In this document: positions 1 through 40,304 of the stretch, in pieces | How the letters are laid out: each line of letters starts with the position of its first letter | How positions within the stretch are numbered: position 1 is the first letter of the stretch | IMG/VR virus record: IMGVR_UViG_3300021373_001319 | Coordinates: 1 to 40,304 of that record | Origin: a virus | Reading direction: 5' to 3' (one strand) | DNA length: 40,304 nucleotides | Made by a program: the position numbers and the translations under genes | Notes under the pieces: model-generated | Told to the model about the DNA's origin: nothing | Databases searched by the model: none | What the model saw: the letters and a program-made list of their open reading frames with translations, nothing else

Positions 1-1
1 T

Positions 2-3000
2 GACGCAACTTCTGCTGCGTTGTATGTCCAAAACTCTACCGATACCGGAAAAATTGCCTCGTTTAGGAGTAACGGCTCGATTGCTAACGGCGGGGATGAA
101 GTTTTAGGTGTTACTGCTAACCGCGTAGACGTAACAGGTACGGTTGCCATAACAGACCCTAACCCAAAACTAATCTTAAAAGACTCTAGTGATGCTGACG
201 ACCATCAGATTATCTTTCGTGACTCAAATGATGCAGACAAGCTGCAAATAACAAGCGCAAACAGTAATCTAAACTTTATTACTGCCGATAGTGACCAAAG
301 TATACTAATGAGACCTAATAGCACAACAGTGCTGGAAGTTGATACTACAGGTATAGACGTAACAGGTGATGTTGCAGCTACTACAGTAACAGTGGGAGAT
401 GGAACATCTACAGATTTAAAACTTTATAAAGACGGTAGTAATAACTGCTTTATTGAGCAGCGAGGCTCTGGCGGTTTAGAAATATCGGGCATATATGGCA
501 AGTTATCTAACGAATCGAATCAAGAACTAATTTCTTGGGATACCGATAATGCGGCTTTATCTTGGCGTGGTGCTTCTGGCGCAGGGCTTAAACTCACAAC
601 CACAGAAACAGGAATAGCCGTTACAGGTACAGTTACTGCTGATGCTATTAAATTTACTACTGATCCTACTGATGACGCTAAGATATTCACAGAATTAACC
701 GGCGCCACCACGGCGCTAGTAATTCAATCTAAAGATGATGGAGACGACAGTATAGTTCTTCGGAGTCATAATGCTGGCGTAGGGCAAGTAGACGTACTTG
801 TAGCAACAAAAACAGGCATAGACGTAACAGGTAGAGTAGCCGCTGAATCGTTTAAAGGGACGAGTGCCACTACCATTACCGACTTCGTTACTAACGTAGG
901 TGTCGACCCTAGCAATACAACGGTACCTACTTCGGGTGCTGTTAAGGCTTATGTAGATGCTGCTAGCGGCGGGGGTGTAAGTCTAGCAGACACTCTGGCG
1001 CTTGGTAACACTACTGGCGCTAACGACATAAACGTAACTGGCACCCAAAAAATCAACTTTGGTGGTACTACAGGCGACTACTTGCGAATATACGAGGCTG
1101 GTGGGGGCGATGGGTATATTGAACAGCTAGGTGCTGGCAATCTTGTAATTCAAGGTCAAGAAACTAGCCTGAGAAATGATGCTGGTGCAATACTAATAAA
1201 AACCATACAAAACACTGTGCAACTTTTTTCCCGTGGCGAAAGTACCCCGGGCATAAAGTTATCGACTACAAATGATGGCATACAAGTAACGGGTACAACT
1301 ACTGGCAATAATTTTAGACACAACAACAATAATGTTACAACCGAACAGTGGTCTTCGTTTGCCCGTGACGGAGGGAGTAACGCTCTTTATGTACAGCAAG
1401 GGTCAAACTCCCACCCTATAGCTACTTTTAATAAAGGTAGTACGCAAGCTGGGACAGGTACTACAGTATTAGCGGTTACTCCAGACGGTATAACTGTAAC
1501 AGGGGCCGTAACAGGGGACGTATCAGGGGACGTAACAGGGAACGTAACAGGTAATCTAACTGGTAGTGTGACTGTCCCTAACGGGGGGAATATCTCTCTT
1601 GGAGACGGCGAGAAAATAAACTTCGGTGATGCTAATGACCTCCAAATATATTTTAACGCCGCTGACAGCTTTATAGACTACCGGGGGGGTAGTGCCGGTA
1701 ACATGTACGTGATTGGGGATACTTTCCGCCTACGAAACAGCAACTCAAAAGATGTATTTGTCCAAGACGCGAACGATATAACTATAAGACGTTGGACAAC
1801 TGGAGCGTCCAACCCGATAAACCGTCTTAGCACTAATTCCTCGGGGGTAAATTTATATTCGGAAATTTCTGGGAGTGCGGTAACACGTTTACTCACAACC
1901 TCAACTGGTCTCAATATTAGAAAAAATAACGGGTCTAGTAATAGTTTTTCTATCACTGACACACAAGCAACGTTTTCTACCCCACTAAGCGTACAAGGTA
2001 TATTGACCGCAGACGTACAAATGGGTATTCAGGCGCTTAGTAGTGAGTCGAATGGTAATGTCGATGCGTCGTTAGTCATAACCGCAGACGGCACCGATAA
2101 GTACGCCAAAGTAGAGATGTTAGGCGATAATGGTTCCTACATAGACCTTAAAAACATCGGGGGAAATGCAAACTACGGATTACGGCTAGACCACGATGTT
2201 ACGAGTAACGGCCACAGTACAGTAAAGTCCTCGACTGGAGACTTGCGGTTAACAACTGACGTGGATGCCGGCGCTGTAAATATCCAACACGAGCAAAAAA
2301 ATAGGCTAATAACGAGCGACACGGGAGTATCTTTTTACGGTGCTATAAACAGTACCGCTACTCCCGGTGCAAAAATTACTATAAACAACAACGACGTTAA
2401 TTTGTACTCCGCATACGTGACTAACAACGCGACTATCGGCGGGACTTTAGGTGTAACAGGATTAGCTACATTCGACGATCTTACCGTCACGGGGACGCTC
2501 AACGCATCAGTAGCTTCTGCTAGTTTCGCAAATTTTGCTACTAACGCTACTAACGCCACTAACGCTGACAATATAAAGTTAGAAGTATATTCGGGCACGG
2601 GCACTAACATGAGAGTGCTTTTTAGTAACAGTACTGCCGGAAATGCTACTGTTTTCACCGATCCGGGAATCAAGTACAACCCTATAAATGACGTTCTTAC
2701 GACCACGACAGAGAAGGTACGCCTAAACATTACAACTTCTACTTCCGCGCTTCTAATACCTTTCTCAGGGACATCAAGCGGAACAGCTACCAGTAACGCG
2801 AATTTATACAAAGACACCGGTTTTAGCTACCAACCCTCAGCAGGCACACTAAGGGTGCCGAAGGTACGAGTTAACGCTAGCGGGCTAGTTATATCCGGCA
2901 CAGCCGTAACTGCGACCGCCGCAGAGTTAAACAGATGCGACATAACCACGGCAGGGTTAGTACAAGCAAACAAAGTAGTGACGTCTGATTCCTCGGGAGA

Positions 3001-3481
3001 CGTGCGATTCCCTAGTGGAATATCCTTAGGCTTCGGGAATCCCGATGACGCTACCTTTGAGCAAGTCGGTAATGATTTTCGATTAGGGTTAGCAGCAGGG
3101 ACTAACAACTTCTTAATTCGGGATTTAGCATCTCCTACTTCAGCAAGGCACCAGTTTACCAAAGACGGCGCTTACGTTGCTTCAGGAAATATAACCGCGT
3201 TTTCTGACCGTAGGATAAAAGAAAATATCGAGGTGATCCCCGACGCACTAGATAAAGTGTCTAAACTGAGCGGGTACACGTACGACCGTACAGATAAAGA
3301 CGGCCCGCGGGAAACAGGCTGCATAGCTCAAGAAATCCTAGAAGTGCTACCAGAAGCAGTTATGGGGTCAGAAGATGAGACCTACAGCGTGGCTTACGGA
3401 AACATGGTTGGCTTGTTAGTTGAAGCGATAAAAGAACTCAAGTCTGAAGTAGAAGACTTAAAAGCTAAATTGGAGGACTAG
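2..3481 (+). CDS. Tail fibre protein with C-terminal S74-type chaperone domain (5' end outside window)
   Basis: The frame is open from base 2 with no stop, so the gene begins before the window. The first internal start, TTG at 20, is unlikely to be real. The visible 1159 residues are rich in Gly, Thr, Asn and Val. They repeat two modules: a 'GIxVTGxV' turn (for example near bases 350, 610, 820, 1280 and 1490) and a 'DLxIY...YIEQxGxGxLxI' module (near 410, 1075 and 1630), typical of phage fibre shafts. A T-A-A-E-L-N motif near 2917 is also common in such fibres. The end matches the intramolecular chaperone (peptidase S74) domain: the SDRRIKENI motif starts with Ser at base 3203, followed by a helical, coiled-coil-like tail. 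By family knowledge this domain trimerises the fibre and cuts itself off just before that Ser. Role: host recognition or adsorption at the virion surface. Confidence 0.88.
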   Translation, partial: DATSAALYVQNSTDTGKIASFRSNGSIANGGDEVLGVTANRVDVTGTVAITDPNPKLILKDSSDADDHQIIFRDSNDADKLQITSANSNLNFITADSDQSILMRPNSTTVLEVDTTGIDVTGDVAATTVTVGDGTSTDLKLYKDGSNNCFIEQRGSGGLEISGIYGKLSNESNQELISWDTDNAALSWRGASGAGLKLTTTETGIAVTGTVTADAIKFTTDPTDDAKIFTELTGATTALVIQSKDDGDDSIVLRSHNAGVGQVDVLVATKTGIDVTGRVAAESFKGTSATTITDFVTNVGVDPSNTTVPTSGAVKAYVDAASGGGVSLADTLALGNTTGANDINVTGTQKINFGGTTGDYLRIYEAGGGDGYIEQLGAGNLVIQGQETSLRNDAGAILIKTIQNTVQLFSRGESTPGIKLSTTNDGIQVTGTTTGNNFRHNNNNVTTEQWSSFARDGGSNALYVQQGSNSHPIATFNKGSTQAGTGTTVLAVTPDGITVTGAVTGDVSGDVTGNVTGNLTGSVTVPNGGNISLGDGEKINFGDANDLQIYFNAADSFIDYRGGSAGNMYVIGDTFRLRNSNSKDVFVQDANDITIRRWTTGASNPINRLSTNSSGVNLYSEISGSAVTRLLTTSTGLNIRKNNGSSNSFSITDTQATFSTPLSVQGILTADVQMGIQALSSESNGNVDASLVITADGTDKYAKVEMLGDNGSYIDLKNIGGNANYGLRLDHDVTSNGHSTVKSSTGDLRLTTDVDAGAVNIQHEQKNRLITSDTGVSFYGAINSTATPGAKITINNNDVNLYSAYVTNNATIGGTLGVTGLATFDDLTVTGTLNASVASASFANFATNATNATNADNIKLEVYSGTGTNMRVLFSNSTAGNATVFTDPGIKYNPINDVLTTTTEKVRLNITTSTSALLIPFSGTSSGTATSNANLYKDTGFSYQPSAGTLRVPKVRVNASGLVISGTAVTATAAELNRCDITTAGLVQANKVVTSDSSGDVRFPSGISLGFGNPDDATFEQVGNDFRLGLAAGTNNFLIRDLASPTSARHQFTKDGAYVASGNITAFSDRRIKENIEVIPDALDKVSKLSGYTYDRTDKDGPRETGCIAQEILEVLPEAVMGSEDETYSVAYGNMVGLLVEAIKELKSEVEDLKAKLED

Positions 3482-3482
3482 T

Positions 3483-4259
3483 ATGGGCTATTTTGCTTTT
3501 CCCAACGCTATATCGGCAGGGGGGGACTCGCTCTCAGCGTCGGATTTTAACACCGCCACAAACCCGGGAAATGAGGGTGGTGGCAAGGTGTCTCTTGGGG
3601 ATACAATTATTAGCGGTATCGTACAAAAATCCCCGGGCGACACAATATCATTTAGTGACTTTGCGGGGTACACCGCCGCACACTTCCAAGTAAACGTAGG
3701 CCAAAGAAACAATGACCCGTACTACGGTTTTAGCGTCGGCGGCCCCGGTACTTTTGGGAACATATATAACCAAGGTACCCCAGTTGTTTCCCCCAATAGG
3801 CAAAATAACTACTACTTTACCCAAGGATCCACAGGAACAGCACTCCCTGAAGAAGGATTTATGATGGATATTACTAGTTGTTTTTGGCGAGAATTTCCTA
3901 CTAACACTTATGAATTTTATGTGCAGGGTACAGACGCGGTAACGCCCGAGCCGCAGTACAGCCGCGGGGGAATCTTAGATAACCCAAGCCCTCCACCTGA
4001 CTATATAGATGTCCCTCACAGTTTTTGGAGGTGGCACCGTTTGTCTGTTGGGCCTAGAGCTTCGCAGTTGGGTACGTCGTACCCTCCGCCACCCCTCCCG
4101 TATACGACTCGGCCCAACAATGATATTGACTTTTCATCAGGAGGTATGCCGTGGAGAATATCAGCTTCAGCGGGAACCAACCCTTTTGGCACAACCGTAG
4201 GCGCCCGAGTAGAGGTAGTTTTCTCTACAAATAGAAACGACCTTAGCTCGCTAGTATAG
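3483..4259 (+). CDS. Hypothetical surface/tail-associated protein, 258 aa
   Basis: ATG at 3483 is preceded by GGAGG at 3472-3476, inside the end of the fibre gene. It lies one base after the fibre stop, so the two are probably co-translated. The protein is rich in Gly, Pro, Ser, Asn, Tyr and Phe. It has no membrane segment or signal peptide and has several aromatic and proline stretches near residues 160-210. I recognise no catalytic motif. The N-terminus (MGYFAFPNAISAGG) resembles short beta-structured phage proteins encoded next to fibres. Position right after the fibre suggests a fibre-tip, adhesin or accessory tail protein. This is inference from position and composition only. Confidence 0.7.
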   Translation: MGYFAFPNAISAGGDSLSASDFNTATNPGNEGGGKVSLGDTIISGIVQKSPGDTISFSDFAGYTAAHFQVNVGQRNNDPYYGFSVGGPGTFGNIYNQGTPVVSPNRQNNYYFTQGSTGTALPEEGFMMDITSCFWREFPTNTYEFYVQGTDAVTPEPQYSRGGILDNPSPPPDYIDVPHSFWRWHRLSVGPRASQLGTSYPPPPLPYTTRPNNDIDFSSGGMPWRISASAGTNPFGTTVGARVEVVFSTNRNDLSSLV

Positions 4260-4316
4260 GTGCCGTAGCACTTATTTACATGTAAACTAACAACACACAA
4301 CCAAGAGGCAGTACTT

Positions 4317-4565
4317 ATGAAATATTTAATTCTTATCGCAGCGTGTATCCCAGCTTTAGCTCTGGGCCAAAGTCTAGAGGAGACCGGCACATTGCACCGC
4401 TGGGACTACGTTGACCTAATTATGGGCGTATTGTCTACAATGGGCGGTGGCGCAGCATTAGCAGCGTATGTGCCTGTAAAGGTACAAAAAGCTATTCCCG
4501 GCGTCCGAATGCTGATTAACTTCGTTGGGCAAAACTTCCGTAACGCGAAGAATAAGGACGATTAG
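4317..4565 (+). CDS. Small membrane protein, holin candidate (82 aa)
   Basis: ATG at 4317 follows a 57-base gap with an AAGAGGCAG-type ribosome site. Residues 2-17 are hydrophobic and end in A-L-G-Q-S, so this could be a cleaved signal peptide or a first membrane segment. A second hydrophobic stretch (about residues 33-50, with M-G-G-G-A-A-L-A-A) is followed by a basic C-terminal tail. Two membrane segments and a charged tail in 82 residues, just ahead of a lysozyme that lacks its own signal, fit a class II-like holin. The family cannot be named from sequence alone. The alternative is a small inner-membrane protein of unrelated function. Confidence 0.65.
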   Translation: MKYLILIAACIPALALGQSLEETGTLHRWDYVDLIMGVLSTMGGGAALAAYVPVKVQKAIPGVRMLINFVGQNFRNAKNKDD

Positions 4566-4566
4566 T

Positions 4567-4809
4567 ATGGATCTGACAGAAGTAGTTGGCATGGCGACAG
4601 CCATAGTTGTCGCTCTTTCAGGAGGCATGATCGTGCTTTGGAGGAACAACCACGAGACCGTACAGGCTAGGATTAAACGCGCTGAAGAGAAGTTAGATGC
4701 GTGCGAGACTAACCACAAAGAGGCTAACACGGCGCTAATTCAGCTCTCGGAACGTGTCGGTAATCTTGAAGGTATGGCAAAACGAATCCGAGAAGTCCCG
4801 AGTGCCTAA
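4567..4809 (+). CDS. Membrane-anchored coiled-coil protein, i-spanin or holin-like (80 aa)
   Basis: I chose ATG at 4567, one base after the preceding stop, rather than the upstream start in the same frame at 4525, which would run into the previous gene. Residues 5-23 form one membrane segment. After a short WRNNHE turn, the rest (about 28-75) is charged and helical with heptad-like spacing and ends in a conserved-looking ERVGNLEGMAKRI stretch. This layout (one N-terminal anchor plus a periplasmic coiled coil inside a lysis cassette) is that of inner-membrane spanins (Rz type). Single-pass holins can look the same. No experimental or family-level proof is available here. Confidence 0.65.
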   Translation: MDLTEVVGMATAIVVALSGGMIVLWRNNHETVQARIKRAEEKLDACETNHKEANTALIQLSERVGNLEGMAKRIREVPSA

Positions 4810-4993
4810 GCGTGGCGAAGCAGTTGTAATTGCTAGGCGTAACAAATCAATAGCGGAGCAGATTGATGAAATCAAAAATAGCCGTGAGCTTGGTATGCGT
4901 AGGGCTTACCATAGCTCTGTTCTCGCCGAACTTGAGCGCCGAAACAAATACAAAACTACTGTTTACGTACACCCCTCCGACGACGAGGATTGA
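4802..4993 (+). CDS. Possible small overlapping gene in the lysis cassette (63 aa)
   Basis: A GTG at 4802 overlaps the end of the coiled-coil gene by 8 bases, the same type of stop/start overlap seen through much of this genome. The ORF would fill the otherwise empty 4810-4865 stretch and then overlap the next gene by 128 bases in another frame. The predicted protein is highly charged and helical (IARRNKSIAEQIDEIKNSRE), ends in an acidic SDDED tail and has no signal peptide. A weak GAGAAG lies upstream. It may instead be a by-product of the overlapping frame, so this is a tentative call. Confidence 0.3.
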   Translation: MPKRGEAVVIARRNKSIAEQIDEIKNSRELGMRRAYHSSVLAELERRNKYKTTVYVHPSDDED

Positions 4994-5234
4994 CGGAACT
5001 CCTCTACCAGCGGATGAAATTGCTGGCTACGAGTTAAGTGGTGGCGGGTTGTTCGCTGAAATATCAAAGGATGTTACCGAATATGAAGCGTTGGACTACA
5101 CGCTACCGAGTGAAGGCGCTTGTTTTTCGTTGGTTACGAAAGACACGTCGGGCAGTCGAAGTGATCCTGCTGAAGCGTGTATCCCCGCGCTACCAAACCC
5201 GCCGGTACAATTTACTGTGGAGATCAGGCAGTAA
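4866..5234 (+). CDS. Secreted fibronectin type III-like protein (122 aa)
   Basis: ATG at 4866 is preferred over TTG at 4863. A GGAG lies about 8 bases upstream. Residues 1-26 are a classical signal peptide (K-S-K, hydrophobic core, cleavage after N-L-S-A). There is no lipobox cysteine at the right place, so it is not a convincing o-spanin lipoprotein. The mature part has the P-P-T-T-R-I-D-G-T-P-L...I-A-G-Y-E-L pattern of fibronectin type III-like beta-sandwiches. It also has two cysteines (in E-G-A-C-F and P-A-E-A-C) that could form a disulfide. It sits between the membrane proteins and the lysozyme, so it may act in the periplasm during lysis or on the cell surface. Its function is unknown. 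Confidence 0.72.
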   Translation: MKSKIAVSLVCVGLTIALFSPNLSAETNTKLLFTYTPPTTRIDGTPLPADEIAGYELSGGGLFAEISKDVTEYEALDYTLPSEGACFSLVTKDTSGSRSDPAEACIPALPNPPVQFTVEIRQ

Positions 5235-5235
5235 C

Positions 5236-5652
5236 ATGATAGTAGACAAGAACCGATTATCGAAGCAGTTAGTTAAACACGAAGGTATGGTGCTAATGCC
5301 ATACCGATGCACTTCTAACAAATTAACCATAGGTGTGGGGCGCAATCTAGACGATAACGGCGTGACAGAAGCCGAAGCTATGTATCTGCTTGGTAACGAC
5401 ATAACTAGGGCAGTAGAAGATTGCTCGAACCACTTTGATTGGTTTCATGACATGCCCATACACGTACGCGAAGCTGTTGTTAACCTTGTATTTAACATGG
5501 GGGTATCACGATTTAGCAAATTTAAGAAAACGATAGCTTTTTTAAAGGCCGAAGAGTGGGAGCGTGCAGGAGTCGAACTTTTAGACAGCCGATATGCGGA
5601 ACAAACTAAAGGTCGTGCAGTTGAGATTGCAAACCAAATAGCGGGTACGTAG
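5236..5652 (+). CDS. Endolysin, GH24 (T4-type) lysozyme (138 aa)
   Basis: ATG at 5236 directly follows the previous stop. In-frame starts further upstream (5038) would overlap the whole fibronectin-like gene. The catalytic glutamate is in K-H-E-G (Glu16), followed by Cys25 and Thr31 in L-T-I-G-V-G. This is the Glu-8-Asp/Cys-5-Thr triad of GH24 muramidases, with Cys where T4 lysozyme has Asp20. The C-terminal half carries the usual REAVVNLVFNMGVSRFSKF helix. It cuts the N-acetylmuramic acid to N-acetylglucosamine bond of peptidoglycan. There is no signal peptide or N-terminal anchor, so export through a holin is expected; the small membrane genes at 4317 and 4567 are candidates. Confidence 0.92.
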   Translation: MIVDKNRLSKQLVKHEGMVLMPYRCTSNKLTIGVGRNLDDNGVTEAEAMYLLGNDITRAVEDCSNHFDWFHDMPIHVREAVVNLVFNMGVSRFSKFKKTIAFLKAEEWERAGVELLDSRYAEQTKGRAVEIANQIAGT

Positions 5653-5655
5653 ACA

Positions 5656-7806
5656 ATGTCGCTTAAAAAGATACAGCTCAAAGCGGGAGTTAACAAAGAA
5701 CGAACTCGGTACTCTGATGAAGATGGTTGGTTCGATAGCGACAAGGTACGTTTTCGCCAGTCCCTTCCAGAAAAAATTGGTGGGTGGCGGCAAATATCGG
5801 TAAATACGTTCCTAGGTGTTTGTCGGTCGTTACACAACTGGATAACTCTAAACGGTACAAACTACATGGGGGTGGGTACCCACCTTAAATTCTATGTAGA
5901 GACTTCTGGGGCGTATAACGACATTACCCCGTTACGAGAGGTAACACACCAACTAAGCAACCCCTTTGCCACAACGTCAGGATCAAATACAGTAACTGTC
6001 TCTGACACCGATATTGTCTACAAAGCAGGGGACTCGGTGCGGTTTAGTGGGGTAGATACCAACGTAGGGGGTATTCCTGCTAGCGAGATGAACGCGGCGT
6101 TCGTCATAGTGTCAGTTGGGACAGGAACGTACACTATCAATACTACTACCGCGGCAAACACCACTACCTCAACCGCAGGGGGCACTGTATCCGCAGGGTA
6201 CACCGACATATTGCTAGGTAACAACCCAATAGCTACCGCAAGCGGTTCTAACGTACTAACCATTACAGACACCGCCGGAGGATACAAAAACGCTGATTTT
6301 GTAACGATTAGTGGCGCCACAGCGTTTAACGGTATCCCAGCTACTGAAATAAACAAGGAACACGAGATAACGTATAACCCTATCGGTGGAGGGAGCACGT
6401 ACACAATTACAGTCACTTCAAATGCTTCAAGTACGGGCGCTGGAGGAGGTAATGCGGTCGTTGCGGAGTACCAGATAAACACTGGAGCAGAGGTAGCAGT
6501 TCCTGTATCGGGGTGGGGTAGTGGCGCATACGGCGCGGGACAATGGGGGATCGGACAGGCTACCCAACTACAACTCCGTGCGTGGAGCCAGTCTAATTTT
6601 GGGGAGGACTTAATATTCGGGCCTCGTAGTGGGCCAATATACTACTGGGACGCTAGTGCGGGGGCGAATTACCGAGCCAAACTACTCGCAAGTTTGCCCG
6701 GGGCTTCCGAAGTACCTATCCAACAAAATATCTTATTAGTGTCAGACGTAAGCAGGTTTGTGTTCGCTTTCGGGACTAATGATGTGTTTACAACAATCGT
6801 TGACCCTATGTTGGTTCGTTGGGCGAAACAAGAGGATGCTGTTAACTGGAGACCCGAAGCGACTAACCAAGCGGGTAGTATTCGTTTATCCAGAGGCAGT
6901 GAGATATTTGCTGTGCAACAAGCTCGGCAGGAGATACTTGTTTGGACAGACGCCGCGTTGTACTCGCTACAATACGTAGGCGCCCCCGTGGTTTGGTCAT
7001 CTCAACTCGTCGGAGAGAACATATCCACCGCGTCGCAAAACTGCATAGCGTATGCAAACGGTGTCGCCTATTGGATGGGTAGGGATAAGTTTTTCCAGTA
7101 CGACGGACGAACTGCCCCTATACGTTGCGACCTTCGCAGGTATATATTTGAAGATCTCAATGAAGATCAGTACGCTCAAGTAACTGCCGGAACCAACGAA
7201 GGGTTTCATGAAGTGTGGTGGTTCTATTGCTCAAAAAGTTCAAGCACCAATGATAGGTACGTCATATACAACTACGCGGAGGACATCTGGTATCACGGTA
7301 GCTTAGGACGAACCGCGTGGATAGACTCAGGACTTAGACAGTACCCAACAGCAGCGACATACTCCAACAACTTGGTATACCACGAAGACGGGTTAGATGA
7401 CGGGGAAACAGCACTCCCCGGAAGCCCAATAGTATCTAAAATTACTTCCACACAATTTGATTTAGATGATGGGGAACGTTTTATGTTTGTTTGGAGAGTA
7501 TTGCCAGATCTGACTTTTGACGGGTCGGCTCCGGGATCTACTCCTGCAATGAAAATAACCTTATACCCGTCAAAGAGTTCAGGGTCAGGGAGAAATTCCC
7601 CCGCGTCTGAAGGTGGGTCAAACGAATATACTGTGTCAAGAAGTAGTGTTGATGCAAATACTGGAGTAGAAAAATACACCCCACAAATAAACACTCGTGT
7701 ACGCGGTCGCCAACTAGCAATAGAGCTATCTTCAAACACTACAGGCGTACAATGGCAACTAGGTACTCCGCGCATTGATATGCGCCCAGATGGACGGCGG
7801 GGGTAA
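5656..7806 (+). CDS. Tail nozzle / packaged-DNA stabilisation protein (P22 gp10 / T7 gp12-like), 716 aa
   Basis: ATG at 5656 lies three bases after the lysozyme stop. The N-terminus has the pattern seen in podophage nozzle proteins: GVNKERTRYSDEDGWFDSDKVRFR, then P-E-K-I-G-G-W and C-R-S-L-H-N-W...Y-M-G-V-G-T-H. Residues about 100-290 hold two Thr/Ser/Gly-rich inserts that look like repeated beta domains (two T-A-S/T-S-G-S-N-x-x-T-x-T-D-T motifs). The C-terminal half shows propeller-like repeats, including L-V-R-W-A...D-A-V-N-W, V-W-T-D-A-A-L-Y-S-L-Q-Y-V-G and G-R-D-K-F-F-Q-Y-D-G-R-T. By family knowledge such proteins close the portal channel and join it to the tail needle or fibres. The assignment rests on motif recall and context, not a profile search. 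Confidence 0.72.
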   Translation: MSLKKIQLKAGVNKERTRYSDEDGWFDSDKVRFRQSLPEKIGGWRQISVNTFLGVCRSLHNWITLNGTNYMGVGTHLKFYVETSGAYNDITPLREVTHQLSNPFATTSGSNTVTVSDTDIVYKAGDSVRFSGVDTNVGGIPASEMNAAFVIVSVGTGTYTINTTTAANTTTSTAGGTVSAGYTDILLGNNPIATASGSNVLTITDTAGGYKNADFVTISGATAFNGIPATEINKEHEITYNPIGGGSTYTITVTSNASSTGAGGGNAVVAEYQINTGAEVAVPVSGWGSGAYGAGQWGIGQATQLQLRAWSQSNFGEDLIFGPRSGPIYYWDASAGANYRAKLLASLPGASEVPIQQNILLVSDVSRFVFAFGTNDVFTTIVDPMLVRWAKQEDAVNWRPEATNQAGSIRLSRGSEIFAVQQARQEILVWTDAALYSLQYVGAPVVWSSQLVGENISTASQNCIAYANGVAYWMGRDKFFQYDGRTAPIRCDLRRYIFEDLNEDQYAQVTAGTNEGFHEVWWFYCSKSSSTNDRYVIYNYAEDIWYHGSLGRTAWIDSGLRQYPTAATYSNNLVYHEDGLDDGETALPGSPIVSKITSTQFDLDDGERFMFVWRVLPDLTFDGSAPGSTPAMKITLYPSKSSGSGRNSPASEGGSNEYTVSRSSVDANTGVEKYTPQINTRVRGRQLAIELSSNTTGVQWQLGTPRIDMRPDGRRG

Positions 7807-7808
7807 CT

Positions 7809-8693
7809 ATGCCGGGAGATAACACAGAATACGATATAGGGTTCCGCGCTCCGGCACTACCCTACCCCCCTAACGAGTATAATAGCGCGGTTTTTGAGCA
7901 ATTTAATAACGTATTACGTCTGTATTTCAACAATATAGACAACGCACTACGGAGTAATATGATCGTGTCAGAACCCTATGAATTACGGGTGTCTCGTGGG
8001 TTAGTTGTCGGGGCCAGCACTGTAAACAAGTTTGGGTCGAACTCAGACGTAGGTGGGGCAGAAGAGACTATCTGGACAAACGGGGGGAACATAACGTGGC
8101 CTGCGACTGCGTTTACCGCTTACATAGTTAGTACTGACGCAGCAGACGCAAGTGCAGGTACGGGCGCAAGAGTAGTGACAGTACAAGGACTTGATTCAGA
8201 CTACAATTTCCAAACCGTGAGCGTAACCCTTAACGGTACGACGGCGGTAACTATCAGCGGCGCTAATCCTTGGCTACGTATAAACCGAGCGTTTGTAACA
8301 TCTTCAGGTACAGGCGGCGGGGCTGCGGGCACTATAACGATACAAAACGGGGGAGCTACGGTCGTATATGCTAACCTCGGTTTGGGCAACCAGACGCAGA
8401 TGGCGGTGTACACAGTCCCTGCGGGACATACGCTATACGTAGACCAGATAACGTTCACTGCCGCAATATCTACAGGCAGTAATTCCGCCACTGTTAAGTT
8501 GAGTACCCGAGATTTCGGCTCCAACACGTTCCGCACAAGGTATACAGCCGATTTACAGAGCGGGGAGTTGATAAACTCGCTACAATACCCACTAGCGTTA
8601 CCGGAAAAAACGGACATAGAAGCTAGAGCAGTAATGTCTGCCGGAGCTGCATCTATATCGGCATTTTTTGAGGGGGTGCTAATTGCAAATTAA
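7809..8693 (+). CDS. Beta-rich structural protein, 294 aa
   Basis: ATG at 7809 follows the nozzle gene by two bases with a GGCGGGGG ribosome site. Residues 1-55 include P-Y-P-P-N-E-Y-N and a helical F-E-Q-F-N-N-V-L-R-L-Y stretch. The rest is Thr/Gly/Ala-rich beta structure with the motifs V-N-K-F-G-S-N, V-S-T-D-A-A-D-A-S-A-G-T-G-A-R and M-A-V-Y-T-V-P-A-G-H-T-L-Y. I remember these from uncharacterised structural proteins of many marine phages, but their exact place in the virion is not known to me. It sits between the nozzle and the internal proteins, which fits a tail or portal-vertex component. It overlaps the next gene by 11 bases. Confidence 0.72.
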   Translation: MPGDNTEYDIGFRAPALPYPPNEYNSAVFEQFNNVLRLYFNNIDNALRSNMIVSEPYELRVSRGLVVGASTVNKFGSNSDVGGAEETIWTNGGNITWPATAFTAYIVSTDAADASAGTGARVVTVQGLDSDYNFQTVSVTLNGTTAVTISGANPWLRINRAFVTSSGTGGGAAGTITIQNGGATVVYANLGLGNQTQMAVYTVPAGHTLYVDQITFTAAISTGSNSATVKLSTRDFGSNTFRTRYTADLQSGELINSLQYPLALPEKTDIEARAVMSAGAASISAFFEGVLIAN

Positions 8694-9188
8694 ACCTGCG
8701 TACGTAGATGGCAGAAAGAAAATGCTCCCTAACCCTGAAATAATCATGGGTTCTCTTACTGTACACACTCCTGATAAAGAACCTTCTGACGAAGAACAAA
8801 ATGGTTTATTCGCCGCGGCGCTTTCTCCAGATCAGCAAATGGTGCAAATATATAACACTGTGTTTGCTTTTAACGCTAAACAAAAAAACGAAGATGTAGT
8901 TGCGTTAACTAGAATATTTAATGTAGATACGCCAAAAAACTTTGCCAAGAACCTATTGGAGTTTATAGGTGTGGCTCAACGCAGAGAAATTACTCTCATA
9001 TTAGCCCCCATCCCTACGTACACAAGAGCGGATTTAACTATCGTAAACAACGCCGTGCACGAAGTTGACAAGACCGCAAAAAAACTAGGGTTAGATGTTA
9101 AAATTGATTTAGGTAGAAGTAAGAATGGGCTATTTATGCTTTACGCTAAACCCGGCACTAAACCTATACTAGAAACTATGGGTCTATT

Positions 9189-9192
<4 letters not shown>
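8683..9192 (+). CDS. Hypothetical protein, TTG start, 169 aa
   Basis: The frame has a stop immediately upstream (8680-8682), so TTG at 8683 is the first possible start. It has a strong GAGGGGG at 8670-8676 with 6-base spacing, which supports it over the first ATG at 8722. The protein is mixed alpha/beta with no membrane segment. The C-terminal half ([10 protein letters not shown], then [23 protein letters not shown]) looks like a small alternating alpha/beta fold. I do not recognise the family. It is wedged between structural genes, overlapping 11 bases upstream and 4 bases (ATGA) downstream, so it is probably a minor virion or assembly factor. Confidence 0.72.
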
Positions 9193-15599
<6,407 letters not shown>

Positions 15600-15602
15600 C
15601 AC

Positions 15603-17663
15603 ATGGCTTTATATGACGATATAATGGATTTTGGCTCTTCCGTATATGGTTCGGCTAACGACATCTACCAAAACGTTGCCGGTGATCGTGATTTAAAAGA
15701 CGACGCAACAAGGCTATTTAATTTTGCCACAAACGACGATACCGGAAAAGCGCTTACGGCTTTAGGACTATCTGCTCTTGTAGATAGTAAGGGGTGGAAC
15801 AAACCTGAAGTTCCTAAGACAGGGTACCAAGGTAAAATCCCTAGATACACCGCCGTGCGGGAACGTGTAAATAAAGACGATCGTCCTAATTCTCAATATG
15901 GGCAGCGTTACTTTTCCGACGTTACTTATGTCCCTACTTCGGATGCCGCAGCGGTAGACGCCGCTCGCCAAGCTGCACAAGCACAAAACGCTCAGATTAT
16001 AGCCGATGAAGACAGGCGCGCAACGCCAATGGATTACGCCTCTGCGACTGCTCCTATAAGCGGGGCAGCGGCGCCGAGTAGCAACCTGTCATTAGTAGAC
16101 CCTGACGGCCCAGTTTCAAGTGGTATCTACTCTCCTCCTCCGCTGACGGTTGGGAATTACGTAAGAGGTGGGCAAGTGCAGAACAACCGAGACGGTCGAT
16201 ATGCTACGGGTGGGGGCGTTACCCAGTTATCGGGCGGGCGATACCTAGACGGTATGTCTGATGGTATGGCCGATGAAGTTCCGGCTAACATAGAAGGACG
16301 ACAAGAAGCTGCATTAAGCGATGGGGAGTTTGTTATTCCTGCCGACGTGGTTAGTCATTTGGGTAACGGCAGCTCTAATGCCGGAGCTGATGTACTCAAC
16401 AACATGATGACTAAAGTACGTACAGAACGTACTGGCAATCCAAAACAAGGTAAACAAATAAACCCAGAACAACTTCTGGCTAAAGGAGGTATTGCGGGTC
16501 TCCCGGGGCGATACGCTAGTGGGGGTACCGTAAAGTACTTACAGGAAGGTGGCCCAACAGGAATAATGACGCAACCGGGGATTACCGCTGACAACGCTGC
16601 TCCTGCTGATGGCACTGCTCCTGCTGATGGCACTGCTGACGGTACCAACCCTACGGGTACTGGGGTAGGTGAAGACTTCACAATCGGGAATCAGGGTGCT
16701 GGCGGAGTTGCGACGGGGAAAGAATCCTCACTCTCTAACTGGGCGGGCGACTACGTTACTGACATGTTAGGTAGAGGTTGGGCGCTAGCAGATTTGCCTT
16801 TTGAGGCTTATCAAGGACAAAGAACAGCCGGAGCGTCGGACTTACAAAACCAAGCCTTTTCAAGTATTGGGAGTTTAGGACAGCCTACTAGCGCGCAAAC
16901 TGACTATACTGCGGGAACTTTCGACACTGCGGCGCAAGAACAATACATGAGTCCCTACCTACAAGGTGCCCTAGAACCCCAACTTGCAGAGGCGCGGCGC
17001 CAAGCAAACATCTCTCGACTAGCTGATGCAGGACGTATGACGCAAGCGGGGGCATTTGGTGGGTCGCGGGGGGCTATTATGGATGCTGAAAACTCTCGCA
17101 ACTTACAACGTAACCTTTCTGACATTACTGGGAAGGGGTACCAAACAGCATACGAGCAGGCTAGGGATCAGTTCAACGCGGAGCAAAACAGGGGCATGGA
17201 CTCTGCGGAGCAGTATCGCCGTTACGGACTTGATGTGTTAGGTGCGCAGGCCGACGCTGGTTCTGTACAGAGAGATATAGAGCAGCAGAAACTTACGGCT
17301 GATGAAGAAGCGTACTACAAAGAACTGGATTTCCCGTACAAACAAGTACAGTATCTGCAATCTTTATTGCAAGGAATGCCACTAGCGGCGCAGTCCTATC
17401 AGTACAGTTCGCCGTCTGCTATAAACCAAACTTCTGGGGACGTGGCAGGGATTATGTCTTTGTTTGAAAACTATCTCAAGAAGCCCGCTGGGGACACCGC
17501 TGGTGACACCCCTGTAGTAGACCCAGATATAGGCGGAGCGTCGCCAGCCCCTACAGTAGACCCAGCCGCAGGCGGATCGTCGCCAGCCCCTACAGTAGAC
17601 CCAGCTACAGGCGCAACAGCGTCGCCAGCTCCGGGCGTCAATGATGAAGACTTTTTTGTTTAG
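15603..17663 (+). CDS. Virion structural/internal protein, 686 aa
   Basis: ATG at 15603 has an AAGAGG site at the end of the preceding gene. Residues about 205-290 carry a block I recall from many marine phage structural proteins: G-G-R-Y-L-D-G-M-S-D-G-M-A-D-E-V-P-A, A-A-L-S-D-G-E-F-V-I-P-A-D-V-V-S-H-L-G-N-G and K-Q-G-K-Q-I-N-P. Several G-G-[IVL] motifs (A-K-G-G-I-A-G, Y-A-S-G-G-T-V) surround it. Residues about 440-620 form a helical region with Y-M-S-P-Y-L-Q, A-G-A-F-G-G-S-R-G-A-I-M-D-A-E and R-N-L-S-D-I-T, also common in such proteins. A Pro/Ala repeat ends the protein. It is probably a core or ejection protein acting with its giant neighbours. No catalytic residues are evident. Confidence 0.75.
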   Translation: MALYDDIMDFGSSVYGSANDIYQNVAGDRDLKDDATRLFNFATNDDTGKALTALGLSALVDSKGWNKPEVPKTGYQGKIPRYTAVRERVNKDDRPNSQYGQRYFSDVTYVPTSDAAAVDAARQAAQAQNAQIIADEDRRATPMDYASATAPISGAAAPSSNLSLVDPDGPVSSGIYSPPPLTVGNYVRGGQVQNNRDGRYATGGGVTQLSGGRYLDGMSDGMADEVPANIEGRQEAALSDGEFVIPADVVSHLGNGSSNAGADVLNNMMTKVRTERTGNPKQGKQINPEQLLAKGGIAGLPGRYASGGTVKYLQEGGPTGIMTQPGITADNAAPADGTAPADGTADGTNPTGTGVGEDFTIGNQGAGGVATGKESSLSNWAGDYVTDMLGRGWALADLPFEAYQGQRTAGASDLQNQAFSSIGSLGQPTSAQTDYTAGTFDTAAQEQYMSPYLQGALEPQLAEARRQANISRLADAGRMTQAGAFGGSRGAIMDAENSRNLQRNLSDITGKGYQTAYEQARDQFNAEQNRGMDSAEQYRRYGLDVLGAQADAGSVQRDIEQQKLTADEEAYYKELDFPYKQVQYLQSLLQGMPLAAQSYQYSSPSAINQTSGDVAGIMSLFENYLKKPAGDTAGDTPVVDPDIGGASPAPTVDPAAGGSSPAPTVDPATGATASPAPGVNDEDFFV
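17532..17609 (+). repeat. 39-bp tandem repeat (2 full units) at the 3' end of the 686-aa gene
   Basis: Two nearly identical 13-codon units (G-G-[AS]-S-P-A-P-T-V-D-P-A-x) lie at 17532-17570 and 17571-17609. A partial third unit (G-A-T-A-S-P-A-P) follows. They give a flexible Pro-rich C-terminal tail and look like a recent tandem duplication. Confidence 0.85.
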
Positions 17664-17675
17664 CGAGAATATACA

Positions 17676-19598
17676 ATGGCCGGCATAGAACAACTGATTC
17701 AACAGAAAGAAGACGTTTACCGCAGTAACCCGCAAGCGTTAACGCAGAAGTACAATAAGGACAAGCAACTTATTGATCTGTTAGCCATGCAAAAATTAAA
17801 GTCTGAGAAAGAGTCGGCTGCTCGTGACATGCAGCTACAGATGCAACAAAACCCTCAGACTATAGCGCAACAACTCGAACAAGAGTTAATGACTCGGACT
17901 AAAGAAGAAGCCGTCCAACAAATTGGCGACCTTGCAAAACAAAACCAAAGTAAGAAACAGAACAACCTAAACAAGGTAGCCGCGCAAGGGATACCTTCAA
18001 TTAAACCTCCAACTCCTCGTGCGGCGCCTACTGCCCCTCAACAGGCTCCGGCTAGACCCCAACAAGCTCCCCCAGTACGGGCGGCGCAAGGAGGAATCAT
18101 GCGGTACTCGGGTGGAGGTTTAACGTCAGTGACAGTGACTCCCGAAGAGATTGCGGCGTACAGAAAACGCGGTGACCCTAGAACTAGCCAGTCGATGGCT
18201 AAGTTGTCAGACGCCGCTATAAAAGAGCGTATTCTTGACCAACGCCGCGTAGTGCTTGCCCGAAAGAGTAACCAAGGCGCACTGTCTCGTTCGGGTGGGC
18301 CGAGAGCAATACCCGTCAGTGCCGAACTAGCTGCTTTTGATAAGGCAAGAGCGACCGGAGAAACTACAACACCAGAAGCCCCTCGTGCGCCAGAAGCTGG
18401 CCCTTCAGTCGGCCCAATAAACGCAGCGGGGATACCGTCGCTTTTAGCAAAACCGCAACCTGAAGTAGAAGAAGTATCGGTAGATGAAGCATCCGTAGAG
18501 CAAGCGGTGAATACAGGGGGAGTTCCTATAGATAGGACTACCACTACTTCTTCTACTGTCACCGTTCCGCAGGGAGGAGACAGCACGCAGATAAGTGCGC
18601 AGCAGGGTATTTCCAAATACTCCCCAGCGGCTACCGCTAGTCCTAACACAGGTGAGGGTAGCTACATACAAGAGATGCTTGAAAATTTCGGCGGCCCAGA
18701 TGCACAAGCCCGAGGTAAAGCCCAGCAAGAAGCGTACGGTAAGGACGTCGATAGAAAAGGGCTTGAGGCACTCTACGCCAAACAACGCGGTAGGTTAGCG
18801 GACTACGATAAAGCGGCGGGTTCTGAAGAGAACAACCGTGCAGCTAGACAGAGAGCAACCTTGTTGGGTATCGCCCAAGGCGGTTTACGTGGTGGGGCAG
18901 CGGCTGATGCTAACTTACGAAGCGCGCAACAACGCAACCAAAGAAAGGTATTTAAAGACGATCTAGATATGGAAATGGCCGCTAAGGTTAAGGACATTGA
19001 GCTAGCGCAAAAAGGTATGGACTTCGGGCAGAAAGCAGAACAACAACAAACTACCGCCAACAACGCGTTACTGCAAGCCGCTACGTCGTTGGGTAGAGAT
19101 GAAACGAACCGAATAGAAAATCAAGCCAATCGTGAAAATCAGGCTATGCTTACTCGGTTGAAGATAGAGAACGACAAAGCTATAGCAGAGATGTCGAGAG
19201 TAGATACTACCTCCGCAAACGCTAGTAAAGACAAACAAACCAACGCGTACCTGCTCAACGATATAGGAGATCGGCTAAAAGAAGCAAGGGCAGACATCAA
19301 TGCGGCGGTGTTAGCATCCGTTGCACAGGAAGAGTTTGATGACGCACTTCAAGACGCGAAGGGGAAAGCTAAAGGCACTCCAGAAGATTTGACGTTACAG
19401 AGAGCGTCGAACATGTTAGCTATCTATCGCGCAGCATTAGAACAAGGTTCAGGACTTGCGCAACTTGCAAACCAATATGCCGAAATATCTAAAAAACTTG
19501 GCTTATCTACACCTGATGGTGGTGGAGAACCCCCTAAAGTTAATATTGACGAAGTGCTTGGCTCTAAACTACTAACTGGCGAAAACATACCGAGATAA
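17676..19598 (+). CDS. Internal-virion-type coiled-coil protein, 640 aa
   Basis: ATG at 17676 follows a 12-base gap and has only a weak ribosome site. Residues 1-105 are Gln/Lys-rich helix (E-Q-L-I-Q-Q-K-E-D-V-Y...). A Pro/Ala linker follows (near 18010-18085), then A-A-Q-G-G-I-M-R-Y-S-G-G-G-L, which resembles the G-G motifs of the 686-residue protein and the end of the 2136-residue protein. The middle is Pro/Thr/Ser-rich. Residues about 330-600 are long charged helices that probably form coiled coils. No enzymatic motif was seen. By position (between two large putative core proteins) it likely belongs to the internal core or ejection complex. Confidence 0.72.
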   Translation: MAGIEQLIQQKEDVYRSNPQALTQKYNKDKQLIDLLAMQKLKSEKESAARDMQLQMQQNPQTIAQQLEQELMTRTKEEAVQQIGDLAKQNQSKKQNNLNKVAAQGIPSIKPPTPRAAPTAPQQAPARPQQAPPVRAAQGGIMRYSGGGLTSVTVTPEEIAAYRKRGDPRTSQSMAKLSDAAIKERILDQRRVVLARKSNQGALSRSGGPRAIPVSAELAAFDKARATGETTTPEAPRAPEAGPSVGPINAAGIPSLLAKPQPEVEEVSVDEASVEQAVNTGGVPIDRTTTTSSTVTVPQGGDSTQISAQQGISKYSPAATASPNTGEGSYIQEMLENFGGPDAQARGKAQQEAYGKDVDRKGLEALYAKQRGRLADYDKAAGSEENNRAARQRATLLGIAQGGLRGGAAADANLRSAQQRNQRKVFKDDLDMEMAAKVKDIELAQKGMDFGQKAEQQQTTANNALLQAATSLGRDETNRIENQANRENQAMLTRLKIENDKAIAEMSRVDTTSANASKDKQTNAYLLNDIGDRLKEARADINAAVLASVAQEEFDDALQDAKGKAKGTPEDLTLQRASNMLAIYRAALEQGSGLAQLANQYAEISKKLGLSTPDGGGEPPKVNIDEVLGSKLLTGENIPR

Positions 19599-19603
19599 GT
19601 TAA

Positions 19604-22600
19604 ATGGCTTTGCATGAAATATCTCTTAAAGACGGGTCTAAACTACGTGTAGAAGGCCCAGAAAATGCTACTGTGGAACAACTCCTACGCATACACAACG
19701 CCCCTAAACTATCGCCAGAACGCAAATTCGCAGAACAATATAGATCCACATACGAGGGTTACAAACCAGAAAGCGGGATCTTAGAAGACGTAACTAAGGG
19801 ACTCGCCGCGGGAGCAGTGGGTACATATGAGTCCGCCGCACTTGGTGCAGCCGCGGCTCTCGATGAAGAAACAGAGTTAAAAGCCAGAAGTAAAATTAAA
19901 AACGTCGCAGAAGCAATCCGCCCTGACGGGGGCGACCCCGACTCCGTGTCTTACAAACTTGCTTCGGGCATAGGATCTATCTTAGCTTTTGCCCCTACCG
20001 CCGTGTTAGGGCCAGCCGCATTACCCGCCGCGGGCATATTAGGTATTGGCGCAGGTGCAGGGGAAGCAACTGAGCGTGCGCGAGCCGCAGGTGCTACTGA
20101 AGACGAACGCGGTGCTGCTACCTTGCGGGGTGCCGCTATAGGTGCGACCGAGATACTCCCTCTTGGGCGTATATTCAAACAGTTAGAGCTACCTATACTT
20201 AAAGACATGGAGAAGGCGCTCGGCACTGATGTAGTAGAAGGGTTTGGCGACCGTATAAAAAACGCCGCGATTACTGGTGGGGCAGAAGGCGCGCAAGAAG
20301 CGACTGCCGCTGTTTTGCAGAACATGAACGAACGTGGGTATAACCTCGAACAGGAGATACTCGATTCTGGGGTCAGCGAAGAAGCTCTTATCGGCGGCGG
20401 TGCGGGTGCGATACTACAATTCGTTGCTGATCTTGTTGCTCCTAAACGCCGGGGAGCCACCACAGAGGACACTCCACCAGAAGAAACTCCACCAGAAGAA
20501 ACTTTAGCGTTACCTCCACCAACACCTGAACCCCCACAAGTCACACCCGAAGGGCAAGTACTTACTCCAGAACAGGCAGAAGCACGAATCGCTGCCAACG
20601 AACAAGCTCGGCTAGACGCTATGCGTCAACCTGCTGACCAGCCTAAGCTACCCAAACCTTCTGATGCTATACCTGTTACTCCTGAAGGGGAAGTATTGCC
20701 CTCTGCGGAGGCTGATCGTCGGGCGCTAGATGAGGGCAATAAGCAAAGAGAAGAGCGCGACAAAAAAACCGTTGCAGATAAAGCTAGTGCAGCGGCTGTA
20801 GCAGATATGCCCGCGCAAAGCGTGTTAAGTAAGCGTGAGAAAGACGAGGCAAAGCGGATAGAAGACACAGCGCGGGACAAGCGTAAAGACGCCCAACCCG
20901 ATATGTTTTCGGCAGAGTTAGAAGCCGCAGAGACTTTACAGAGGCGCAGTGCTGCTAGTCCTGCCGACGTTATAACAGCGCAAACATTGGATCAGTTGAA
21001 TGTTCCTAAAAGCAGTAAGTTACGTAAAGCAGTTGTAGGTAAGCCGGTCAATTCTCCTGAAGTACAGACCGCTCTCGATGAGGTCAAATTAAAAAACCCC
21101 GTTGCCCGTGAGCGAGTAGATTCCTTACGAACAGAACGCCCATCGGAGAAGGTAACTAAGAAAACTCTAGACGACTTAGGAGTAAACCCCCAAGCTGGCA
21201 TACGTAAAGCAGTTATAGGTAAAGAGTTAGGCGACCCTGAAGTGCGTAAGAAGTTAGTTAGTTTCGCCAACAACCCAGTAGTGCCACGCGAGACGAGACA
21301 AAAAGTAGCGAATTTATTAGAAGGCGTACCACAAGAACAACAAAACCTAACTCCAACTGACAAACAAGGTGCGGCAAATGGAAGAGGACAAGTGGGACAG
21401 GCTACTGGAACTACAGGTAGAGCACGTAGAGCAAGCGTTCCACCAACTGACGGTGGGGTGGAATCGGCCCCAACGACAAGTACCGCCCAGCCTCCAGTAC
21501 CTAAGTCAAAAGGATTGGGAGAAACTAGCGGACTTCCAACTAGCCCTGATAGCGGAGCGTTATTCTCAAAAGTTACATTAGCAGACTCAGTAACTACTCC
21601 AATAGCTCCAGTGGGGGCCATGCCGGCGCAAACTGCTGAGACAGTAGCGCAAGTTAAGAGCGCGCCACTTACTAAACAGACCGCAGAGAAAGCGATTAAA
21701 TCCGCGGCTGAAAAAGCTCCTACTAAGAAACTGGTCTCAGAAGAAACTCCCGCTAAGAAAGCTGTGGTCAAGAAGAAAGTCGTAGCTAAGAAAGCTGTGG
21801 TCAAGAAGAAAGTCGTAGCTAAGAAAGCTGTGGCCAAGAAGAAAGTCGTAGCTAAGAAAGCTGTGGTCTCAGAAGAAACTCCCGCTAAGAAAGCTGTGGT
21901 CAAGAAGAAAGTCGTAGCTAAGAAAGCTGTGGTCTCAGAAGAAACTCCCGCTAAGAAAGCTGTGGTCAAGAAGAAAGTCGTGGGTGAGGACGGTACGTTA
22001 CCCCCAGATATCGGCATATCTACCAAAGCGCAGGATAAGAACCTAGCCCGCAACGAAAAGGGGTACATAAACACGACCCCTAAAAGAAAAAATCCAGTGA
22101 CCGACGCCGACGAAACTCTTGTATACACCGAAGTTGCCGCAAAGGTAGATTCAAACGCAGGGCGTCGCACCAAAAAAGAAAAAATACGAGTGGGGGTGCA
22201 AGCCTATTTTGGTAAGGGGCAGCGTATTGCAGACGCCCTAGCGGATTTGGCGTACGACATAGGGACGGGCACACCAAAATTTAGAGCTAGCCCTGAGTAC
22301 AGTTCTAAGGTAGCGGAACAACTTGCTGGTCGTGGGGGCGATAGTGCTGTAAATACAAACGATTGGGTACTCAATAGTAACTTATCTGCCGAAACGAAAG
22401 AGTATTACGAAGCCCAAGTAGAGTATTACAAGAATTTAGAATCCAGAACGAGAAAAGAGATAACGCAACGAGACCAAGACCTAGTTACCAAACGCGAGAC
22501 GGATGCTGCGGAAGCTGCGCTAATAGACTCGTACGTAGCGCCTAAAGGTAACGAAGGCAGCGTCCGACAAGAAGCAGATATTACCGCGGCTACCACGCAG

Positions 22601-25600
22601 GTACATCCAAGTGTCATGGCTAATCTGCGTGCTGGAGATTTGAAAACCGCTCTGTTCGCCTTAGCAGCTACCACTAACAATCCAAGACTACGTCAAATAG
22701 CTATGGCGCTAGCTCCACTCACAGGGACAACTTCTGTACGGGTTGCAGATGCGGGGGATAAGGTCGCCCAACGCGCTATACGCATGGACGCTAAAAAAGA
22801 TGGGTCGGATCCAAAAAATATAATAGGGCTGTACGTACCTAGCGATTACGGACTTACAAACACCATCATACTAAATGCCGAAAGTGTAGAGGGGGTTACT
22901 CCAGAAGTACTCCTGCACGAAATGACGCACGCTGCCACGCTAGAAGCTATTAACAATAACCCCAATTCTTCGGTTGTTAAACAACTAAACCAATTGTACG
23001 AACTAGCAAAGACGCGATTAGGAACGAATAACGGAACTAAAAACCTAAAAGAGTTTGTCGCAGAGGCGTACGGTAATCCTAAGTTCCGAGCAGAGTTAGC
23101 GGACATATACCCCGATGCACGGGACGTAAGTGTATGGGAACGCTTTAAAAATATAATTACAAACTGGTTACGTTCGTTACCGACCCCAATGAAACGCGCC
23201 AAGATAGACATAGACGCTGTAGCCCGAGGGCAGTCTGTTGCGGATGCCACCGACGTGTTGATCGCCCGTATACTATCTCCCGCACCTAACACTAACACTG
23301 CACCGCTTAATGGTTCACAAGAGTCGGTTAGAAAAGTGCTAAACGATATGGGGGACTCGCAGCAAGAACCCGCGTTTACTGGCAAACAGCGAACTGCTTT
23401 TATCGACAAGGTAATGGACTTCCTTAGTACCGCCCCAGATAAGGCTGCAAGAACGTTATTTGGTTTTGCCCAAGCATGGTCATTAGCAGATATAGCTAAT
23501 CGCATAGACCCTACACTAGGTAAGTTAGGGAAAAAGCTGCACACCGCATTGGACAACGTGCGTGCGGAGTTGCAGAAAGTCGATGATAACCTAAAAGCCA
23601 CGCAACTAAGAGCTGCTCGATGGGCGGAAAATAACCCCGACCAACTGGCTAGGTTCAACAACATAGTGTACAAGAGCACTACTGAGAAAGTTGATCCAAC
23701 AAAGCCAGCGAGTAAGTACAAGAGCGAGCGGCGAGCTAGAATATATAAAGAACTTAGGGAGGAGTGGGAAAAGCTCGACCCTGAAGGGCGACGAGTCTAC
23801 ATAGACATGCGTGACTCCTACAAAGCCCTGTTCGACCGCCTTAAAGCGGTAATACTGACTGAAGCAGGGGACACTGTAGTAGAGAAAGGCGAGGGTAAGG
23901 GGGAGAAGTTAGGGGACATACTTACCAAGAAGTTGTTTGCCAAGTCGGGGTTAGAGCCTTATTTCCCACTACTGCGGGAAGGTGGGTACAAACTTGTGTA
24001 CCGCATAAAGACAGAGGCGCTAGAAGCACAAGGTCTCGATGAAGCGGGCATGGAGCGCGATAAGAAGCCCGTAGAGATGTTTAACACTAAACGCGAGCGG
24101 GACAGACGCATAAAAGAGCTTGAGTCCAATCCTGATATAGAACGTAGGCCGGATGGCTCTTTGTGGATAACAGAGTCGCAAGAATCAGTCCTAGACCTGA
24201 CTAAGGGGGATGTTCTACCACCTACGGGGTTTGTTAGACAGACCTTAGAGGTAATGACTAACGCTAAGGTAGACAAGGAAGTAACCAACCAGATATTAAC
24301 GTTGTATCTCGACGCCTTACCAGAATCAGCAGCGGCTAAATCCTTACAGCAACGGGTGGGAACGCCGGGGTACATCCCTGACGCGCTGTACACGTTTAAC
24401 AGAAAAGGAGCTGACTTGGGAAGGCAGGTTGCTCGCATAGAGACGAACAACAAGCTACGGGGAATTCGTTTAGAGATAGCCGACCACAAGAAGGTCATTG
24501 AAGATCGTATGGACAACGACCCCGAATTTAAGAAGAAAATGAGGCATTTTAGCGCGGTATCGGACGATCTACTTTTACGTGCCGACTACGGCATGAACCC
24601 TGAAACGACGTACCAAAAGTACTCCCAAGGGGCTAACCGAATAGCGTTCATGTTCACCATAGGGCTTAACGCCTCTTCTGCGCTGGTCAACGCCTCGCAG
24701 ATTCCTCTATTTGTGCTCCCGTACTACGGCGCTGAATATGGTTACGGTAAAGCAACCGCGGCTATAAAAGACGCTGCTTCCATAGTGTCCTCGAGCGGCA
24801 CTACTCGTAAGTTGCGTGGGTTGGCCGGCGGCAAGCTGATAGACACTAAGAGTATGCCTAGCTTAGAGAACTACTTCACCCCCGATGCAGACGGGGTTTT
24901 ACAACTCCGCACTGATCTCGATGTAGACGCTAGTGTAAAGTCGCAGTTGCGAGAGTTACAACCATTGGTGCAGTTGGCGCTAGACCGTAATCAGTTAAGT
25001 CAATCTATTATTAGCGACCAATTAGACATAAACCAAGCGGGTAAAAAACGTACTTTGATGGATAAGGTTACGTACTACTCCGCGTTTATGTTCCACAACG
25101 TAGAGCGATACAACAGACAGGTAGCACTCACCTCGGCCTATTTATTAGAAACTAATCGTATGAAAGCCGCCAAGAATGGGGCTGCCTTATCTAGAGCAGA
25201 GTTAGAAGCCGCAGCGGATACCGCAATGCAGCTCACTCAGAAGACTAACGGGGGTTCTGTATCTGAGACCGGCGCACGTTGGGGGCAGGGGGACGTTGGT
25301 AGAGTGGCGCTGATGTACAAACAGTTTGGCCTGAACATGTACTACACCATGCTAACAACTTCTAGGGATGCGTTTAGTGAGATACTCGGCAAGAAAGAAG
25401 GGTACACAGCGTTTAAGCAGATGCTAGGCATACATGCCACGGCCATATTTTTCGCAGGTATTCAGGGTGTACCTCTCTACGGCGCGTTCCGAATGATCGC
25501 TAATCTGTTCCTAGATGACGATGAGGAAGATATAGATACGCTTGTACGGAACTATATCGGTGAAGGGTGGTACAAAGGCGCCGTTACTGCTGCAACAGGG

Positions 25601-26242
25601 GCAGACGTGTCTCAACGCCTAGCCTTAACAGGACTACTTATACAGATGAACCGGTATAACCAAGGTGCATCCCCAGAGGAGAACATCCTGCATTACTTGG
25701 GCGGCCCTGCTTGGAGTACGATGAAAGGGTTCTATCGTGGGGCAGTTGACATACAACGCGGGGAATACGAACGAGGGTTCGAGTCTTTTGTACCTGCCGC
25801 TGTACGTAACGCATACAAAGGATTAAACAGGTACCCTCGGGACGGTGGGGCGCTAACTCGTCGTGGCGACCCAATATTCGATGATATGACTACAGGCGAC
25901 CTAGCCGCACAGATCGTGGGGTTCGCTCCGAAAGAATATACGATGAACCAAGAACGAAACATGGTCAGTAAGCGTATTGAGCGGGCAGTTGTAGAGGAGC
26001 GAAGTGGGTTACTGAAGAAGTACTACGTAGCCCGCCGGATGCGTAACTACGCCGAGGCGCGAGAAATACGTAAGGAAATGCGAGAGTTTAGTCGGCGACA
26101 TCGTGGGGCTAAGATAACCTCTGAGAGTATAGATCGGTCAATGGCACAACACATGCGTACTTCCGACAAGATGTACAACGGAGTTACGATTAACCCGCTA
26201 ATGCGTAAGGCTCTAGAAGAGCAGCGAGACAAATGGGAATAG
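19604..26242 (+). CDS. Giant polyvalent/internal virion protein with zincin motif, 2212 aa
   Basis: ATG at 19604 lies 5 bases after the previous stop. Residues 1-45 form a small beta domain (L-K-D-G-S-K-L-R-V-E-G-P-E-N-A-T) seen at the start of other phage core proteins. A hydrophobic Gly/Ala region (about 60-180) and an acidic Pro-rich linker follow. Next come two copies of a T-L-D-x-L-x-V...R-K-A-V-x-G-K module (about 461-575), eight 11-residue Lys-rich repeats (about 709-796), and a zinc metallopeptidase motif H-E-M-T-H with His1105, Glu1106 and His1109. The C-terminal half is long and helical with Y-F-P-L-L-R-E-G (similar to the PLxRFG motif of giant phage proteins) and hydrophobic stretches near 1685-1720 and 1945-1970. 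This resembles the polyvalent proteins thought to be injected with phage DNA. Whether the protease is active is unknown. Confidence 0.78.
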   Translation: MALHEISLKDGSKLRVEGPENATVEQLLRIHNAPKLSPERKFAEQYRSTYEGYKPESGILEDVTKGLAAGAVGTYESAALGAAAALDEETELKARSKIKNVAEAIRPDGGDPDSVSYKLASGIGSILAFAPTAVLGPAALPAAGILGIGAGAGEATERARAAGATEDERGAATLRGAAIGATEILPLGRIFKQLELPILKDMEKALGTDVVEGFGDRIKNAAITGGAEGAQEATAAVLQNMNERGYNLEQEILDSGVSEEALIGGGAGAILQFVADLVAPKRRGATTEDTPPEETPPEETLALPPPTPEPPQVTPEGQVLTPEQAEARIAANEQARLDAMRQPADQPKLPKPSDAIPVTPEGEVLPSAEADRRALDEGNKQREERDKKTVADKASAAAVADMPAQSVLSKREKDEAKRIEDTARDKRKDAQPDMFSAELEAAETLQRRSAASPADVITAQTLDQLNVPKSSKLRKAVVGKPVNSPEVQTALDEVKLKNPVARERVDSLRTERPSEKVTKKTLDDLGVNPQAGIRKAVIGKELGDPEVRKKLVSFANNPVVPRETRQKVANLLEGVPQEQQNLTPTDKQGAANGRGQVGQATGTTGRARRASVPPTDGGVESAPTTSTAQPPVPKSKGLGETSGLPTSPDSGALFSKVTLADSVTTPIAPVGAMPAQTAETVAQVKSAPLTKQTAEKAIKSAAEKAPTKKLVSEETPAKKAVVKKKVVAKKAVVKKKVVAKKAVAKKKVVAKKAVVSEETPAKKAVVKKKVVAKKAVVSEETPAKKAVVKKKVVGEDGTLPPDIGISTKAQDKNLARNEKGYINTTPKRKNPVTDADETLVYTEVAAKVDSNAGRRTKKEKIRVGVQAYFGKGQRIADALADLAYDIGTGTPKFRASPEYSSKVAEQLAGRGGDSAVNTNDWVLNSNLSAETKEYYEAQVEYYKNLESRTRKEITQRDQDLVTKRETDAAEAALIDSYVAPKGNEGSVRQEADITAATTQVHPSVMANLRAGDLKTALFALAATTNNPRLRQIAMALAPLTGTTSVRVADAGDKVAQRAIRMDAKKDGSDPKNIIGLYVPSDYGLTNTIILNAESVEGVTPEVLLHEMTHAATLEAINNNPNSSVVKQLNQLYELAKTRLGTNNGTKNLKEFVAEAYGNPKFRAELADIYPDARDVSVWERFKNIITNWLRSLPTPMKRAKIDIDAVARGQSVADATDVLIARILSPAPNTNTAPLNGSQESVRKVLNDMGDSQQEPAFTGKQRTAFIDKVMDFLSTAPDKAARTLFGFAQAWSLADIANRIDPTLGKLGKKLHTALDNVRAELQKVDDNLKATQLRAARWAENNPDQLARFNNIVYKSTTEKVDPTKPASKYKSERRARIYKELREEWEKLDPEGRRVYIDMRDSYKALFDRLKAVILTEAGDTVVEKGEGKGEKLGDILTKKLFAKSGLEPYFPLLREGGYKLVYRIKTEALEAQGLDEAGMERDKKPVEMFNTKRERDRRIKELESNPDIERRPDGSLWITESQESVLDLTKGDVLPPTGFVRQTLEVMTNAKVDKEVTNQILTLYLDALPESAAAKSLQQRVGTPGYIPDALYTFNRKGADLGRQVARIETNNKLRGIRLEIADHKKVIEDRMDNDPEFKKKMRHFSAVSDDLLLRADYGMNPETTYQKYSQGANRIAFMFTIGLNASSALVNASQIPLFVLPYYGAEYGYGKATAAIKDAASIVSSSGTTRKLRGLAGGKLIDTKSMPSLENYFTPDADGVLQLRTDLDVDASVKSQLRELQPLVQLALDRNQLSQSIISDQLDINQAGKKRTLMDKVTYYSAFMFHNVERYNRQVALTSAYLLETNRMKAAKNGAALSRAELEAAADTAMQLTQKTNGGSVSETGARWGQGDVGRVALMYKQFGLNMYYTMLTTSRDAFSEILGKKEGYTAFKQMLGIHATAIFFAGIQGVPLYGAFRMIANLFLDDDEEDIDTLVRNYIGEGWYKGAVTAATGADVSQRLALTGLLIQMNRYNQGASPEENILHYLGGPAWSTMKGFYRGAVDIQRGEYERGFESFVPAAVRNAYKGLNRYPRDGGALTRRGDPIFDDMTTGDLAAQIVGFAPKEYTMNQERNMVSKRIERAVVEERSGLLKKYYVARRMRNYAEAREIRKEMREFSRRHRGAKITSESIDRSMAQHMRTSDKMYNGVTINPLMRKALEEQRDKWE
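21728..21991 (+). repeat. Eight 33-bp tandem repeats encoding a Lys-rich H1-like segment
   Basis: Eight in-frame units of 33 bp encode 11 residues each. Two kinds alternate: A-V-V-K-K-K-V-V-A-K-K (21761, 21794, 21827, 21893 and a diverged last one at 21959) and x-[VL]-V-S-E-E-T-P-A-K-K (21728, 21860, 21926). The DNA is nearly identical between units, so they arose recently by tandem and block duplication. The composition resembles bacterial and eukaryotic histone H1-type tails, which bind DNA through lysines. Confidence 0.93.
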
Positions 26243-26255
26243 GGAACTTCTAAGA

Positions 26256-26297
26256 CCCTACCGCTAGGTTGGAGAGGGGGGAGACCTAGCGGTAGGG
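26256..26297. terminator. Convergent (bidirectional) hairpin terminator candidate
   Basis: A perfect 14-bp inverted repeat, CCCTACCGCTAGGT (26256-26269) and ACCTAGCGGTAGGG (26284-26297), encloses a purine-rich 14-base loop. It lies 14 bases after the end of the structural gene cluster and 56 bases beyond the last gene of the opposing cluster. There is no clear T-tract on either side, so it may need a factor or act mainly to stabilise RNA ends. A second small hairpin (TTACC/GGTAA, 26323-26336) and a 10-bp palindrome (CGCCTAGGCG, 26338-26347) follow. Nothing else was seen in 26243-26352. Confidence 0.75.
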
Positions 26298-26352
26298 GAA
26301 CTACTTAGGAGAAAAACAGACGTTACCGTGTGGTAAGCGCCTAGGCGATATA

Positions 26353-26580
26353 CTACACCATCCGCCACAGACGTACACCAATTTTATTGTTCTCGACCCG
26401 AACAACACTGCGACATGTGTACTCGTTATCGTTGGTTATGACTTCTAATTGCTTTATCGCTAGCTTAGTATTTATACAAGGTATAAAAATAGATGCGCCC
26501 ACTACGAACGCACCCCAATTTATAACAATCCGAACCCCGTCGGGGTCTATGTCAGTCGCTCGTAGTATCCCCTGAGTCAT
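26353..26580 (-). CDS. Conserved small phage protein, 75 aa
   Basis: I chose ATG at 26580 over an upstream in-frame start at 26604 because GGGGGA lies just upstream. It overlaps the end of the primase-helicase gene by 29 bases. The protein has a pattern I recall from uncharacterised small phage proteins: I-N-W-G-A-F-V-V-G-A-S-I-F-I-P-C-I-N-T in the middle, then a basic, aromatic end (K-I-G-V-R-L-W-R-M). It has no signal peptide; the hydrophobic stretch is short and probably part of a beta core. Function is unknown. It is the last gene of the left-pointing operon and ends just before the terminator hairpin. Confidence 0.7.
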   Translation of the reverse strand: MTQGILRATDIDPDGVRIVINWGAFVVGASIFIPCINTKLAIKQLEVITNDNEYTCRSVVRVENNKIGVRLWRMV

Positions 26581-29377
26581 CAATGTCCCCCACAGCGCAG
26601 TCAACTATTATCACGTCCTGTGCTCGTAACTCTACATAAGTACCCCTAGTTATACGTACCTTACGCTTCGTTGCGCCCATCTTACTAAATAACTCCTTTA
26701 CAAAAGACGAGTAGTTTATCTGCTGTTTACCACACCACTCCCGCAGAGGTTTCGGTATCAGGTATGCCCGCTTAATATCTGTCTCGTACCTACCGACAAT
26801 TTCTGTCACGGGCATCATATCAGGTATAACTAGTTCATCTAACCCATTGCCGTTCACCTTACGTAGATCCTGTGTGCTTTTTAGTTTAAGTATACGCCCC
26901 CAATGCTCCAAAATATAAAGCGATAGTACCTCTTCTACCCCACTGTCTAGGTCTAACATATCTTTCTGGTTGTTCTTTATTTGTCCAACTATCCATTTTT
27001 GGACACGTTTGACGGGGTAATCCACAAGCCCTAAGTTACGTGCTATGAGTAGTCCTGCTAGGGAGTTAGCCGCGTGTAACGACCACAGAATATCCTGCGG
27101 CGACAACGTACACAGCTCCTCTATGCGAGCGCGTATGTTGACCACTAACGCTCTACATTCGGCAATATTTTGCATGACATACTGTACGAATATAGGGCCG
27201 GCCCAACCGTAATTCTTAGTCAGCCCTAGGTTGTACTCAATAGCTTCTTCCGTGGTGCCAAAGTCTACCTTAAACGCCTCCACATCTAACACCCTACGTG
27301 CTTCTGCGGCGGGTGCGTTTTTATACATAGATATGCGCTCTACGAACGCGGTGTTTCCTGTACCTGCGGACAACATGGCCCAAGGCATCCCTCTAACACG
27401 TTCCTCGTTAGCCGAACCCTTCATTCGGTTACGCTGCTTACCCCCTGTTAGTTGGTAACACAGTACCGATAGCTCCTTGCCCGTAGAGTTAGTGAGTTCG
27501 TCTAACAGCAACGGTATGTTGTGGTATACCTCACCCCTATTCATGCGGGTGTTGTGCGTGTCGCTCTCATGGATCACTAACCCAGCGGGCTTTCCCCATA
27601 TACTCGCGGCTCCTTTAAGGGCGGTTGTCTTGCCATAAGACCCCTTCTTAGAGAATATGTGCATGTGCGCGCAGTTCTCTGAAGTTACTAGCGGCATGAG
27701 TATCGAGCCGAAGCCCATACCCACAAGATACTGCTGTAGCTCTAACCCTTCCTTGTTTAGAAACTGCATGTTGTCTTTCCACCCCTGCAAAGAACCTCTT
27801 GGTTCTAGGTCAGGGAATAGCCCCGCAGTGGGTTTAGATGGCGGGTTAAAGTCTATCGTTGTCGCCGTTATTGATTGGTTCCCCAGAATAAAAGTGTCAA
27901 AATTATCGTCAGTCCATCCGAACTGGCGGTGTGCAAGTGTTGCCACAGAAGTCTCCTGTAATTCATTGACCCAAGTAGTTACGTACGTCATTAGTTTGTC
28001 CATCTTCATTACAGCTACGCCCTGTTTGGACATCTCTTTGCGAAACTCCTCCCTAGAAGTAACTGCCGTGAGAGGAATGTTAAACTCCCTAACACCGTCT
28101 TGCGGAAGATGTAGCCGCATCACGACAGACTCCCCAATTTCCGCATCCGTCAGCCTACCCACCACGTACAAGTCGTTGTGGTAAACGGACTCTTCTTCAA
28201 CATCTCCGTCAGCATTGGACGAGCGTACGTACACTCCACCATTTGCCCCACGGAAATAAGGTTTCGGGTAAGTAGGGATGGTGTATGTATTGGTAGGAGC
28301 GTTCGGTAGCGTCAAAGATATTTCTTCTACTACAACGGCTTCCTGCGATTCCTTGAACTTAGCGCCTAACGATATAGGGGATTTTACTTTCCCCCAATTA
28401 GGGCAGTCGGTGCATACCCCCTCGTAATTAGAATCAAACGTACTGCACAGGTACGGCCCCTTTATGCGGTCGAACTTTTCTGCGGTACTTTCTTCGTCGT
28501 ACTCAGGATGCCTACGAGATATGAGCTTTGCGGCTTTCTTACCGTCGGCGCAGAACTTGGCGATAGACAACCCAGCCCGCCACATAGGTTCACTGGTGTT
28601 TTCTTGGTCAGTGACGATTATCTCTAACTGCTTACACCCCCTGCCCTCCGCCGTCTTATCAAGTATGGCCTTGAAACTACTTTCTCTATCGCGTATCAGC
28701 GCATCAAGAAACGCACTAGTCGCGTCTTGTTCGACCTTAGTGGGAACAGGTATCGAGTCTATTCCTAACTTCGCAACGAACGAATCAAAGTCAATCCAAT
28801 CCCCTTGCGTAACTACGGCAACTTCTTTAGGTGTATCTTGTTTGTGGTTGTGCGTTGACGGTATACGAAGTACTCGGGCGCAATCAGCAGTTACGGCAGG
28901 GTCGGCACGCAGGCCATACTCCGCCATTACTTTCTTAAATTGCGTAGCCGCGCATGACCAATCGTGTTTGGTAACGTATTCCTTGAGCATCCAGTATACG
29001 TGTACCCCGTAACCGGAATTAACTATCGTAGGCTTAGGTAGCCCCAACTGCTTACAGAACTTACGTAGTCCAGCTATGGCCTCTGACACATTGACATACT
29101 TTTTAGGGTCGTCCCCAATATCTAGGTCTACAAAGAACGCCTTGACGTTCTGCACTTCTTCAGCGGTTCGACTACCTGCGTCTGCGAAAGATCCTAACGC
29201 AAAGAAAGTATCCCACCCCCGTGAATCCCATATTGCAGCGGCGTCTACCAACTTCGCCCTACTACTAAAAAATACTTGTCGTCGATTTTCTTTTTCTTTT
29301 CCCCCGTCTTTCAACGCGAGCAGGCAATAGAAGTTCCCCTCCGCTAATGCCCCTCTCAAAAATGATAACGCGTCCAT
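26552..29377 (-). CDS. Primase-helicase: archaeo-eukaryotic-type primase fused to DUF927/SF3-like helicase, 941 aa
   Basis: ATG at 29377 has GGGGGG upstream. The N-terminal domain carries archaeo-eukaryotic primase-polymerase motifs: F-F-V-D-L-D-I with Asp84/Asp86, S-G-Y-G-V-H-V-Y at 121-128, and R-V-L-R-I-P-S-T-H-N-H-K at 168-179. A Cys cluster (L-C-S-T-F...V-C-T-D-C-P-N-W-G-K) resembles the zinc-binding linker of phage primases. The C-terminal ATPase has a Walker A motif G-S-Y-G-K-T-T (Gly582-Lys583-Thr584), a Walker B-like P-L-L-L-D-E-L-T, and S-A-G-T-G-N as a motif C candidate. Together it should make primers and unwind DNA at the phage fork. It is encoded after the SSB gene in the same operon, with a hairpin in the 64-base gap. 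Confidence 0.87.
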   Translation of the reverse strand: MDALSFLRGALAEGNFYCLLALKDGGKEKENRRQVFFSSRAKLVDAAAIWDSRGWDTFFALGSFADAGSRTAEEVQNVKAFFVDLDIGDDPKKYVNVSEAIAGLRKFCKQLGLPKPTIVNSGYGVHVYWMLKEYVTKHDWSCAATQFKKVMAEYGLRADPAVTADCARVLRIPSTHNHKQDTPKEVAVVTQGDWIDFDSFVAKLGIDSIPVPTKVEQDATSAFLDALIRDRESSFKAILDKTAEGRGCKQLEIIVTDQENTSEPMWRAGLSIAKFCADGKKAAKLISRRHPEYDEESTAEKFDRIKGPYLCSTFDSNYEGVCTDCPNWGKVKSPISLGAKFKESQEAVVVEEISLTLPNAPTNTYTIPTYPKPYFRGANGGVYVRSSNADGDVEEESVYHNDLYVVGRLTDAEIGESVVMRLHLPQDGVREFNIPLTAVTSREEFRKEMSKQGVAVMKMDKLMTYVTTWVNELQETSVATLAHRQFGWTDDNFDTFILGNQSITATTIDFNPPSKPTAGLFPDLEPRGSLQGWKDNMQFLNKEGLELQQYLVGMGFGSILMPLVTSENCAHMHIFSKKGSYGKTTALKGAASIWGKPAGLVIHESDTHNTRMNRGEVYHNIPLLLDELTNSTGKELSVLCYQLTGGKQRNRMKGSANEERVRGMPWAMLSAGTGNTAFVERISMYKNAPAAEARRVLDVEAFKVDFGTTEEAIEYNLGLTKNYGWAGPIFVQYVMQNIAECRALVVNIRARIEELCTLSPQDILWSLHAANSLAGLLIARNLGLVDYPVKRVQKWIVGQIKNNQKDMLDLDSGVEEVLSLYILEHWGRILKLKSTQDLRKVNGNGLDELVIPDMMPVTEIVGRYETDIKRAYLIPKPLREWCGKQQINYSSFVKELFSKMGATKRKVRITRGTYVELRAQDVIIVDCAVGDIDDSGDTTSD

Positions 29378-29401
29378 AATCCCCCCATGAAAGTAAAATA
29401 A

Positions 29402-29429
29402 CTACGGTAGAGGAATCCCCCTACCGTAG
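29402..29429. promoter_or_regulatory. Hairpin between SSB and primase-helicase genes
   Basis: The inverted repeat CTACGGTAG / CTACCGTAG (9 bp, 10-base loop) lies in the 64-base gap between the SSB stop (29442) and the primase-helicase start (29377). There is no following T-tract on the - strand. It may be an attenuator, an RNA-processing or stability element, or a leaky terminator that raises SSB expression over the primase. The CTACCG core is shared with the convergent terminator at 26256. Confidence 0.55.
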
Positions 29430-29441
29430 CACAGAGGTAGA

Positions 29442-30164
29442 CTATTCGTCGTCCCAATCACTCACTAGGTTTTGTAGGTCGGAGGCATCTGCTTTCTCGC
29501 CTTTGGGGGGAGCTTTTTTCTTAGCGGCTTTTTTTGGCGGGGCTTCGGCTGGTTCTTCGTCGTCGCCAAACAGATCGTCAGATCCGTCGTCAGGCAACTC
29601 CTTAGCCTTACCACCATCGCCTTTAGTGGCGAAAGGATTGTCGCTACCCTCGTCTTGGTCAAACCCTTCAACTTCCCCGAATGGGTTGTCAGCTTTCATC
29701 TCCGCGTACTGCACAACTTGCACAGCTTTCAAACGTAGAGATACACCGTGGTCACGCATGTTGTAAGGCACAAAAATAACTGCGAGGTTACACGTACTGC
29801 CGGTGGTTAGCTGAAAGTCTTCTGGTAGCTCCTTACCTTTAGCATCTACTTGCAGTGGCTTCTTAGTAGCTTCTGCACCGTACGCGCCCTTGAGTTTAGC
29901 CTTACCAATATACCGCCCGTCGTCGTGCTTCTCGAAAGGCATGTCTAACTTCTCAGGCCATTTCTTTTCACGCTTCTCGGCGTACGCTTCGGCCATGCAC
30001 TTGAACAGCGCCTTAGCTTGCTCCTTGGTCATCAAGAACTTAGTCTCGTACGCAGCGTTTTCGGCCAGCGCGTCACACGGTACAGAACGGTTCTCTGCTT
30101 GGTCAAAGTGGTACGTACGGTTAATACGTGGGTATAACATTTCTACATTGTCGATCATTTGCAT
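29442..30164 (-). CDS. Single-stranded DNA-binding protein, gp2.5/DUF2815-like, 240 aa
   Basis: ATG at 30164 (alternatively 30158) has AGGAG upstream that overlaps the preceding stop. The core (residues 1-160) has the DUF2815 pattern: an N-terminal Y-P-R-I-N-R-T, a G-A-Y-G-A region near 90-95, and G-S-T-C-N-L-A-V-I-F-V-P-Y-N...G-V-S-L-R-L-K-A-V-Q. A long Asp/Glu/Lys linker and an acidic tip ending in S-D-W-D-D-E follow. T7 gp2.5 and bacterial SSB also end in acidic tails with an aromatic residue, which bind replication partners. It should coat ssDNA and recruit the polymerase and helicase encoded in the same operon. Confidence 0.8.
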   Translation of the reverse strand: MQMIDNVEMLYPRINRTYHFDQAENRSVPCDALAENAAYETKFLMTKEQAKALFKCMAEAYAEKREKKWPEKLDMPFEKHDDGRYIGKAKLKGAYGAEATKKPLQVDAKGKELPEDFQLTTGSTCNLAVIFVPYNMRDHGVSLRLKAVQVVQYAEMKADNPFGEVEGFDQDEGSDNPFATKGDGGKAKELPDDGSDDLFGDDEEPAEAPPKKAAKKKAPPKGEKADASDLQNLVSDWDDE

Positions 30165-30175
30165 TGCTCATTCTC

Positions 30176-30814
30176 CTAAGAATGGTTGGTTGGATGTTCG
30201 TACCCTTCGACAATTCCAAAGGGTGACGAGGTTGCGCTTCGCTCATTGCTGGGCAAAGTTATTGCTTCGATTGTATCGGGGTGGCTAACCAAACCCGTAA
30301 CAAGGTTTAAATCTGCTTCTTCAAGAGGACGTACTGGTTTGAAAAAGACTTTTGGTACCGGCGCGGATTCGTCGAAGTATATTTTTGTTACCACCGCTAT
30401 AGCGGTTGTATTATGTTCGGATAAAAACTTAGCGTATTCCTTCAACGGCATATTGCCGCGAACAGTTTTACCAAAAATAGAAGTAGCTGGCAACTGAATT
30501 TGATAAACCACTTCTAAATCGTCCAACATAACAACAGCTATTCGCTGCGAAAACCTACATGCCCTACCGTTCCCCGACGAACCACGTACGTTCTGCGGGC
30601 AGTCCATACACCGACGACTCTGTACCTGATCCTCCGGCACGTCAGCGTCAGGGGTTTGTGTGGTGCTAGACCAACAAGTTGGTGCAGCTAACTTATCGGG
30701 ATCAAACTCGCCAGAGAAGTAAGCGCGTGAAACTTTCGCCGCGTTGACAATAACACACTCGATAGCCGCCTCATTGTTAGAGAACATGCTGTCGCGTAAG
30801 CTAATCCTACGCAT
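30176..30814 (-). CDS. Conserved phage protein with Cys cluster, 212 aa
   Basis: The start codon shares one base with the preceding stop (TAATG at 30814), and its own stop overlaps the SSB ribosome site. Residues 45-90 have Cys residues in A-P-T-C-W-S, R-R-C-M-D-C-P-Q-N and G-R-A-C-R-F, a likely zinc or metal site. The rest is mixed beta/alpha with no known enzyme motif. I recall similar proteins next to the ssDNA-binding gene in other phages with DUF2815-type SSBs, where they are uncharacterised. A role in DNA replication or recombination is inferred from position only. Confidence 0.7.
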   Translation of the reverse strand: MRRISLRDSMFSNNEAAIECVIVNAAKVSRAYFSGEFDPDKLAAPTCWSSTTQTPDADVPEDQVQSRRCMDCPQNVRGSSGNGRACRFSQRIAVVMLDDLEVVYQIQLPATSIFGKTVRGNMPLKEYAKFLSEHNTTAIAVVTKIYFDESAPVPKVFFKPVRPLEEADLNLVTGLVSHPDTIEAITLPSNERSATSSPFGIVEGYEHPTNHS

Positions 30815-31068
30815 TACATATCCTCGTCAGGGTCAATTTCTACGGCGATAACATTATCGGCGGGGCCACGAATGTCCAGTTTAGGGGCATCTTCCGCGCC
30901 TGTTAGGGCTTGTTCTACGGCGCGTAAGTTAAACCGATAAGTTTGCCCTGCTTTTACATACGTCCATCTTGGAATATTCCCTGTCTTAACCCACTTCTGT
31001 AAAGTAGTTACTGCTAACCCAAAATGTTCGGCTAGTTTGTCTATGGTTACGTACGTTGTTTCGCTCAT
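30814..31068 (-). CDS. AlpA/excisionase-like helix-turn-helix protein, 84 aa
   Basis: ATG at 31068 overlaps the preceding stop by one base. Residues 7-52 match the winged helix of the AlpA/Xis and MerR-like group: V-T-I-D-K-L-A-E-H-F-G-L-A-V-T-T-L-Q-K-W-V-K-T-G-N-I-P, then a wing Y-V-K-A-G-Q-T-Y-R-F-N and a final helix. The tail is acidic. It likely binds DNA as a transcription regulator or architectural factor. It is the only clear sequence-specific DNA-binding regulator in the window, and no integrase is present beside it. Its position inside the replication operon suggests it controls early or replication genes rather than excision. Confidence 0.78.
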   Translation of the reverse strand: MSETTYVTIDKLAEHFGLAVTTLQKWVKTGNIPRWTYVKAGQTYRFNLRAVEQALTGAEDAPKLDIRGPADNVIAVEIDPDEDM

Positions 31069-31460
31069 TACTTTTTCCTCACTGCTAGTGTGTATTCTGA
31101 ATCGACGTTAAGCCCCATTGGGACTTTGTCGGGGTTTTCTTCTAGGTACTCTCGAACGTTCTTCTGATTCAAACGCTTATCGAGAAACTCAGGAACTTCA
31201 TTCTCCATGATGAACTTGTGCATCGACTCCCAATCGCTCGTCCAATACCTAGTCTTGACCGAGCGATAGAATGTACCTTCGCCAGTGCGAATGCTCTCTA
31301 TCCCGTTGTCGCCCAAGTACTCGAGTAACGCGTCTCGAACTGCGTCAAGCTGTGTCGCAAGCGCGCCGTCCGCTTCCTTAAACTCCTTACTTAACTCCGC
31401 ACGTTTAGCCTTTATCTTATGGTGTACGCGCACCAACTGTTCCAAATCTATGTCTGTCAT
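31068..31460 (-). CDS. Conserved phage protein, 130 aa
   Basis: ATG at 31460 is preceded by GAGGGG with suitable spacing. Its stop overlaps the next ATG (TAATG at 31068). The N-terminal 50 residues are charged helix (H-H-K-I-K-A-K-R-A-E-L-S-K-E-F). The C-terminal part has E-S-I-R-T-G-E-G-T-F-Y-R, Y-W-T-S-D-W-E-S and P-M-G-L-N-V-D-S-E-Y-T-L-A-V-R-K-K. I recall this pattern from uncharacterised phage proteins near SSB genes but cannot name a function. A 51-base gap separates it from the SNF2 helicase gene upstream. Confidence 0.7.
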   Translation of the reverse strand: MTDIDLEQLVRVHHKIKAKRAELSKEFKEADGALATQLDAVRDALLEYLGDNGIESIRTGEGTFYRSVKTRYWTSDWESMHKFIMENEVPEFLDKRLNQKNVREYLEENPDKVPMGLNVDSEYTLAVRKK

Positions 31461-31511
31461 TACTTTTACCCCTCATTTTAGTGGAGTCTAAGTTTAACTA
31501 CTTGGTTCTAG

Positions 31512-33044
31512 TTAGTCAACTACTTCACTGTACAAGTCTATCATTTTCGAGTGTACATCTATCCTATTATCCAGTAACGCGTATATACGTTGCTCCACGG
31601 CAGATCCTTGTAGCTGCACCACCGTACATTTATGTGTCTGCCCTGAACGATGTACCCGTGCATTGGCTTGTGCGTAGGTTTCCAGTGAGCTAGTTGGCGA
31701 CCACCACACCACCGTGTTCGCTGCGGTAAGTGTCACCCCGTGCGCTGCGGATTGTGGTTGTATAACAAGTACTTTTGGGTTATCCGTTTCTTGGAACTGC
31801 TTAAATATCTCAGTTCGTTTTCTAGCGGGTACGTCGCCGCGTATAATGTCAGTCGTTATACCGTCAGCCCGTAACTTGTCTGTGAGTATGTCGATAGCAT
31901 GTCTAAAAGGAACGAACACTAATATCTTTTTGCTAGACTCGTCGATTACTTCGCGCAGTACTTTGTACCTATGAGTAATGTCGAACTCTAGGGAATCTCC
32001 TGCGTCGGTGTACACTGCTCCGGCGCTTATCTGTAGTAACTTGTTCATCGCTACCGCTGCATTCACGGCGGTTATCTCTTCCCCCGCTGCTTGCATAACT
32101 AATTTCTCTTTAAGTATTTTGTAATACTTTTTCTGTTGTCGAGTCATCTCGACCTGTCGCTTCACATACACCATCGGCGGTAAGTCTAAGCACTCTTCCT
32201 TAGTGAAACGTATGGCTGGTTGCAGTGCCCTGAACACTGTCTCGGTAGCGTCGTGTTTCGGCACCCACCGAAACTGTGTCATTTTAATCATTACCATGTC
32301 GCGGAAAGAACTTGCAAAACGCGGAACTGTTTTGGGGTTTACCAACTTGGCGAGGCCATACGCATCCACTGGGCTTTGTGCGGCTGGCGTACCCGTCATT
32401 AGCCACAACCAAGTGTCAGGCGTGACTAACTTGTTAAGGGTCTTCCATCGTTTAGTCTGCGGGTTTTTATAATGCGTAGCTTCGTCGATGATAATGCAGT
32501 CAAACCCACCGGCTGCTATAACATCTTGCACTATCTCCACGCCGTCGTAGTTAATGATGACAAAGTCCGCGCCACCCTCGATTATCTTTCGGCGTTTTTC
32601 TTTTGCCCCATGCGCTACGTCAACCGTTCGGTGCATTGCAAACGTAAACAAGTCTGCTCGCCATGCGCTGTCCATAATAGACAAAGGGCATATCACTAAC
32701 ACGCGGTTGATCTTCCCTTGCTTCATCAAGTAGTCTGCTGCCCATATAGCACTGGCGGTCTTACCCGTACCCTGCTCGTTGAAGCAGAACGACTTCCTAT
32801 TCATAGTAAGAAAACCGGCTGTCTTCTTTTGATGCTCAAACGGCTCGTACTTACCTGTCCACTTATACCTACCCTCTATAGGGGACGGCGCTTTTATGTC
32901 CATGTTGCGTAACGCCTTCGCTTCGTCTAAACCCCAATGTACAGCAACGTCTTTGTCTACCACCTTACTCTTTGGTATTACCGACGTTACTTTTTCTGGG
33001 TTACGCAGCCTAAGCAGTAGGGCTTTGTTTTCAAATATTCTCAT
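31512..33044 (-). CDS. SNF2-type DEAD/DEAH helicase (SF2), 510 aa
   Basis: ATG at 33044 overlaps the stop of the upstream gene (ATGA). The protein has all the expected SF2/SNF2 motifs: Walker A N-E-Q-G-T-G-K-T at 89-96, motif II I-I-I-D-E-A-T at 184-190, motif III T-G-T-P at 217-220, a C-terminal RecA domain with I-L-V-F-V-P-F, and motifs V/VI A-H-G-V-T-L...W-W-S-P-T-S-S-L-E-T-Y-A-Q-A-N-A-R-V-H-R-S-G-Q. Its size is typical of phage SNF2 proteins. By family knowledge it translocates on DNA using ATP, in replication, repair or nucleoprotein remodelling. It is encoded beside two nucleases and a polymerase, which suggests recombination or replication restart. Confidence 0.92.
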   Translation of the reverse strand: MRIFENKALLLRLRNPEKVTSVIPKSKVVDKDVAVHWGLDEAKALRNMDIKAPSPIEGRYKWTGKYEPFEHQKKTAGFLTMNRKSFCFNEQGTGKTASAIWAADYLMKQGKINRVLVICPLSIMDSAWRADLFTFAMHRTVDVAHGAKEKRRKIIEGGADFVIINYDGVEIVQDVIAAGGFDCIIIDEATHYKNPQTKRWKTLNKLVTPDTWLWLMTGTPAAQSPVDAYGLAKLVNPKTVPRFASSFRDMVMIKMTQFRWVPKHDATETVFRALQPAIRFTKEECLDLPPMVYVKRQVEMTRQQKKYYKILKEKLVMQAAGEEITAVNAAVAMNKLLQISAGAVYTDAGDSLEFDITHRYKVLREVIDESSKKILVFVPFRHAIDILTDKLRADGITTDIIRGDVPARKRTEIFKQFQETDNPKVLVIQPQSAAHGVTLTAANTVVWWSPTSSLETYAQANARVHRSGQTHKCTVVQLQGSAVEQRIYALLDNRIDVHSKMIDLYSEVVD

Positions 33045-33322
33045 TTTTTCTTCTTGTAGTTGCGTTTACGGTTAGCAGAAGAACTCTCTACCTTATACCC
33101 ATCTTTGTTCGACCCACCTTTAGACAAGGCTTTGTTGTGCGAGACATCTTTGCCCTCACGTTTATCGGCACGCCCGTCACCGTTCTTGTCACCGCCATTC
33201 TTCTTGGCTTTTTTATCTAACGCACGCCTAGCTCGTTGGCGTTCCATCCTTGCTGCGTGTTCTTTCGTGCCCACGGCGGGGTTCTTCTGTGACTTGCGGT
33301 CTGCTGGATTCTTGTACGGCAT
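33041..33322 (-). CDS. Small Lys-rich HNH-like protein, 93 aa
   Basis: ATG at 33322. The stop overlaps the SNF2 start (ATGA). The N-terminal half is very basic helix. The C-terminal half reads G-K-D-V-S-H-N-K-A-L-S-K-G-G-S-N-K-D-G-Y-K-V-E-S-S-S-A-N-R-K-R-N-Y. This resembles the core of HNH nucleases (D-x-x-H-x-x-P-x-S-x-G-G...N) but lacks the usual extra zinc Cys and some catalytic features. It may be a degenerate HNH protein or a nicking or DNA-binding protein. Phage-encoded homologues next to SNF2 helicases are familiar to me but uncharacterised. It overlaps the 61-residue gene by 95 bases. Confidence 0.68.
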   Translation of the reverse strand: MPYKNPADRKSQKNPAVGTKEHAARMERQRARRALDKKAKKNGGDKNGDGRADKREGKDVSHNKALSKGGSNKDGYKVESSSANRKRNYKKKK

Positions 33323-33413
33323 TTTTAGTTACCTCGTTGTGTTTAAATATGCGATCAAACTCTGCGTTAAATCGCTCTAAGTTTGCTGGTCTTTGTCTAC
33401 TACCCTTACTCAT
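33228..33413 (-). CDS. Conserved small phage protein (MSKGSxxRP type), 61 aa
   Basis: ATG at 33413 overlaps the stop of the nuclease gene (ATGA). The N-terminus M-S-K-G-S-R-Q-R-P...F-D-R-I-F-K has the pattern of a widespread small phage protein of unknown role. The C-terminal 30 residues are charged and probably disordered. They are encoded in the 95-base overlap with the start of the next gene in another frame. The well-conserved N-terminus supports the gene; where exactly the protein ends is certain because the stop is clear. Function is unknown. Confidence 0.68.
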   Translation of the reverse strand: MSKGSRQRPANLERFNAEFDRIFKHNEVTKNAVQESSRPQVTEEPRRGHERTRSKDGTPTS

Positions 33414-34096
33414 TTATTTCTCCCGTTGTGCGGACATTCTAAGACATCGCAATGCCTGTAACACAGCCCACTTGTTTTAGCGTTCCAAACGTCGTTATCG
33501 AGCGCTTCTTTCATCTGTAGGAACTCGTTGTTCCACTTATACCACTTGTCCCCGACCCGGGTAGAACTAACCTCATTAGTGATAAGTTCTTTTGCTACTA
33601 GGAACAGTAAGCCCCCCTTCACTCGCTCAACTTCTGGAAAGTGTTTGAATACTGCAAGAGCCATCAACTCCAGTTGCCCCTTGTCAGCGTACTTGGTGTT
33701 CTTCCCTGTTTTGTAGTCAACAACCCACGCTAACTTGTCTTCCCTGTTCAAGATAATAAGGTCAGCGATACCTCTGAACCACGCTTCGTCATCTTTGAAC
33801 CCACACGGGCGGCGATCTTCAGTCAGCCCTAGTTCGTACTCACACAACTTCTCACCCTTAATATCTTTGAGGGCTTCGAGCGCAGGGATAACGTACTCGT
33901 ACTTTTTAGGTACGGGTTTGTCATCGCGTATGTACTCCTCGCAGGCAAGGTGAACGTCTGTCCCGTAACGCATCGCTTCTGTTTCAACAGTCGGATATTG
34001 CTGCAATATCTTTGTGTGGTAGAACTGCTTAGGGCATTGTTGAAACGCCTTTATCTTACTGAACGACCACGGGACGATGTTACCTTTACTTGCCAT
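33410..34096 (-). CDS. Cas4/RecB-like PD-(D/E)XK nuclease, 228 aa
   Basis: I chose ATG at 34096 (GGGAG upstream) over TTG at 34102. Residues about 7-25 include S-F-S-K-I-K-A-F-Q-Q-C-P. The nuclease core has R-Y-G-T-D-V-H (His49), G-I-A-D-L-I-I-L (Asp112), V-V-D-Y-K-T-G-K (Asp127, Lys129) and Q-L-E-L-M-A-L-A-V-F (Gln141). Cys21 plus Cys212, Cys216 and Cys221 match the one-plus-three cysteine spacing of Cas4/AddB-type Fe-S nucleases. It should be an exonuclease or endonuclease that processes DNA ends with the SNF2 helicase encoded just downstream. The C-terminal Cys set makes it more Cas4-like than a plain RecB nuclease. There is no CRISPR array or other cas gene here. Confidence 0.87.
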   Translation of the reverse strand: MASKGNIVPWSFSKIKAFQQCPKQFYHTKILQQYPTVETEAMRYGTDVHLACEEYIRDDKPVPKKYEYVIPALEALKDIKGEKLCEYELGLTEDRRPCGFKDDEAWFRGIADLIILNREDKLAWVVDYKTGKNTKYADKGQLELMALAVFKHFPEVERVKGGLLFLVAKELITNEVSSTRVGDKWYKWNNEFLQMKEALDNDVWNAKTSGLCYRHCDVLECPHNGRNK

Positions 34097-34274
34097 TTTC
34101 AAACTCCCATACTGTTTTTAGTTTACGGTAGTTATTTCGAGCAGCATCACAAGCATCGGCAGCAATAGCAGCAACATGGGCAGCGTCATAAGCTGCCTTA
34201 TCAGCAACATAAGCTGCATACTGGCTGGAGACTAACTCCTCCTTTGCCTCGTCAACTTCTTTCTTGGTTACCAT
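34086..34274 (-). CDS. Alanine-rich helical protein B, 62 aa (paralogue of the upstream gene)
   Basis: I prefer ATG at 34274 because GGAGAGAG lies just upstream and homology with the neighbouring gene begins there. ATG at 34292 and TTG at 34298 are alternatives. The protein is a single Ala-rich amphipathic helix (A-A-Y-D-A-A-H-V-A-A-I-A-A-D-A-C) ending in N-N-Y-R-K-L-K-T-V-W-E-F-E-N. Its start (V-T-K-K-E-V-D-E-A) and end (Y-[RQ]-K-L-K-x-V-[WF]-E) match the 82-residue protein upstream, so the pair arose by tandem duplication. It overlaps the nuclease gene start by 11 bases. Function is unknown; it may be a small oligomeric helical protein. Confidence 0.6.
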   Translation of the reverse strand: MVTKKEVDEAKEELVSSQYAAYVADKAAYDAAHVAAIAADACDAARNNYRKLKTVWEFENGK

Positions 34275-34500
34275 CACTCTCTCCACTTTCATTTTCAAAC
34301 ACCCGCTTTAGTTTTTGGTATTTGACCCAAGCAGCATCAACAACAGCATCAGTAGCCTTAGCAGCAGCAGCAGCCTCATCAGCAGCATAAAGAGCCTTCC
34401 AAGCAGCAGCACAAGCCTTATCAACATCTTCTTGAGTTACATTCGAGCTATAATGATGATCCCCCATATTTAACCACCTGCGTAATTCATCACCCTTCAT
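34252..34500 (-). CDS. Alanine-rich helical protein A, 82 aa
   Basis: ATG at 34500 has AAGGAG upstream and overlaps the zinc-ribbon stop (ATGA). Residues 1-20 (M-K-G-D-E-L-R-R-W-L-N-M-G-D-H-H-Y) are unlike its paralogue. The middle is Ala-rich helix (A-A-A-W-K-A-L-Y-A-A-D-E-A-A-A-A-A-K-A), followed by W-V-K-Y-Q-K-L-K-R-V-F-E-N-E. The DNA has short gcagca runs, typical of slippage-prone Ala codons. It overlaps the paralogue by 23 bases. No known family was recognised. Similar short Ala-rich phage helices are uncharacterised. Production is probably linked to the polymerase operon by translational coupling. Confidence 0.63.
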   Translation of the reverse strand: MKGDELRRWLNMGDHHYSSNVTQEDVDKACAAAWKALYAADEAAAAAKATDAVVDAAWVKYQKLKRVFENESGESDGNQERS

Positions 34501-34637
34501 GATTTATCTCCTTTTGTTTCATCGTACTTGCGGTCTGCGTCAATTTCTTCTTGGCACGTTACGCATGTTAGTGGGTTCGGCATAGGGTCTAGTGAGACCA
34601 GATCCCCACAGTGTTGGCAGTCAAAGTGATCTTCCAT
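34497..34637 (-). CDS. Zinc-ribbon mini-protein, 46 aa
   Basis: I read this gene directly: ATG at 34637 shares a base with the polymerase stop (TAATG), and its TGA overlaps the next ATG (ATGA at 34500). The protein has F-D-C-Q-H-C-G and L-T-C-V-T-C-Q, two CxxC knuckles 14 residues apart, which fits a zinc ribbon, then a charged tail ending K-G-D-K-S. Perfect stop/start coupling on both sides is strong evidence that it is expressed. Such tiny ribbons often bind nucleic acid or protein partners. A role with the polymerase is inferred from position. Confidence 0.72.
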   Translation of the reverse strand: MEDHFDCQHCGDLVSLDPMPNPLTCVTCQEEIDADRKYDETKGDKS

Positions 34638-36460
34638 TATTCGCAATCTCCATAAGCTCTAGCCGCACCGCTCTCACATTCTAACGGCAACCCTTCACAC
34701 CATGCAGGTACATGACGCATACACTGCTCCACATACGCTTGCCCCTCGGACAACTCGTCGTCAGGTACGGCAACGATAAGACTATCGTGTACTGTCATAA
34801 GTACTCGGTACCGCTTCTCGATAAGTAAAAACTGCTCGCCGATAATAACGCGTGCAAGTGCTTGGCAGATGTTCTCTGTCATCGAGCCACCATAGATGCG
34901 CGCTCGGCCTTTACGTGTTTTATAACTGAACTCCTTACCCTTCTCGCCTTGCTCGTAGTCCAGTTCGTCGTACCGTATAGCAAGACCGTTGGGTAACATG
35001 ACATTAGTCCCGTCTACGGTAATGAGGTTGTTCTTACCTATGGCGCAAGGCTCCCGATTAAACATTTTCACTAACATGTTCTGGCAGTCACGCCAAAACT
35101 GTACGATCTTCCAATTCTCCTCACGATAGATTTTTATAGTGCGTTGTGCTTCTGGTAAGTCTATGACAACTCCTGTCTGTGCGCGTAGTTGTTCTTTAAA
35201 GCGTGGCGCTCCCATACCATACCCCGCGCCCAGTATCGTAGTCTTGCCGACGAAACGCTGCTCCTTGGTAACGTCTTTCTCGTCCGCCGCGTATATCTTG
35301 GTGGACATCTTTTTATATACGTCTTTCTTATCACGGAACGCTTGGACTAAATCTTCTTGCCCTGCTAACCACGCCAACACTCGCGCCTCTATCTGCGACG
35401 AGTCACAGTCAACTAATGTGTATCCTTTGGGAGCGAGTATACCTTTCTTGAGTTTCTTGCCGTCCTTACCACGACTCGGTAAGTTCTGTAGGTTTATCTT
35501 ATCATCACCACCCCACCGCCCAGTATGTGCGGCGTAGTACTTAATAGGTACAGGAAGTAGTCCTCGTTTGGATATACCGATAAACCTCTCGGTACGAGTT
35601 TCTTCTAACGTAGACTTAGTACCCAGCCTTGCAGCGACTAACGCTTGTACTTGTGGGTTAGGGTGTTCGGCTAAGGCAAGAAACCCTTTATCGGTTTTCG
35701 CAAACGCGAACGTTTCTTTACCCGTACTAGGGCTAATCTTTAACGGCGGGGCTACGCCCTGCTCGGCCAACAATGCAGCAAACTTAGGGTTACTCATAAG
35801 TTCTTTCTTGTCAGTGGCGCAGTTCTGTAGCAGTTCTTCTTTGCGAGTCTTAACGTCCTGCAAGTGCAGGTTAAGCATAGTGCCGTCAAGTTCTAGTACT
35901 GGCTCGACAAACATACGCAGGGTAGCGTGTATAAGCCTTAGCTCAGACTTGGGGAAATCTTTGCCCATGAGTCTAAACAAATCAAAACATATCTCAACGT
36001 CATCTACGCAGTAGTCACCGTATGCAGATAGTTCTTCTACGGTAAAATCTTCTCGGTGTTTTCCCTTGGCGTCCGCAACGGCTGTACCCTTGGGGCGTAA
36101 CCTATACTTCGTAGCAAGTGCCGCGAGAGACCCACCAACTTCCACCCCATGAATAGCACGGGCAATACACAAAGTGCAGGAATAGCGGCGAGGATAGATA
36201 TTGTAATGCCAACCAAGAACAGCGCCATCGAACATATAATTGTGAGCGACAACCAAACTATTTTGCCAATCGAAACTATCGAGGAATTGTTTTGTCTCTT
36301 CATAAGTACCACTCGCCCATTGTGTTGGTTGGTTGTTTACTTTCACGCCTACGCCGATAACTTCAAACCGTTCGTCGCGTATGTATTCTTCCGTGGTCAT
36401 CTTAAATAACGAGAAGTCCTTATCGTAGTACGTCTCGAAGTCTAGGGTTATCAAGTCCAT
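34637..36460 (-). CDS. DNA polymerase I (family A) with 3'-5' exonuclease, 607 aa
   Basis: ATG at 36460 overlaps the preceding TGA (TGATG); GTG at 36463 is an alternative. The 3'-5' exonuclease has L-D-F-E-T (Asp7, Glu9), N-Y-M-F-D-G (Asp78) and Y-C-V-D-D (Tyr150, Asp154). The polymerase has T-G-R-W and N-L-Q-N-L-P, motif A V-D-C-D-S-S-Q-I-E-A-R (Asp353), motif B K-T-T-I-L-G-A-G-Y-G and motif C V-H-D-S-L (His558, Asp559). There is no 5'-3' exonuclease domain, as usual for phage enzymes. Leu410 lies at the position of E. coli Phe762. It copies the phage genome with the primase-helicase and SSB of the same operon. Length is typical for short phage PolA. Confidence 0.95.
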   Translation of the reverse strand: MDLITLDFETYYDKDFSLFKMTTEEYIRDERFEVIGVGVKVNNQPTQWASGTYEETKQFLDSFDWQNSLVVAHNYMFDGAVLGWHYNIYPRRYSCTLCIARAIHGVEVGGSLAALATKYRLRPKGTAVADAKGKHREDFTVEELSAYGDYCVDDVEICFDLFRLMGKDFPKSELRLIHATLRMFVEPVLELDGTMLNLHLQDVKTRKEELLQNCATDKKELMSNPKFAALLAEQGVAPPLKISPSTGKETFAFAKTDKGFLALAEHPNPQVQALVAARLGTKSTLEETRTERFIGISKRGLLPVPIKYYAAHTGRWGGDDKINLQNLPSRGKDGKKLKKGILAPKGYTLVDCDSSQIEARVLAWLAGQEDLVQAFRDKKDVYKKMSTKIYAADEKDVTKEQRFVGKTTILGAGYGMGAPRFKEQLRAQTGVVIDLPEAQRTIKIYREENWKIVQFWRDCQNMLVKMFNREPCAIGKNNLITVDGTNVMLPNGLAIRYDELDYEQGEKGKEFSYKTRKGRARIYGGSMTENICQALARVIIGEQFLLIEKRYRVLMTVHDSLIVAVPDDELSEGQAYVEQCMRHVPAWCEGLPLECESGAARAYGDCE

Positions 36461-36819
36461 CACAAGACCCCCCGCGTTTTGGCAGCAGCTTCGCCACTTA
36501 ATGCAAAATACGCAGCACCGTCTTCGTAGTTATCTTGTCTATATCCGCCTTGTTGGCTACGTACAGCCTTCAACAAGGTCATGAATAACCACCCACGTTC
36601 TTCTGTATCTATGCGACCGTCGCCAGTAACAGCGTTGAATGCAGCCACTGTAGCAGCCATAGAACGTTCACCTTCAGGTTGATCGTACGTATCCGCACGA
36701 TCTTGCATATGCGCTGCGGCTGCCGAAAGAAATTCGTGTGCCTGCGGGTTTTTTGAGACCTGTTCCTCGCGTCTAGTAACGACGCGATCAGGTATTGTTT
36801 TGCCTGTAGTAGCTTTCAT
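36460..36819 (-). CDS. DUF6378-like phage protein, 119 aa
   Basis: ATG at 36819 has GGGAG upstream. Its TGA overlaps the polymerase start. The conserved core reads A-A-A-H-M-Q-D-R-A-D-T-Y-D-Q-P-E-G-E-R-S-M, then A-T-V-A-A-F-N-A-V-T-G, G-W-L-F-M-T-L-L-K-A-V-R-S-Q and N-Y-E-D-G-A-A-Y. This matches DUF6378 from memory. It is helical and cytoplasmic. The pattern of Asp/Glu residues in helices recalls all-alpha NTP pyrophosphohydrolase folds, but the link is speculative. It sits directly before the polymerase, so a role in nucleotide supply or replication is plausible but unproven. Confidence 0.75.
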   Translation of the reverse strand: MKATTGKTIPDRVVTRREEQVSKNPQAHEFLSAAAAHMQDRADTYDQPEGERSMAATVAAFNAVTGDGRIDTEERGWLFMTLLKAVRSQQGGYRQDNYEDGAAYFALSGEAAAKTRGVL

Positions 36820-36839
36820 GTCATTCTCCCAAATGATGA

Positions 36840-37178
36840 TTATAAGTTTTCTAAATTAAAATCAAACTCCAGTTGGTTAGGGTCTACATACTCACCGTTA
36901 AGCATAGCTTTCACGTCGTGCATGTTCTCCTCGTTGACTACCTCCGATACTCCCCCGCTCACGAGTATGTGGTACAAGTTCTTCTCTTGCAGTGCGGTTG
37001 GTTTGTTCTTCCCCGCCTTGCATTCAAACGCAAAGAACTTCCCCTCGTAGCACCCAACTATGTCCGGCACTCCGCTCTTACCATACCCGCCAGTGGCAGG
37101 GTAGAAGTAGTAACAATCCAACTCCTTTAGGTAGCTAGTTACTACCTTTTTTACTTTCGCTTCCGGTGTCATCGCCAT
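36840..37178 (-). CDS. VRR-NUC domain nuclease, 112 aa
   Basis: ATG at 37178 has GGAGG upstream, located inside the overlapping 53-residue gene. The VRR-NUC core is clear: Y-P-A-T-G-G-Y-G-K-S-G-V-P-D-I-V-G (Asp39), F-F-A-F-E-C-K-A-G (Glu52, Lys54) and T-A-L-Q (Gln64). A C-terminal helical tail follows. Stand-alone VRR-NUC proteins of about this size are common in phages and act as structure-specific (Holliday junction or flap) nucleases, related to the FAN1 nuclease domain. Here it probably resolves or trims replication and recombination intermediates together with the SNF2 helicase and Cas4-like nuclease. Confidence 0.9.
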   Translation of the reverse strand: MAMTPEAKVKKVVTSYLKELDCYYFYPATGGYGKSGVPDIVGCYEGKFFAFECKAGKNKPTALQEKNLYHILVSGGVSEVVNEENMHDVKAMLNGEYVDPNQLEFDFNLENL

Positions 37179-37296
37179 CTACAGCCTCCGATAATATTTT
37201 ATGGACTTCTTCTAACGCTACAGCAATACGGTATAGAGAGTTTTCCGCACGAAGTATTGCCTTTAACGCTGCGTGTTCATCGCCGTTATTTTTCAT
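37135..37296 (-). CDS. Small helical protein, 53 aa
   Basis: I read this gene directly from the - strand: ATG at 37296 overlaps the stop of the upstream gene by 11 bases, and the ORF runs to TAG at 37135, overlapping VRR-NUC by 44 bases. The protein (MKNNGDEHAALKAI... then Y-R-I-A-V-A-L-E-E-V-H-K-I-L) forms one amphipathic helix and a short polar Ser/Lys/Gly tail. It fills an otherwise empty stretch of about 115 bases in a gene-dense operon. It is too short for family recognition. Confidence 0.5.
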   Translation of the reverse strand: MKNNGDEHAALKAILRAENSLYRIAVALEEVHKILSEAVDGDDTGSESKKGSN

Positions 37297-37591
37297 TTAC
37301 ATCCTCTCCCTCAATCGCTAGCCAATAACAATCACGCGAGGAGCGTCTACCTACTCGCGAGATATAATCACAACTACCGTCCTCGGGGTGCATAACTTTG
37401 AGCACAGCAATTTTCCTTTGTGCCCACTCGGGCAGTTCATCAAAGGAATCGTATGCCGCTTCAAGGGGTATGTCAATACCTTTGCGCGTCGCCTCGTTTG
37501 CCATCAAGACACAATTGATCTTGCCATCAAAATACGACACTACCCAGAAGTTATTATAGAGTAACATCCGGTTCGGTAGTTCGCGTCTCAT
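37286..37591 (-). CDS. Hypothetical protein, 101 aa, related to the C-terminus of the 305-aa protein
   Basis: I chose ATG at 37591 (GGAGGGAAG upstream, TAATG overlap with the previous gene) over an upstream GTG at 37606. The protein is mixed alpha/beta with W-V-V-S-Y-F-D-G-K-I-N near the start. The segment L-P-E-W-A-Q-R-K-I-A-V-L-K-V...Y-I-S-R-V-G...C-Y-W-L resembles L-P-E-E-L-R-A-K-L-A-V-L-E-V...Y-V-H-M-V-G...Y-Y-L near the end of the 305-residue protein two genes upstream. The two probably share a duplicated domain. I cannot assign a function. Confidence 0.7.
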   Translation of the reverse strand: MRRELPNRMLLYNNFWVVSYFDGKINCVLMANEATRKGIDIPLEAAYDSFDELPEWAQRKIAVLKVMHPEDGSCDYISRVGRRSSRDCYWLAIEGEDVNEK

Positions 37592-37791
37592 TACTTCCCT
37601 CCCCACGGGCGGGTGTTATCCCGCTCCCGTTTGTTTTGGTTTTCGATGATGATACGAAGATGCGTAATGTCTTCACTGAGTTCGTGCAGTTGCAGTGAAC
37701 GTTGTTGGTGTAGCCCATCGACGTACCACATACCAAAGCTAACACCCACCACGATAACAACGATCACTATTGCGTCTAGTACCTTAAACAT
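37591..37791 (-). CDS. Small membrane protein with coiled coil, 66 aa
   Basis: ATG at 37791 overlaps the end of the 305-residue gene by 8 bases; an upstream in-frame start at 37842 would overlap it by much more. Residues 5-25 (D-A-I-V-I-V-V-I-V-V-G-V-S-F-G-M-W) are one membrane segment. The rest is a charged helix with heptad-like leucines (L-Q-L-H-E-L-S-E-D-I-T-H-L-R-I-I-I-E). The shape recalls i-spanins, but it lies in the replication operon, far from the lysis genes. It could instead act at the host membrane, for example in superinfection exclusion or anchoring of replication. Function is unknown. Confidence 0.62.
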   Translation of the reverse strand: MFKVLDAIVIVVIVVGVSFGMWYVDGLHQQRSLQLHELSEDITHLRIIIENQNKRERDNTRPWGGK

Positions 37792-38701
37792 TTTTGCATA
37801 CCTCCGGCTTAACATTGTGCAAGTAGTAGTTCTTGTAGGCACACTGCATACCTACCATGTGGACGTAGTCTCCAACCCCTACTACTTCTAACACCGCTAA
37901 CTTGGCGCGGAGTTCTTCTGGTAGAGTCTCCGCGTCGTAACAGTACGTGCCCTCGGTACCGTATACCATAAACTGTTGTTCCTTAGTTATGGGGCTTACG
38001 AACGGGCGTACAAAGATAGGATCTTCGGCCAACGTTTCGTGCTCCAATATGCGTGCGTATACATCTTCCCACTTCTGTAATTCGGCGTGCATATAGCGAT
38101 CGTCTGGCACGACAGTTCTTCGCAGGTGTGCAAGTGTTTCTTTCCATATCGTTTTCTTGCGATCCCACAGGTCAAGTACGTCGTACAACTCCGTGTTCCG
38201 CCACTCGCGTTTAAGGTCGTCAAAGTGGTCAATCGCCTCTAGTCTAAATTCCTTTATCTCGACGCTGGCGTTCATATCTTCCGTATAGGGTAGTAGCGTT
38301 TCTTTAGCTATCTTAACGGCGGTTTTTAGGATCTTACTTTGGCGACGGTGTTTGTCTATGCCCAAGCGTCTAACCGAACAAATACTAGGAGCGGTTACAG
38401 TAAACCGTGGTTCCTTTCCGCCTTCGTCGAACTTGCGGTAGTCTTTATACGAAAGCCTACCCCTACAAAAAGTCTCCCCCTCAACAGCTACCCATACGAG
38501 ATCTTCTCCCCCTCCAAACGACGATCTAATTAGCAAGTACGAGTTAGGGATAGCTCTTTGTACTGCTATAGCGAATTGACGCAGCTCGGGTTTTGTATCT
38601 GGCAGGAAGTTCGGCTGAGAAAAGTCCACTCTTTTTAAGGTGTCTTCGTGTACCCACTGGTTTGGGTAGTCCTGAACTTTGCTTGTGTTAAATAAAGTCA
38701 T
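37784..38701 (-). CDS. Hypothetical protein, 305 aa
   Basis: ATG at 38701 has AAGGAAAT upstream. The first half has beta-like stretches (S-Y-L-L-I-R-S-S-F-G-G-G-E-D-L-V-W-V-A-V-E). The middle (about 125-225) is charged helix, with many Arg/Lys/Glu. The C-terminal part (about 230-300) carries the L-P-E-E-L-R-A-K-L-A-V-L-E-V module shared with the 101-residue protein downstream. No catalytic motif, membrane segment or signal peptide was recognised. It is the largest unassigned gene of the left-pointing operon. It follows a 46-base gap with a perfect palindrome, so it may start a separate transcript. Confidence 0.7.
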   Translation of the reverse strand: MTLFNTSKVQDYPNQWVHEDTLKRVDFSQPNFLPDTKPELRQFAIAVQRAIPNSYLLIRSSFGGGEDLVWVAVEGETFCRGRLSYKDYRKFDEGGKEPRFTVTAPSICSVRRLGIDKHRRQSKILKTAVKIAKETLLPYTEDMNASVEIKEFRLEAIDHFDDLKREWRNTELYDVLDLWDRKKTIWKETLAHLRRTVVPDDRYMHAELQKWEDVYARILEHETLAEDPIFVRPFVSPITKEQQFMVYGTEGTYCYDAETLPEELRAKLAVLEVVGVGDYVHMVGMQCAYKNYYLHNVKPEVCKNV

Positions 38702-38734
38702 AATGATTTCCTTACAGTTTAAGTTTAGTTTGTG

Positions 38735-38748
38735 GGGTACATGTACCC
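38735..38748. promoter_or_regulatory. Perfect 14-bp palindrome upstream of the 305-aa gene
   Basis: GGGTACATGTACCC lies in the 46-base gap (38702-38747) before the 305-residue gene and overlaps the stop of the upstream zinc-finger gene by one base. A symmetric site of this size suits a dimeric DNA-binding protein (operator). As RNA it can only make a short, loopless stem. No confident -10/-35 promoter was identified nearby. Confidence 0.4.
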
Positions 38749-38927
38749 TATTTTTTGTAGTGTTTGGCTACCAAGTTCTTGGTGTACCTTGCACGTTCTG
38801 CTAAAGCGCACTTGTCATGCGCGGTAAACAACTTAGTGTAGTCACTAGGCTTACCGCCTAGGTTGCGAGCACGTTCGGCTGCGCTAGGAACTAACACTAT
38901 CTCTGTGTTGCATATCCTACACTTCAT
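38748..38927 (-). CDS. Small zinc-finger protein, 59 aa
   Basis: I read this gene directly: ATG at 38927 overlaps the preceding stop by 11 bases with GAGGAGG upstream, ending in TAG at 38748. The protein begins M-K-C-R-I-C-N (CxxC at residues 3 and 6) and has T-A-H-D-K-C (His37, Cys40), a likely CxxC/HxxC zinc site. A basic helical tail follows (A-E-R-A-R-Y-T-K-N-L-V-A-K-H-Y-K-K). Such a small Cys-His protein could bind DNA, RNA or a host protein. Its place in the csrA cluster suggests a regulatory or takeover role, by inference only. Confidence 0.7.
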   Translation of the reverse strand: MKCRICNTEIVLVPSAAERARNLGGKPSDYTKLFTAHDKCALAERARYTKNLVAKHYKK

Positions 38928-39186
38928 CGTCTTCCTCCTCTGGTTGCCAGTCCGCAGATACTAGGCGTAAGCCGCCGTACATGCCGCCGGTTTTCTTAGT
39001 GGTGAGCATAGCGTCAACTTCTTCTTGTGACACTGCGTCTAGGCGCTGTAACAATACCGTTAGCCTACCTAACACTTCCTCGTAGGTGTACGGAGCGACC
39101 ATGTTGTTGTCCTCGTCGAACAACTCGTCGGGGTGTTTATCCGACACCAGACTACTCACGCACATCACGAACTCTCGATCATCCAT
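38917..39186 (-). CDS. Acidic hypothetical protein, 89 aa
   Basis: I chose ATG at 39186 (GGAGGAG upstream, 8-base overlap with the previous gene) over an in-frame start at 39255. The protein is helical and ends in a very acidic tail (P-E-E-E-D-D-E-V). The middle has Y-T-Y-E-E-V-L-G-R-L-T-V-L-L-Q-R-L-D, a likely amphipathic helix, and G-G-M-Y-G-G-L-R-L-V-S-A-D. No family was recognised. The ribosome site and start share a 15-base sequence with the gene just upstream (see findings). Confidence 0.68.
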   Translation of the reverse strand: MDDREFVMCVSSLVSDKHPDELFDEDNNMVAPYTYEEVLGRLTVLLQRLDAVSQEEVDAMLTTKKTGGMYGGLRLVSADWQPEEEDDEV

Positions 39187-39331
39187 TGTCTTGCTCCTCC
39201 CTACGTCGCTGCTTGTTGGCCGCTTTCTTCGCGGCTTTGCCAGTAGTACCGGCATGGTTTTTGTTGTGCGCGTAACGTCCGTTAAGGTCTAGGCGAAACT
39301 TTGCATCGGTGCTGCGGTAAGTTCTACTCAT
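39179..39331 (-). CDS. Small basic protein, 50 aa
   Basis: I chose ATG at 39331 (CAGGAG upstream, 8-base overlap with csrA); the much longer upstream frame to 39451 overlaps csrA entirely. The protein is strongly basic: M-S-R-T-Y-R-S-T-D-A-K-F-R at the start, G-R-Y-A-H-N-K-N-H in the middle, then K-A-A-K-K-A-A-N-K-Q-R-R-R. It looks like a nucleic-acid-binding peptide. Its coupling to csrA suggests joint expression. No family is known to me. Confidence 0.62.
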   Translation of the reverse strand: MSRTYRSTDAKFRLDLNGRYAHNKNHAGTTGKAAKKAANKQRRREEQDNG

Positions 39332-39518
39332 TGTCTTGCTCCTGTATCTTGTTGTGGATTTCTTCGCGGTCAATACGAACGTTCGGCGGTGCGGCAATAC
39401 CAATACGTACACGTGGTACGCCTGAGTAATGGTTGTTATCCTCGATAGCAAGTACCGTCACACGTATGTTGCCGTTGATTACAAGCGTCTCGCCTTTCTT
39501 TCTAGTTAGAACTAACAT
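39324..39518 (-). CDS. csrA: Carbon storage regulator CsrA homologue, 64 aa
   Basis: I chose ATG at 39518, with GAGGAG upstream; an in-frame GTG at 39569 would add unrelated residues. The protein begins M-L-V-L-T-R-K-K-G-E-T-L-V-I and ends with V-R-I-D-R-E-E-I-H-N-K-I-Q, the hallmarks of CsrA/RsmA. Leu4, Arg6 and Arg51 (E. coli Arg44 equivalent) lie at RNA-binding positions. A 7-residue insertion (E-D-N-N-H-Y-S-G-V-P-R region, residues 26-36) lengthens the loop before the R-I-G strand. CsrA dimers bind GGA motifs near ribosome sites and repress or activate translation. A phage copy could reprogram host mRNAs or time phage translation. It is followed by small genes in tight coupling. Confidence 0.95.
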   Translation of the reverse strand: MLVLTRKKGETLVINGNIRVTVLAIEDNNHYSGVPRVRIGIAAPPNVRIDREEIHNKIQEQDNE

Positions 39519-39565
39519 AACTTCTCCTCGGTTGGTTGGTTGATTTTCTGAAGCCTGTTCCCATG

Positions 39566-40304
39566 TCACATGTTCCCAGACTTGATGTGCAGTACCTTAC
39601 CTACGGTAGGTTGTGCACGTTTGTTGTCGAGTATGCACCACAGCAATGGTGCGTCCCACGTACCCCAGTCACCACCTAGATACCCGTCAGTGATGTTGAT
39701 GATGGCGGTAGCCTTGATAGACTTGTCAGCCATGTACTCGTTGACACACCGCACGTTGGTGCCGCCACCGTCACGGGGCTTGGTACTCTTTGCGATCTTG
39801 TGTATCTCGTCACGCTCGTACACCTCGTCGCCTACTACCTCACTACCCCAGTACAGTATGCGTACCCGTTCAGGGTTAGTTGTCTCGCATACATGTACCA
39901 ACTCGGTGAGTATAGTGCTCCATGTACGTGGGTTACATGTTGAGTACGATGTATCAGCAAGTACTACTAGCTCGTCAATACTCTCGGACTCACTACTCGG
40001 CATATAAATACCCATGCCTAAGTACTTACGGTTAGGTCGTGCCCACGTAGCGTAGTCGTTACCCTTACACGTTGATGCCACGAACTCACGTAACACCTCA
40101 CGCCAATCTACCTGCGGCTTGAGTAGTTCTTCGATAGCACGGTTGCCACCACCCTTGCCCATCTTACTTGCAGCAAGTGCTCCCTTGCGTAGTGTCTCGT
40201 CTATCTCGATCTCCAACTCACGCTTGGTATCATCGTCAAGTTCTTTTGCCTCGTCGAACTTGCGGTGGTCGTCCCACCCGCCGTGACCAGTAGTACCGTC
40301 GCCA
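39566..40304 (-). CDS. VWA-like domain protein (5' end outside window)
   Basis: The frame stays open to the window edge, so the true start lies beyond 40304. The TTG at 40216 is only the first internal start. The visible protein first has a Gly/His/Asp-rich stretch (T-T-G-H-G-G-W-D-D-H), then helical sequence with P-Q-V-D-W-R-E-V-L-R-E-F-V. A VWA-like domain follows with a MIDAS motif: V-L-A-D-T-S-Y-S (Asp-x-Ser-x-Ser), G-G-G-T-N-V and I-T-D-G-Y. It resembles the VWA-like metallopeptidase family (DUF2201), whose zincin half would lie upstream, outside the window. Such proteins often work with a MoxR-type ATPase. It ends 47 bases before csrA. Confidence 0.8.
   Translation of the reverse strand, partial: GDGTTGHGGWDDHRKFDEAKELDDDTKRELEIEIDETLRKGALAASKMGKGGGNRAIEELLKPQVDWREVLREFVASTCKGNDYATWARPNRKYLGMGIYMPSSESESIDELVVLADTSYSTCNPRTWSTILTELVHVCETTNPERVRILYWGSEVVGDEVYERDEIHKIAKSTKPRDGGGTNVRCVNEYMADKSIKATAIINITDGYLGGDWGTWDAPLLWCILDNKRAQPTVGKVLHIKSGNM

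Follow-up and report, generated by a model that had tools for sequence, protein, structure and literature searches.

A phage-borne CsrA with a rare seven-residue enlargement of the β3-β4 loop

Genes encoding CsrA are already known from phages (PMC7366521, PMC8450108), and the locus described here adds a new example in which one loop of the protein is enlarged to a rare extent. This raises the question of whether a CsrA with seven extra residues still works as its relatives do, and what these residues might change. The gene lies in a stretch of viral DNA of 40,304 nucleotides (positions 1 to 40,304 of IMG/VR record IMGVR_UViG_3300021373_001319), hereafter referred to as the window. We consider it probable, at roughly three chances in four, that it encodes a working phage CsrA acting as the usual dimer on GGA hairpins, probably those of host mRNAs, with a loop that spares GGA recognition.

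The csrA gene is a complete open reading frame of 64 codons at positions 39324-39518 on the minus strand, with MLVLTRKKGETLVINGNIRVTVLAIEDNNHYSGVPRVRIGIAAPPNVRIDREEIHNKIQEQDNE as its product. The preliminary description had given the same interval, and a complete gene is indeed found there; the strand, however, is corrected to minus, as the plus-strand reading is interrupted by stops. The ATG start codon is preceded by GAGGAG and the stop codon overlaps the start of the next gene as ATGAGTAG, both features being what a genuine gene within a translated row should show. Its identification as a clear CsrA is borne out by a match to PF02599 over model positions 1-53 of 53 (71.8 bits, curated cut-off 27; E = 4.4e-20), by a match to phrog_9500, 'CsrA-like regulator' (8e-17), by PDB sequence matches that are CsrA, RsmA and RsmE chains, and by the retained RNA-binding residues discussed below. 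It is the single CsrA in the whole virus record, the ends of which are not closed.

The gene is embedded in an operon-like row. A co-directional DUF2201/VWA-domain gene (39566-40303, minus strand; PF13203 at 1e-10, PF09967 at 6e-7), whose 5' end lies outside the window, ends 47 bases upstream, which contradicts the earlier placement of csrA at the head of a cluster of tiny genes. The PHROGs label of this upstream family, 'HNH endonuclease' (phrog_1314), does not fit the Pfam match. Three small genes follow csrA on the minus strand: one encoding a basic protein of 50 aa, the start of which overlaps the csrA stop (39179-39331; no family match), one encoding an acidic protein of 89 aa (38917-39186; no significant family match), both being open reading frames with a ribosome site, and one encoding a 59-aa protein matching phrog_8738, of unknown function (38748-38927; 4.5e-22). 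A 305-aa gene comes next. On the plus strand, the window additionally encodes a virion-type protein of 2136 aa (9189-15599) that resembles the family of the N4 virion RNA polymerase only weakly (phrog_2206, 3.8e-6, 284 residues), and a protein of 2212 aa (19604-26242) with LPD39, a DarB-like antirestriction C-terminal match and an HC2-like basic stretch. The csrA of the E. coli phage tested in PMC11879866 likewise lies near a gene for a polyvalent protein of roughly 2200 aa.

The strongest effects in mutants of E. coli and C. jejuni CsrA were located at R44, V42, L2, I47, V40, L4, R6, R7, A36 and E46 (PMC6692469). These positions are kept in the phage protein, the equivalents being, in the same order, R51, I49, L2, I54, V47, L4, R6, K7, A43 and E53. 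The conserved RNA-binding set L2, L4, R6, V/I42, R44 and I47 is represented by L2, L4, R6, I49, R51 and I54, and the R6-E46 salt bridge by R6-E53. Canonical H43, on the other hand, is replaced by D50 and the calculated charge is approximately neutral (-0.3 at pH 7), a combination that could weaken RNA binding.

Two copies of the protein are predicted to form a domain-swapped dimer, in which edges composed of β1 of one chain and β5 of the other would clamp AnGGA hairpins near ribosome sites. Such clamping would block translation or alter mRNA stability during infection, with host mRNAs as the most likely targets. Phage leaders were considered as the main targets and rejected: among the phage's own 30 leaders, GGA was observed in a hairpin loop in 3 against 4.8 expected from shuffles, and this lack of an excess weakly favours host targets. 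Action of phage CsrA on the host is also proposed in PMC8450108, and to this extent the earlier suggestion of a host-takeover regulator stands, although the gene context invoked for it does not. It is also suggested there that CsrA homologues of phages may suppress CRISPR-Cas. In two further reports, knockdown of a csrA homologue in another phage resulted in smaller plaques (PMC11879866), and one phage CsrA is possibly packaged in the virion (PMC9144972).

Alignments with PDB chains and with the family profile confirm a net gain of seven residues relative to canonical CsrA. The gain falls after canonical position 28 and is best placed at N29-H-Y-S-G-V-P35 (39414-39434, minus strand), with an uncertainty of one or two residues. 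The insertion had been assigned to the connection between the second and third strands; it sits between β3 and β4 instead. An AlphaFold2 monomer model (mean pLDDT 92.4; 59-sequence alignment) has strands at residues 18-26 and 36-42, coil at 27-35 between them and a C-terminal helix at 52-63. β1 and β5 were left unassigned by DSSP because, in the monomer, these edge strands lack the other subunit with which they pair. The nearest folds retrieved with Foldseek are CsrA, RsmA and RsmE (the ten matches with E ≤ 0.001 have a query TM of 0.73-0.82), and superposition on CsrA/RsmE chains gives an rmsd of 1.1-2.3. The fold, as predicted, is that of an ordinary CsrA with a longer β3-β4 turn.

The β3-β4 loop is part of the RNA-binding surface (PMC6692469), and in RsmE both Gln29 and Arg31 touch the RNA stem (PMC4005645). 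Their equivalents in the phage protein, R36 and R38 (canonical 29 and 31), immediately follow the insertion. Judged from the alignment, the enlargement thus sits where an effect could matter, and this adjacency means that RNA choice might be changed. As the turn flanks these stem-contact residues, GGA recognition and dimerisation should be left alone; the seven extra residues would lengthen the hairpin turn and at most modify contacts with the stem or its flanks.

Judged by its family A DNA polymerase (34637-36463, minus strand; phrog_17 at 4.5e-83), the window phage groups with L262 and L263 in a clade of uncultivated phages, as a tree of 81 relatives contains a five-row clade including these two with support of 100/99. 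Polymerase identity to the window is 68% for L262, 66% for L263 and 64% for L362, and spans 64-69% in the group made up of L362 with L262, L263, L404 and L406. In L362, csrA is immediately preceded by the same VWA gene and followed by a homologue of the 305-aa gene seen in the window, the order being that of the window minus the three small genes. This syntenic csrA carries no insertion, so that the insertion in the window is derived. L262 and L263 have csrA between the polymerase and an exonuclease gene, with a loop of +1, and the csrA of L404 and L406 is of this type as well, its loop likewise being longer by one residue. At the protein level, the window CsrA is 61% identical to that of an unrelated virus without the insertion (L001), compared with 48% for L262/L263 and 44% for L362. 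Carriage of csrA is thus recurrent among these phages, involves two sites and was possibly accompanied by replacement.

Among VWA loci with enough downstream sequence, csrA was found only in L362 (1/31), and a DNA-level search for the csrA-VWA region in named phages gave no match. The VWA gene of L362, a DUF2201 metallopeptidase/VWA-like gene similar to the one at 39566-40303 (minus strand) in the window, occupies L362:2278-4714 (plus strand). It is preceded by a 364-aa gene with a P-loop-like motif, GHTGTGKT, and no Pfam match, so a MoxR-like ATPase/VWA pair is possible in these phages. As for the source of the 21 inserted bases, local duplication or slippage was rejected, there being no repeat of at least 8 bases within csrA, while no match elsewhere in the window exceeds 11 bases.

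The rarity of the insertion in bacteria was assessed from PF02599 match coordinates in three phyla, comprising 110 matches in Pseudomonadota (82 of 120 genomes), 37 in Planctomycetota (16 of 40) and 74 in Bacillota (70 of 101). None of these 221 matches reaches +7 in the β3-β4 loop, and the insertion is thus not common in bacterial CsrA. Among the longest matches read, this loop is extended by at most +4 (two Bacillota), while others have +3 or +4 in the β2-β3 region instead; judged by size only, two matches of +16 in Pseudomonadota could be RsmN. A variable-gap pattern, validated on three known positives, detected no loops 3-13 residues longer among genes beginning ATGC in 399 Pseudomonadota genomes. 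Likewise, a search with the L257 protein revealed no insertion in any plasmid csrA match listed (at most 165 bases for 62 residues). The peptides LAIEDNNH and YSGVPRVR had no second carrier in an IMG/VR pattern search, nor among the best 80 of 325 genome matches when one genome per GTDB species was searched, although close duplicates of a record may be left out of such results.

Comparison across phage CsrAs, as the preliminary description had proposed, gave a divided answer: extended loops recur in viruses, but are absent from the named-phage matches. In GenBank, the spans of the named-phage CsrA matches hold too few codons for the insertion, and three phage CsrAs, named or from GenBank, that were aligned residue by residue have a canonical or nearly canonical β3-β4 connection, two of them with a β2-β3 insertion instead. 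The IMG/VR matches listed, by contrast, include β3-β4 extensions of +7 (L257), +6 (L192), +5 (L233, L177), +4 (L201, L139, L248, L147/L215, L217, L239/L254/L256) and +3 (L124, L099), indicating that loop growth recurs in viruses; the exact +7 is shared with one other virus among them, L257, and with none of the sampled bacteria. Both IMG/VR scans were designed for long loops and so demonstrate recurrence rather than frequency, which makes viral and cellular loop frequencies not comparable. Insertions of 3-9 residues between β2 and β3, the RsmN site, are carried by L236, L164, L013 and others, and in this loop-selected sample they are commoner than β3-β4 insertions among the viral CsrAs listed.

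For the loop itself, we rate the chances as even that neutral drift accounts for it, that is, that a β-turn in a fast-evolving phage protein tolerates extra residues with no change. The turn-prone composition of the insert, the reduced confidence of the model over this loop (blocks 85-87), the lack of a strong duplication trace or repeat and the free variation of loop length among viral CsrAs are all consistent with drift, whereas the proximity of the loop to RNA and its nearly fixed length in bacteria argue against it. Less probable is a selected loop, in which extra contacts with the stem or its flanks would give the phage protein an RNA set different from that of host CsrA, for example by avoiding host sponge RNAs. 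This would agree with a loop adjoining stem-contacting positions, with Arg in place of Gln at position 29, and with extensions of +3 to +7 in several viral CsrAs, including the exact +7 in the unrelated L257, where bacteria show at most +4 in 221 matches. However, the inserted N, H, Y, S, G, V and P are neutral turn formers that do not resemble RNA-binding residues, no clear sequence is common to the extended viral loops, the insert is carried by one sequence only, and the viral examples come from a scan that picked long loops. Selection is no more likely than drift in a turn that tolerates change. More doubtful still is the broader proposal that viral CsrAs have repeatedly enlarged this loop in a way that changes the RNAs clamped, so that host targets or sponge RNAs are not competed for.

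A rearranged dimer caused by the insertion is highly improbable: RsmN does combine a 16-residue insertion with such a dimer (PMC3791407), but its insert is a helix between β2 and β3 and it has no C-terminal helix, and we rejected the analogy since the phage insert is non-helical, lies in the β3-β4 loop and leaves the C-terminal helix present in the model. More generally, the domain-swap hinges of CsrA are the β1-2 and β4-5 loops (PMC3791407), while β3 and β4 are neighbours in one sheet, so that the change in dimerisation once suggested for the insertion is unlikely. Escape from FliW-type antagonists, also suggested then, has an equally slight chance, because the residues bound by FliW are V51 and N55 in the C-terminal helix (PMC7829508) and not those of the loop. 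Nothing speaks for it directly; the protein keeps I58, has D62 in place of the FliW-binding Asn and ends two residues later with no C-terminal extension, but the C-terminus would then be the source of any insensitivity, and this feature is missing from CsrAs of non-FliW hosts too.

Since β3-β4 length is almost fixed in bacteria, viral CsrAs with a long turn are natural probes of whether RNA choice is set by stem contacts. An active loop would show by what means a phage sets its own copy of a global regulator apart from that of the host. If it is inert, this is one more phage csrA, the value of which lies mainly in mapping recurrent two-site carriage in an uncultivated phage group.

The protein resembles earlier CsrAs of phages and mobile elements (PMC7366521, PMC8450108, PMC9144972, PMC12038007, PMC11879866) in being encoded by a small phage-borne gene in a phage operon; the available text of these five reports makes no mention of an enlarged β3-β4 loop in phage CsrA. 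With RsmN/RsmF of Pseudomonas aeruginosa (PMC3791407) it has in common that a CsrA relative is enlarged in a strand-connecting loop, the connection, the helical insert and the dimer of RsmN being different. The csrA genes of L362 and of L262/L263/L404/L406 occur in the same phage group, in L362 even with an unchanged position after the VWA gene, yet differ in the loop (no insertion in L362, +1 in L262/L263) and, for the L262 type, in location. L257 also has +7 in the β3-β4 loop (SNTDNNKTYGSGTVRLG), but the two proteins are 47% identical over aligned residues and their genes have other surroundings, so the two insertions apparently arose independently. The L257 gene (L257:2289-2558, plus strand), with the insertion DNNKTYGSG, encodes a long acidic C-terminal tail. 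Finally, the phage protein is like CsrA, RsmA and RsmE (PF02599) in its whole-length match, its RNA-binding and salt-bridge residues and its predicted fold of β1-β5 plus a C-terminal helix, and is set apart from them by the seven additional residues in the β3-β4 loop, the change of Gln29 to Arg and that of His43 to Asp.
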